A stretch of DNA of 48,683 nt from Corallococcus carmarthensis (GTDB lineage: Bacteria > Myxococcota > Myxococcia > Myxococcales > Myxococcaceae): the NCBI RefSeq assembly GCF_003611695.1, contig NZ_RAWE01000056.1, positions 1 through 48,683 on the forward strand, in the 5' to 3' direction. Of the stretch, positions 1 through 48,683 are shown piece after piece. Within the stretch, counting starts at the first letter, position 1. Every line of letters begins with the position of its first letter. The notes beneath the pieces are model-generated. The model worked only from the letters and a program-made list of their open reading frames with translations, did no database searches and was not told the DNA's origin. A program made the translations under genes and the position numbers.

Positions 1-9
1 CCGCAGGCG

Positions 10-1107
10 ATGCCCCCCGCCCCACCGCCCGCGTGGCACCGCTCCCTGCGAGGCTGGGCGGTGCGCGGCGCGCCGGTGGTGGTGGCCGCGCTGGTGGCCA
101 CGTGGCTGGGCCTGGTCATGGGCGGCTCCAACACGTTCGCGGTGGAGCTCAGCTCCTCGCCCGCGGGCGCCACCATCCGCGTGGACGGCCGGACGCTGGC
201 GGAGACGACGCCCACGCTCATCACCCAGCTGCCGTCGGACCGGGAGCACGTGCTGGAGGTGCTGCTGCCGGGCATGGTGCCCTTCAGCCAGCGCGTGCAC
301 GCGGAGCGCGGCACCACGCTGGCGGTCCACGCCCGGCTCGCGCCGAAGCACCCGCCCTCGGCGCGCGCCCCGCCCCGCGCGGGCCCGGACAACACGCCCG
401 CCTTCTTCGCTCGCTACTCCTCGGGAGGCCCGTTCGCGCTCAGCGCGGTCGCGCATGCCCTGCGCGTGCCCCCGTCCCAGGCGGCGCGCATGCGGTTGGA
501 TCCGTCCCGCACCTACGGCCTGCGCGTGGAGGGCCGCGTGTCGGTGGGCGGTCCGCTGCCGGTGGCCCAGGCGGTCTACTTCCTGGAGGGCGGCACGGCC
601 CTGGCCGCGCGCGACAGCTTCGGCCTGGTGGGCACGGACGAGGTGCTGGTGCGCGACGCCTCCGTCCTCTACGTGTTCCTCTGGGACGACCGGCCGGACG
701 ACAACCGCGGGGCGCTCCAGGTGCACGTGCGCGAACAGGCGAGCGGCGCCATCACCACCCTGCTCCTGGATGCGCGCCGGCACGCCATCTCGCTGTCCCC
801 CCATGACGGCTTCACGCTCCGCGAGCTGGATCCGTCCACCACCTACCGCGTCGTCGTGCGCGCGGCGCAGGAACCGGCGCGCACGCGGGGCTTCGGCGGC
901 GGTGAGGTGGGCGGCGTGCTCGCGCTGCACGGCGCGGGACTGTCCCCGGCCACGGCCCCGGGCACGCTGGAGGTGCTGGAGGTCAACCAGCCCACGGTGA
1001 TGCGCGGCGCGAGCTGGCTGCGGCTCGCGTTCCCGGACGACGACGCGAACGACAACTCCGGCGGCCTCACGCTGGAGGTGACGCCGGTGGCGCCGCTGCA
1101 CCAGTAG
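10..1107 (+). CDS. PEGA-domain membrane protein, probably 5'-truncated by the window edge
   Basis: One hydrophobic segment lies near residues 19-38, with a basic residue pattern before it. A PEGA-type beta domain follows (about 45-110), recognisable from its SSPAGATIRVDG start and the later HVLEVLLPGMVPF strand. PEGA domains are small surface or periplasmic modules, often fused behind a membrane anchor in myxobacterial Ser/Thr kinases and lipoproteins. The remaining 250 residues are beta-rich, contain two Asp/Asn-rich stretches (DDRPDDNRG and DDDANDNSGG), and are not recognised. The frame is open back to base 1, so the ATG at 10 may be internal and the true protein may start outside the window. 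A perfect hairpin follows the stop. The function is unknown; the domain call is fairly secure. Confidence 0.7.
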   Translation: MPPAPPPAWHRSLRGWAVRGAPVVVAALVATWLGLVMGGSNTFAVELSSSPAGATIRVDGRTLAETTPTLITQLPSDREHVLEVLLPGMVPFSQRVHAERGTTLAVHARLAPKHPPSARAPPRAGPDNTPAFFARYSSGGPFALSAVAHALRVPPSQAARMRLDPSRTYGLRVEGRVSVGGPLPVAQAVYFLEGGTALAARDSFGLVGTDEVLVRDASVLYVFLWDDRPDDNRGALQVHVREQASGAITTLLLDARRHAISLSPHDGFTLRELDPSTTYRVVVRAAQEPARTRGFGGGEVGGVLALHGAGLSPATAPGTLEVLEVNQPTVMRGASWLRLAFPDDDANDNSGGLTLEVTPVAPLHQ

Positions 1108-1122
1108 CGCGCGCGACGGGCC

Positions 1123-1148
1123 GCTACAGGGCGCCGCCAGCCTGTAGC
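1123..1148 (+). terminator. Hairpin after the PEGA-domain gene
   Basis: The arms GCTACAGG and CCTGTAGC pair perfectly over 8 bp around a 10-base loop, starting 16 bases after the stop codon. They are followed by CGAAAAATT rather than a T-run, so this is a terminator-like structure, not a canonical intrinsic terminator. Confidence 0.45.
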
Positions 1149-1155
1149 CGAAAAA

Positions 1156-1183
1156 TTGATCATCCGGGCGCCGCCCCTACCCT
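1156..1183 (+). promoter_or_regulatory. Candidate sigma-70-type promoter for the 71-aa exported protein
   Basis: TTGATC (1156-1161) and TACCCT (1178-1183) are separated by 16 bases and sit 22 bases before the ATG, after the preceding hairpin. The -35 is good and the -10 weak. This is an inference from spacing only. Confidence 0.3.
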
Positions 1184-1204
1184 GGGCCGCCACGGAGGAC
1201 GCTC

Positions 1205-1420
1205 ATGAAGAAGCTGCTGGCGGTACTGGTTCTGGGGATCGCGGTGATGGCCACGGTGGGACTTTCCACTCGCGTGGACGCGCGGCCCGGAAGCACGGCG
1301 GACGAGGGACCGACCGATGCCCAGATCGACGCTGTCCTGGACGCGCAGGCTCACGAGATCATGGCCCGGCTGCTGGAAGCGCAGCGCAATGCCAACCGGA
1401 TGACAATGCTTCCCCGGTAA
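1205..1420 (+). CDS. Small exported hypothetical protein (71 aa)
   Basis: The start has a clear ribosome site (GGAGG, spacing about 6) in GGAGGACGCTCATG. Residues 1-27 form a standard Sec signal peptide (MKKLL then a hydrophobic core, with VDA-R as the probable cleavage region). The mature part is about 44 residues and consists of one predicted helix rich in Asp, Ala and Gln (DAQIDAVLDAQAHEIMARLLEAQ), ending in a basic tail. There are no cysteines, so it is not a lipoprotein or disulfide-rich peptide. It lies between the PEGA gene and carD with its own candidate promoter. No family is recognised; a small periplasmic helix protein is the safest description. Confidence 0.65.
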   Translation: MKKLLAVLVLGIAVMATVGLSTRVDARPGSTADEGPTDAQIDAVLDAQAHEIMARLLEAQRNANRMTMLPR

Positions 1421-1498
1421 TCTCGTGGCATCCGGCGGGGCACGGTGCTACGACCGGGCGCTCGCTTCGGTGCTCATCCACCCGCCCACGAGGGGGCC

Positions 1499-2461
1499 AT
1501 GCCAGAAGGGTCCGCTGCACTCCAGCTCCAGGTTGGAGACCGGGTCGTCTACCCCAACCAGGGGGTCTGTCGCGTCGCCGCCATCGATGTGAAGGAAGTG
1601 GCGGGGCAGAGCCTCACCTTCGTCACCATGCGCCGCGAGGAAGACGGCGCGGTCGTGATGGTGCCGCAGGGAAAAATCATCTCCATCGGAGTGCGCAAGG
1701 TCGCCAGTCCCGCGGACGTGGAGGAGATCTACGCGTTCCTCCGCTCGGACAGCGACAAGGCGGACCTCGACTGGAAGCAGCGCGCGCGCACCAACCTGGA
1801 CCGCATGACCCAGGGTGGAATCCTGGGCCTGGCGGAGGTCGTCAAGGGCCTCCAGGTCCTGAGTGAGCTGCGTCCGCTGCCCACCAAGGAGCGCGAGCTC
1901 TACGACAACGCACGGCACCTGCTGGTGTCGGAGGTCGCCGCCGCGCTGGGCACCGCCGAGGCCAACGCCGAGGACTCCATCGACATCGTCCTCTTCCCGC
2001 CCGGGAAGGAGCGTCCCAAGCGCACCGCCGCGGAGTTCGCGCGGCCCGGTGGCGACGAGGACGACATGGACCTGGACGGCGACCTCATGGGTCTGGAGGG
2101 CGGAGAGCTGGACCTGCCCTCGGACGAGGAGCCGCCGGCCGAACCCGAGGAGGAGTCCTCCGAGGAAGGTGCCGAGGAGGAAGGCGGCGAGGAGGCGGCC
2201 GAGGACGCCCCCAAGAAGCGCGGCCGTCCGCCCAAGGCCAAGCCGGACGAAGGCGCCGAACCCGCCGCTCCCAAGAAGCGCGGCCGTCCGCCCAAGCCGA
2301 AGCCGGAGGTGGTGGCGGCGGAGGGTGCTGAACCCGCCGCTCCCAAGAAGCGCGGTCGTCCGCCCAAGGCCAAGCCGCCTGAAGGCGACACGCCCGCGGA
2401 GCCCGCCGCTCCGAAGAAGCGCGGCCGTCCGCCCAAGGCGAAGCCCGCCGAGGACGAGTGA
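1499..2461 (+). CDS. carD: CarD: RNA-polymerase-binding global regulator with HMGA-like AT-hook tail
   Basis: The protein has 320 residues. Residues 1 to about 165 form a CarD/CdnL-type domain (start LQLQVGDRVVYPNQGV, then a helical bundle), the module that contacts the RNA polymerase beta subunit. An acidic linker rich in Asp and Glu (about 185-235) is followed by four AT-hooks with the core KKRGRPPK, starting near residues 239, 259, 283 and 306. This bipartite layout defines Myxococcus CarD, which acts with CarG and many ECF sigma factors in light-induced carotenogenesis and development. The ATG at 1499 is chosen because MPEGSA matches the conserved family start as I recall it; an open frame extends back to 1445. 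carG follows after 91 bases. Identification is very secure. Confidence 0.97.
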   Translation: MPEGSAALQLQVGDRVVYPNQGVCRVAAIDVKEVAGQSLTFVTMRREEDGAVVMVPQGKIISIGVRKVASPADVEEIYAFLRSDSDKADLDWKQRARTNLDRMTQGGILGLAEVVKGLQVLSELRPLPTKERELYDNARHLLVSEVAAALGTAEANAEDSIDIVLFPPGKERPKRTAAEFARPGGDEDDMDLDGDLMGLEGGELDLPSDEEPPAEPEEESSEEGAEEEGGEEAAEDAPKKRGRPPKAKPDEGAEPAAPKKRGRPPKPKPEVVAAEGAEPAAPKKRGRPPKAKPPEGDTPAEPAAPKKRGRPPKAKPAEDE

Positions 2462-2552
2462 ACCGCAGGACTCCACGGCCCTCCCGGTTGCCCGCGTCGC
2501 GCGTGAGCGCGCGCCCGGCACCGCGAGGGCCTTCCCGCCGAGGTGACGCCCC

Positions 2553-3065
2553 GTGATTCGCGTCGTGACGCTGGACCCCTTCGACGACAAGCAGCTCGCC
2601 AAGTTCAACCGCACGCTCTACACGGCCTTCGGCGTGGGCAGCGAGCACAGCGGCTCCGCGGAAGTCCCCGCGGGCATGTCCGAGCCCCTGGACGCGGAGA
2701 AGCTGCTCGACGAGGTGAAGGGCATCCGGGCCTACAAGGACGACAAGGTGCTGCTGCTCACCTCGCGCAAGCTGAAGGACCGCGACCTGCCCAGCGGCAA
2801 GGCGCCCACGTCGGGCTTCGCGAGGTACGGCAAGGACCGGGCGGTGCTCACCATCGCGCCGTTCAAGGACCTGGAGACGGGCTACAAGGCCATCGCGCGC
2901 CACGCGCTGCACCAGCTGGGCACGCTCTGGGAGCTGCACCACTGCCTGGATCCGCGCTGCTCGATGTACCCGCCCTGGACGCCGTCCTTCAACCAGGGCG
3001 ACCACATCTTCTGCACCTTCTGCCGCGAAAAGAGCGAGCAGAAGATCCGTCTTGCCAAGTCCTAA
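2553..3065 (+). CDS. carG: CarG: zinc-binding partner of CarD, inactive archaemetzincin-like
   Basis: The protein has 170 residues and a GTG start preceded by GAGG. Its C-terminal third carries an H/C-rich array: HALHQLGTLWELHHC, then CLDPRCSM, then CTFC. This resembles the archaemetzincin zinc signature (HExxHxxGxxHCx4CxM...CxxC), but Gln follows the first aligned His where the catalytic Glu should be, and a Thr sits at the next zinc His. That agrees with CarG being a structural zinc protein without protease activity. In Myxococcus CarG binds CarD, does not bind DNA itself, and is needed for CarD function. The gene directly follows carD, the known arrangement. Its last 14 bases overlap the next gene. 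Confidence 0.94.
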   Translation: MIRVVTLDPFDDKQLAKFNRTLYTAFGVGSEHSGSAEVPAGMSEPLDAEKLLDEVKGIRAYKDDKVLLLTSRKLKDRDLPSGKAPTSGFARYGKDRAVLTIAPFKDLETGYKAIARHALHQLGTLWELHHCLDPRCSMYPPWTPSFNQGDHIFCTFCREKSEQKIRLAKS

Positions 3066-4002
3066 GGCCCTGCGCGCCCTGCCCCTGGTGGAACTGGGGG
3101 CCCTGCTGCTCGTCGCGCTCTCGTGCCTCGTCTTCCAGTTGAGGCTTCCGGGCCGGCTGCCCACGGACGCGGACGAGCGCGCCGTGGCGGACGTGCTGGC
3201 CCGCGACGCGCGCCCCGGGGACGCGGTGCTGCTCTTCCCCTGGTGGACCGAGCGCGCCCGCCTCTTCGTGCCTCCGTCGGTGCCCGTGTACGGGTGGCTG
3301 GACTCGGACGGCGCGGATTTGAGCGCGCACCCGCGCGTCTGGGTGCTGGGCCAGCCGGACCTGCCCCGCTCCGACGTGGGCGCGTTCGACGCGGCCTTCC
3401 TCCCCGGCCGCAAGGCGCTGGGCCCCGAAGCCCGCATGGGCCCGCTGTCGCTGCGCCTCTATGAGAACGGCCGCTACCGTCCCCGTCACTGGGTGGCGAG
3501 CGAGTCCGCGAGCACGGCGCGCGTGTACCTGGAGCAGCCGGACGGCTCGCGCCGGGACTGCCCCTTCGACGGCAAGGTGCACCGCTGCCCTGGCCCGCCA
3601 CACCTGTACGTGGCGCCGGAGTGGCACGAGATCTTCTACGAACCCCGGCACTGCCTGTGGATGCACGCACCGGGAGGACCGCAGCGGCTGGTGGCGGAGT
3701 TCGCCAACGTGCCTTCCGGCATGGGCCTGCGGCTGGAAGGCGGCATCATCTTCGAGTTCGCGCACTCCAAGGACCCGCGCCTCTCCACCTCGTACCTGGG
3801 CGTGGATGACGCGGCGACGGGCGAGCGGCTGTTGAACGTGCCCATTCCTCCGGGCCGCGAGGGCGTGCAGAAGGCGGAGGTGGTGCTGCCGCCCGGACCG
3901 CCGCGCACGGTGAAGGTCTGGGTGCAGGCGGACAACGCGGAGTCGCGGCAGGTGTGCCTGGACGTGATGGCGCTGGAGCCCGCGGTGGGGGTGAAGCCAT
4001 GA
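3052..4002 (+). CDS. Single-span membrane protein coupled to a GT39 glycosyltransferase
   Basis: The protein has 316 residues with a TTG start that overlaps the end of carG by 14 bases. One hydrophobic segment lies near residues 12-30 after a short basic N-terminus, and the rest is predicted to be extracytoplasmic. The first part (about 35-125) keeps motifs such as DAVLLFPWW and RVWVLGQPDLP, which resemble the soluble domain found beside polytopic GT-C glycosyltransferases. The second half is beta-rich, with several Cys and an IFEFAHSK strand. Its stop overlaps the start of the glycosyltransferase gene as ATGA, so the two are probably made together and may work as a pair. No named family is recognised. 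Confidence 0.7.
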   Translation: MPSPKALRALPLVELGALLLVALSCLVFQLRLPGRLPTDADERAVADVLARDARPGDAVLLFPWWTERARLFVPPSVPVYGWLDSDGADLSAHPRVWVLGQPDLPRSDVGAFDAAFLPGRKALGPEARMGPLSLRLYENGRYRPRHWVASESASTARVYLEQPDGSRRDCPFDGKVHRCPGPPHLYVAPEWHEIFYEPRHCLWMHAPGGPQRLVAEFANVPSGMGLRLEGGIIFEFAHSKDPRLSTSYLGVDDAATGERLLNVPIPPGREGVQKAEVVLPPGPPRTVKVWVQADNAESRQVCLDVMALEPAVGVKP

Positions 4003-5861
4003 CAGCGCCGGTGACACCCCAGCTGACGGGACGCCCCGCCACGCGCGAGGAGAAGCTCACGGCCCTGGCGCTGTGGGTGCTGGCGTTCGTGGCGCTGTGG
4101 AGCACGGAAGCGGCAGTGGGCTTCACGCGCGACGAGAGCGTCTACTTCGCCGCGGCGGAGGGCTATTCGCAGTGGTTCCGGCTGCTGTTGCACTCGCCGG
4201 CGCAGGCGTTCACGGACAGCGCCATCGTGCGTGCGTGGGACTACAACCACGAGCACCCGGTGCTGATGAAGACGCTGTTCGGATTGAGCCACCTGCTCTT
4301 CCACGACACGTTGGGCGTCATGCGCGACGCGACGGCGTTCCGGCTGCCCGCGTTCGCGATGGCGGCGCTGGTGCCCGCGCTGTGCTTCCTGCTGGGCAGC
4401 GCGCTGTACGGCCGCACCGCGGGGTGGTTCGCCGCCCTCTCCTTCCTGCTGGTCCCCCGCCAGTACTTCAACGCGGAGCTGGCGTGCTTCGACATGCCGG
4501 TGGCCGCGATGTGGCTGCTGGTCGTGTACTGCTTCTGGCGCGCGCTGGAGAGCACCCGCTGGGGCATCGCGTGCGGCGTGGCGTTCGGCCTGGCCATCGC
4601 CACGAAGCACAACGCCCTCTTCATGCCGTTCGTGCTGTCGCCGTTCGCGCTGTGGCGCGCGTGGCAGGCGAGCGAGGGCGCCCCGGAAGCCCGCGTGCGG
4701 CTGGCCCGCTTCGTGGGGCTGTTCGCGGCGGTGGCGGTGCTCTACGGCCTGCTGGTGGTGTTCCTGGGCGGGCCCGACGCGTTCCAGAAGAAGTTCCTGC
4801 TGCTCAGCCCGCACACGCTGTTCTTCGTGGGGCTCGCGGTGGGCAGCGTGGTGCTGCTGAGGGACTTGAAGCAGGTGAGCCTGCCGGTGACGCGCGCGCT
4901 GGTGCCGCTGGCGGCGATGGCGGTGCTGGGCCCCGTCCTCTTCTACCTGCACTGGCCCTACCTCTGGCACGCGCCGGTGGACCGCACCGCGTGGTACCTG
5001 GCCTTCCACGCGACGCACAACCACTACGCCTGGTTCTACCTGGGCACGCTGATGCGCGGGCCACCCTTCCCGCTCACCTACGTGGTGGTGAAGACGGCGC
5101 TGACGGTGCCCACCAGCCTCTTCGCGCCCATGGTAACGGGCTTCGTCGCGCTCGTGGGCCGGGCGCTGCTCAGCCTGGGCACGCGCACGCGTGAATGGGT
5201 GCGGATGCCCACGGCCTCAGAGGCGCTGGTGGGCGTCAACGCGGTGACGTCCATCCTGATCATCAGCCACCCGCAGGTGCCGCACTTCGGCGGCGTGAAG
5301 CACTGGTTCCCGTCCATGCCCTTCCTGGGCATCCTCGCGGGCGCGGCGGTGGCGCGCGGGTGCTTCGCGCTGTGGGAGGTGCTGAAGGCGCGGCGGCCCT
5401 CGGTGTCACCGCTGGCGGTGACGGTGCCGGTGTTCGCCCTGCTGCTCCTGCCCGCGCTGATGTATCTGGTGCGGGTGTTCCCGTACGGCACGGCCGCGTA
5501 CTCGGAGCTGGCGGGTGGATTGCCGGGCGCGGCGACGCTGGGGATGCAGCGGCAGTTCTGGTCCAGCCACGTCACCGGCGTGCTGCCGTGGATCAACGCA
5601 CACGCGAAGCCGGGCGCGCGCATCTACCTGCATGAGGTGAACGGCTTCTCGTTCCGCGACTACCAGCGCAACGGGATGCTGCGCGAGGACGTGCGGCCGG
5701 TGAACAGCCCGTTCGACGCGGACATCGTCGCGTACCAGTACCACCAGGAGTTCCGCGAGCACGAGTTCCTCACGTGGCAGGCCTTCGGCACGCGCACGCC
5801 CGTCACGGGGCTGTACCTGGACGAAACACCCCAGGTCATCGTCTACCAGCGCCCGGAGTAG
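3999..5861 (+). CDS. GT39/ArnT-like polytopic glycosyltransferase
   Basis: The protein has 620 residues with roughly 11-13 hydrophobic segments. The first periplasmic loop carries the acidic pair typical of GT-C enzymes (FTRDESVYF, D45-E46), followed by the NHEHPVLMK motif seen in ArnT/PMT relatives. Such enzymes move a sugar from a polyprenyl-phosphate donor to a lipid or protein on the outer face of the inner membrane. The C-terminal 130 residues form a soluble domain. The ATG at 3999 is chosen because it makes an ATGA overlap with the preceding gene; the longer frame from 3954 would start inside that gene. Donor and acceptor cannot be told from the sequence. Confidence 0.85.
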   Translation: MTAPVTPQLTGRPATREEKLTALALWVLAFVALWSTEAAVGFTRDESVYFAAAEGYSQWFRLLLHSPAQAFTDSAIVRAWDYNHEHPVLMKTLFGLSHLLFHDTLGVMRDATAFRLPAFAMAALVPALCFLLGSALYGRTAGWFAALSFLLVPRQYFNAELACFDMPVAAMWLLVVYCFWRALESTRWGIACGVAFGLAIATKHNALFMPFVLSPFALWRAWQASEGAPEARVRLARFVGLFAAVAVLYGLLVVFLGGPDAFQKKFLLLSPHTLFFVGLAVGSVVLLRDLKQVSLPVTRALVPLAAMAVLGPVLFYLHWPYLWHAPVDRTAWYLAFHATHNHYAWFYLGTLMRGPPFPLTYVVVKTALTVPTSLFAPMVTGFVALVGRALLSLGTRTREWVRMPTASEALVGVNAVTSILIISHPQVPHFGGVKHWFPSMPFLGILAGAAVARGCFALWEVLKARRPSVSPLAVTVPVFALLLLPALMYLVRVFPYGTAAYSELAGGLPGAATLGMQRQFWSSHVTGVLPWINAHAKPGARIYLHEVNGFSFRDYQRNGMLREDVRPVNSPFDADIVAYQYHQEFREHEFLTWQAFGTRTPVTGLYLDETPQVIVYQRPE

Positions 5862-5870
5862 TCCCGGGCG
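5850..5870 (+). terminator. Hairpin spanning the stop of the glycosyltransferase gene
   Basis: CGCCCGG and CCGGGCG pair perfectly over 7 bp around a 7-base loop that contains the TAG stop. No T-run follows, so it may be an mRNA 3'-end stabiliser or a Rho-assisted stop rather than an intrinsic terminator. Confidence 0.35.
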
Positions 5871-6009
5871 GTGATGACGCGACAAGCCATGTGCACGACC
5901 GTGCACTCGGCGGCCTCGCGGGCCTCCACGGAAAGCGGAGAGGACGGGAAGGCATGGGGCCGGAGTAGGATCCCGGTGTCGGCCATTCCACCTTCCCGGG
6001 GAGGAACAC

Positions 6010-6582
6010 ATGACGCGCTGGACGGGCTTGCTGACGGTGATGGTGTTGGGTGCGGGCATCGTGGGCTGCGACGACGCGAAGCCACCCGCCAAGGTGGCGC
6101 GGGCACAGGTGAAGCGGACCGGCCCCGCGACGATGGAGATCATCCCCGTCGAGGGACAGCTCCCCTACTGCATGCTCTTCACGATGTCGGAGAAGGGCGT
6201 CATCCGGCAGCTCACGCTCACGCGGGAGAACCGCTCCATCCGCTGCGACGCGAACCGCCCCGTCGCCAACACCAGCTTCCGCGTGCCCGTGCAGGAGGGG
6301 AAGGTGCGCGTCTACATCTTCTTCTCCGACGAGCGCGTGCCGGCGGGCTCCGTGGCGCAGCAGCTCTACGATTTGCGCGACCGCGAGCGCGTCACCGCCA
6401 TGGACCTGCGGCTGCCGGGGCGCATCTTCGTGGAGACGCTGGAGTTCACCCCGGAGACGGGCGAGCCGGAAGCGACGGGCGGCATCGTCGGCGCGGGTGG
6501 AGTGGTGACGTCCGATGGCGGCACGGCTTCGGACGCGGGCCCCAGCCCCAGCACGCTGTCCGTGGAGCCCGCGGCCAACTGA
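6010..6582 (+). CDS. Small lipoprotein, duplicated (copy 1)
   Basis: The protein has 190 residues. The N-terminus is a lipoprotein signal with lipobox LGAGIVGC, so the mature chain starts at Cys20, followed by DD, which could favour inner-membrane retention if the E. coli +2 rule applied here. A central domain of about 125 residues (TMEIIPVEGQLPYCMLF to FVETLEFTPE) is predicted to be a beta sandwich with two conserved Cys (YCMLF and IRCDAN). The last 35 residues form a Gly/Ser/Thr-rich low-complexity tail. The ribosome site is GGGGAGGAACACATG. A paralogue lies at 7359. The ELPYC-like core and RQLTLTRENRSI strand suggest a family spread in myxobacteria, but I cannot name it. Confidence 0.8.
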   Translation: MTRWTGLLTVMVLGAGIVGCDDAKPPAKVARAQVKRTGPATMEIIPVEGQLPYCMLFTMSEKGVIRQLTLTRENRSIRCDANRPVANTSFRVPVQEGKVRVYIFFSDERVPAGSVAQQLYDLRDRERVTAMDLRLPGRIFVETLEFTPETGEPEATGGIVGAGGVVTSDGGTASDAGPSPSTLSVEPAAN

Positions 6583-6599
6583 CCTCCAGACGCGAAGAA

Positions 6600-6627
6600 G
6601 CCCGAGGGTGGATCTCCGCCCCCGGGC
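6600..6627. terminator. Bidirectional hairpin between convergent genes (copy 1)
   Basis: GCCCGAGGGTGGA and TCCGCCCCCGGGC form a near-perfect stem (one mismatch, one G-U type pair) with a very short loop. It sits between the converging lipoprotein and repeat-helix genes, with GAAGAA before and CTTC after. The same element recurs at 7928. Confidence 0.6.
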
Positions 6628-6662
6628 CTCCGTGCTGCTTCAGGCTGTGACGCGGGCGCTGC

Positions 6663-7064
6663 CTAGTTCAGCCAGCGACCGTTGTAGCGATGGTCGCGCC
6701 GGGCCCACCGCTCGCGCTCCTGACGCTCGCGCTCCATGCGCGCCTGACGCTCGCGCTCCTGCCGCATGCGCTCCAGCCGGGCCTGACGCTCACGCTCCTG
6801 CCGTTCCCGCTCCATGCGCGCGTGACGCTCCCGATCCTGCCGCTCGCGCTCCAGCCGGGCCTGACGCTCACGCTCCTGACGCGCCCGCTCCTGCCGTTCC
6901 CGCTCCAGTCGCGCCTGACGCTCGCGCTCCTGACGCTCGCGCTCCATGCGAGCCTGGTCCTGGCGGCTCACGAAGGGGGTGGCGACGTGGTAGTCCGCCG
7001 CCATCACCGGGGAGCTCGCGATGAGCGCCACAGCCACCACCATCTTCTTGAGCATCGCCTTCAT
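6663..7064 (-). CDS. Exported Glu/Arg/Gln-repeat helix protein (copy 1)
   Basis: The protein has 133 residues. Residues 1-22 are a Sec signal peptide ending in VMA-A. After a short YHVATPF linker, about residues 36-125 are built almost only from Glu, Arg and Gln with an occasional Ala, Leu or Met (units such as RERQERERQARLE), ending in RRDHRYNGRWLN. Alternating E and R at i/i+4 spacing is the pattern of a stable single alpha-helix or long coiled coil. The start has a strong ribosome site (GGAGG, 6 bases before ATG). The repetitive DNA is coding, not an array. Copy 2 at 7991 keeps the signal peptide unchanged. A role as a periplasmic spacer or scaffold is speculative. Confidence 0.75.
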   Translation of the reverse strand: MKAMLKKMVVAVALIASSPVMAADYHVATPFVSRQDQARMERERQERERQARLERERQERARQERERQARLERERQDRERHARMERERQERERQARLERMRQERERQARMERERQERERWARRDHRYNGRWLN

Positions 7065-7147
7065 GACCTGCCTCCGTGAACCGCGTTGTGCTGCGTTCTG
7101 AACCTACTGACGGGGGAGGCCCGGCTTGATTCATCGCTCCAAAGGCA

Positions 7148-7182
7148 CGGGGCCCCTCCCGTTTCCCTCGGAGGAGGCCCCG
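7148..7182 (-). terminator. Large hairpin, duplicated copy of the alcohol-dehydrogenase terminator
   Basis: CGGGGCC plus CCTCC pairs with GGAGG plus GGCCCCG, a 12-bp stem with one bulged A and a 10-base loop. It is the copy of the element at 8467 that follows the alcohol dehydrogenase stop. Here it only follows a seven-codon stub of that gene. Confidence 0.5.
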
Positions 7183-7221
7183 CTGAAACACTCTGAAATC
7201 GATCCGGAGTGAAGCCGCCTT

Positions 7222-7242
7222 TCAGTACGCCTCGCGAGCCAT
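7222..7242 (-). pseudogene. Stub of the alcohol dehydrogenase 3' end left by the duplication
   Basis: Read on the minus strand, these bases encode MAREAY and a stop, identical to the last six residues of the intact dehydrogenase ending at 8541. Upstream of the Met the sequence no longer matches that gene, so this is where the duplicated segment joins the next copy. Confidence 0.8.
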
Positions 7243-7358
7243 GGAGCGCGGGTGCTCCGCGAAGGAATGCCCGGAGCGCTTCTTCCCCCGGGACACGTCC
7301 ACCGTGTTGCGCCGGGCTGGCTCGTGGTATCCGGCCATTCCCCATTCCGGGGAGGACC

Positions 7359-7910
7359 ATGACGCGCTGGACGGGATTGCTGCTGGTGATGACGCTGGGT
7401 GCGGGCATCGCGAGCTGCGACGACGCGAAGCCGCCGCCCGCCAAGGTGACGCGGGCGATGGTGAAGCGGACGGGCCCCGCGACGATGGAGATCATCCCCG
7501 GCGAGGGGCAGCTGCCCTACTGCATGCTCTTCACGACGTCCGAGAAGGGCGTCATCCGGCAGCTCACGCTCACGCGGGAGAAACGCTCCATCCGGTGCAA
7601 CGCGAACCGGCCCGTCGCCAACACCAGCTTCCGCGTGCCCGTGCAGGAGGGGAAGGTGCGCGTCTACGTCTTCTTCTCCGACGAACCCGTGCCGACGAAC
7701 TGGGTGGCGCAACAACTCTACGAACTGCGCGACCGCGAGCGCATCACCTCCATGGACCTGCGGCTGCCAGGGCGCATCTTCGTGGAGACACTGGAGTTCA
7801 CGCCGGAGACGGGCGAGCCGGAAGCGAAGGGCGGAGGGGTGACATCCGATGGCGGCACGGCTTCGGACGCGGGCCCCAGCACGCCGTCCGTGGAGCCCGC
7901 GGCCCACTGA
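7359..7910 (+). CDS. Small lipoprotein, duplicated (copy 2)
   Basis: The protein has 183 residues with lipobox LGAGIASC, Cys20 as the lipidated residue, and the same Cys-containing beta core as its paralogue at 6010. The ATG at 7359 is set by the ribosome site GGGGAGGACCATG and by alignment with copy 1; an open frame reaches back to 7209 but would run through the duplication junction. Differences from copy 1 cluster in the signal peptide, in the SDEPVPTNW region and in the Gly-rich tail, which is shorter here by about nine residues. The core is highly conserved, which suggests that both copies are expressed and selected. Confidence 0.8.
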   Translation: MTRWTGLLLVMTLGAGIASCDDAKPPPAKVTRAMVKRTGPATMEIIPGEGQLPYCMLFTTSEKGVIRQLTLTREKRSIRCNANRPVANTSFRVPVQEGKVRVYVFFSDEPVPTNWVAQQLYELRDRERITSMDLRLPGRIFVETLEFTPETGEPEAKGGGVTSDGGTASDAGPSTPSVEPAAH

Positions 7911-7927
7911 GCTCCAGACGCGAAGAA

Positions 7928-7955
7928 GCCCGAGGGTGGATCTCCGCCCCCGGGC
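7928..7955. terminator. Bidirectional hairpin between convergent genes (copy 2)
   Basis: The same stem as at 6600 is repeated base for base, again between the converging lipoprotein and repeat-helix genes. Confidence 0.6.
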
Positions 7956-7990
7956 CTCCGTGCTGCTTCAAGCTGTAACGCTGGCACTGC

Positions 7991-8383
7991 CTAGTTCAGC
8001 CAGCCACCGTTGTTCACCGGGGCCCGGTCACGCCGCGCCAGCCGCTCGCGCTCCAGCCGGGCCTGACGCTCGCGCTCCATGCGCGCCTGCCGCTCACGCT
8101 CCTGCCGCTCGCGCTCCAGCTTCGCCAGCCGCTCGCGCTCCTGACGCTCCCGATCCTGCCGCTCGCGCTCCAGCCGGGCCTGACGCTCACGCTCCTGACG
8201 CGCCCGCTCCTGCCGTTCCCGCTCCAGCCGCGCCTGCCGCTCGCGCTCCTGACGCTCGCGCTCCATGCGAGCCTGGTCCTGGCGGCTCACGAAGGGGGTG
8301 GCGACGTGGTAGTCCGCCGCCATCACCGGGGAGCTCGCGATGAGCGCCACAGCCACCACCATCTTCTTGAGCATCGCCTTCAT
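7991..8383 (-). CDS. Exported Glu/Arg/Gln-repeat helix protein (copy 2)
   Basis: The protein has 130 residues. Signal peptide, YHVATPFVSRQDQARM start and ribosome site are the same as in copy 1. The repeat block differs by small in-frame losses and changes, for example a RLAKLERERQ unit absent from copy 1, and the tail is RRDRAPVNNGGWLN. This is what slippage or recombination between short internal repeats would produce. The terminal WLN is kept in both copies, so the C-terminus may matter. Confidence 0.75.
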   Translation of the reverse strand: MKAMLKKMVVAVALIASSPVMAADYHVATPFVSRQDQARMERERQERERQARLERERQERARQERERQARLERERQDRERQERERLAKLERERQERERQARMERERQARLERERLARRDRAPVNNGGWLN

Positions 8384-8466
8384 GACCTGCCTCCGTGAAC
8401 CGCGTTGTGCTGCGTTCTGAACCTTCTGACGGAGGAGGCCCGGCTTGATTCATCGCTCCAAAGGCA

Positions 8467-8501
8467 CGGGGCCCCTCCCGTTTCCCTCGGAAGAGGCCCC
8501 G
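8467..8501 (-). terminator. Hairpin after the aldehyde dehydrogenase-GS-alcohol dehydrogenase operon
   Basis: CGGGGCC and GGCCCCG pair, with an inner CCTCC/GGAAG arm containing one mismatch. It starts 40 bases after the dehydrogenase stop on the minus strand. No T-run follows. Confidence 0.5.
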
Positions 8502-8540
8502 CTGAAACACTCTGAAATCAAGCCGGAGTGAAGCCGCTTC

Positions 8541-9725
8541 TCAGTACGCCTCGCGGGCCATGGCGAGCAGCTCCGCCTCGGAGACGGCGCGCGGGTTGCC
8601 CTGGTGGGACGCGTCCAGGAAGGCCTTCTGCGCGATGTGCTCCAGGTCCTTCTCCTGCACGCCCGCCTCGCGCAGCCGCGCCGGGATGCCGACGGCCGCC
8701 GCCAGCTTGCGCACGCGGTCGATGGCGTTCGCCGCGAGCACCTCTTCACGCGCGTTGGACGTGTCCCCCAGCGCCGTGGCGATGCGCGCCAGCCGCGCCG
8801 TGCTCGCCGCGCGGTTGAACTCCATCACCACGGGCAACACGATGGCGTTCGCCAGGCCGTGCGGCACGTTGGAGATGGGCGTGAGCGCGTGGGCCAGCGC
8901 GTGGCTCGCGCCCAGGCCCTTCTGGAAGGCCATGGCACCCTCCATCGCGGCCACCATCATGTCCGTGCGCGCCGCCAGGTCGCGGCCCTCCTTCACCGCC
9001 GTCACCAGCGAGCGACCCACGCGCATCACACCGTCGATGGCCACCGCGTCCGCGAGCGGATGGAAGCCGTTGGCGACGTACGCCTCGATGCAGTGGGTGA
9101 GCGCGTCCATGCCCGTGGCCGCCGTGACGGACGGGGGCAGGCCCAGCGTCAGCTCCGGGTCGATGACCGCGGCCTTGGGCAGCAGGTACGGGCTGAAGAT
9201 GACCGTCTTGCGGCCCGTGTCCGCCAGCGTCACCACGCCGGAGCGCCCCACCTCCGACCCCGTGCCCGCCGTCGTCGGAATGGCGATGAGCGGAGGCAGG
9301 TCGTCACGCACGTACTGGTCGCCGCCCTTCGCGTCGTCGTAGCGGCTGAGCGGCGGCTCGTGCGTGGTGAGCAGCTGCACCAGCTTGCCCGCGTCCAGCG
9401 CGCTGCCACCGCCCAGGGCGACGATGCCGTCCGCCTTGTGCGCGCGGTACGCCTCCAGGCCCGCGAACACGTCGCGCTCCGTGGGGTTGGGCTCCACGCG
9501 GTCGAACACCGCGCAGGCCATGCCCGCGGCCTTGAGCACGTCCGTGACGCGCGTGGCGAGGCCCGCCTTCACCACGCCCGCGTCCGTCACCAGCAGCGGA
9601 CGCTTCATGTTCAACCGCGCCGCGTGCGCGGGCAGCTTCTGCAGCGCGCCCGCGCCAAACACGATGCGCGTGGGCCAGGACATCTCCGTGACGCGCGGCT
9701 CCGAGGGAATGTCGAAAGGTTTCAT
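8541..9725 (-). CDS. Iron-type (group III) alcohol dehydrogenase
   Basis: The protein has 394 residues, the normal length for the family. The N-terminal half has the NAD-binding GGGSALDAGK loop and PTTAGTGSEV. The C-terminal helical half carries the metal site: MDALTHCIEAY with the Asp, and the HALAHALTPISN and VPHGLANA histidines. Members oxidise alcohols or reduce aldehydes with NAD(P) and Fe2+ or Zn2+. It is the last gene of a three-gene operon, 13 bases after the glutamine-synthetase-like gene and downstream of an aldehyde dehydrogenase. A hydroxy-to-aldehyde step on a gamma-glutamylated amino alcohol would fit this setting. The exact substrate is inferred, the family is certain. Confidence 0.92.
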   Translation of the reverse strand: MKPFDIPSEPRVTEMSWPTRIVFGAGALQKLPAHAARLNMKRPLLVTDAGVVKAGLATRVTDVLKAAGMACAVFDRVEPNPTERDVFAGLEAYRAHKADGIVALGGGSALDAGKLVQLLTTHEPPLSRYDDAKGGDQYVRDDLPPLIAIPTTAGTGSEVGRSGVVTLADTGRKTVIFSPYLLPKAAVIDPELTLGLPPSVTAATGMDALTHCIEAYVANGFHPLADAVAIDGVMRVGRSLVTAVKEGRDLAARTDMMVAAMEGAMAFQKGLGASHALAHALTPISNVPHGLANAIVLPVVMEFNRAASTARLARIATALGDTSNAREEVLAANAIDRVRKLAAAVGIPARLREAGVQEKDLEHIAQKAFLDASHQGNPRAVSEAELLAMAREAY

Positions 9726-9738
9726 GGACGGTGCTCCT

Positions 9739-11202
9739 TCAGATGAGTTCCAGGTAGCGCTCCAGCTCCCAGGAGGTGACCGCCCGCTCGTACTGGCGCA
9801 CCTCCCATTCGCGGGTGCGCACGAAATGGTCGACGAAGCCCTCGCCCAGGATTTCGCGGGCGCGCTCGCTGTTCTTCAGCAGTGCCACCGCGTCCTTCAG
9901 GTTGCGGGGCAGCGGCTTCGTGTTCTTCGCCTCGTAGGCGTTGGACAGCACGGGCGCGGGCGGCTCGATTTCGTTCTCGATGCCCCACAGGCCCGCGGCC
10001 AGGCTCACCGCCATGCCGATGTACGCGTTCATGTCCGCGCCCAGCTGGCGGTACTCGATGCGCATGGACTTGCCGCTGTCGCCGATGACGCGGATGGCGC
10101 AGGTGCGGTTCTCCAGGCCCCACGTCGCGGTGGTGGGCGCCCAGGTGTTCTCCACGCTGCGCTTGTAGCTGTTGATGGTGGGCCAGTAGAGCGCCGTCAG
10201 CTCCGGCATCAGCGCCACCTGCCCGCCGATGTAGTGCCGCATCAACTGGCTCATCCCGTGCTTCTCCGACGGGTCGTGGAAGAGGTTGTCCTCGCCCTTC
10301 AGGTTCCACAGCGACTGGTGCACGTGGCCGGAGCAGCCCGGCAGCTTCGGGTCCACCTTCGCCATGAAGCACGCGGACACGCCGTGCTTCGCGCAGATCT
10401 CCTTCACCACCGTCTTGAACAGCGCCGCGCGGTCCGCCGCCAGCTCCAGCGTGTCGTAGCGGATGGCGGCCTCGAAGACGCCCGGGCCCGTCTCCGTGTG
10501 GAAGCCCTCGATGTTGAGCCCGTACGCGTTGCAGCCGTCGATGAGCGCGTGCACCAGCGGCGCGTTCATGGACGTGCGCAGCCACGAGTAGCCGAACATG
10601 CCCGGCGTCAGCGGCGTGAGGTTCTTGAAGCCCTTCTCATGCAGGCTCTGCGGGCCCTCCTTGAAGAGGAAGAACTCGTACTCGGCGCCGAACTTGGGCA
10701 GGAAGCCCAGCTTGCGCGCGCGCTGGCCCATCTTCTGGAGCAGCTGGCGGGGGCTCGCCTCGAAGGGCGTGCCGTCCGGGTTCACGAAGTCCAACAGGAA
10801 CGCCGCGGTGTCCGGCTCCCACGGGATGATGCGCGCGGTGGACAGGTCCACCTTCGCGGGCGTGTCCGGGTAGCCCGTGTGCCAGCCCGTCACCTGGGTG
10901 TTGTCCAGCAGCTCGTCGCCCAGGTCCCAGCCGAAGACGACGTCGCAGAAGCCCATGTTGCTCTTCGCGGCGCTCCAGAACTTCTCCAGCGAGATGTACT
11001 TGCCGCGCCAGACGCCATCCACGTCGATGGCGCCCACCTTCACCTTGCGCACGCCCTTCTCGTCCATCCACCGGCGCAGGGAGTCCATCTCCCCCTGCTG
11101 GCCGGGCACCGCGCGCGGCGTGCCCTCGCTGCGCTCCTTCGCGCGAGCCCGGCGGGCCATCGCTGGATGGGTGAGCACCTTGGCCTTGGGACGCGACGCC
11201 AT
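9739..11202 (-). CDS. Glutamine-synthetase-like gamma-glutamyl amide ligase
   Basis: The protein has 487 residues. The glutamine synthetase fold is shown by GAEYEFFLF (metal Glu), ETGPGVFEAAI, the SGHVHQSLW ATP-site histidine segment, NSYKR and ENRTCAIRV. The catalytic core is complete. The downstream adenylation-loop Tyr of classical GlnA is not evident, and the gene sits among dehydrogenases, so a PuuA- or GlnA4-type enzyme that joins glutamate to an amine is more likely than ammonia assimilation. Start: the ATG at 11202 has AGGAAGG five bases upstream; the ATG at 11226 has none. The first 35 residues are basic and unlike the family. It lies 69 bases after the aldehyde dehydrogenase gene. 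Confidence 0.87.
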   Translation of the reverse strand: MASRPKAKVLTHPAMARRARAKERSEGTPRAVPGQQGEMDSLRRWMDEKGVRKVKVGAIDVDGVWRGKYISLEKFWSAAKSNMGFCDVVFGWDLGDELLDNTQVTGWHTGYPDTPAKVDLSTARIIPWEPDTAAFLLDFVNPDGTPFEASPRQLLQKMGQRARKLGFLPKFGAEYEFFLFKEGPQSLHEKGFKNLTPLTPGMFGYSWLRTSMNAPLVHALIDGCNAYGLNIEGFHTETGPGVFEAAIRYDTLELAADRAALFKTVVKEICAKHGVSACFMAKVDPKLPGCSGHVHQSLWNLKGEDNLFHDPSEKHGMSQLMRHYIGGQVALMPELTALYWPTINSYKRSVENTWAPTTATWGLENRTCAIRVIGDSGKSMRIEYRQLGADMNAYIGMAVSLAAGLWGIENEIEPPAPVLSNAYEAKNTKPLPRNLKDAVALLKNSERAREILGEGFVDHFVRTREWEVRQYERAVTSWELERYLELI

Positions 11203-11271
11203 CGGGACCTTCCTTTTCTTCGTCATGCGGCAGTGAAGCAGTGGAATGGAAAGCAGAGCGTGCGCGGCGGC

Positions 11272-12759
11272 TCAGGGGGACGGCAGCTTCGTCCACACGG
11301 CCTTCGTCTGGAGGTAGCCGTCCAGCGCGTGGTGGCCCAGGTCCTTGCCCCAGCCGGATTCCTTGTAGCCACCGAAGGGCGCCGCGTCGTCGAACTCGTT
11401 GAAGCAGTTGATCCACACCACGCCGCTCTTCACCTGCTTCGCCAGCGCGTGCGCCTTCGCGACGTCGCCCGTCCAGATGGACGCGGCCAGGCCGTACTGC
11501 GTGCTGTTCGCCATCGCGATGGCCTCCGCGTCGTCGCGGAAGCGCAGGCAGCTGAGCACCGGCCCGAAGATCTCCTCCTGGGCGATCTTCATGTCCGGCT
11601 TCACGTCGCCGAAGATGGTGGGCTTCACGAAGCAGCCCTTCGCCTTGAAGCCCTCCGTGTCGCGGCCACCGCCCGCGAGCAGCTTCGCGCCCTGCTGCTT
11701 GCCGCTCTCGATGTAGCCCAGCACCACGTCCATCTGCTTCTGGCTCACCAGCGCGCCCATCTCCGTGGACGCGTCCAGCGGGTCGCCCACCTTCAGCGTG
11801 CGCGCCTTCTCCGCCAGCTTCGCGACGAACGCCTCGTAGGCGGCCTCGTGCACCAGCACGCGGCTGCCCGCGTTGCACGTCTCACCCTTGTTGCCGAAGA
11901 TGCCCCAGAAGCACGCCTCCACCGCGCGGTCGAAGTCCGCGTCCGGGAAGATGATCTGCGGGCTCTTGCCGCCCAGCTCCAGCGTCAGCTTCTTCAGGTT
12001 GCTCGCGGCGGACGCCTGCAACAGGCGGCGCGCGGTGCGGCCGGAGCCGGTGAAGGAAATCTTGTCCACGTCCGGGTGCCGCGCGATGGCCTCGCCCGCG
12101 GGGTCGCCCAGGCCGGTGACGACATTGATGACGCCGGGCGGGAAGCCCGCCTCCATCGCCAGCGCGCCCAGCTTCAGCGCGGTGAGCGGCGTGTACTCGG
12201 ACGGCTTCACCACCACCGTGCAGCCGGAGGCCAGCGCGGGCCCCAGCTTCCAGCCCAGCATGCACGTGGGGTAGTTCCACGGCACGATGGCGCCCACCAC
12301 GCCCACCGGCTCCTTGAGCGCGTAGGTGTGGAAGGGGCCGTCCACGGGCAGCACCTCGCCCACGATGGTGCTGGCCATGTCCGCGAAGTTCGCGAGCGTC
12401 GCGGCGCCCGGTGCCACGTCGCCCCGGATGGCGTCCTTGAAGGTCTTGCCGTTGTTCAGCGACTCGACGAGCGCGAACTCCTCGCGGCGCTCGTAGAGCA
12501 GGTCCGCCAGCTTGCGGATGAGCTTGCCGCGCTCACGGCCGGTCATCTTCCCCCACGGCCCGGATTCGAAGGCACGGCGCGCGGCCTTCACCGCGCGGTC
12601 CACGTCCGCGGCGGTGCCCGCGGGCACGTCCGCGATCTTCTGGCCGGTGGCGGGATTCACCACCGCGAAGGTGCCGCCTTCAATGGGGTCCACGTGCTGC
12701 CCGTCGATGAACAGCTTGAGCACAGGGAGCTTGGGAGTGAGCGAACGAGCGTCGGTCAT
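11272..12759 (-). CDS. NAD(P)-dependent aldehyde dehydrogenase
   Basis: The protein has 495 residues, typical for the superfamily. Landmarks are PWNYP (Asn162), the FTGSG nucleotide loop at about 236, ELGGKSP with general base Glu261, and the catalytic Cys295 in KGETCNAGSR. The overall pattern is that of betaine-aldehyde/PuuC-type enzymes that oxidise aminoaldehydes to acids. It is the first gene of the minus-strand operon with the GS-like ligase and iron alcohol dehydrogenase. The start MTDARS at 12759 is chosen because the 37 residues before it in the open frame are unlike any enzyme and would overlap the divergent gene's upstream region. Confidence 0.92.
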   Translation of the reverse strand: MTDARSLTPKLPVLKLFIDGQHVDPIEGGTFAVVNPATGQKIADVPAGTAADVDRAVKAARRAFESGPWGKMTGRERGKLIRKLADLLYERREEFALVESLNNGKTFKDAIRGDVAPGAATLANFADMASTIVGEVLPVDGPFHTYALKEPVGVVGAIVPWNYPTCMLGWKLGPALASGCTVVVKPSEYTPLTALKLGALAMEAGFPPGVINVVTGLGDPAGEAIARHPDVDKISFTGSGRTARRLLQASAASNLKKLTLELGGKSPQIIFPDADFDRAVEACFWGIFGNKGETCNAGSRVLVHEAAYEAFVAKLAEKARTLKVGDPLDASTEMGALVSQKQMDVVLGYIESGKQQGAKLLAGGGRDTEGFKAKGCFVKPTIFGDVKPDMKIAQEEIFGPVLSCLRFRDDAEAIAMANSTQYGLAASIWTGDVAKAHALAKQVKSGVVWINCFNEFDDAAPFGGYKESGWGKDLGHHALDGYLQTKAVWTKLPSP

Positions 12760-12868
12760 GGCGAAGCCTCGGGTGAGCACGGCGCGCGAGCGGCCTGGAA
12801 GTGGCGGGCACCGGACACGGACGGCAGGACACGGTAGGAATGGGGGCATGACGCGGCAAGCTGCCCCC

Positions 12869-13606
12869 ATGAAGAACGTCCTCCTGCTGAAAGCCGGTGA
12901 CGCGGCGACGTCCGTCCAGCTCTCCGTGGGCGACTACGAGCGGTGGTTTCTGCAAACCATCGGACTGTCGGGTCAGCGCTTCGACATCCTTGCCGTGCAC
13001 AAAGGCGCACCCCTGCCGAAGGACGCGAAGGGCTACGACGCGGTGATGATGACGGGCTCGCCCCTGTCGGTGACGCAGCGCGAGCCGTGGATGGAGAAGG
13101 CCGGCGCCTTCATGGTGGAGGCGGGCGAGCAGGGCATCCCCGTGCTCGGCGTGTGCTTTGGCCAACAGCTGCTCGCTGAAGCCTACGGCGGCAAGGTGGC
13201 GCGCAACCCCAACGGCCGCGAGACGGGCACCGTGGAGGTGACGCTCTCACCCGAGGGCCGCGCGGATCCGCTGTTCACCGGCCTGCCGGAGCGCTTCGCC
13301 GCGCAGGCGACGCACGAGGACATCGTCTCCCACCTGCCGCGAGGCGCCACGGTGCTCGCGGGCAACGCCAATACCGCGAACCAGGCGCTCGCGTTCCGCC
13401 CCAATGTGCGCGGCGTTCAGTTCCACCCGGAGATGCCCACGGACGCCATGCGCGCGGTCATCCTCGCCCGCGAGGACACGCTGGAGTCGCTCGCGCGTGA
13501 GAAGGGCGTCCCCGAGGGCGAGTACGTCCCCCGGCTCCTGTCCGGCATCACCCCGACGCCTTTCGCGCACCGGGTGCTGATGAACTTCCTCGAACATTTC
13601 ACCTGA
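12869..13606 (+). CDS. Class I glutamine amidotransferase-like hydrolase
   Basis: The protein has 245 residues. The catalytic triad is present: Cys96 in GVCFGQQL, His186 and Glu188 in VQFHPEMP. It stands alone, with no synthetase domain, as do the YfeJ/GuaA-like amidotransferases and the gamma-glutamyl hydrolases that release a product from a gamma-glutamyl intermediate. It is divergent from the aldehyde dehydrogenase operon across 109 bases, so shared regulation is likely. The start may instead be the ATG at 12848, which adds MTRQAAP and has AGGA upstream. A hydrolase step that frees glutamate from a gamma-glutamyl acid is inferred from context. Confidence 0.87.
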   Translation: MKNVLLLKAGDAATSVQLSVGDYERWFLQTIGLSGQRFDILAVHKGAPLPKDAKGYDAVMMTGSPLSVTQREPWMEKAGAFMVEAGEQGIPVLGVCFGQQLLAEAYGGKVARNPNGRETGTVEVTLSPEGRADPLFTGLPERFAAQATHEDIVSHLPRGATVLAGNANTANQALAFRPNVRGVQFHPEMPTDAMRAVILAREDTLESLAREKGVPEGEYVPRLLSGITPTPFAHRVLMNFLEHFT

Positions 13607-13755
13607 CCGGACCTTCCGGATTCGCGCCGGCGTCCGCGTGAAAGCGGACAGACAGCGCGCGCTGATCCGGGCCGGACGGTGGCGTGCTCCCTAGCTTTGC
13701 CCCGTGTTCCAGTGGCGGCGGTCCATGCACCGCCCAGGAGGGGCGAGGGCTGGGG

Positions 13756-14586
13756 ATGAATCCGTTCGTGATGCAGTACCGGAAGCTGAAGTGCCACCTG
13801 AAGTACCTGGCCAGCTACGTGGATCTGGATCCACGCGGCAACCAGGTCGTGCGCCGCACGGACTTCAAGCACTGCCAGAAGCCGGTGCTCCTGCTGCACG
13901 GCTTCTTCAGCACGCGCCGCGTCCTGGAGGTGCTGGAGCACCGCCTGCGCCGCGAGGGCTACTGCGTCTGGTCCATCCACCTGGGCGGCACGATGGACCG
14001 CTTCAACACGCACCGCATCGACGAGCTGGCGCAGAAGGTGCGCGGCAAGGTGGACCGGCTCTACGAGCGTCACCCGGGCATGGGGCCGCTCACCATCATC
14101 GGCCACTCCAAGGGCGGCCTCATCGGCACGTACTACGTGAAGCGCCTGGGCGGTGACACGCGCGTCAGGAGCCTCATCACGCTGGGCACGCCGCACCGGG
14201 GCACGCGCATGGCCTACCTGGGCTGCGCGACGCTGGGCTGGTTCAGCCGCAGCATGTGGCAGCTCACGCCGACGTCGCGCTTCATCAAGGACCTGAGCGT
14301 GGGCGCCTTCCCGCGCCACGTGCGGCTCACGTCCATCTACTCGCGCGACGACGTCATCGCGCGCTATCCCTCGTCCGTGCTGGACGTGGACGGCCAGCCC
14401 AACCTCTTCAACGTGGAGCTGTCCGGAGAGGTGCCCCACGGCGAGCTGCTCACGCGCCGGGCCGTGTGGGAGGTCATCCAGCGCGAGCTCGCCCTGGGCT
14501 ATGCTGACAGCGCGGTGCCCGCGTCCGTCGCGGAGCTTCCGCCCCCTCCCCTTCCGGTGGCCCTGCCCGCCGCCGCCAGCCCCTGA
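13756..14586 (+). CDS. Alpha/beta-hydrolase, lipase/esterase of the triacylglycerol lipase type
   Basis: The protein has 276 residues. LLLHGFFST supplies the oxyanion HG, and GHSKGG (Ser118) is the nucleophile elbow, followed by LITLGTPHRGT, a segment typical of true lipases and PGAP1-like hydrolases. The probable acid and base are in IYSRDDVIARYPS and EVPHGEL. There is no signal peptide, so it is predicted to be cytoplasmic or membrane-associated. The start at 13756 is chosen because it begins the conserved region; an open frame extends to 13684. A short hypothetical gene follows after 3 bases, probably in the same transcript. Confidence 0.87.
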   Translation: MNPFVMQYRKLKCHLKYLASYVDLDPRGNQVVRRTDFKHCQKPVLLLHGFFSTRRVLEVLEHRLRREGYCVWSIHLGGTMDRFNTHRIDELAQKVRGKVDRLYERHPGMGPLTIIGHSKGGLIGTYYVKRLGGDTRVRSLITLGTPHRGTRMAYLGCATLGWFSRSMWQLTPTSRFIKDLSVGAFPRHVRLTSIYSRDDVIARYPSSVLDVDGQPNLFNVELSGEVPHGELLTRRAVWEVIQRELALGYADSAVPASVAELPPPPLPVALPAAASP

Positions 14587-14589
14587 CAC

Positions 14590-15051
14590 ATGCCCTCGCG
14601 CTGGGACCACCTCTTCGACCTCAAGCCCGTCGCCCTCGTGGACCACCTGCTGGATGAGGTGGCGCGGCTGCTCGCCAAGGACCTGGAGTCCTGGCCCCCG
14701 CCCGTCCAGGACCTGGACCCGGCCACCCTGGGCGAGTTCGCCCCGCTGTTCCAGGAGGCCACCCGGCGCCCCGACCCGGCCGTCTACACGGAGGCCCTGC
14801 GGCTGGCGAAGTGGGACCTGGCGCGCGAGTTCGACGCCTTCGACGAATACGTCCGCAACAAGCGCTACCTGGAGCGGGGGCTCGTCGCCGAGGACCGCGT
14901 CCCCCTGCTCTTCCTCACCCGCTGGCTCACCGAACAGATGCTGGGCCTGGGAGAGGCCACCCAGGGCCGCATCAAGCGCCCCCTGATGCGCCAGTGCCTG
15001 GACCGGCTGGAGGCCCAACTGGCCGACCGGACCCGGCTGCCACAGGCCTGA
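14590..15051 (+). CDS. Hypothetical cytoplasmic helical protein (153 aa)
   Basis: It starts 3 bases after the lipase stop, so the two are probably cotranslated. The protein is acidic and almost wholly helical, without signal peptide, membrane segment or cysteine-metal site apart from one Cys near the C-terminus. The conserved-looking parts are WDHLFDLKPVALVDHLLDE and the central AKWDLAREFDAFDEYVRNKRYL. I do not recognise the family. Close linkage suggests a partner or regulator of the lipase. Confidence 0.65.
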   Translation: MPSRWDHLFDLKPVALVDHLLDEVARLLAKDLESWPPPVQDLDPATLGEFAPLFQEATRRPDPAVYTEALRLAKWDLAREFDAFDEYVRNKRYLERGLVAEDRVPLLFLTRWLTEQMLGLGEATQGRIKRPLMRQCLDRLEAQLADRTRLPQA

Positions 15052-15193
15052 AGCCCGGACGTGCCCCGGGCCGGCTGGCTGCCCCTGCCCCGGGAGGTGT
15101 TCTGGACCCTTGGGGGGCATAGGAGCCGGGCCCGCCGGAAGCTTTCTGCCGGGAGCTTGTCAGGAGGGAGCCTGCTGCCCTAAGCCCGAGTCC

Positions 15194-16411
15194 ATGTCGC
15201 AGCCCGTGGAAGCCACCGCCCCCGACGAACGCCGCAAGCGCCTGCTCCTCCTCGCGGGGTTGTGGGTGGCCATCGCGGTGACGCTCTTCGCCCTGCGCTC
15301 GGTGGTGATGCCCTTCGCGGGCGCCGCGCTCATCGCGTACCTGGTGCAGCCGCTGGTGAAGCGCATCACGCGGCTGAAGGTGGCCGGCCGCTACGTCCCG
15401 CGCTGGGTGGCCATCCTGCTCATCTACGCGGGGTTCTTCCTCGCGGTGTACCTCTTCTTCGTCGCGCTGGTGCCGCAGCTCTACCGCGAGGTGGTGCGCA
15501 TCAGCCGTGAGATGGCCGGCTTCGCCAGCGCGCTCACGCCGGAGCACGTGCAGACGCTCGCGCAGCGCGCGGAGACGTGGCTCAATGTGTACGGCATCCC
15601 CGTGGCCCTGTCGGACCGGGCCATGGAGGGCGCGGCGGGCTCCACGGGCGGCTTCAGCCTGGCGCTGGACCTGGAGCAGATGCTCACCGACGCGGTGGCG
15701 CGCGCGACGTCGCTCGCGAGGGAGAACCTGGCGGACATCGTCAACGTGTCGCGCCGCATCGTCACGGAGGTGCTGGCTGGCGTCTTCATGCTGTTCTTCA
15801 TCCTGATGGTCGCCGCGTTCTTCTCCATCGACGCGCAGGCCATCCGCCGCTACTTCGGCACGCTCGTCCCCGCGGAGTTCCTGCCCGACGCGAAGACGCT
15901 GGTGGCGCGCATCGACAAGTCGCTGTCCGGCGTGGTGCGCGGCCAGTTCACCATCTGCCTGGTGAACGGCGGCCTCACGCTGGTGGGCCTGCTCCTGTTC
16001 GGCGTGAAGTTCGCCTTCCTGCTGGCCACCATCGCCACGCTCTTCAGCCTCATCCCCATCTTCGGCACCATCATCAGCTCGGTGCCCATCGTGCTCATCG
16101 CGATGGCGGACGGGTTCCAGAAGGGCGTGGCGCTCCTGCTGTGGATCATCGGCATCCACGCGCTGGAGGCGTACTTCCTCAACCCGAAGATCATGGGCGA
16201 GGCCGCGCGCATCCACCCCGTGGTGGTGGCCTTCTCGCTCATCGCGGGCGAGAAGCTCTTCGGCCTCTGGGGCGCCCTGTTCGCGGTGCCGGTGGCCTCC
16301 ATCGCGGTGGCCTGCTTCGACTACGCGCGCCTCAAGGCGCAGCCTCCCCCGCTGGTCACCGCCGCCCCCCAGCAGGCGGTCGCCTCCACGGACGCGGCCC
16401 CCGCGGCCTGA
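15194..16411 (+). CDS. AI-2E/PerM-family membrane permease
   Basis: The protein has 405 residues with about eight hydrophobic segments. Two lie near the N-terminus (LLLLAGLWVAIAVTLF and the next), then comes a long soluble region (about 90-210), then a block of five or six segments. The family signature is in the second half: FSLIPIFGTIISSVPIVLIA and the closing EKLFGLWGALFAVPVASI. Family members are exporters or Na+/H+ antiporters; the autoinducer-2 link holds for few of them. The ATG at 15194 is used; the frame is open to 15110 but those residues look non-coding. It stands alone. Confidence 0.88.
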   Translation: MSQPVEATAPDERRKRLLLLAGLWVAIAVTLFALRSVVMPFAGAALIAYLVQPLVKRITRLKVAGRYVPRWVAILLIYAGFFLAVYLFFVALVPQLYREVVRISREMAGFASALTPEHVQTLAQRAETWLNVYGIPVALSDRAMEGAAGSTGGFSLALDLEQMLTDAVARATSLARENLADIVNVSRRIVTEVLAGVFMLFFILMVAAFFSIDAQAIRRYFGTLVPAEFLPDAKTLVARIDKSLSGVVRGQFTICLVNGGLTLVGLLLFGVKFAFLLATIATLFSLIPIFGTIISSVPIVLIAMADGFQKGVALLLWIIGIHALEAYFLNPKIMGEAARIHPVVVAFSLIAGEKLFGLWGALFAVPVASIAVACFDYARLKAQPPPLVTAAPQQAVASTDAAPAA

Positions 16412-16447
16412 GCCCCCTGCCGGGCCGTCCAGGAGCCGAAGCGTCCA

Positions 16448-16473
16448 CCGGTTGAAACCGGAGGCTGCCTCCC
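16448..16473 (+). terminator. Paired hairpins between the permease and the sensor kinase
   Basis: CCGGTTGAAACCGG is a 6-bp perfect inverted repeat with a two-base loop, directly overlapped by GGAGGCTGCCTCC. Only one of the two stems can form fully at once. This is terminator-like, without a T-run. Confidence 0.3.
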
Positions 16474-16543
16474 ACTTTCCCCCCTGGCCATCCCGGGGGT
16501 GAGTGGCTAATTCCACGCACTCCTCCGCATCTGAGGACGTGTG

Positions 16544-19090
16544 ATGCCCCCCAGCCCCTCACCGGCCCCGGACTACCGGAGCCTGTTCGAAGCCTCACCC
16601 AACCCGTACCTGGTGCTGACGCCAGGGTTCGTCATCGTCGCGGTGACGGACTCGTACCTGCGCGCCACGGGGACGCGGCGCGAGGACATCCTGGGCCGCC
16701 ATATCTTCGACGTCTTCCCGGACAACCCCCAGGAAGCGGGGGCCAGCGGGGTGACCAACCTGCGCGCGTCACTGGAGCGCGTGGTGAAGACGCGCGCTCC
16801 GGACGCGATGGCGGTCCAGAAGTACGACATCCCCAGCCCCAAGTCCGAAGGAGGGTTCGAGCTGCGCTACTGGAGCCCGCTGAACTCGCCCGTGTTCGGC
16901 GAGGACGGCGCGCTGCGCAACATCATCCACCGCGTGGAGGACGTCACCGACTTCATCCACCAGCGGCACCCGGACGACGAGCAGCACCGGCAGCACGCCG
17001 CGCTCCGGGTCCGCGCGGACGAGATGGAGGGCGAAATCTTCCGGCGCGCCCAGCAGATTCAAGAGGCCAACCAGCAGCTGCGCGTCGCGAACGAGCAACT
17101 GGGGGAGCTGGACCGGCTCAAGTCGGAGTTCTTCGCCAACGTCAGCCACGAGTTCCGCACGCCGCTGACGCTGATGCTGGGCCCCACGGAGGACCTGCTC
17201 GCCGGGCGCGCGGGCCCGCTGTCGGACGAGGTCCGCAAGGAGATGGAGCGGGTGCACCGCAACGCCGGGCGCCTGCTCAAGCTGGTGAACGCGCTGCTGG
17301 ATTTGTCAAAGCTGGAGGCGGGCCCCAAGGAGGAGCGCTTCGTGCCCGCGGACCTGCCCGCGCTGACGAAGGACGCGGCCGCCAGCTTCCGCTCCGCCAT
17401 GGAGCGCGCGGGCTTGAAGCTCACGGTGGACTGTCCGCCTCTGTCCCAGCCCGTCTACGTGGCGCCGGACCTGTGGGAGCAGATCGTCCTCAACCTGGTG
17501 TCCAACGCGTTCAAGTTCACGCTCCAGGGCGGCGTCACGCTGCGCCTGCGCGAGCACGGGCAGCGGGTGACGCTGGAGGTGGAGGACACCGGTTCGGGCA
17601 TCCCCGCGCACGAGCTGCCCCGCCTCTTCGAGCGCTTCCACCGCGTGCCAGGCTCACCGTCGCGCACCGTGGAAGGCAGCGGCATCGGGCTCGCGCTGGT
17701 GCAGGAGTTCGCGCGGCTGCACGGCGGCGCCGTGTCCGCGCGCAGCACGGAGGGCGAAGGCAGCGTCTTCAGCGTGGAGCTGCCCATGGGCCATGCGCAC
17801 CTGCCGCCGGAGCGCATCCGCACCACGGCCCGGCCGCGCTCCGCGGCGCGCGAGGCCACGTCGGCCTACGTCGAGGAAGCCCTGCTGTGGAGCGCCAAGC
17901 CGAAGGACCGCACCCAGTCCTCGCACCAGCACCCGCCGGCCGCGGACGGCCAGGCCGTGAATCCCGCGCCCCGCGCGCGCATCCTGCTCGTGGACGACAA
18001 CCGGGACATGCGCGACTACATCCAGCGCGTGCTCTCCACCGAGTACGAGGTGGAGGCGGTGACGGATGGCCTGAAGGGCCTGGAGTCCGCGCTGGCCCGG
18101 CCGCCGGACCTGGTGCTGTCCGACGTGATGATGCCGAAGCTGGACGGCATGGGCCTCTTGCGCGCCCTGCGTGCCGCGCCCAACACGTGCGAGCTGCCCA
18201 TCCTGCTCCTGTCCGCGAAGGCCGGTGAGGAGGCCACGGTGCAGGGCCTGGCGTCCGGCGCGGACGACTACCTGGTGAAGCCCTTCTCCGCGGGCGAGCT
18301 GCTCGCGCGCATCGCGTCCAACCTGAAGCTCGCGAGGATGCGCGGGGAGATGGCCAACGAGCGCGCCCGCGCGGAAGGGCTGTCCGAAGCGCTGCGCGCC
18401 CGGGACGACTTCCTCTCCGTGGCGGCGCACGAGCTGCGCACGCCGCTGGCGGCCTTCCAGCTGCACCTGGAGCTGGTGGAGCGAGGCCTGGGCCGGGATG
18501 CACCGCCCAAGGCGCTGGAACGGTTGAAGCAGGCCCGGTCCTTCATCCGGCGGCTGGCGATGCTCGTGGACGTGCTGATGGACGTGTCGCAGATCACCAG
18601 CGGCCGGCTGAAGCTCACCCGCACGGACGTGGACCTGGGCGACCTGCTGGTGGAGGTGACTCGCTTCGCGGAGGAAGAGGCGCGCCGCGACGGCACGCCG
18701 CTCACCGTGGACGTGAAGGGCCCGGTGATGGGCGCGTTCGACCCGTCGCGCATCTCGCAGGTGGTGCACAACCTGGTCGCCAACGCGCTGAAGTTCGGCC
18801 GGGGCCGGCCGGTGGACGTGACCCTGCAACCGGACGGGGAAGTAGTGCGCCTGTCCGTGGTGGACCACGGCATCGGCATCAAGCCGGAGGACCGCGAGCG
18901 CATCTTCGAGCGCTTCGAGCGCGCCGTGTCCACGCACCACTACGGGGGCCTGGGCCTGGGGCTCTGGGTGTCGCGTCAGGTGGTGGAAGCGCACCAGGGC
19001 CGCATCGACGTGGAGGACACGCCGGGCGGCGGCACCACCTTCCGCGTGACGCTGCCGCTGAGGGAGCCGCCGGTGGACGTGGCCGCCTGA
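16544..19090 (+). CDS. Hybrid sensor kinase: PAS-HisKA-HATPase-REC-HisKA-HATPase
   Basis: The protein has 848 residues and no membrane segment, so it is cytoplasmic. Order: PAS domain (about 8-145, FEASPNPYLVL start), coiled linker, first HisKA with His202 in NVSHEFRTPL, HATPase (about 310-420, DTGSGIP and GSGIGLALV), receiver (about 485-600, phospho-acceptor Asp527 in LSDVMMP, Lys in VKPFS), second HisKA with His629 in VAAHELRTPL, and second HATPase (to 845, DHGIGI and GGLGLGLWV). Two complete kinase cores around one receiver allow an internal relay. The ATG at 16544 has GAGGA six bases upstream; the adjacent GTG at 16541 is too close to it. No cognate regulator adjoins. Confidence 0.92.
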   Translation: MPPSPSPAPDYRSLFEASPNPYLVLTPGFVIVAVTDSYLRATGTRREDILGRHIFDVFPDNPQEAGASGVTNLRASLERVVKTRAPDAMAVQKYDIPSPKSEGGFELRYWSPLNSPVFGEDGALRNIIHRVEDVTDFIHQRHPDDEQHRQHAALRVRADEMEGEIFRRAQQIQEANQQLRVANEQLGELDRLKSEFFANVSHEFRTPLTLMLGPTEDLLAGRAGPLSDEVRKEMERVHRNAGRLLKLVNALLDLSKLEAGPKEERFVPADLPALTKDAAASFRSAMERAGLKLTVDCPPLSQPVYVAPDLWEQIVLNLVSNAFKFTLQGGVTLRLREHGQRVTLEVEDTGSGIPAHELPRLFERFHRVPGSPSRTVEGSGIGLALVQEFARLHGGAVSARSTEGEGSVFSVELPMGHAHLPPERIRTTARPRSAAREATSAYVEEALLWSAKPKDRTQSSHQHPPAADGQAVNPAPRARILLVDDNRDMRDYIQRVLSTEYEVEAVTDGLKGLESALARPPDLVLSDVMMPKLDGMGLLRALRAAPNTCELPILLLSAKAGEEATVQGLASGADDYLVKPFSAGELLARIASNLKLARMRGEMANERARAEGLSEALRARDDFLSVAAHELRTPLAAFQLHLELVERGLGRDAPPKALERLKQARSFIRRLAMLVDVLMDVSQITSGRLKLTRTDVDLGDLLVEVTRFAEEEARRDGTPLTVDVKGPVMGAFDPSRISQVVHNLVANALKFGRGRPVDVTLQPDGEVVRLSVVDHGIGIKPEDRERIFERFERAVSTHHYGGLGLGLWVSRQVVEAHQGRIDVEDTPGGGTTFRVTLPLREPPVDVAA

Positions 19091-19113
19091 CCCGCCAGCT
19101 GAACCTGGCCAGG

Positions 19114-19135
19114 TGACCGCGCCCGCGCGCGGTCA
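19114..19135. terminator. Bidirectional hairpin between converging genes
   Basis: TGACCGCGC and GCGCGGTCA pair perfectly over 9 bp around a four-base loop, in the 61-base gap between the sensor kinase and the lipoprotein gene. The 12-base palindrome ACCTGGCCAGGT lies just before it. Confidence 0.6.
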
Positions 19136-19151
19136 GCCGAGGCACCGCGCG

Positions 19152-19472
19152 CTACTGACAGGCGGCGGCGCAGCGCGCGTTGCGGCACGTCGGGATGCAG
19201 CGGCCGCAGTCCACGCTGTCGGGAGGACAGGTCCCGTCGCACCGCACGCCCGCGCAATTCGGCCCCTCGTCGCGGTGGGTGATGGCGGTGCCCTCACCGC
19301 AGCACGCGTTCGCCACGCAGTCCGAGTCCTCGTAGCAGACCTGGCTGGAGAGCACCGGAGGGGTGTCATCCAGCGGCAGGTCCTCCACCCCGATGTCGCA
19401 CCCCGCCAGGAACCCCAGGGTGAGGCCCGCGACAGCGCGGGCAACGAAACGCAGGAGGTGGGTACGACGCAT
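19152..19472 (-). CDS. Cysteine-rich lipoprotein (106 aa)
   Basis: A lipoprotein signal with lipobox LGFLAGC gives a lipidated Cys25. The mature part is only about 80 residues but holds ten further cysteines (YEDSDCVANACCGEG, NCAGVRCDGTC, DCGRCIPTC, RCAAAC), the pattern of a small disulfide-knotted domain on the cell surface or in the periplasm. AAGGAG lies a few bases before the ATG. It precedes rho on the same strand after rho's end, so it is downstream of rho and could be read through from it. Such short Cys-rich lipoproteins are common in myxobacteria; no function is known to me. Confidence 0.78.
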   Translation of the reverse strand: MRRTHLLRFVARAVAGLTLGFLAGCDIGVEDLPLDDTPPVLSSQVCYEDSDCVANACCGEGTAITHRDEGPNCAGVRCDGTCPPDSVDCGRCIPTCRNARCAAACQ

Positions 19473-19497
19473 GGGTGGCTCCTTGGGCCGGAAGCGA

Positions 19498-21111
19498 CTA
19501 CCGGTTCATCGAGCCCAGGAACTCCGCGTTCGCCGCCGTCGGACGCATGTGCTTGAGCACGAACTCCATCGCGTCGATGGGGGTGAACGGGTGGAGCACC
19601 TGGCGCAACGCCGTAATGCGCACCAGGTCCGACTGAGACAAGAGGAGCTCCTCCTTGCGGGTGCCGGATTTGTTGATGTCGAGCGTTGGGAAGATGCGCT
19701 TCTCCATCAACTTCCGATCCAGGACGATTTCGGAGTTACCCGTGCCCTTGAACTCCTCGAAAATCACCTCGTCCATGCGGCTGCCGGTGTCGATGAGCGC
19801 CGTGCCGATGATGGTGAGGCTGCCGCCCTCTTCGATGTTGCGGGCCGCGCCGAAGAAGCGCTTGGGCTTGTGGAGCGCGTTGGCGTCCACGCCGCCGGAC
19901 AGAATCTTGCCGGACGCCGGCACCACCGTGTTGTAGGCGCGCGCCAGACGGGTGATGGAGTCCAGCAGGATGCAGACGTCGTACTTCTGCTCGACCAGGC
20001 GCTTGGCCTTGTCGATGACCATCTCCGCCACCTGCACGTGGCGCGTGGCGGGCTCGTCGAAGGTGGAGGACACCACCTCGCCGCGCACGCTGCGCTCCAT
20101 GTCCGTCACCTCCTCCGGGCGCTCGTCCACGAGCAGCACGATGAGGTAGACGTCCGGGTGGTTGCGGCTGATGGCGTGCGCGATGTTCTGCAGCAGCACC
20201 GTCTTGCCGGCCTTCGGAGGCGCCACGATGAGACAGCGCTGGCCCAGACCGATGGGACAGAACATGTCGATGATGCGCGTGGTCATCTCCGACGACTCGT
20301 GCTCCAGCTTGAGCTTGCGCGTCGGATAGAGCGGCGTGAGGTTGTCGAACAGGATGCGCTCACGCGCCGCGTCCGACATGGGGTCCGCGAAGTTGACCTT
20401 GTCCACCTTCTGGAGCGCGAAGAAGCGCTCGCCCTCGCGGGGCTGGCGGATGGGGCCCGTCACCGTGTCGCCGGGCCGCAGGTTGAAGCGGCGCACCTGC
20501 GACGGGGACACGTAGATGTCGTCCGGGGACGGCTGGTAGTCGCTGTCCGAGCTGCGCAGGAAGCCGAAGCCGTCGCTGAGCAGCTCCAGCACGCCTTCCG
20601 CGTGGACTTCGAAGCGCTTGTCCGCGATGCCACCCAGCAGCGCGAAGATGAGGTCCTGCTTCTTCAGACCCTGGTAGCCCTCGATGCCCGTGTCGTGGGC
20701 CATCTTCGCCAGGTCGACGATCTTCATCCGCTTCAGGTCATTGAGCTTGATGACCTGCATCGGGGTGCCGTCACGCTCGACCTCCGTGATGGCGGGGGAC
20801 TCGGTGGACTCCTGCGGAGCGGCCGGAGCGGCCTCCTCGGCGGGCGCCTCCTCCGTGCCGCGCAGCTCCTGGAGCTCGTCGTCGCGCACCGGGCGGGAGA
20901 TGGGCGTGAGCACCGGACGGGGCGCTTCCACGGCGACCTCGGGAGCCTCGGCCTCCTCGGCGGGAGCCTCCTCCCGACGGGCGGGCGCACGGCGCGAGCG
21001 GGGCGCGGGCTTCTCCGCCTCCTTCGCCGCGGCGCGCTTGCGACGGGGCTTCTCCTCCGCGGTGAACGAGGGCTGGACTACCTTCTCTCGGGGGGAACGG
21101 GCTTTGGCCAT
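19498..21111 (-). CDS. rho: Transcription termination factor Rho
   Basis: The protein has 537 residues, about 115 more than the E. coli protein. Residues 1 to about 105 form a Lys/Arg/Glu/Ala/Pro-rich low-complexity extension, followed by the N-terminal helix bundle ([16 protein letters not shown]), the cold-shock-like RNA domain (DGFGFLRS), the Walker A loop APPKAGKT (Lys303), Walker [13 protein letters not shown], the Q-loop/R-loop region and the HPF...DAMEF end. It is therefore an intact hexameric RNA helicase that ends transcription. The start MAKARS at 21111 is where the coding pattern begins; the open frame continues upstream. A candidate promoter lies about 210 bases upstream, leaving a long leader. 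Confidence 0.97.
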
Positions 21112-23633
<2,522 letters not shown>

Positions 23634-23643
23634 GGCCAGAGGC

Positions 23644-23931
23644 ATGAGCACGCAGCGCCGGGTGACCCTGCGCATCCAGGGCACGGTCCAGGGCGTCTCC
23701 TACCGGGAGAGCGCCCGCCATGAGGCGCTGCGCCTCGGTGTTTCGGGCTGGGTGCGCAACCGGAGCGACGGCTCCGTGGAGGCCACGGTGGAAGGCGAAC
23801 CGGGCGCGCTGGACGACTTCATCCGCTGGTGTCACACGGGTCCCCGCATGGCGCGCGTCACGGACGTAGCGCGCACCGACGGCGGGGCCACTGGCGAGTT
23901 CCGCACCTTCACCGTGGAGCGCACATCATGA
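23644..23931 (+). CDS. acyP: Acylphosphatase
   Basis: The protein has 95 residues. The signature is complete: [11 protein letters not shown] with the phosphate-binding Arg21, and GWVRN with catalytic Asn39. It hydrolyses acyl-phosphates such as acetyl- or carbamoyl-phosphate in the cytoplasm. It follows ligA by 10 bases and its stop overlaps the next start as ATGA. Confidence 0.93.
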
Positions 23932-24371
23932 CGCCCTACGCCCTGGCTTCCCTGCCGGCCATGCTGGGCATCCGGTCCGGCACCAAGGTTTCCGTCATCA
24001 ACCCCCCGCGGGGCTTCGTGCAGAAGCTCAACCCGCTGCCGGACGGGGTGGAGTTCCTCGTCACCGCCCAGACGGGGCTGGACGTCATCCTCTTCTTCAC
24101 CTCCGACGCCACGGAGCTGGTGCAGCGGCTGCCCGCGCTGTCGCGCGCCACCACCCTCAACGGCGGCATCTGGGTCTGCTGGCCCACCGGCGAGGGCGTG
24201 AAGACGCGCCTGTCCGAGGACTTCGTGCGCCAGGCGGCGCTCGACATTGGCCTCGTGGACAACAAGATCTGCATCATCGACGAGACCTGGACCGGCCTGC
24301 GGCTGGTGCGGCGTCCGCGCGGGAAGCTGGACAAGCCGGAAGGGCGCAAGCAGGCCCCCGCCCAGGCCTGA
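23928..24371 (+). CDS. DUF3052-like protein
   Basis: The protein has 147 residues. The conserved pattern [14 protein letters not shown], then [11 protein letters not shown] and the C-terminal [19 protein letters not shown] matches the DUF3052 type of small cytoplasmic proteins also found in actinobacteria. The biochemical role is not known. The start at 23928 is fixed by the ATGA overlap with acyP; the longer frame from 23829 would run inside acyP. The last 20 residues are a basic Lys/Pro/Gln tail. Confidence 0.8.
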
Positions 24372-24944
24372 ACGTCCGTTTCCGAGCGGCTGGACGCCCG
24401 GAGGGCGGGCCCGCCCTCCATCTGCCCGACAGTGGATGAACGGGCGCATCGGGCCTTTACACACCTGGAGGGGCGTGGAAAACTCTCCGTGTTTCTGGGT
24501 GGTTGTGTGACGCCCCGCGTTGGCGGGACATCAGGCCCAGGCAGGAATTTCGACGGGTTGCGCTTCCGGTTTCCTCCGGATGCCCCTGCTGCTCCGGGGC
24601 CCCCAGACGCCCCCCCAAGGTGGCCCACGAACGGGCACCGACCGGGTGTGGAAGAGGGGGCGGACGGCACGGGCGTGGTGGGAGCCTCGAGCGCGTGAAG
24701 AGAAGCAGCCCCCCCGGTACGGTGCCGGTCGCAATGCGGGGCGACATGAACTCGGAGGAGCAGGCGGCGATGTCCTCGGCCCCCACCCAGGTGATGCGTT
24801 CTCCCTCCGGGTCTTCCGGAAGGCGTCCACACGCCGGGGGGCCACCGGCCGCCTCCCCCATCGCAGCGTGCTCGGAGGTGTGGCGTCTCGCCGCCTCCCG
24901 TCCGGTGAGGTCCCCCCTACCGCGCGCGCTACCAGGATTCATCC
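24372..24944. other. Long leader region before the ribonuclease E/G gene
   Basis: This 573-base stretch has no convincing gene; its open frames lack ribosome sites and coding bias. It starts with the perfect 20-base palindrome at 24400-24419. A second inverted repeat, GGGGCGT (24470-24476) with ACGCCCC (24510-24516), lies downstream. Ribonuclease E genes are known to be autoregulated through long 5' leaders, so a structured leader is plausible here; this is inference. Confidence 0.45.
24400..24419 (+). terminator. Perfect 20-base palindrome after the DUF3052-like gene
   Basis: GGAGGGCGGG is followed directly by its own complement CCCGCCCTCC, 29 bases after the stop. It would fold as an 8-bp stem with a four-base loop, a likely transcript end for the ligA-acyP operon. 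No T-run follows. Confidence 0.5.
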
Positions 24945-27626
24945 ATGAGCAGTGTGCTCGTCATCAACGCCGCGGGTCGGGAGACCCGGGTGGCGCTCGT
25001 CGAGGGCGGCCATATCGCGGAGTTCTACCTCGAGCGTAAGAAGGACAAGGGCGTCGTCGGAAACATCTACAAGGGTCGCGTCGTCCGGGTCCTCCCGGGC
25101 ATGCAGGCGGCCTTTGTCGACATCGGGTTGGAGAAGGCCGCCTTCCTGTACGTCAGCGACGTCGTCTACGACCCGGACTTCGCCCGCGCGCAGTTCGAGC
25201 TGACCGAGGGCGAGCACGAAGACGCCCCGGAGGTCCCCACCGAGTCCGAGGCCGACGCCGTCGAGGCCGCCGCCTCCACGGTCCCGGACGCCACGCACGC
25301 CCTGCCCGCGGGCACGGAAGCCGCCCCGGCCCCCCAGGAGCCGGTGCTCGCTCACGACGGCGCGCTGGCCCTGGACGTCCAGGCCCAGGCCGCCCCCGCC
25401 CCCCAGGGTGAGTCCGCGGAAGCGTCGCCCGAGGCCGTGAAGCCGGCTCCGGAAGCCGCCCCGGTGGAGGCCCAGGCCTCCTCCGAGCATGCCGAGCCCG
25501 TGGCCGCCGTGGAGGCCCCGGCCGAGGGTGCCGCCCAGGAGGCGCAGGTCACGGTGTCCACCGCCGCCGTGGCGGTGCCGCTGACGGAGAACGGCTCGCC
25601 CACTGTGGAAGCCCCCGTGCTGGTGCAGGAGACGCCCGCGGAGAGCGTCACCGTCGCCACGCTCACCGAGTCCGGCGCTGCGTCCACGGCGGACGGCGCC
25701 GCCGAGCCGCCGCCGCACGCGGCCGCCCTGGGCGAAATCATCCCCTCCCCCGCCGAGTCCGCCCGTGCCGCCGAGGTCTCCGGCGAGCGCCGCACGCCGC
25801 GTGAGGCGCGCGAGGCCCGCGAGCCGCGCAACCGGGAGGGCCGCGAGAAGGACAAGGAGAAGGACAAGCGCCGCCCGGAGCAGCCGCGCCGCGAGAAGCG
25901 CGACGAGGAGAAGGAGAAGCCCAAGCAGCGCAAGACGGACAAGATCGAGGACCTGCTGAAGGTCGGCCAGGAGGTGGTGGTCCAGATTTCCAAGGACCCC
26001 ATCGGCACGAAGGGCGCGCGGCTCACCTCGCACATCTCCATCCCCGGCCGTCACCTGGTGTTCATGCCCACGGTGGACCACGTGGGCATCAGCCGCCGCA
26101 TCTCCAACGAGAAGGAGCGCCGGCGGCTGCGTGAAATCGTGGACCGGCTGCGGCCGCCCGGCACGGGCTTCATCGTGCGCACCGTGGCGGAGAACGTTCC
26201 CCAGGAGAAGCTGGAGAGCGACATCCGGTTCCTCATCGAGGTGTGGAACCAGGTGGTGCGCCGCAACGAGAAGCGCGGCGGACCGGGCCTGCTGCACCCG
26301 GACCTGGACCTCATCCTGCGCGCCACGCGCGACCTGTTCGCCCACGACGTGGAGAAGCTCGTCGTGGATGACGCGGAGGAGTACGAGCGCATCCAGGGCT
26401 TCGTCACCGCGCAGGACCCGGCGCTGCGCGACCGCGTGGTGCTGCACGAGACCGACGAGCCCGTGTTCGACGCCTACGGCATCGAGCAGGAGCTGCAGCG
26501 CGCCACCCAGCGCAAGGTGTGGCTGAAGAGCGGCGGCTACCTCATCATCGACCAGGCGGAGGCGCTCACCGCCATCGACGTCAACTCGGGCCGCTACGTC
26601 GGCAAGAAGAGCCTCGAGGAGACCATCACCAAGATCAACGTCGAGGCAGCCAAGGAGATCGTCTACCAGCTCCGGCTGCGCAACATCGGCGGCATCATCA
26701 TCTGCGACTTCATCGACATGGAGAAGGCGCAGAACCGCGACAAGGTCTTCAAGTCGCTGCAGGAAGCGCTGGGCCGAGACAAGGCCAAGACGAACGTGCT
26801 GCGCATCTCCGAGCTGGGCCTGGTGGAGATGACGCGCAAGCGCGTGCGCGAGTCCATTGGCCGCGTGCTGCACGAGGACTGCCCGTACTGCGACGGCAAG
26901 GGCTTCGTGAAGACGGCGACCACGGTCGCGTACGAAATCTTCCGGGAGATCCGCCGCGAGGCGCCGGGCTACAAGGACTCCACGCTCGTCATCAACTGCA
27001 ACGCGGAGGTCGCACGGCTGTTGCAGGGCGAGGAGCGCAACGAGCTGCGGCACCTGATGGACCGCTACAACAAGTCCATCCAGGTGAAGGCGCAGCAGAA
27101 CTACCACCGCGAGCAGTACGACATCTACGGCCGGTCGGCCACGGGCCCCGAGCACAAGGTGGCCTCGTCGCCGGGCTCCGGTGACGGCGAGCTGGCGATG
27201 CAGCAGCGCCGTCCGGAGAGCAACTACGGCGGCCGGCAGGACCAGGGACGCCGCGGCGGAGGCCGGGACCGAGACCGAGAGCGGAGCGGCGGCGGTGAGA
27301 ACCGGGGTGGCGCTGAGAACCGTGGCGCCGGTGAGCGCAGCGGGGGTTCCGGCGGAGGCGAGCGCGGCGGCGGTGACCGTCGCGAGGGCCGGCGTCCCGA
27401 GCGCGGCGAGCGCGGCGGCGAACGCAACCGGGGCGGTGACCGCGAGCGTCGCGGCGGTGAAGGCCGTGGCGGCGAGAACCGTGGGGGCGAACGCGGGGAA
27501 CGGTCCGAGCGCGGCGAGCGCGGAGGCGGTTCTGGCGGGGGCAACAACGGTGGCGGCAACGGCACGCCTCCCGCGGCGTCCGGTGGCGGCTCGTCGGAGC
27601 CGTCCGGTGGGGGCAGCGAAGGCTGA
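24945..27626 (+). CDS. Ribonuclease E/G with split S1 domain and RGG tail
   Basis: The protein has 893 residues. The RNase E/G start (SVLVINAAGRETRVALVEGG) leads into an S1 domain that begins at about 38 (GNIYKGRVVRVLPGMQAAFVDIG) and resumes only at 340 (VGQEVVVQISKDPIGTKGARLTS). About 235 residues between are Ala/Pro/Glu-rich, then strongly charged (Lys/Arg/Glu). The DNase-I-like core is intact, with metal ligands Asp545 (IDVNSGR) and Asp588 (ICDFIDME) spaced 43 apart as in E. coli, and the zinc-link Cys646 and Cys649 in CPYCDGKG. From about 750 the chain is Gly/Arg-rich (RGGG, GERGG), an RGG-type RNA-binding tail. It processes rRNA and decays mRNA. rng or rne cannot be chosen by sequence alone. 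Confidence 0.93.
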   Translation: MSSVLVINAAGRETRVALVEGGHIAEFYLERKKDKGVVGNIYKGRVVRVLPGMQAAFVDIGLEKAAFLYVSDVVYDPDFARAQFELTEGEHEDAPEVPTESEADAVEAAASTVPDATHALPAGTEAAPAPQEPVLAHDGALALDVQAQAAPAPQGESAEASPEAVKPAPEAAPVEAQASSEHAEPVAAVEAPAEGAAQEAQVTVSTAAVAVPLTENGSPTVEAPVLVQETPAESVTVATLTESGAASTADGAAEPPPHAAALGEIIPSPAESARAAEVSGERRTPREAREAREPRNREGREKDKEKDKRRPEQPRREKRDEEKEKPKQRKTDKIEDLLKVGQEVVVQISKDPIGTKGARLTSHISIPGRHLVFMPTVDHVGISRRISNEKERRRLREIVDRLRPPGTGFIVRTVAENVPQEKLESDIRFLIEVWNQVVRRNEKRGGPGLLHPDLDLILRATRDLFAHDVEKLVVDDAEEYERIQGFVTAQDPALRDRVVLHETDEPVFDAYGIEQELQRATQRKVWLKSGGYLIIDQAEALTAIDVNSGRYVGKKSLEETITKINVEAAKEIVYQLRLRNIGGIIICDFIDMEKAQNRDKVFKSLQEALGRDKAKTNVLRISELGLVEMTRKRVRESIGRVLHEDCPYCDGKGFVKTATTVAYEIFREIRREAPGYKDSTLVINCNAEVARLLQGEERNELRHLMDRYNKSIQVKAQQNYHREQYDIYGRSATGPEHKVASSPGSGDGELAMQQRRPESNYGGRQDQGRRGGGRDRDRERSGGGENRGGAENRGAGERSGGSGGGERGGGDRREGRRPERGERGGERNRGGDRERRGGEGRGGENRGGERGERSERGERGGGSGGGNNGGGNGTPPAASGGGSSEPSGGGSEG

Positions 27627-27998
27627 CCCCTCGAGCGGCGCCGGGCCCACTGAGTCCGGTCCGTGAGTGACAGCGAAGGCCCGGTGGGTGCACACCCCGC
27701 CGGGCCTTCTGCATTGAACGGCGTGTGACGTGCTGGGACACGGCCTCCCGCACGGTGACCAGCCAGGCAGACAAGGTCCGTGAATGTGCCGACAACGTCC
27801 GCTTCCGTGGGGTGGGCGGGCTGGTTCGCCGGGGCCGAGTTTGACTACGGTGGCGCTTCCACACCGGGGGTGTCGTCCACCCCTTGGCCCATTTGAATCG
27901 CCCGGGATGAATCGCTCGCCTCCGCGCCTTCGCACCCTGCTGGACTCCCGCGGCCTGGCCGCCTCCGGCTGGAAGCACGCCAGGGGGGAGCGGTGAGG
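27627..27998. other. Intergenic region between the ribonuclease and yihY-like genes
   Basis: This 372-base gap holds the strong terminator at 27676-27708 and a second hairpin at 27867-27883 (GGGGTG/CACCCC, five-base loop) about 115 bases before the next start. A short frame ending at 27996 has no ribosome site and is not called. Confidence 0.5.
27676..27708 (+). terminator. Strong hairpin terminator after the ribonuclease gene
   Basis: AAGGCCCGG and CCGGGCCTT pair over 9 bp, and GGGTG/CACCC extends the stem inside around a tiny loop. TCTGCATT follows. It begins 49 bases after the stop codon. Confidence 0.7.
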
Positions 27999-29399
27999 AT
28001 GGTCCGGAGGTGGTCCTGGCGCGTCCGGCGGCCCCTGGTCCGGGCGCGGGCCTGGGCGCACCAGGCAGCGGCCCGTGTGTGGGCGCCCATCGGGGCCACA
28101 TCAGCGGGCCGCTTCGCGGCGGACATCTTCTTCGCGGGGCGCACCGTGGCGCGCGGCTTCATGGGCGAGAACCTGCGCCTGCGCGCCGCCGCGCTCACGT
28201 ACATCAGCATGTTCTCGCTGGTGCCGCTGCTGACCGTGGGCATCGTGCTGCTGCGCACGCTCCACCAGGATCAATTCCAGCGGAAGCTGCGCTTCGTCAT
28301 CTCCGAAGTGCTGGCACCGGGGGTCAGCGAGGAGTCCGCCGCCCTGCTCGACCGGTTCCTGCACCCGGGTGACTCCATCGCGGTGGGCAGCGTGGGCTTC
28401 CTCGCGGTGCTGCTGTCGGCGGGCTCGCTGCTGCGCCACATCGACGGCGCGGTGAACGAGCTGTGGGGCATCCGGCGCCAGCGCCCGTGGCTGACGCGCC
28501 TGTCCATCTACGCGGGGCTGCTGCTCCTGGGGCCCATCTTCCTGGCCATCTCCTTCTCGGGCACGGGCCGGGTCCGCGTGCTCCTGCAGACCTACGCGCC
28601 CTCCGCGCCGCTGTTCATCGCCGTGGGCACCACGCTCATCGCCATGGGCAGCCTGACGCTGCTGTACCTCTGGACGCCCTACGCCCACGTGCGCGTGCGC
28701 TCGGCGCTGGCGGGCGGCCTGGTGGCGGGCCTGGGATGGATGCTGGCGAAGCAGGTGTACGCCGAGTTCGCCGCGCGCAGCTTCCTCTACAACCCCCTCT
28801 ACGCGTCGCTGGGCGCCCTGCCCCTGTTCCTCGCCTGGGTGTACGTCAGCTGGCTGGTGATGCTGTTCGGCGCCCGGCTGTCCTACGCGGTGGAGCACGT
28901 CTCCTTCCGAGGTTCGCTCTTCGCCTTTGGCAGCCACCCGCGCGCGCACGAGCTGGTGGGCGCACGCGTCGCCCAGGACGTCACCCTGTGCTGGGTGGAT
29001 GGGCTCACCCCGCCCCTGCCGCGCGAGCTGGCCACGCGGCTGCGCGTGCCGGAGTCGCTGGTACACGAAGTGGTGGATCGGTTGGTGGAAGCCCGCCTGC
29101 TGGAGCGGGGGCGACGGGGTGGCCTGCGCCCGGCGAAGGACCCCGCGGAGCTCACGCTCGCCGACCTCACGCTCGCGGTGCACGGGGTGATGATCACCGG
29201 CGGCCCCGACACCTGGACGGGCCCCAAGGCCCCGGGCTTCGAACAGTTCGAACCCTTGTTCCAGGCGGCCGACTGTGCCGGGGTCGACCTGCTGCGCCGC
29301 ACCCGGTGGCTGGACCTCGTGACGCCGCTGCGCCCGGGGCTGCTCGCCACGCCCGTCCCCGAGGCCCCCAAGGCAGCAGCCAGCGGCGGAAATCCGTAA
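27999..29399 (+). CDS. YihY/BrkB-family membrane protein with winged-helix-like tail
   Basis: The protein has 466 residues. Residues 55-310 carry six hydrophobic segments in the YihY (formerly RNase BN/BrkB) pattern: NLRLRAAALTYISMFSLVPLL, AGSLLRHIDGAVNELWGI, and the WTPYAHVRVRSALAGG and LPLFLAWVYVSWL segments. The last 150 residues are soluble; RELATRLRVPESLVHEVV with ARLLERG looks like a winged helix. Family members are inner-membrane proteins of unsettled function; the RNase BN naming was an error. The ATG at 27999 has GGGGAG eight bases upstream; the GTG at 27993 also begins the frame. Confidence 0.85.
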   Translation: MVRRWSWRVRRPLVRARAWAHQAAARVWAPIGATSAGRFAADIFFAGRTVARGFMGENLRLRAAALTYISMFSLVPLLTVGIVLLRTLHQDQFQRKLRFVISEVLAPGVSEESAALLDRFLHPGDSIAVGSVGFLAVLLSAGSLLRHIDGAVNELWGIRRQRPWLTRLSIYAGLLLLGPIFLAISFSGTGRVRVLLQTYAPSAPLFIAVGTTLIAMGSLTLLYLWTPYAHVRVRSALAGGLVAGLGWMLAKQVYAEFAARSFLYNPLYASLGALPLFLAWVYVSWLVMLFGARLSYAVEHVSFRGSLFAFGSHPRAHELVGARVAQDVTLCWVDGLTPPLPRELATRLRVPESLVHEVVDRLVEARLLERGRRGGLRPAKDPAELTLADLTLAVHGVMITGGPDTWTGPKAPGFEQFEPLFQAADCAGVDLLRRTRWLDLVTPLRPGLLATPVPEAPKAAASGGNP

Positions 29400-29452
29400 C
29401 GTTTTTAGAGGGTTGGGAGCCTACCCGGCTTGCAAGGAGGAGGTGTTCTGTT

Positions 29453-29875
29453 ATGTATTCGGGACTCGACAACGGGCCAGAGAGCCCTGTCACCAAGGGG
29501 TCACGGGGTTTGCGGGAGCGTCCGATGCTCAAGTCCGATCTGATCAACATCCTCGTTGCCAAACGAGGCGTGACCCAGAAGCAGGCGGAGGCGACCATCG
29601 AGACGATTTTCGAGTCGATGAAGGACGCCCTCTGCCGCGGGGAGAACATCGAGATCCGCGGGCTTGGCGCCTTCCACGTGAAGAACTACCAGGGCTACCA
29701 GGGCCGCAACCCGAAGACGGGCCAGGTCATCCCGGTGAAGCCCAAGCGCGGCCTGCTCTTCCGCACCGGCAAGGAGCTGCGCGACCGGGTCAACCGCCCC
29801 GCGCCGCTGCAGGCCCAGTCGGACCTGCCGCCCTCCTCCGAGTTCAAGGGCAGCAGCGGCACCGGCACCCTCTAG
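29453..29875 (+). CDS. HU/IHF-family DNA-binding protein
   Basis: The HU fold covers about residues 25-115: LKSDLINILVAKRGVTQKQAE, the FESMKDALCRGENIEIRGLGAFHVK saddle, then the DNA-binding arm region GRNPKTGQVIPVKPKRGLLFRTGKEL. The arm sequence is closer to IHF beta than to HU. A Pro/Gln/Ser tail of about 25 residues follows. It bends DNA and shapes the nucleoid. Two starts are possible. The ATG at 29453 has AAGGAGG upstream and gives 140 residues with a 24-residue leader. The ATG at 29525 has GGGAG six bases upstream and begins exactly at the HU fold (116 residues). Its stop is 3 bases from the converging sctV stop. Confidence 0.9.
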   Translation: MYSGLDNGPESPVTKGSRGLRERPMLKSDLINILVAKRGVTQKQAEATIETIFESMKDALCRGENIEIRGLGAFHVKNYQGYQGRNPKTGQVIPVKPKRGLLFRTGKELRDRVNRPAPLQAQSDLPPSSEFKGSSGTGTL

Positions 29876-29878
29876 GCC

Positions 29879-31954
29879 TCACCGCCCCACGGCGACCGGC
29901 GCCAGCCGGCCGATGGGGCGAATCTGCAGGTCTCCGTCCAGCTCACCGTAGGTGAGCACCGCCACGTCCGGGAACGGGCCCTCGCACAGCTTGCGCAACG
30001 GACGGCGGATGTCCGGAGCCGCGAGCAGCACCGCCCGGCCCCCGTTGGCGATCTGCCGCACCCCTTCCAGTATCTCCATGACGCGCTCAGGCTCCGGCGC
30101 GGGCCCCCGGGGACCGCTGGCGCGCAGCACCTCCTCCACTTCCGGATCCACGAGGTACGCGTACAGCGGGCCCGTGGGCGCGAACTGGTGGCTCAGGTAG
30201 CGGTGCAGGGCCTGGCGGCAGCGCTCGGCCAGGGCGGTCGCGTCCCCTTCGGTGGTGGGCGCCACGAGCGCCTCCAGGATGGCGCGCAGGTCGCGGATGC
30301 TCACCTGCTCCTGCACGAGCCGCCGCAGCACGTCCACCAGCAGCGGCAGCGGCACCTTCTGCAGCGCTTCCTTCACCAGCACGGGTGACTGGGCCTCCAG
30401 CCCTTCCAGCAGCCCCTGCACCTCCTGGAGCCCCAGCAGCGCGGCGGCGCGAAGGCGGAGCACGGACCGGAGGTGGTCCGCGATGAGCTCCGACGGCTTG
30501 CGCACCGGCACCTGGGCCAGCTCCAGCCGGGAACGGGCCCCCTGCCCCACGCGGCTGATGGGCCGCCCGCTGGCGGGCTCCACGGACGCCTCCGCCTGGA
30601 CCTCCAGGAAGGCCAGCTCGCCGGGAGGAACGAGCGCGTACAGGGCACCGGGCTGCACCACGCCGCCCCCCGCGGGCACTTCGTCCAGGAGGATGCGGTA
30701 CTCGCCCGGCCCCAGGTAGGCGGCGTGGGTCCGCACCCGGATGCCAGGGATGCGCACGCCCAGCTCGAAGAACAGCTCGTCGCGAACGGCGTTCAGCACC
30801 GTGTGCACGAAGGCGCCGCCGTCAGCCTCCGCGAGCGGCGTCAGCTGCGCGGACAGGTCCAGCGTGAGCGGCGTCACGCCGACCGGCGCCTTCGCACTCT
30901 CAGGAGGCTTGCCCGCGGCCCCAGCCGCCACGGCGGTCCCCGTGGAGGCCTCGTCCGTCGCCTGCGGCTTCTCCGGCGCCTGCCCCTTGCGCCGCAGCGC
31001 ATGGCCGAGCCCTCCGAGGCCCGCCGCCAGGACGAGGAAGGTCAGGTGCGGCATGCCCGGCATCAAGGCCAGCGCGACGCACAGGCCGGCGACGGTGGCC
31101 AGCGTGCGGAAGTCGCCGAAGAACTGGGAGCCAATCTCCGTCCCAAGCGAGTCCTCTTCCTTCTCCGACGCCACCCGCGTGACGACGAGGCCCGCGGCCA
31201 CCGCGATGCACAGCGAGGGCACCTGGGACACGAGCCCGTCACCGATGGCGATGAGGGCGAAGGTGGCGGCGGCCTCGGAGAAGGACTGGCCGTTCTGCAA
31301 CACGCCGATGAGGGTGCCACCCAGCAGGTTCACCGCGACGATGACGAGGCCCGCGACGACGTCGCCCTTCACGAACTTCATCGCACCGTCCATGGCGCCG
31401 AACATCTGGGACTCGCGCTCCAGGTCGCGCCGTCTCCGCCGGGCCATCGCCTGGTCGATGGCGCCCGCGCGCAGGTCCGCGTCGATGGACATCTGCTTGC
31501 CCGGCATGGCGTCCAACGTGAAGCGGGCGGACACCTCCGCGACCCGCTCGGCGCCCTTGGTCACCACCAGCAGTTGGACCAGCGTGAGGATGGCGAACAC
31601 CACCGCGCCCACCACGTAGTCGCCTCGCACCACGAACTCGCCGAAGGCCTGGATGACCTCGCCCGCATGGCCCTCGGAGAGCGCCAGCCGCGTGGACGAC
31701 ACGTTGAGCGACAGCCGGAACAGCGTGGTGAAGAGCAGCAACGTGGGGAACGACGTCACCCGCAGCGCGTCCTTCGCGTTCAGCGCCGCGACCAGCAGCG
31801 CCACCGCCGCGGCCAGATTCACCGCGAGCCCCACGTCGAGGAGCCACGCCGGCAGCGGGATGATGAGCGCCCCCAGCACCGCCGCCATCGCCACCGCGAG
31901 CACGACGTCCGAGGACTGGCGGGCCTTCAGCAAGACCTTCTTGAATGGGTGCAT
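29879..31954 (-). CDS. sctV: SctV/FlhA-family type III export gate protein
   Basis: The protein has 691 residues, family length. The N-terminal 320 residues hold about eight membrane segments with the FHIPEP-region signature: FPTLLLFTTLFRLSLNVSSTR, the AMPGKQMSIDADLRAG motif and GDGLVSQVPSLCIAVAAGLVVTR. The C-terminal 340 residues are the cytoplasmic ring that receives substrates and chaperones. It couples the proton gradient to protein export. The ATG at 31954 overlaps the sctU stop by one base (TGATG); a GTG at 31957 is the alternative. It is the last gene of the operon and converges on the HU/IHF gene. Confidence 0.94.
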   Translation of the reverse strand: MHPFKKVLLKARQSSDVVLAVAMAAVLGALIIPLPAWLLDVGLAVNLAAAVALLVAALNAKDALRVTSFPTLLLFTTLFRLSLNVSSTRLALSEGHAGEVIQAFGEFVVRGDYVVGAVVFAILTLVQLLVVTKGAERVAEVSARFTLDAMPGKQMSIDADLRAGAIDQAMARRRRRDLERESQMFGAMDGAMKFVKGDVVAGLVIVAVNLLGGTLIGVLQNGQSFSEAAATFALIAIGDGLVSQVPSLCIAVAAGLVVTRVASEKEEDSLGTEIGSQFFGDFRTLATVAGLCVALALMPGMPHLTFLVLAAGLGGLGHALRRKGQAPEKPQATDEASTGTAVAAGAAGKPPESAKAPVGVTPLTLDLSAQLTPLAEADGGAFVHTVLNAVRDELFFELGVRIPGIRVRTHAAYLGPGEYRILLDEVPAGGGVVQPGALYALVPPGELAFLEVQAEASVEPASGRPISRVGQGARSRLELAQVPVRKPSELIADHLRSVLRLRAAALLGLQEVQGLLEGLEAQSPVLVKEALQKVPLPLLVDVLRRLVQEQVSIRDLRAILEALVAPTTEGDATALAERCRQALHRYLSHQFAPTGPLYAYLVDPEVEEVLRASGPRGPAPEPERVMEILEGVRQIANGGRAVLLAAPDIRRPLRKLCEGPFPDVAVLTYGELDGDLQIRPIGRLAPVAVGR

Positions 31955-33000
31955 CACGTCTGTCTCCGTGGACGGTCGTCCGGCTCGCGCAGCTCCATCG
32001 CGGTCCGCAACACGACGGCCGCCGCCTGGTACAGCTCCTCGGGGATGGACTCTCCGACGTCGAAGTGGATGAGGCTGCGGGCCAGCGGCACGTCCCGGAC
32101 CACGGGGATGCCCTGCCGGCGCGCCTCCTCCTTGAGCGCGAGCGCGTCCTGCTCACGGCCCTTGGCCACGAGGTAGGGCGCGTCGTATTCGCCCGCGTCG
32201 TAGCGGAGCGCGACCGCGATGTGCGTGGGGTTGACGATCACGGCGGTGGCCTTCTGCACTCCACGTGCCGGACCGCCCTGCGCCAGTTGTCGATGCAGCG
32301 CCCTCCGTTGACCCTTGTGGCGCGGGTCGCCCTCGCTCTCCTTGTGCTCCCGTTTGACCTCTTCGCGGGTCATCATCAGCTCGTGCCGGTGCCTGCGCCG
32401 GGCGAGCGCGTAGTCCACGGCGCCGCACCCCAGCACCACCCACGCGAGTCGCGTCACCAGCGCCGCCAGCCTGCCGACCAGGAACTCCAGTCCCCGGGTT
32501 CCATCGAGCCATGCGGCCCGCAGCGCATCGGGGCCGACCGCCTCCACCTCGTTCCAGACGATGAGGGCCAGCAGTGCCGCCACGAGCAGCGCCTTGCCCA
32601 TCTCGACCAGCGGCCGGACGCTGCAGAGGCGTTTGAAGCCCGCCGCAGGGTTGATGCGCTCGAGCTTCGGCGCGGCATGGCGCGCGTCCAACTCAAATCC
32701 CACCGTAGCGACGGAGACGGCCAGCGAGGCCACGAAGGCCCCGCCCAGCGCGGGGCCACCCAGCCGGGCAGCGACCCAGGCACCCTCCTCCCATGCGCCC
32801 ACGAGGGTCTGCTCCAGCATCAACCGCGCGGCCCAGTCCCTCAGCCGTGCGAAGCCCTCTGGCGCGAACGCGATGAAGCCCAACAGCCCCCCCAGCGTCG
32901 CCGCGCTGGAGGACAACATCCGGCTGCGAGGATGCTGGCCCTTGCGCCTCGCATCGCGCAGCCGCTTCGCGGTGGGCTGTTCCGTCTTCTCTCCGCTCAT
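31954..33000 (-). CDS. sctU: SctU/FlhB-family export switch protein with NPTH autocleavage site
   Basis: The protein has 348 residues. The N-terminus has the family start (EKTEQPTAKRLRDARRKGQ), then four membrane segments, and a cytoplasmic domain with the self-cleaving NPTH motif at residues 257-260 (VIVNPTHIAVALRYD). Cleavage between N and P changes substrate class from early to late in known systems, so a working switch is predicted. The start overlaps the sctT stop as ATGA, and the end touches sctV. Confidence 0.95.
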   Translation of the reverse strand: MSGEKTEQPTAKRLRDARRKGQHPRSRMLSSSAATLGGLLGFIAFAPEGFARLRDWAARLMLEQTLVGAWEEGAWVAARLGGPALGGAFVASLAVSVATVGFELDARHAAPKLERINPAAGFKRLCSVRPLVEMGKALLVAALLALIVWNEVEAVGPDALRAAWLDGTRGLEFLVGRLAALVTRLAWVVLGCGAVDYALARRRHRHELMMTREEVKREHKESEGDPRHKGQRRALHRQLAQGGPARGVQKATAVIVNPTHIAVALRYDAGEYDAPYLVAKGREQDALALKEEARRQGIPVVRDVPLARSLIHFDVGESIPEELYQAAAVVLRTAMELREPDDRPRRQT

Positions 33001-33791
33001 CGGGAGACCTCGCCCAGCAGGGCCAGCGCACCTTCCGTCGAAGCCACGCCCGCGAGCAGCCGCTCACACAACAGCCCCACGCCCAGCCACAGCAGCGCGC
33101 CGCCCCCGAGGATGCGCAGTGGAGCCCCCAGCTCCTGGAGGTTCACCTGTGACGCGGCCCGGGAGGCAATGCCCAGGAAGCAATCCACCGCGAGCGACGC
33201 GGCAGCCACCGGGGCTCCCACCGCGAGCCCCGTGGCCATGGCGCCGCCCACCATCACCACCACGTGCAGGGCCGAGGCCTCCGTGGGCACGAAGGCCCCC
33301 AGCCGAACCACTCCGAAGCCGCGCAGCAGGGCCGAGAGGACCACCGGGAACAGCGCCCCCGACACCACCCTCGCCACCAGCAGGTGGTACAGCGCATCCC
33401 CCGTGGCTGACTCGCGGCTCCCCGCCAGCGGCAGGCTTGCCTCCGCCGAGGTCCCCCGAAACAGGTCGATGAAGCGGCCTCCCATTCTCGCCGCGTCGAA
33501 GGGCAGCGCGGACACGAGCCCCACGGAGACACCGTAGGCCAGCTCACGCACCACGAGTGCCGCCATCACGACTGGCGTCTCCACCGTGCCGCTGAACTCC
33601 ACCCCCGCTTCGACATGCAGGAAGAGCGACAGCGCCAGCACCAGGCCCAGTCGGACCGTCGTGGGCGCGGCCTGTCCCCCCAACAACGGACAGAGGAACG
33701 CGATGGGCACGAGCCGGGCCGCGCACAGCGCCACCGCGACGACGTGCGGTCCCAGTGAGAGGAGCTGTTCACCCAGCACGTCCGGGTTCAC
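32997..33791 (-). CDS. sctT: SctT/FliR-family export gate protein
   Basis: The protein has 264 residues with six or seven hydrophobic segments. The family pattern is visible in LCAARLVPIAFLCPLLGGQAAP, VRELAYGVSVGLVSALPF and the GRFIDLFRG motif near the middle. The C-terminus carries ASQVNLQELGAPLRILGGG, the FliR/SctT plug-side segment. It forms the export pore with SctR and SctS. The GTG start at 33791 is chosen because it makes a GTGA overlap with the sctS stop; the longer frame to 33893 lies within sctS. Confidence 0.92.
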   Translation of the reverse strand: MNPDVLGEQLLSLGPHVVAVALCAARLVPIAFLCPLLGGQAAPTTVRLGLVLALSLFLHVEAGVEFSGTVETPVVMAALVVRELAYGVSVGLVSALPFDAARMGGRFIDLFRGTSAEASLPLAGSRESATGDALYHLLVARVVSGALFPVVLSALLRGFGVVRLGAFVPTEASALHVVVMVGGAMATGLAVGAPVAAASLAVDCFLGIASRAASQVNLQELGAPLRILGGGALLWLGVGLLCERLLAGVASTEGALALLGEVSR

Positions 33792-34057
33792 AGCGCCACG
33801 TCCGCGATGAGCATGAGGAGTTGCTGGGTGAAGCGAGTGAGCTGACCCGCGATCCACGGACCCGCGAGCACCAGGGACAGCACCGCCGCGCACAGCTTGG
33901 GCACCACCGACAGCGTGCTCTCCTGCAACTGCGTCGTTGCCTGGAAGAGGCTCATCAGGAAGCCGACCACCAGGCTCGCGCCAATGGGCGGCAGCGAGGC
34001 GACCACCATCAACAGCAGGGCTTCACGCCCCAGGGTGAGCAGGACGTCCTGGGTCAT
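33788..34057 (-). CDS. sctS: SctS/FliQ-family export gate protein
   Basis: The protein has 89 residues, exact family length, with two hydrophobic helices (LLLMVVASLPPIGASLVVGFLMSL and the second ending in PWIA). The motif SLFQATTQLQESTLSVVPK between them is diagnostic for FliQ/SctS. The ATG at 34057 is 4 bases after the sctR stop. Confidence 0.94.
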   Translation of the reverse strand: MTQDVLLTLGREALLLMVVASLPPIGASLVVGFLMSLFQATTQLQESTLSVVPKLCAAVLSLVLAGPWIAGQLTRFTQQLLMLIADVAL

Positions 34058-34061
34058 GGCG

Positions 34062-34787
34062 TCACCGGTAACCGAGGATGAGTCCCCGCGCGAGCAGGGC
34101 CCAGCCATCCACGGCCACGAAGAGGAGGATCTTGAAGGGCAGGCTCACCTGGCCTGGCGACAGCGTCTGCATGCCCAACGCGAGCAACACGTTGGCGATG
34201 ACCATGTCGAGCACCAGGAAGGGCAGGAAGACGATGAAGCCAATCTGGAAGGCCTCCTTCAGCTCGGTGATGACGAAGGCCGGGATGACGACGAACAGGT
34301 CCGTCTCCTGCACCTGCTCCGACTCCTCCGGGGGACGCAGCTCGCGGGCCAGGTCCACGAAGCGGGCCCGCTCCTCCGGACTGCCGTGCTTCACAAGGAA
34401 GCCGCGCAGGGGCTCCGTCACCTGCTTCGCGGCGGAGAGGACCTGCGCTCCGGAGTGCACCTCGTCGTACGCCGCCTGTCCCGCGTCGTACATGCGCTCC
34501 ATCACCGGCGCCATGATGTGCCCCGTCAGCACCACCGCGAGCCCGGTAAGCACCAGCGTCGGCGGTGCCTGCTGCGTGCCCATCGCCGAGCGGGCCAGGG
34601 AGAGCACCACGGCGATCTTCGAGAAGCTCGTCAGCATCAGCACCGCGAACGGCAGCAGCGACAGGAGCGCGAGCATCCCCATCATCGCCAGCGGACTGCC
34701 GGCATAGGAGGCCTGCGACAAGGACGGCTCCGCGGCGAACGCGGTCGCGGGCAGGAACACGCCGCATCCCAATCCGAGGGCCTTCAT
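34062..34787 (-). CDS. sctR: SctR/FliP-family export gate protein
   Basis: The protein has 241 residues. A cleavable signal sequence (MKALGLGCGVFLPATAFAA) is present, as in FliP proteins; many injectisome SctR proteins lack one. Then come family motifs MLTSFSKIAVVLSLARSAMGTQ, the long periplasmic loop, and ITELKEAFQIGFIVFLPFLVLDMVIANVLLALGMQ. The start at 34787 overlaps the FliO-like stop as ATGA; the GTG at 34817 would lie inside that gene. Confidence 0.94.
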   Translation of the reverse strand: MKALGLGCGVFLPATAFAAEPSLSQASYAGSPLAMMGMLALLSLLPFAVLMLTSFSKIAVVLSLARSAMGTQQAPPTLVLTGLAVVLTGHIMAPVMERMYDAGQAAYDEVHSGAQVLSAAKQVTEPLRGFLVKHGSPEERARFVDLARELRPPEESEQVQETDLFVVIPAFVITELKEAFQIGFIVFLPFLVLDMVIANVLLALGMQTLSPGQVSLPFKILLFVAVDGWALLARGLILGYR

Positions 34788-35281
34788 CCTCCACCCCGCT
34801 TCCGGGATGCGCCGCACGCGGCCGTAGCCTTGGTCTGGCGCGCGCGAGGGAAGAGCACCGTAGGCTCCAGTTCCAGGTCCATGCGAGGTTTCACAGTCGG
34901 CCTGGGCCTGGATCCAGACAGCACCACCATGGCGCGCGTCTCATGGATCTCCGCGAAGGTGTCGCCGTAGGCCACGAGGTAGCGCCGTCCATCCGCCTCC
35001 ACGAGTGCGAGGCCGCAGCGCTGGGAAAGCCCCGTCCGGGAGACGATGCTCAGCGGCTCCAGCGCGGCTGCATCCGCGCTCCCGGCCGTACCTCCCTTGC
35101 GGAGCAACACCCAGCCCAGCCCCGCCAGCGCCATCGAGCCGATCAGCAGGCGCGAGGTGCCCACCAGAGACAGTCCCCCCAGTGGCGCGAGCGTCGCCAG
35201 CCCCACGAGCAGGGCCGACGCGAACAGCAGCCGGCCGCGTGGAGAGAACGAGGACAGCAACATGTTCACCGGTGCGCTCAC
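34784..35281 (-). CDS. FliO-like membrane protein of the type III export operon
   Basis: The protein has 165 residues. Two hydrophobic segments (about 17-37 and 44-60) are followed by a soluble part: LSIVSRTGLSQRCGLALVEADGRRYLVAYGDTFAEI. This is the FliO pattern, a short beta unit beginning with a basic-rich LG or GLSQR turn and ending in a bound-ligand-like G-x-x-L/F segment. It stands immediately before sctR, as fliO stands before fliP in flagellar operons. FliO aids FliP ring assembly and is usually missing from injectisome loci. GTG start overlapping the sctQ stop. The match is by pattern and position, so moderately sure. Confidence 0.7.
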   Translation of the reverse strand: MSAPVNMLLSSFSPRGRLLFASALLVGLATLAPLGGLSLVGTSRLLIGSMALAGLGWVLLRKGGTAGSADAAALEPLSIVSRTGLSQRCGLALVEADGRRYLVAYGDTFAEIHETRAMVVLSGSRPRPTVKPRMDLELEPTVLFPRARQTKATAACGASRKRGGG

Positions 35282-35523
35282 GGCAGCAACGCCAGGATGC
35301 GGGCGCCCACTTCGCCTTCGATCTCCACCAACTCCGCACGCGCGACCACCCGGTCACCCACGCGCAGCAGCACGGGGCTGCTCGCATTCACGTGCAGGGG
35401 CAGCAACGTGCCCGGCTTCAGCGCCGCCAGCTCCGACAGGGGCAACAGCAACCGCGTCAGTTCAATCTCCACGTCCACCGGGAGCGGCGGCATCGCCTCG
35501 CTCCGCTTGTTCGTCGCCACCAT
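35278..35523 (-). other. Predicted internally initiated SctQ-C product (81 aa)
   Basis: Within sctQ an in-frame ATG at 35523 is preceded by AGGAG (35534-35530) with an ideal six-base gap. The product MVATNKRSEAMPPLPVDVE onward contains only the C-terminal SPOA domain. YscQ-C and short SpaO arise in the same way and at about the same size, and bind the full-length protein. Predicted from sequence, not shown. Confidence 0.6.
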
Positions 35524-36432
35524 GTCCGACTCCTGTCGGGCCGCGTGCGAGTGCACGCTCCCTGTCGAAAAACCGTCCGCGAGAAACTCGCCCCGGAGCG
35601 CGAAGCCCCGGGTGATCAGCTGTCCCTTCCCCTCGAGCCGGCCGTCCCGGAGACGCACGCCCTCGAAAAGCACGACGTCTCCCTCGGCCAGCGAATCCAC
35701 GGCCGAGGCCTGCAACGGACTGCTCCCCACGAGGCAGCGCGCCGGGAGCGATGCCGCCAGCACCTGGGACGAGACCGCGCCTGCCAGCTCCACGGGCAGT
35801 TCCTGAAACGCGGTCTGCACGGCACGGGCGGGCAGGAGCACCCGTCCCCCCGCCGTCGTCCCCTCCACCGTCGCCGTCAGGGACACCGCCACGTAGGGCT
35901 GCCGTGCATCCACCCGCGTCAGCACGTCACCGCGCCGCATGGACACCGCGGACAGACGCGGTCCCAGCCTGCGCACCCATTCTCCGTGCCCACGGATCGC
36001 GGCCAGGGAGGAGAGCATCAGGTACACCAGCGTGGCCTCTTCCAGCCGCGTCAGCTCCGCCACGGGAGCCGGAGGCAGTCTCGTCCCCGCCAGCTTCGCC
36101 AGCGCCGCGAAGACCAGCGGCACCTCCAGCTCCACGATGGCGGTGCCGCCCACCGCTGACAGCTCCACCAGCGCGAACACCATGCCCACCGCCAGCTCGC
36201 GCTCCGGCTGGACCGCCGCGTCCACCAGGTGCCCCTCCACCTTGACCGCCGCGCCCACGTCCCGTGACAGCGCCGCGCCCACGTCGCGCAAGAGCTCCGC
36301 TCCCCAACGTCCCACCTGAGGCCGCCGCCCCAGCACCAGATGGGCGCGCGTGAGCCGGCGTGCCCCCGGACGGAATGGCCGCGTGGGCTTCTTCGCGGCA
36401 CTGGTGGACCTGACTGGATTCGTCGTTTGCAT
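35278..36432 (-). CDS. sctQ: SctQ/FliM-FliN-family C-ring (sorting platform) protein
   Basis: The protein has 384 residues. The last 75 residues form a SPOA domain (LPVDVEIELTRLLLPLSELAALKPGTLLPL), and a second, weaker SPOA-like stretch precedes it (about 215-285). The N-terminal 200 residues are a CheC-like or FliM-middle-like region. It forms the cytoplasmic platform that receives substrates. The ATG at 36432 has GGAG six bases upstream. An internal start predicts a separate C-terminal product, listed at 35278-35523. A 154-base gap holding an inverted repeat separates it from the gene before. Confidence 0.87.
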   Translation of the reverse strand: MQTTNPVRSTSAAKKPTRPFRPGARRLTRAHLVLGRRPQVGRWGAELLRDVGAALSRDVGAAVKVEGHLVDAAVQPERELAVGMVFALVELSAVGGTAIVELEVPLVFAALAKLAGTRLPPAPVAELTRLEEATLVYLMLSSLAAIRGHGEWVRRLGPRLSAVSMRRGDVLTRVDARQPYVAVSLTATVEGTTAGGRVLLPARAVQTAFQELPVELAGAVSSQVLAASLPARCLVGSSPLQASAVDSLAEGDVVLFEGVRLRDGRLEGKGQLITRGFALRGEFLADGFSTGSVHSHAARQESDMVATNKRSEAMPPLPVDVEIELTRLLLPLSELAALKPGTLLPLHVNASSPVLLRVGDRVVARAELVEIEGEVGARILALLP

Positions 36433-36520
36433 CCGGAGCTCCAAGACGGCGATGGGACACACGTCCCCTGTGCACGGCCATGGCCAGCGGGCCGGCTCGT
36501 GGAATCAGGGTGTTGGCAGG

Positions 36521-36576
36521 GGGTGGAGGTCCGTCATCGGGATGCGGCGTTCCCGGTTCGGGATGGCCCTCCACCC
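36521..36576 (-). promoter_or_regulatory. Inverted repeat in the only large gap inside the type III operon
   Basis: GGGTGGAGG (36521-36529) and CCTCCACCC (36568-36576) are perfect 9-base complements around a 38-base loop that contains a smaller CCCG-GTT-CGGG hairpin. It lies directly after the FliG-like gene and before sctQ, so it may be an mRNA processing or attenuation structure. Confidence 0.4.
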
Positions 36577-36586
36577 ATCAGGCCGC

Positions 36587-37066
36587 TCAGCGCAGGGCTT
36601 CGCGGATGCGCCGCTCCGCCACGGCGGTCAGGACCGGTGCGGCCTCTACCCGCGGCCCAGTGCCTTCCCACTGGGGAAACCGGCTGCGGTGGTACGGCGG
36701 AAGCCCGCTCAAGGCTTCCTGGCGCAGGGCTTCAGGAGCTGTCTCCAGGAAGAGAGCCAACCGGTTCGCGGCGTCCGCCCGCTCTCCGAACTCCACCGCC
36801 ACCTTGGCCTGCCGTTGCGCGGAGGGCATGGCGGCGAAGCGCTCCAGATGCCGCAGCGCCCTTCCCGCTTCCGCATCCACCAGCCCGCCCAGCAGCTCCG
36901 CGGCACGCTCCCGCCCCAGGACGCAGACGACCAGCGCGATGCGCTCCAGGGGCAGGGACAAAGCGGGCAGCGTGACGTCCGCTACCGTAGGCCGTGGTGC
37001 TTCCTTCCGAGACGGCAGGAGCTTCCGGGCCATGCGCAGCGCCCGTCCCACGCGTGTGGCTTCCAT
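36587..37066 (-). CDS. FliG-N-like protein in the SctK position
   Basis: The protein has 159 residues and is soluble. Residues 35-95 (LPLERIALVVCVLGRERAAELLGGLVDAE and the following helix to AVEFGE) resemble the FliG N-terminal domain, which in flagella binds the FliF ring: an aliphatic helix, an LG turn, and a Leu-rich helix with acidic end. The C-terminal part has a LFLETAPEALRQEALSGLPPYHRS helix pair. It lies 7 bases after sctJ, where injectisomes place sctK and flagella place fliG after fliF. The resemblance is weak and must be tested by profile search or structure prediction. Confidence 0.6.
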   Translation of the reverse strand: MEATRVGRALRMARKLLPSRKEAPRPTVADVTLPALSLPLERIALVVCVLGRERAAELLGGLVDAEAGRALRHLERFAAMPSAQRQAKVAVEFGERADAANRLALFLETAPEALRQEALSGLPPYHRSRFPQWEGTGPRVEAAPVLTAVAERRIREALR

Positions 37067-37073
37067 GGCGTGC

Positions 37074-37889
37074 TCAGGCCAGCTTGCGCGTGGAGCCCGG
37101 TGTCACCACCGGCCGCGCGGGCGTGGGCGGGGCAGGCGGTGCCACGGGAGGCTGCTCCGCCAGGGCCCGGTAGTGCCTCCAGCGCAGCGTCGTCCAGACG
37201 AGCGCTCCAGACAGCCCCGTCACCAGCACGCCCAGCAGGGCGAGCACCACGCGCAGCCGCAGCGGGACGGGTCCTCCCTTCGGGAGCGGCGCCTCCACGT
37301 GCGTCGTCACCTCGTCCACCAGCAGTGACACCGCCTCGGGTGACAGCCCTTCCACGCCCCCCGCGATGAGCTCACGCAGCGTGTCCTCCGACTTGCGCAC
37401 GCGCGCCGCGCCGCCGGGGGCCGTGCGCAGCATGGCCGAGGCCTTCGATGGCGTGGGTGCCTGCCCTGGCCTTGGGAGAGGTGGAACCACCAGGTGCACT
37501 CGCGCCAGCAGCACGCCGTCCACCGTCTGGAGCGTCTTCTCCAACTCGCGCTCCATCCCCCGGACCCGGCAGACCTGCTCCTCCAGCGGCGAGCGCACGA
37601 GCCCGCTTCCGCCAAACACGTCGCACCCCGTCTCCGCGGCGAGCCGGGGCAGGCCCAGCTCCGCCAGGATGCGCACCGCGTCCGAGGACTGCGCGTCCAG
37701 CACCTCGATGGCCCAGGTGGGCTTCTTGCCCGGCTCGGGCACCTTGCGCGCGTCGAGCCCCCGCTCGACAAGCACCGTCTGGAGTTCGTTGGCCTGACGC
37801 TCGTCGAGGCCGTGCTGGATGCGCTCCCGGCACGCGGTGGCGCCCAGGAGCAGGAGGAAACAGAGACAACGAAGGGGAGCGGAACGCAT
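37074..37889 (-). CDS. sctJ: SctJ/FliF-family inner-membrane ring lipoprotein
   Basis: The protein has 271 residues. A lipoprotein signal (LLLLGATAC, Cys20) is followed by the first ring-building motif (ERQANELQTVLVERGLDARKV), a linker, and the second (RGMERELEKTLQTVDGVLLARVHLVVP), both typical of SctJ. One membrane helix at about 222-243 and a Pro-rich cytoplasmic tail complete it. Length and lipidation match injectisome SctJ rather than the much longer flagellar FliF. It is 15 bases after the SctI-like gene. Confidence 0.92.
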   Translation of the reverse strand: MRSAPLRCLCFLLLLGATACRERIQHGLDERQANELQTVLVERGLDARKVPEPGKKPTWAIEVLDAQSSDAVRILAELGLPRLAAETGCDVFGGSGLVRSPLEEQVCRVRGMERELEKTLQTVDGVLLARVHLVVPPLPRPGQAPTPSKASAMLRTAPGGAARVRKSEDTLRELIAGGVEGLSPEAVSLLVDEVTTHVEAPLPKGGPVPLRLRVVLALLGVLVTGLSGALVWTTLRWRHYRALAEQPPVAPPAPPTPARPVVTPGSTRKLA

Positions 37890-37904
37890 GGAACGAAGGA
37901 CTCC

Positions 37905-38393
37905 TCACACCTGGGTCTGGAGGACCTGTTTGACGCCGCCGGTGGCCTTCTCGACGACCTTGCCGGCGAGATCGAGCTCCTGACTGGCGCGGTAGACGTG
38001 GGCCTGGAGCGCGAGCAGCTCCGAGGGACTGAACGTGCGGCCGGACTCGGCGAGCTTCAGGATGTGGTCCAGCCGCTGCTGCGCCTGCCCCACCCGGTCC
38101 AGCACCTCCACCGCCTGCTGACTTCGCGCCCCCTGGACCGAATCCACGCGGGCGCCCGGCTTCACCTCCGCGCAGCCCGCCTTCGCCCGCTCCACGCCGT
38201 CCGCCCGCGCCGTGCCAGCGGTGGCCTCGGTAGGTGTCCGCACCGGCTTCGGCGGCCCCTCCGTCGTCACCGGCACGGGGCGCGACGCGGGCGTGCGCAC
38301 GCCGTCCAACACCTTGCCGAAGGTCTCCCTGCCAGACTCCACCGCGGGCGAAGCACCCGCGCCGCCTACGGCTCCCAACTTGTCGATGGCCAT
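37905..38393 (-). CDS. SctI-like inner-rod protein
   Basis: The protein has 162 residues. The first 80 residues are Pro/Thr/Gly-rich and disordered, without a signal peptide, as in type III substrates. The last 40 form a helix (LLALQAHVYRASQELDLAGKVVEKATGGVKQVLQTQV, shown here only by its key LQ, Y, SQEL and final QVLQ positions) in the YscI/HrpB pattern. Such proteins polymerise into the rod that joins export gate and needle. Its place before sctJ supports this. Single Cys in the middle. The family call rests on the C-terminus only. Confidence 0.7.
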   Translation of the reverse strand: MAIDKLGAVGGAGASPAVESGRETFGKVLDGVRTPASRPVPVTTEGPPKPVRTPTEATAGTARADGVERAKAGCAEVKPGARVDSVQGARSQQAVEVLDRVGQAQQRLDHILKLAESGRTFSPSELLALQAHVYRASQELDLAGKVVEKATGGVKQVLQTQV

Positions 38394-38405
38394 CGCGAGC
38401 GCGCC

Positions 38406-38900
38406 TCAGCGGATGTTGTTGATGGCGGCCTTCGCCGAGTCGTGGCGAACCTTCATGATGTTGGAGATGGCGTTGTGCTCGCGGCTCTCCTTCTGCATCT
38501 CGTTCTGGAGCGACAGGTAGGCCATGTTGAACTTCTGGCCGTCCGCGGCCATCAGCTTCTGCGCCTCCAGCAGGTCCCACGCATCCCCCTGCCCCGTCGC
38601 GCCTCCTGTGCCGGCTGTCGTCCCCGCCGTGCTCGCGCGCGCCGACATCGCGGAGGCACCGCCCGCCGCGGGCACCGACGACACCGCTTCGGCCGGCACG
38701 GCCGCGGACACCGTGCCGGCCAGCGTGGACACCACCGCGCTGGAGATGGCGCCCGACGGCAACATGCCGCCCACGAGCCCCGCGCCCGTGCGCACCACCT
38801 CGCGCGCCGCTCGCGCCAGCGTGGGGCCGAACTCCGTCTTCGGCGTCTGACGCGCGATGGAGGGGGCGATGCTCAACGACGGGATGCGACGGTCTTCCAA
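38406..38900 (-). CDS. Helical type III operon leader-gene product, possible filament or secreted subunit
   Basis: The protein has 164 residues. There is no signal peptide. A Gly/Ala/Ser/Thr-rich middle (about 35-105) with a weak hydrophobic stretch precedes a C-terminal amphipathic helix of about 55 residues (KLMAADGQKFNMAYLSLQNEMQ, then SNIMKVRHDSAKAAINNIR). A terminal helix with Asn and Lys/Arg at the end is seen in needle, rod and translocator subunits. The TTG start at 38900 has GGAGG six bases upstream, while no such site serves the ATG at 39032. First gene of the operon, 12 bases before the SctI-like gene. Not recognised; export substrate is an inference. Confidence 0.62.
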   Translation of the reverse strand: MEDRRIPSLSIAPSIARQTPKTEFGPTLARAAREVVRTGAGLVGGMLPSGAISSAVVSTLAGTVSAAVPAEAVSSVPAAGGASAMSARASTAGTTAGTGGATGQGDAWDLLEAQKLMAADGQKFNMAYLSLQNEMQKESREHNAISNIMKVRHDSAKAAINNIR

Positions 38901-39127
38901 GGGGTGCCTCCGGTAGGGATTCGCCGGGGTTGCCTTCCACCGTCCATGCCAGGAGCCAACCCCTTGAAACAACAGGCGCGTACTCGGCCGCATCCGCGCC
39001 AGAGGTCTCCGATGCGCTGGTACCGGGTCCACGGCGCGGGACGGCGGGCGAAGACCCGAAAACTTGCCTCCGCGCCAACCTGCATCACAGTTGTCGCGTC
39101 CTGTCGCACTTGAAGGTGAGCACGCAG

Positions 39128-39460
39128 ATGATGACCCCCTCCAACGGCCCCCGTCCGAACGAGCGCGAGCGCTACCACCCGCGCGTCGAAGCCCGGCTCC
39201 AGGTGAAGGTGCTCCTGTCGGGCCGCACCGTGACGGCGCAAGCGCGCGACATCTCCATGAACGGTCTGTTCCTCCAGGCCCACCCGGCGGATTCGCAGCG
39301 CGCGCTCACCATCGCCCTGCCGCTGCCTGGGGACCGGGAGCTCGTCACCATGTGCACCATCCGCCGCCGCGAAGTGGACGGCGTCGCGCTGGAGTTCGGC
39401 GAGCTGGACTGGGACGACCTCATCGCCCTGGCCCGCTTCCTCCACCCGCACCTGCCGTAG
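39128..39460 (+). CDS. PilZ-domain protein (c-di-GMP receptor type)
   Basis: The protein has 110 residues and is a single PilZ domain. Both binding motifs are complete: R15xxxR19 (RYHPR) and D41xSxxG46 (DISMNG). It should bind c-di-GMP dimer and act by protein contact, since no output domain is attached. The ATG pair at 39128/39131 follows AAGGTGAG; the open frame runs back to 38930 but those residues overlap the divergent promoter zone. It is divergent from the type III operon across 227 bases and converges on the response regulator gene. Confidence 0.87.
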   Translation: MMTPSNGPRPNERERYHPRVEARLQVKVLLSGRTVTAQARDISMNGLFLQAHPADSQRALTIALPLPGDRELVTMCTIRRREVDGVALEFGELDWDDLIALARFLHPHLP

Positions 39461-39477
39461 GGACTACCGGTGGAGCG

Positions 39478-39879
39478 TCAGTCCGCGGCCGAGCGGGCCG
39501 CGCGCAGCCGCTCCACCAGGTCCATCAGCTCCGCGCCCCGGAAGGGCTTGTGGATGTAGCCGTCCGCGCCCGCCTGCGTCGCGCTCTCCACGTCCGCCTT
39601 CTTCGCCTTCGCGGTGAGCATGTAGAGCGGCACCTTCGCCGTGACGGGGTCGCTCTTCAGGATGCGGCACACGGAGACGCCGTCCAGCTGCGGCAGCACC
39701 ACGTCCATCAGGATGAGGTGGAAGGTCCGGTCGCGGGCCAGCTTCAGGCCCTCGATGCCGTTGGCCGCGCACACCACGTCCACCGCGCCGTCGCTCAACA
39801 TGGAGCGCACCAGCTCGCGGATGACGGGCTCGTCCTCGACGAGCAGGATGTGGAAGGGTGCCTGGGCGTTGCCAGCCAT
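39478..39879 (-). CDS. Single-domain response regulator
   Basis: The protein has 133 residues: one receiver domain with acidic pocket E15-D16, phospho-acceptor Asp59 in LMDVVLP, Thr in YMLTAK and Lys in IHKPF. No DNA-binding or enzymatic output, so it works like CheY or as a phosphotransfer step. The ATG at 39879 has GAGGA a few bases upstream. It is on the bat operon strand 128 bases past batE, but a hairpin lies between, so it is probably transcribed separately or by read-through. Confidence 0.85.
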   Translation of the reverse strand: MAGNAQAPFHILLVEDEPVIRELVRSMLSDGAVDVVCAANGIEGLKLARDRTFHLILMDVVLPQLDGVSVCRILKSDPVTAKVPLYMLTAKAKKADVESATQAGADGYIHKPFRGAELMDLVERLRAARSAAD

Positions 39880-39985
39880 GGTTCCTCGGGGCCCCTCGTA
39901 GGCCATTGCCCTGACGACGTCCAGCGAAGCGACGCCTCCCGGTAGCCCCTCTGTACGAAAGCGGTCCACCGCCGGATTTCCCACG

Positions 39986-40008
39986 GGCGGGGTCGCCCTG
40001 GCCCCGCC
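39986..40008 (-). terminator. Hairpin directly after batE
   Basis: GGCGGGG and CCCCGCC pair over 7 bp around a nine-base loop, touching the batE stop codon. No T-run follows. It would end the bat operon transcript or protect its 3' end. Confidence 0.45.
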
Positions 40009-40733
40009 TAGATTTCGGCGACGCCGTCGCGCTCGGCCCAGCCCTCCAGGCCGTTGGGCAGTCGGATGCGCACGTACTTCCCCGTCTCCTCCAGGAGCTG
40101 CACCTTCAGGCCGGCGTGCACCTCGAAGAGGGAGCGCCCTTCCGAGCGAGGCAGCTCCCGCGCCACCAGCGTGGGGGACAGCACCACGGCCTCGTGCACG
40201 TTCTGGTGCACCCAGATGTGGGCCCCCAGGAGCAGCGCCGCTGGCACCGCCGCCGTGAGGCAGAGGCCCGCCACCACCGCCACCGCCGTGCGCCGCAGCG
40301 CGGGAAACACGCGCCGGAAGAGCAGCAGCGCGAAGCCCACGAGCCACGCGACGAAGAAGACCCAGGCCACCGCCGCGCCGTCCGTGGCCGCCGCCAGCCG
40401 GGGGAGGAAGGCTTCATCCGCCGCGGCGCCCACCACCTTGTCCACCTGCCGCGCCCGCGCCAGGGCCAGGTTGGCGTCCAGGTCCGCGACGCGTCCGCCC
40501 TGCTTCCGGGCCTGCTCCAGCGCCAGCACCGCGCGGCCCAGGTCGCCCCGGGCCAGGTGCGTGGTGCCCAGGTTGTAGAGCACGTCCGGCCCACCGAAGC
40601 CGTGGGCGATGAGCTTCTCGTAGTGGTCCTGCGCGGTGGCGTAGTCCTCGCGCCCGTACGCGTCGTTGGCCTGCTGGAAGACGGCCTCCGCTTCCTCGGC
40701 GGTGTAGTAGCCCTGCGTCGCCGTGTCGCTCAT
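40008..40733 (-). CDS. batE: BatE-like TPR-membrane-SH3b protein
   Basis: The protein has 241 residues. Two or three TPR units (about 10-95, FQQANDAYGREDYATAQDHYEKLI and VLYNLGTTHLARGDLGRAVLALEQA) are followed by two membrane helices (about 118-138 and 148-172) and a C-terminal SH3b-like domain (VHAGLKVQLLEETGKYVRIRLPNGLEGW). That is the BatE order. Its start overlaps the batD stop as ATGA. In Bacteroides and Leptospira, Bat proteins affect stress tolerance and cell shape; the biochemical role is unsettled. Confidence 0.85.
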   Translation of the reverse strand: MSDTATQGYYTAEEAEAVFQQANDAYGREDYATAQDHYEKLIAHGFGGPDVLYNLGTTHLARGDLGRAVLALEQARKQGGRVADLDANLALARARQVDKVVGAAADEAFLPRLAAATDGAAVAWVFFVAWLVGFALLLFRRVFPALRRTAVAVVAGLCLTAAVPAALLLGAHIWVHQNVHEAVVLSPTLVARELPRSEGRSLFEVHAGLKVQLLEETGKYVRIRLPNGLEGWAERDGVAEI

Positions 40734-42613
40734 CCGGCCCAGCCTTCCATCACCGCCGCCGCGGTCGCCAGCACCTTGCGCCGCTCACCCGGTTCCACCC
40801 CGCCGCCGTAGCGGCCCAGGTCGCACGCCTCCAGCACGAAGAGCACGCGCGCGCTCCGCTCCGCGTCCACGCCCGCCGCCGCCAGCTTCTCCCCCAGCGC
40901 CTCGCGCGTGAGCCCGCCCACGGGGAAGCCGAGCTGCGCCTCCAGGAAGCCCACCATCGCCTTCTCCACCTCCACGTAGAAGGCACCCGCGTCGGAGCCC
41001 GCCTTGAGCTTCTCCGCCTCCGCCAGCCGCTTGCGCGCGGCCTTCGCCTGCTGACGTCCCCGCCCTGCCTCGGAGCGGGTGGCCAGCCGGCCGCGCATGC
41101 CGCCCACGAACGCCACGCCCGCCAGCAGGCCCAGCGGCGCCAGCACGCCCGCGATGAAGAAGGGCCGCATCCACACGGGCTGCGACGGCCCCACGAAGTG
41201 GGCCTGGGCGCGCACCGGGCGCAGCCCTCCAGTGGAGAGCACGTTCTTCTGCTCGTTGGCCGCGTCCGCCACCTGCGCGGGCGTCATCGCCGACGGCAGC
41301 GAGGACACCCCACCCGCCCCTGCCTCGACGGTGAGGGTGATGGGATCCGTGCGCGCCACCTCGTACTGGCGCCTCGACGGGTCGAAGTAGGGGAAGCGCA
41401 GCTCCGGCAACGTGAAGGTGCCCGTGCGCTGCGGCATCACCAGGTACTCCACCACGCGGCGTCCCTGGATGCGGTTGCGGTTGGGGGTGATCCGGTCCGT
41501 GGTGGTCGGCTCGTAGATCTTCAGCGCGGCCGGGCCCGTGAGCTTCGGCGGGGTGACGTTCTTCACGTTGCCCTGCCCCTCCAGGATGACCTTCACCGTG
41601 ATGGGCTGCCCCAGCTCCACGCGCGTCTGCGACACGTCCAGCGACATGCGCCACGAACCCACGTTCGCGTTGGACATGTTCGGCGGCGCGCCGTTCGGCA
41701 GCGGCCGCACCTTCACCTTCAGCCCGTTGGAGACCCGGTGCACGCGGTGGCCCGCGAAGAGGAAGCCCGTGGTGATGTCCGCCTCCGCCGGGGTGATCAG
41801 CAGCGTGCCGGACTTCACCGGGAACAGCGCGCGGCGGCGAAGCAGGTAGGCGCGGTACGGGATGCCGTCCACGACCTTCTGCTCGCCCGTGAGCTGCGTG
41901 GGACTCTCCACCTCCTCCGTCCAGAAGCCCTCCAGCTTGGGCATCGTCACCGCGTCCACGCTGGACAGGTCCACGCGCGAGTAGATGTAGAGCGACAGCG
42001 TGGCCTGCTCGCCCACGTACAGGTCGTCCCGGTCCAGGCTCGCGCGCAGGAACAGGTCCGAGTCCCCGCGCGGAATCACCGGCTCGTCGTCGTTGAGGTC
42101 CGAGTCGTCGTCGCCGAACGGATCCGGCATGTTGCGGAAGTTGCGGAACGGATCCGGCAATGACGACGGCCGGCCGCCCTGCTGCGCCTGGGGCGCGTTG
42201 CCCACTCGGCCTTCGCGCGCGGTGAGCTGCACGGCGTCCGTGCGGTACGTGCGGCCTCCCGCGGTGAGCGTCGAGGGCGGAATCGTGAGCTTCCCCGCGC
42301 GCAGCGGGCGCATCAGCAGTTCGTGGCGGGTGATGTCCTGGATGACGGCGGGACCGCCGCCGGACAACGAGATGGAGCGCTGGCTGCCGCGCGACGAGGA
42401 GAGCACCTCGAAGTCGTTGGACTCGGGCAGGCGCACCTGGGCGTTGGACGGCGCGTCCACCACCACCACGGTGAGCTTGAAGGTGTCGTCGGTGCCCACC
42501 TCGGTGCGGTCCACCGTCTGGTAGAACTCGATCTCCGCCGCCCACGCCGGCGCCGTGGCCAGGAGGGCGAGCACGGCGAGCAGCGCCGTGCGCCCGCTAC
42601 CAGTCCTTCTCAT
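40730..42613 (-). CDS. batD: BatD-family envelope protein
   Basis: The protein has 627 residues. Signal peptide (cleavage near AWA-A), then beta-sandwich repeats: FYQTVDRTEVGTDDTFKL, the DLYVGEQATLSLYIYSR domain, and MSLDVSQTRVELGQPITVKV. YLVMPQRTGTFTLPEL is a signature of BatD. One membrane helix lies near 485-508, then a cytoplasmic helical tail. A Pro/Asp/Asn linker occurs at about 150-180. The ATG at 42613 overlaps the last 17 bases of batC and has AGAGGAA upstream. Confidence 0.9.
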   Translation of the reverse strand: MRRTGSGRTALLAVLALLATAPAWAAEIEFYQTVDRTEVGTDDTFKLTVVVVDAPSNAQVRLPESNDFEVLSSSRGSQRSISLSGGGPAVIQDITRHELLMRPLRAGKLTIPPSTLTAGGRTYRTDAVQLTAREGRVGNAPQAQQGGRPSSLPDPFRNFRNMPDPFGDDDSDLNDDEPVIPRGDSDLFLRASLDRDDLYVGEQATLSLYIYSRVDLSSVDAVTMPKLEGFWTEEVESPTQLTGEQKVVDGIPYRAYLLRRRALFPVKSGTLLITPAEADITTGFLFAGHRVHRVSNGLKVKVRPLPNGAPPNMSNANVGSWRMSLDVSQTRVELGQPITVKVILEGQGNVKNVTPPKLTGPAALKIYEPTTTDRITPNRNRIQGRRVVEYLVMPQRTGTFTLPELRFPYFDPSRRQYEVARTDPITLTVEAGAGGVSSLPSAMTPAQVADAANEQKNVLSTGGLRPVRAQAHFVGPSQPVWMRPFFIAGVLAPLGLLAGVAFVGGMRGRLATRSEAGRGRQQAKAARKRLAEAEKLKAGSDAGAFYVEVEKAMVGFLEAQLGFPVGGLTREALGEKLAAAGVDAERSARVLFVLEACDLGRYGGGVEPGERRKVLATAAAVMEGWAG

Positions 42614-43619
42614 TGGGCTTCCTCTGCTTCTTCTTCTGCTGGAAACGCCAGAGCTGGAGATTCTTCTCGTTCTGCTTCATCGCATCCAGCAGGCGCTCGG
42701 CTTCCTGCCGGTCGACGTCGCCCGGCGAACTTCCACCATCGCGCGGGTTCGATTCCGTCTCCTCTTCGCCCTCGCTGCCGCCGTCCGCGCCGCCATCGCG
42801 AGAGTCGCCTTCGCCCTCGTCCTGGCCTCCGTCGGCCTTGCCGCCATCCGCGCCGCCGTCGCCCTTCTGGTTCGGATCCTGCTGCCCGCCATCCGAGCCG
42901 CCATCCGCGCCACCGTCGCCAGGCCCGGCATCGCCGCCGCCACCGTCCGCGCCGCCGTCCTGACCGCCATCTGGCGCACCGCCATCCGCGCCGCCGTCAG
43001 CGCCACCATCCGGACCGCCGTCCTGGCCGCCGTCCTGCGGGGTGCCGCCGTCGCCCTTCTGGCCGCCGTCCTCGCCCGCGTCCGGGCGTCCGCCGTCGTT
43101 GCCGCCGTCCTGGCCACCGTCGGTGCCACCATCCGGGCCGTTCTGGGGCGGCGGCAGGTCGCGCAGCACCACCTCGTAGTTGTGCCGGGCCTGCGGATCC
43201 GTGGGGTCCAGCGTGAGCGCCTTGCGGTAGGACTTGAGCGCCTCCGCGCGGTCGCCCGCCGTGGCCGCGAGGTTGCCCAGGTTGTACCAGCTCTTCTGCG
43301 CCAGGTCGGGCTGGCGCGAGGACTCCGCCACCTGCTTGAACGCCTCGCGCGCTTCCGCCGAGCGGCCCAGCTTCGCCAACGCATCCGCGCGGTTGAACTC
43401 CACCGTCGGATCATTTGGCCGTTCCTTCTTCGCGGCGTCGAAGTCGCGGAGCGCGTCCTCGTAGCGCCCCGCCGCGTAGGCGTCGCGCCCGCGCTGCACC
43501 AGCGGGTGGTCCTTCTCCAACGGTCCCACCGCCCACGCGGGCCCCGGCAGCGCCAGGAGTCCGGCCAGGCCCACCGCCATCGCGCGTGCCGCGCGCCGCC
43601 GCATCGAACGCGTGCTCAT
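42597..43619 (-). CDS. batC: BatC-like TPR protein with long Asp-Gly-Gly repeat region
   Basis: The protein has 340 residues. After a signal peptide, residues 30-155 hold TPR units (RGRDAYAAGRYEDALRDFDAA, SWYNLGNLAATAGDRAEALKSYRKAL). About residues 158-300 are almost pure Asp-Gly-Gly repeats with Gln, Ala, Asn and Glu, a disordered acidic spacer. The end (QEAERLLDAMKQNEKNLQLWRFQQKKK) is the typical BatC C-terminus. The repeat spacer seems much longer than usual. Start overlaps the batB stop as ATGA. Confidence 0.87.
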   Translation of the reverse strand: MSTRSMRRRAARAMAVGLAGLLALPGPAWAVGPLEKDHPLVQRGRDAYAAGRYEDALRDFDAAKKERPNDPTVEFNRADALAKLGRSAEAREAFKQVAESSRQPDLAQKSWYNLGNLAATAGDRAEALKSYRKALTLDPTDPQARHNYEVVLRDLPPPQNGPDGGTDGGQDGGNDGGRPDAGEDGGQKGDGGTPQDGGQDGGPDGGADGGADGGAPDGGQDGGADGGGGDAGPGDGGADGGSDGGQQDPNQKGDGGADGGKADGGQDEGEGDSRDGGADGGSEGEEETESNPRDGGSSPGDVDRQEAERLLDAMKQNEKNLQLWRFQQKKKQRKPNEKDW

Positions 43620-44674
43620 GCGGCCCTCCGGCGCGAAGGGATGAGCGACATGCCCAGCACCAGCAGCACCAGCCCGGGGATGGCGAACAACTGGAAGCGT
43701 TCGTCGTAACGGACCGTCACGCGGCTCTCCAGCTCGCTCTTCTGCAGCTGGTCGATGCGCTCCACCACCTGCCCCATCGCCACGCCGTTGGGCTGGTAGA
43801 AGAAGGCGCCGCCCGTGGCATCCGCGATGGCCGTGAGGCCCGCGCGATCCAGGCGCGTGATGACGGTGTCGCCGTTGGAGTCCTTCTTGTAGTCCACGAA
43901 CTCGCCGCGCCGGTCGTAGACGGGAATGGGCTCACCGGAGTCCGAGCCCACGCCCACCGCGAGCACCTGCACGTGCGCGTCCTTGAGCGCATCCGTGGCC
44001 TCGCGCACCTCGCCCGTGAGGTCCTCGCCGTCCGACAGCAACACCACCACGCGCTCCTTGGAGCCCCGGTCCGCGTTGTCCAACACCTGCTTGGCCAGCT
44101 TCAGCGCCGCGCCCACGTTGGTGCCGCCCTGGGGCATCACGTCCGGATCCACCGCGCGCAGGAACAGCTTCACCGCCGAGTAGTCCGACGTGAGTGGCGA
44201 CTGCACGAACGCATCCCCCGCGAACACCACCAGGCCCGCGCGGTCACCCTTCAACTCATCCAGCAGCGTGTTGAGCTCCAGCCGCGCACGGTCCAGCCGG
44301 CTGGGCTGCACGTCGCGCGCGAGCATGGACTTGGACGCGTCCAGCGCCACCACCACGTCGATGCCCCGGCGCTTCGTCAGTTCGCTCTTCGTGCCGCACT
44401 GGGGCTGCGCGAGCGCGAGCCCGAACAGCATCAGCCCCAGCCCGTAGAGACCGCCCTGCACCGCCGGCCGCCACACGGACACACCGGGCGCGAGCGTCGC
44501 CACGTGGCGCTCCGCGATGAGCGCCGACAGCCGCGTCCTGCGGCCCAGCGCCTTGAGCAGCGCGAGCAGCCCCAGCAGCAGGCCCACCAGGAACAGGCCC
44601 AGGAACAGCGGCTGCGCCAGGCCCACCTGATAGCCCAGGAGCGTGAAGCGCCAGGCGTCCAGCGTGGGCATCAT
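43616..44674 (-). CDS. batB: BatB-like von Willebrand A-domain protein
   Basis: The protein has 352 residues with two N-terminal membrane helices (about 18-42, 72-90), a VWA domain with the MIDAS motif D112-x-S-x-S (ALDASKSM), LSDGEDLTGEV as the second metal-site segment, and a C-terminal membrane helix (LFAIPGLVLLVLGMSLI). The metal-bound domain would grip a partner in the periplasm or cytoplasm. The first of two adjacent ATGs (44674) overlaps the batA stop as ATGA. Confidence 0.9.
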   Translation of the reverse strand: MMPTLDAWRFTLLGYQVGLAQPLFLGLFLVGLLLGLLALLKALGRRTRLSALIAERHVATLAPGVSVWRPAVQGGLYGLGLMLFGLALAQPQCGTKSELTKRRGIDVVVALDASKSMLARDVQPSRLDRARLELNTLLDELKGDRAGLVVFAGDAFVQSPLTSDYSAVKLFLRAVDPDVMPQGGTNVGAALKLAKQVLDNADRGSKERVVVLLSDGEDLTGEVREATDALKDAHVQVLAVGVGSDSGEPIPVYDRRGEFVDYKKDSNGDTVITRLDRAGLTAIADATGGAFFYQPNGVAMGQVVERIDQLQKSELESRVTVRYDERFQLFAIPGLVLLVLGMSLIPSRRRAA

Positions 44675-45684
44675 GGGAACACCCGCAGGAAGGTGGCGCG
44701 CAGCAGCAGCTCCAGCGCGGCCAGCCCGAAGGCCACCAGCAGGAACGGGTGGAAGTTCTCCTTGTACGTGGCGCTGGCACCGCCCTCCATCAGCTTCGAG
44801 CGCTCCAGCGCGTCCAGCACCTTCTGCAGGCCCCGCTTGAGGCCTTCCGGGTCCGTGGCGCGGTAGTACTCGCCGCCGGTGCGGTCCGCGATGTCCTGCA
44901 TCAGCTCCGGGTTGATGGGGATCTCCGTCTCGCGCCACACGGTGTTGCCGAACAGGTCCGTGCCCTGCGGGAAGGGCACCTTGCCGCCCTTGCCCACGAG
45001 GATGGTGTAGATGGGGATGTGGAGCGACGCGGCCATGTTCGCCGCGTCCAGCGGGGAAATCTTGCCGGCGTTGTTGTCGCCGTCGGTGATCAGCACCACC
45101 ACCCGGCTCTTCGCGTCGGAGTCACGCAGGCGGTTGAGCGACGTGGCGATGGCGTCGCCAATGGCCGTGCCGTCCTCCAGGACGCGGGTGCGCAGCTGCT
45201 TGAGCACTTCCTTCAGCACGCCGTAGTCCAGCGTCAGCGGAGACTGCGTGTACGCGGCGCCGGAGAACACCACCAGGCCCAGGCGGTCGTTCACGCGGCC
45301 GGTGATGAAGTCCGCGAGCACCTCCTTCGCCACGTTGAGGCGGTTCTGCGGACGGAAGTCGCCGGCCTCCATGGACGTGGACAGGTCCAGCGCCACCACG
45401 ATGTCGATGCCCTCCACCGACAGGTCTCGCACGCGCGAGTCGCGCGACTGCGGCCGTGCGATGGCCACCACCGCGGCAATCACCGCCGCCGCGCGCAGGA
45501 CGGGGAGCAGCGGCAGCAGGTACGTGCGAAAGCCCCGGCCGCCTTTCGCGAAGACGTGCGCGGCGGAGAAGCGCAGCGTGGCGCGGCGCTTGCGCGCCCA
45601 GAAGGCGAGCACGAGCAGCAGCGGCGCCAGCAGCAGGGCCCAGAGCGCCTCCGGGTTATTGAACGCGAGGTCCGGGGGCAGCAT
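44671..45684 (-). CDS. batA: BatA-like von Willebrand A-domain protein
   Basis: The protein has 337 residues. It has the standard BatA start (FNNPEALWALLLAPLLLVLAFWARKRR), a second helix near 58-78, the VWA domain with MIDAS D100-x-S-x-S (ALDLSTSM), ITDGDNNAGKISP, and a C-terminal membrane helix. It is the most conserved Bat protein and is thought to act with the MoxR ATPase. The start lies within the last 29 bases of the preceding gene, an unusually long overlap for this cluster. Confidence 0.92.
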   Translation of the reverse strand: MLPPDLAFNNPEALWALLLAPLLLVLAFWARKRRATLRFSAAHVFAKGGRGFRTYLLPLLPVLRAAAVIAAVVAIARPQSRDSRVRDLSVEGIDIVVALDLSTSMEAGDFRPQNRLNVAKEVLADFITGRVNDRLGLVVFSGAAYTQSPLTLDYGVLKEVLKQLRTRVLEDGTAIGDAIATSLNRLRDSDAKSRVVVLITDGDNNAGKISPLDAANMAASLHIPIYTILVGKGGKVPFPQGTDLFGNTVWRETEIPINPELMQDIADRTGGEYYRATDPEGLKRGLQKVLDALERSKLMEGGASATYKENFHPFLLVAFGLAALELLLRATFLRVFP

Positions 45685-46660
45685 CGGGCTTGGGGGGAGC
45701 GGGAGGAACGTACGTTTTCGTGAGCAGGTCGTAGCCGAAGGCCAACGCCTGATTGCAGGACTCGGGGGACGCGTCGGCGCGGGCGTACTTCACCATGTCC
45801 GACTCGGAGACGAAGCGCATCAGCGCGTCCTCCGGCAGGCCCGGCGTGGGCAGCCTGCGCAGGGACGCCATCAGTTCGGACGACGTGCACTCCAGGGCCT
45901 CGAAGCCGTAGCGCTCGCCCAGGTAGCCGCGCACGATTTCGGAGAGGCGGAAATAGAAGTCCTTCACGTGGCCGCGGCCGGGCAGGTCCTCGCGCTTGAG
46001 CGCGTCCAGGGACTGGCGCACGCGCACGTCCAGGGGCAGCAGCGGGACGACCTTCTCGCGCTTCGGGCGGCGCTGCCACCAGCGCACCAACGCCCAGGCC
46101 GCGACGCCCACGGCCAGCGCCGCCACGAGCGCGTAGAGCAGCGTCCACGAGCGGATGGGCACTTCCTGCGGGGGCTGGTAGTCGAACAGCTCCGCGCCCT
46201 GCCCCTGCGCGTCCGGCGGCAGCGTGGAGGCCACCTCCACCGGCTTGCCCTTGAGCACGAACCGGCGGGGCCCTTCCGGCGTCGCCACGTCGAAGGTGAG
46301 GTCGGGCAGCTGCACGCTGCCCAGTTCGAACGCGGAGAAGCGCAGGCCGAACGTCGTGGTGGCGTCGTTCGCGTTGTCCTGGCGCTGGCGCGTCTGCTGG
46401 AGCAGCTCCACGGCGCTCTCACCCGTGGGCGCCACCAGTTCGTAGCGCTGGTCCTTCGGGTGCGTGAGCGTCACCTGGTAGGTGAACGGCTCGCCGATGT
46501 GCACCTCTTCCGGCTCCACTCGCGCGGACGCGCCCGTGGGCGTCACCGTCTCCAGGGCGACCGGGGCCTTGGGCGCGACAGGAGCCGAGGACGGGGCCTG
46601 GGCCCAGGCGGCCGGCGTGCTGACCAGGAGGACCGCCGCGAGGACGAGCGCGTGTCTCAT
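45656..46660 (-). CDS. Membrane protein of the bat operon (DUF4381-like)
   Basis: The protein has 334 residues. Signal peptide, then a beta domain of about 120 residues (RVEPEEVHIGEPFTYQVTLTHP), one membrane helix at about 175-195, and a cytoplasmic helical domain (RVRQSLDALKREDLPGRG, FYFRLSEIVRGYLGERYGFEALECTSSEL) that resembles the DUF4381 region found between DUF58 and BatA genes. The extracytoplasmic beta domain is BatD-like and larger than in plain DUF4381 proteins. Start overlaps the DUF58 stop as ATGA. Confidence 0.8.
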   Translation of the reverse strand: MRHALVLAAVLLVSTPAAWAQAPSSAPVAPKAPVALETVTPTGASARVEPEEVHIGEPFTYQVTLTHPKDQRYELVAPTGESAVELLQQTRQRQDNANDATTTFGLRFSAFELGSVQLPDLTFDVATPEGPRRFVLKGKPVEVASTLPPDAQGQGAELFDYQPPQEVPIRSWTLLYALVAALAVGVAAWALVRWWQRRPKREKVVPLLPLDVRVRQSLDALKREDLPGRGHVKDFYFRLSEIVRGYLGERYGFEALECTSSELMASLRRLPTPGLPEDALMRFVSESDMVKYARADASPESCNQALAFGYDLLTKTYVPPAPPKPDAAPGPRVQ

Positions 46661-47538
46661 GCCGCCATCCTCCGGGCCCGCGCGCGGAAGAAGTTCGCCA
46701 GCGCCTTGCCGTGGTCGTCTCCGGCGCGCAGCTCCACGTGGTCCAGCTCCAGCTTCTTGAACAGCTTGCGGCGCTCGTCGCGCTGGGCCTGCATGGCGCG
46801 CATGAACTTGCCGCGCACGGCGGTGGAGCTGGTGTCCACGACGAAGCGCTCGCCCGTCTCCGGATCCTCCATCTCCACCAGGCCATGGCTCGGGAAGCGC
46901 TGCTCCAGCGGATCCTCGATGACCACCGGCACCAGGTCGTGGCGGCGGCCCACCAGGCGCAACGGCTTCTCGTAGCCCGTCGCCATGAAGTCCGACACGA
47001 GGAACGTCACGGCCTTCCGCTTGGACACCTGCGACAGGTACGTGAGCCCCGCGGACAGGTCCGTGCCATGGCCCTTCGGCTTGAAGGTGAGGATGTCGCT
47101 CACGAGCCTCAGCACGTGCATGCGGCCCTTGCGCGGCGGGACGACCTTCTCCACCCGGTCCGAGAAGAGGATGAGCCCCACGCGGTCGTTGTTCGCGATG
47201 GCGCTGAAGGCAATCTGCGCGGCGACCTCCGCGGCGACCTCCGCCTTCGTGCGGTCCTTGGAGCCGAACTCGTTGGAGGCGGACACGTCCACCAGGAGCA
47301 TCACCGTGAGCTCGCGCTCCTCGGTGAAGACCTTGATGTAGGCCTCGTTCATGCGCGCGGTGACGTTCCAGTCGATGAAGCGGATCTCGTCGCCGGGCTG
47401 GTACTGCCGCACCTCGGAGAAGGCCATGCCGCGGCCCTTGAACACCGAGTGGTACTGGCCGGCCAGCATGTCGGAGACCACCTTGCGGGTGCGGATCTCC
47501 AGCTTGCGGATGCGGCGGATGAGGTCCTTGGGCAGCAC
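46657..47538 (-). CDS. DUF58-domain protein (MoxR-associated)
   Basis: The protein has 293 residues, soluble. The family motif GRGMAFSEVRQYQPGDEIRFIDWNVTAR is complete, followed by a VWA-like fold (LLVDVSASNEFGS with a DxSxS metal site, VSDFMATGY). DUF58 proteins are always found with MoxR ATPases and are believed to connect the ATPase to the client or the membrane VWA proteins. It follows moxR by 36 bases. Confidence 0.92.
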   Translation of the reverse strand: MLPKDLIRRIRKLEIRTRKVVSDMLAGQYHSVFKGRGMAFSEVRQYQPGDEIRFIDWNVTARMNEAYIKVFTEERELTVMLLVDVSASNEFGSKDRTKAEVAAEVAAQIAFSAIANNDRVGLILFSDRVEKVVPPRKGRMHVLRLVSDILTFKPKGHGTDLSAGLTYLSQVSKRKAVTFLVSDFMATGYEKPLRLVGRRHDLVPVVIEDPLEQRFPSHGLVEMEDPETGERFVVDTSSTAVRGKFMRAMQAQRDERRKLFKKLELDHVELRAGDDHGKALANFFRARARRMAA

Positions 47539-47574
47539 GGGCGCGCTCCTACCGGGGGCCTTTCATGGAGCTTC

Positions 47575-48564
47575 TCAGGGGACTTCCACGCGGTCGAAGA
47601 CGCGCTGGATGATCTTCTCCTGGGTGAGTTCCTCGGCCTCCGCCTCGTAGGTCATCGCGATGCGGTGGCGGAGCACGTCGAAGGCGATGGCCTTCACGTC
47701 CTCCGGGGTGACGAAGCCGCGGTGGCGCAGGAACGCGTGAGCGCGGGCCGCCTGCGCAAGGGCGATGGTGGCGCGCGGCGAGGCCCCGAACTGGATGTAG
47801 TCCGCCAGGTCCTTGAGGCCGTAGCGCGCGGGCTCACGCGTGGCGAACACCACGTTGAGGATGTACTCCTTCACCTTCTCGTCCATGTAGATGGCGTGGA
47901 CGAGCTCCCGCGCGCGCACCAGGTGCTCCAGCGTGATGACCCGCTGGGCCTTCGGAGACGAGCCCCCGGACATCCGGTCCATGATGACCTTCTCCTCATC
48001 ACGGGTCGGGTAGCCCACCTTCACCTTGAGCATGAAGCGGTCCACCTGCGCTTCGGGGAGGGGGTAGGTGCCCTCCTGCTCGATGGGGTTCATCGTGGCC
48101 AGCACGAGGAAGGGCGAGGGCAGGCCGAAGGTCTGGTCGCCGATGGTGACCTGGCGCTCGGCCATGGCCTCCAGGAGGGCGGACTGGACCTTGGCGGGGG
48201 CGCGGTTGATTTCGTCCGCGAGGACGATGTTCGCGAAGATGGGCCCCTTGCGGACGGTGAACGCGGCCGTCTGCTGGTTGTAGATCATCGTGCCGACGAG
48301 GTCCGCCGGCAGCAGGTCGGGGGTGAACTGCACGCGCATGAAGGTGGCGCTGAGCGAGTCCGCCACGGTGCGCACGGTCAGCGTCTTGGCGAGTCCGGGC
48401 ACGCCCTCCAGGAGGACGTGGCCGTTGCACAAGAGGCCGATGAGGATGCGTTCGAGCATGTACCGCTGCCCGACGATGACCTTGCCGGTCTCCTGGTTGA
48501 GGACCTCGACGAAGCTGCTTTCCTGCTGCACGCGTTCAGTGAGCGCGCGGATGTCGGTGTTCAT
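47575..48564 (-). CDS. moxR: MoxR-family AAA+ ATPase
   Basis: The protein has 329 residues, family length. Walker A GVPGLAKT (54-61), Walker B with D117-E118 (VLADEINRA), sensor 1 in VLATMNPIEQEGTYPLPEAQVDRF, and the arginine-finger and sensor 2 helices in the lid. MoxR proteins are chaperone-like ATPases that insert metals or assemble complexes together with VWA proteins. The ATG at 48564 is preceded by GAGGGG; the longer frame to 48624 is upstream sequence. It is the first gene of the bat operon; the 119 bases beyond it hold its promoter but no clear motif. Confidence 0.93.
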   Translation of the reverse strand: MNTDIRALTERVQQESSFVEVLNQETGKVIVGQRYMLERILIGLLCNGHVLLEGVPGLAKTLTVRTVADSLSATFMRVQFTPDLLPADLVGTMIYNQQTAAFTVRKGPIFANIVLADEINRAPAKVQSALLEAMAERQVTIGDQTFGLPSPFLVLATMNPIEQEGTYPLPEAQVDRFMLKVKVGYPTRDEEKVIMDRMSGGSSPKAQRVITLEHLVRARELVHAIYMDEKVKEYILNVVFATREPARYGLKDLADYIQFGASPRATIALAQAARAHAFLRHRGFVTPEDVKAIAFDVLRHRIAMTYEAEAEELTQEKIIQRVFDRVEVP

Positions 48565-48683
48565 GTCCCCTCTGTCGGCCTGGGCGGCGGGCAGCCTAGG
48601 GTTCCCGGGCGTCCGGCTCAACACCGCTGTAGGCGGGACATTCCGTCAAGCCGCCCGGTCCCGTAAAGGGTCATCTCCCATGT

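What the first reader, a model, noticed from the sequence alone, without database searches (positions are those of the whole stretch)
29879..38900. Type III export operon mixing injectisome and flagellar parts
Eleven minus-strand genes encode a complete export gate (SctR, S, T, U, V), a lipidated SctJ of injectisome size, SctQ and an SctI-like rod. A FliO-like gene precedes sctR and a FliG-N-like gene follows sctJ, as in flagellar operons. Myxobacteria of this group have no flagella. No ATPase, stator, secretin, SctD or filament gene is visible in the window. Non-flagellar type III systems without a secretin have been reported in Myxococcales and placed at the base of the injectisome tree; this locus fits that class and shows retained flagellar-type components. 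What it exports, and whether it crosses the outer membrane, is open.
Basis: partly seen in the sequence, partly recalled or inferred. Interest (0 to 1): 0.85.

Follow-up and report, generated by a model that had tools for sequence, protein, structure and literature searches.

The report
Second myxobacterial type III export operon
This is a known kind of stripped-down protein-export machine in predatory soil bacteria, related to both flagella and bacterial injection needles; closer reading suggests that it still carries a needle-type gene, although this class is described as needle-less.

Summary
In detail: eleven minus-strand genes (29879-38900) encode F-I-J-G-Q-O-R-S-T-U-V. I take this as the "short" secretin-less type III locus of Myxococcales published in 2012 (PMC3459982), not the "long" predation T3SS*, which here lies on contigs C150 and C324. 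FliO in both Myxococcus xanthus systems is also published (PMC12248157). Three points go beyond what I found in print. (1) The first gene (38406-38900) is of a needle/pilin-like family: hhalign 84% (its family) and 96% (long-locus homologues) against true needles, nine control families under 2%, 0 of 200 shuffles as good. The literature calls these systems needle-less. (2) The gene after sctJ is weakly FliG-like; its long-locus counterpart is a FliG homologue, although the 2012 paper reports no FliG. (3) The operon has no ATPase. By hand count, 36 of 36 genomes with both systems have fewer FliI/YscN ATPases than export gates, and short-only genomes keep a separate sctL-sctN module, so one ATPase may act in trans and be shared. 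No SctC-type secretin over cut-off and no flagellin were found. Substrates and outer-membrane crossing stay open.

The parts
38406..38900 (-). F: needle/pilin-like family protein (SctF/HrpA-like), 164 aa; variable middle, highly conserved C-terminal ~60 aa
   Evidence: Family A3, weak Pfam hits: HrpF 12 of 18 (best 0.0018), T3SS_needle_F 9 of 18 (0.0035), HrpA_pilin 4 of 18 (0.0064); the window row is below cut-off. hhalign vs seven PF09392 needles 84.2%, nine control families <2%, 0 of 200 shuffles. Present in 25 of 25 short loci that reach it; dN/dS 0.18-0.38 over 62 codons
37905..38393 (-). SctI-like inner rod
   Evidence: PF17001 3e-4, NF038054 0.01, both below cut-off; the family profile hits the SctI of the long locus at 1.5e-39
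37074..37889 (-). SctJ, lipoprotein ring subunit of injectisome size, 271 aa
   Evidence: TIGR02544 1.4e-38; Cys20 in a lipobox-like context read (such a pattern in 22 of 27 short-locus SctJ matches)
36587..37066 (-). G: FliG-like adaptor (inferred), 159 aa, at the fliG/sctK position
   Evidence: FliG_N 0.0098, FliG_M 0.0074; hhalign vs long-locus G 10-34% depending on trimming and direction, vs FliG 1.7-4.8% in N-domain register, 0 of 200 shuffles for both; best control family reaches 1.6%
35278..36462 (-). SctQ, C-ring/sorting-platform protein with FliN-type C-terminal domain
   Evidence: TIGR02551 5.2e-29, PF01052 1.6e-16
34784..35281 (-). FliO-like export-gate assembly protein
   Evidence: TIGR03500 9.2e-5; 16 of 16 submitted family rows hit FliO
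34062..34787 (-). SctR export gate (ORF open to 34817)
   Evidence: NF009438 1.8e-75
33788..34057 (-). SctS export gate (ORF open to 34108)
   Evidence: PF01313 6.5e-25
32997..33791 (-). SctT export gate (ORF open to 33893)
   Evidence: PF01311 2.9e-32
31954..33000 (-). SctU switch protein with the NPTH autocleavage motif
   Evidence: PF01312 2.2e-94; NP[T/D]H in 30 of 32 short-locus SctU
29879..31957 (-). SctV export gate
   Evidence: PF00771 1.4e-207; tree

Best explanation
The operon encodes the inner-membrane and needle-base part of the short Myxococcales non-flagellar type III system. Shown by sequence: a complete export gate (SctR, S, T, U, V) with a cleavable-type SctU, a lipoprotein-type ring protein SctJ, the C-ring protein SctQ, a FliO-like protein, an SctI-like rod, and a needle/pilin-like protein F encoded just before the rod gene, as in injectisome operons (that order is recalled). 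Inferred: SctJ forms a ring without a SctD of its own. The FliG-like protein bridges the SctJ tail to SctQ as FliG bridges FliF to FliM/FliN, a flagellar solution kept where injectisomes use SctK with SctD. The ATPase stalk comes in trans from the single sctL-sctN-fliJ module, which in genomes with both systems sits in the long locus and would serve both gates. The gate exports rod and F, and F polymerises on the rod into a short needle or pilus. With no dedicated secretin it is either periplasmic or uses another system's outer-membrane pore.
For: F: hhalign vs seven needles 84.2% (short F) and 95.8% (long F), short vs long F 97.8%, nine control families <2%, the SctI families at most 1.11%, 0 of 200 shuffles. 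A clean profile of short plus long myxobacterial rows, run on 27,473 ORFs, hits 13 non-myxobacterial ORFs at E<=1 (best 2.1e-6); by contig coordinates 7 of the 13 are PF09392 matches, and they are all 7 of those 11 matches that lie in DNA searched. G: long-locus G hits FliG_C in 5 of 5 rows (best 1.8e-8, first row over cut-off), PDB FliG 1.7e-4, flagellar FliG 96.5%; short G aligns with it in register. ATPase: exactly one over cut-off, next to the long locus, in seven near-complete dual genomes; fewer ATPases than gates in 36 of 36 dual genomes; five genomes with only the short gate detected keep sctL-sctN elsewhere; the 12 Myxo ATPases in the tree form one clade (99), the short-only ones outside the long-locus ones. 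No SctC-type secretin over cut-off.
Against: Window F does not pass the Pfam or NCBIfam needle/pilin cut-offs (14.5 bits vs 29.4; HrpA model E 5.6). A profile of short F alone hits no non-myxobacterial ORF at E<=1 and nothing in the PDB; its link to needles rests on hhalign and on long F. F has a ~100 aa N-terminal extension. Of the 13 outside hits of the joint profile, 6 are not PF09392 matches. Short G vs FliG alone (1.7-4.8%) is only just above the best control family (1.6%), its PDB match is E 3.4, and G of family f5 does not match FliG. The genome-wide FliG_C search did not list long-locus G in the window's genome or its 15 congeners at E<=0.001. Sharing of the ATPase rests on gene counts from related genomes. 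The 2012 paper counts the ATPase among genes common to both loci.
Confidence: 0.6

Rival explanations
1. F is an exported substrate (translocator- or effector-like) that shares only the needle-type C-terminal helix, an assembly or export signature; the system is truly needle-less and secretes proteins into the periplasm or hands them to another machine such as Kil/Tad.
For: F is longer than a needle with a variable N-terminal ~100 aa; window F scores below needle cut-offs; short F alone finds no outside homologue by HMMER. In several long loci F-like genes occur in three or four tandem copies with TPR genes near, as substrates with chaperones would.
Against: One copy directly before sctI in 25 of 25 short loci that reach it; a highly conserved C-terminus, which in my judgement does not suit a prey-facing substrate; needle rather than rod similarity.
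Confidence: 0.27
2. The gene after sctJ is an SctK-type or unrelated helical adaptor, and its FliG resemblance is convergent.
For: Direct FliG scores are weak and close to the best control; the position is also that of sctK in injectisome operons (recalled).
Against: No SctK-type family was reported for it at E<=10 nor for the 17 family rows at E<=1. The counterpart in the long locus at the same position is a FliG homologue.
Confidence: 0.37
3. The short gate needs no ATPase and is driven by proton motive force alone; the single ATPase belongs to the long or flagellar system.
For: No SctN-like gene in the 31 short loci L122-L152; the one hit in L016 lies 8.4 kb downstream where the window has Rho. 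Fewer ATPases than gates.
Against: Genomes in which only the short gate was found still keep an sctL-sctN module, e.g. G068, a single-contig genome with one gate and one FliI/YscN ATPase over cut-off about 1.7 Mb away.
Confidence: 0.25
4. The locus is a decaying relic of an injectisome.
For: Missing secretin, SctD and ATPase in the operon; an earlier annotation as a relic is reported in PMC3459982; seven short-type sctV matches among relatives contain one stop.
Against: Gene order conserved across genera and families, dN/dS below 1 for F, I and G, no stops in the window genes.
Confidence: 0.04

Closest known systems
Short Myxo NF-T3SS locus (Abby and Rocha 2012, PMC3459982)
   Same: Same group of bacteria, export gate, SctJ and rod, no secretin, conserved order, basal SctV position; I take the window locus as its orthologue (their sequences were not compared here).
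   Different: That paper reports no SctF and no FliG in Myxo systems and counts the ATPase among the common core genes; here F is needle-like, a FliG-like gene is present, and the ATPase is not in the operon.
Predation T3SS* of Myxococcus xanthus, MXAN_2434-2464 (PMC12075869, PMC10433427), taken here as the long locus
   Same: Paralogous gate (about 46% SctV identity), FliO-like gene, SctJ, SctI and SctQ; reported to lack a secretin.
   Different: The long locus has SctN, SctL, FliJ-like and FliK-like genes, a fuller FliG-like G, TPR genes, a small SctU C-domain paralogue and F-like genes. The other M. xanthus system is reported not to be involved in prey killing (PMC12248157, citing Thiery 2022, not read).
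Flagellar fliE-F-G-H-I-J-K-M/N-O-P-Q-R-flhB-flhA order (recalled)
   Same: Gene order and FliO; FliG-like gene after the ring gene; SctV and SctU homologous to FlhA and FlhB.
   Different: SctJ is of injectisome size, SctI and F are injectisome-type; no flagellin in this genome.
Injectisomes
   Same: Needle-like and rod genes next to sctJ; SctQ and SctR pass injectisome-model cut-offs.
   Different: No secretin, SctD or SctK identified in the operon (translocon genes not searched); SctV outside the injectisome clade.

Membership tests
Myxo (secretin-less) NF-T3SS, short variant | Complete SctRSTUV gate plus SctJ and SctI, no secretin in the locus | tested here: met
Myxo (secretin-less) NF-T3SS, short variant | SctV branches outside standard injectisomes, between them and flagella | tested here: met
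   grouping of short with long not rejected (AU p 0.586), but the exact order is weakly supported (77)
Myxo (secretin-less) NF-T3SS, short variant | Conserved locus order across Cystobacterineae | tested here: met
   mostly on genomes without names
Myxo (secretin-less) NF-T3SS, short variant | ATPase SctN among its genes | tested here: not met
   none in the operon; single ATPase elsewhere. I treat this as a correction to the description and not as exclusion, because short-only genomes keep an unlinked module
Type III needle family SctF (PF09392) | Score over the curated cut-off | tested here: not met
   window F 14.5 bits vs 29.4
Type III needle family SctF (PF09392) | Profile-profile homology to bona fide needles | tested here: met
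   supported through long F
Type III needle family SctF (PF09392) | Exported and polymerises into a needle | not testable with these tools
   needs experiment
FliG (PF14842/PF14841/PF01706) | N, M and C domains over the curated cut-off | tested here: not met
   short G only 0.007-0.01, N/M region only; the long-locus G row passes FliG_C
FliO (PF04347) | FliO domain, gene next to fliP/sctR | tested here: met
   16 of 16 submitted rows match at E<=0.1, gene adjacent to sctR; the window protein alone is below cut-off (19.1 vs 22)
Injectisome | SctC secretin and SctD | tested here: not met
   three secretins in the genome: PilQ, GspD and one that passes no cut-off, none over the SctC cut-off; six SctD-model hits, all below cut-off (best 49.3 vs 86 bits), none on the window contig
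Flagellum | Flagellin | tested here: not met
   hook and rod genes not searched

The most novel reading that the evidence does not exclude
Both myxobacterial type III systems, including the predation T3SS*, are not needle-less: they make needle- or pilus-type polymers through a secretin-free base. They keep a FliG-type link between ring and C-ring, and in genomes with both systems two export gates share one ATPase complex. They would be living intermediates between flagellum and injectisome.
Probability: 0.4. Interest if true: 0.85.

Novelty: new member of a known kind. Interest (0 to 1): 0.6.

Why it matters
The absence of a needle underlies how the predation T3SS* is described, and Kil/Tad tips have been proposed to stand in for the missing needle complex (PMC12075869, passages). 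A conserved needle-like gene in both loci gives a direct gene to delete or tag. A FliG homologue at the fliG position in a non-flagellar system bears on how the flagellar C-ring became the injectisome sorting platform. Two gates with one ATPase would, to my knowledge, be an unusual case of a shared type III motor.

Tried and rejected
Checked and set aside: an ATPase inside the window (the hit at 19582-20358 is Rho); a type III secretin; F as a second SctI rod (hhalign at most 1.11%); short G in the PDB (FliG at E 3.4); short F in the PDB (none); a sigma-70-type promoter (0 found) and intrinsic terminators (2 found, 2.6 expected); NCBIfam for F (HrpA model E 5.6 for the window, 0.0062 for L016); G of family f5 vs FliG (no similarity). 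The last shuffle control (long G N-part vs FliG N-part) crashed and is not used; that pair matched over only 31 columns. The iterated F profile took in one Lampropedia ORF, so I replaced its outside hits by the clean profiles. The PDB match of long F (4.9e-5) is a 43-residue chain that its depositors name a needle-protein co-chaperone; I suspect a needle fragment but did not verify it.

Rows dropped before counting. A1: 17 rows; near-duplicates L122, L123, L132 left out. A2: 5 of 6 (L168 left out). A3: 18 of 26 (L122, L123, L124, L128, L129, L131, L146, L150 left out). A4: 10 rows; near-identical tandem copies and the weakest hit L157 left out. A7: 16 of 41 FliO rows. Needle set: 7 of 11 PF09392 matches (L173, the best, missed by my ORF extraction; L181 a near-copy; L182/L183 a separate set). 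FliG set: 13 of 20 loci, by an ORF and motif filter. SctV tree: the window plus 82 of 121 extracted sequences, chosen by me. Dual genomes (36) were tallied by hand; 14 are the window's own genome and 13 congeners, G041 has a partial short sctV, G034 has a third gate but one ATPase, and at most 18 candidates per genome were scored.
Full report
What is there. The window is a whole 48,683-base contig (C482) of a 10.8 Mb genome in 530 contigs. Its SctV is 91% identical to that of Corallococcus sp. CA053C. That record and G002, listed as the same genus, share the same match coordinates, so the window is probably Corallococcus. Eleven minus-strand genes from 38900 down to 29879 read F, I, J, G, Q, O, R, S, T, U, V. 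Family searches confirm V, U, T, S, R, Q and J firmly, and I and O moderately. The first gene begins with TTG behind GGAGG. Neighbours are a Bat/VWA/TPR operon upstream, and BrkB, RNase E/G and, further down, Rho genes downstream.

It is the short Myxo locus. The genome holds a second FHIPEP gene on C324, and a second SctJ plus the only FliI/YscN ATPase over cut-off on C150. By content these are pieces of the long locus, which I equate with the published predation T3SS*. Abby and Rocha 2012 (PMC3459982; passages, section 9 in full) found a short secretin-less locus in all fully sequenced Cystobacterineae and a long one in three of them, at the base of the injectisome tree. My SctV tree of 83 sequences agrees: short systems form one clade (SH-aLRT 100) apart from flagella (100) and injectisomes (99); the long group has 99. 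The branching order among them is weak (77), and a joint short-plus-long clade is not rejected (AU p 0.586). A 2025 preprint (PMC12248157, passages) already reports FliO in both M. xanthus systems, and that only one of the two acts in prey disintegration.

Conservation. Of 32 short loci examined (L122-L152 and L016), 25 reach gene F, and F is present in 25 of 25; the other 7 end at a contig edge. The full order F-I-J-G-Q-O-R-S-T-U-V is seen in 16 of 17 loci of this family (L016 counted in). In the remaining one, L141, G and Q are both absent. In one f2 locus and seven f5 loci the rest of the order is the same but G is not found by the profile, although coding-like sequence sits in its place. 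dN/dS is 0.18-0.38 for the end of F, 0.11-0.50 for the core of G, and 0.24-0.68 for the C-terminal end of G.

A needle-type gene. Profile-profile comparison gives 84.2% (7.3e-6) for short F against seven needles, 95.8% (6.7e-9) for long F against them, and 97.8% for short against long F; nine control families, SctI included, stay under 2%. None of 200 column-shuffled needle profiles reached either needle score, and reversed profiles failed. A clean profile of short plus long myxobacterial rows, searched against 27,473 six-frame ORFs, hits 13 non-myxobacterial ORFs at E<=1, best 2.1e-6. By contig coordinates 7 of these 13 are matches of PF09392, the SctF needle family; they are all 7 of the 11 such matches that lie in the DNA searched. 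The other 6 are not in that list. Long rows alone find Lampropedia ORFs at 4.5e-6; short rows alone find no outside ORF at E<=1, so short F is tied to needles by hhalign and through long F. Pfam hits of single rows are weak but fall in three needle/pilus-related families; the window row is below cut-off, and no fold could be predicted. Published work states that these systems lack needle homologues (PMC10849154, PMC12075869, PMC10433427, PMC3459982; passages or one section read). I found no paper reporting SctF or FliG in them (searches; open-licence PMC papers only; Thiery 2022 and Konovalova 2010 not read).

A FliG-type gene. In the long locus the ORF between sctJ and sctL hits FliG_C in 5 of 5 rows, the first over the curated cut-off, PDB FliG at 1.7e-4, and flagellar FliG at 96.5% (7.3e-10). 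In a genome-wide search FliG_C hits lie on the same contig as the long sctV in 10 relatives and on the same contig as the FliI/YscN ATPase in 4 more, but none was listed at E<=0.001 in the window's genome or its 15 congeners. The long locus reads I-J-G-L-N-FliJ-like-FliK-like-Q-O-R-S-T-U, the flagellar order (recalled). Short G aligns with the N-terminal part of long G (10-34% depending on trimming and direction) and in register with the FliG N domain (1.7-4.8%); 0 of 200 shuffles reached either, but the best control family reaches 1.6%. I call short G FliG-like by inference, not a proven FliG.

The ATPase. Seven near-complete dual genomes each have exactly one FliI/YscN ATPase over cut-off, about 13-15 kb from the long sctV. 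Across the 36 dual genomes that I tallied, the number of such ATPases is below the number of gates: 27 have one, eight have two with three gates, and one fragmented genome has none. Of five genomes fetched in which only the short gate was found, all keep sctL-sctN away from the short locus, three of them with fliJ (G023, G027, G068; not seen in G021, G076); several of these assemblies are fragmented, but G068 is a single contig. The 12 Myxo ATPases in the tree form one clade (99), the short-only ones branching outside the long-locus ones. The simplest reading is one ATPase complex working in trans, shared where both systems exist. Gene counts cannot prove it.

Outer membrane. The genome's three secretins are PilQ, GspD and a third that passes no cut-off (possibly the Kil/Tad one, by size); none passes the SctC cut-off. 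The SctD model gives six hits below its cut-off, none on the window contig; a 2016 paper describes the Myxococcus SctD as an FHA domain plus a membrane segment only (PMC4768692, passage). Whether F stays periplasmic or uses another pore is open.

Verdict. The needle-like gene, the FliG homologue in the long locus with a weaker short counterpart, and the shared-ATPase pattern are the parts that would surprise specialists, and they are directly testable in M. xanthus.

Noticed in passing
L120 (C150 of the same genome), 2337-2618, minus strand: Right after sctU the long locus carries a 93-aa stand-alone copy of the SctU C-terminal domain without the NPTH motif; a similar gene follows sctU in other long loci.
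   Followed up: partly
L154 11386-13356; L159 4262-7305; L161 11827-13119: These long loci hold three or four near-identical tandem F-like genes between sctU and sctV, in two of the three on the strand opposite to sctV, with TPR genes nearby.
   Followed up: partly
L141 8052-9239: One relative (G037) lacks both G and SctQ in its short operon, SctJ being followed directly by the FliO-like gene.
   Followed up: no
genomes G016, G018, G019, G020, G031, G033, G037, G041: Eight genomes of the same family carry a third gate and a second FliI-type ATPase, seven of them also a strong FliG_C hit, so flagellar-type loci occur within this family.
   Followed up: no
L015: The SctV of a Myxococcota MAG branches next to the long clade (SH-aLRT 92); its locus was not read.
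   Followed up: no
window 39478-39930 (-): A response-regulator gene precedes the operon; a response-regulator hit lies upstream of F on the same strand in the f1 short loci that reach F.
   Followed up: no
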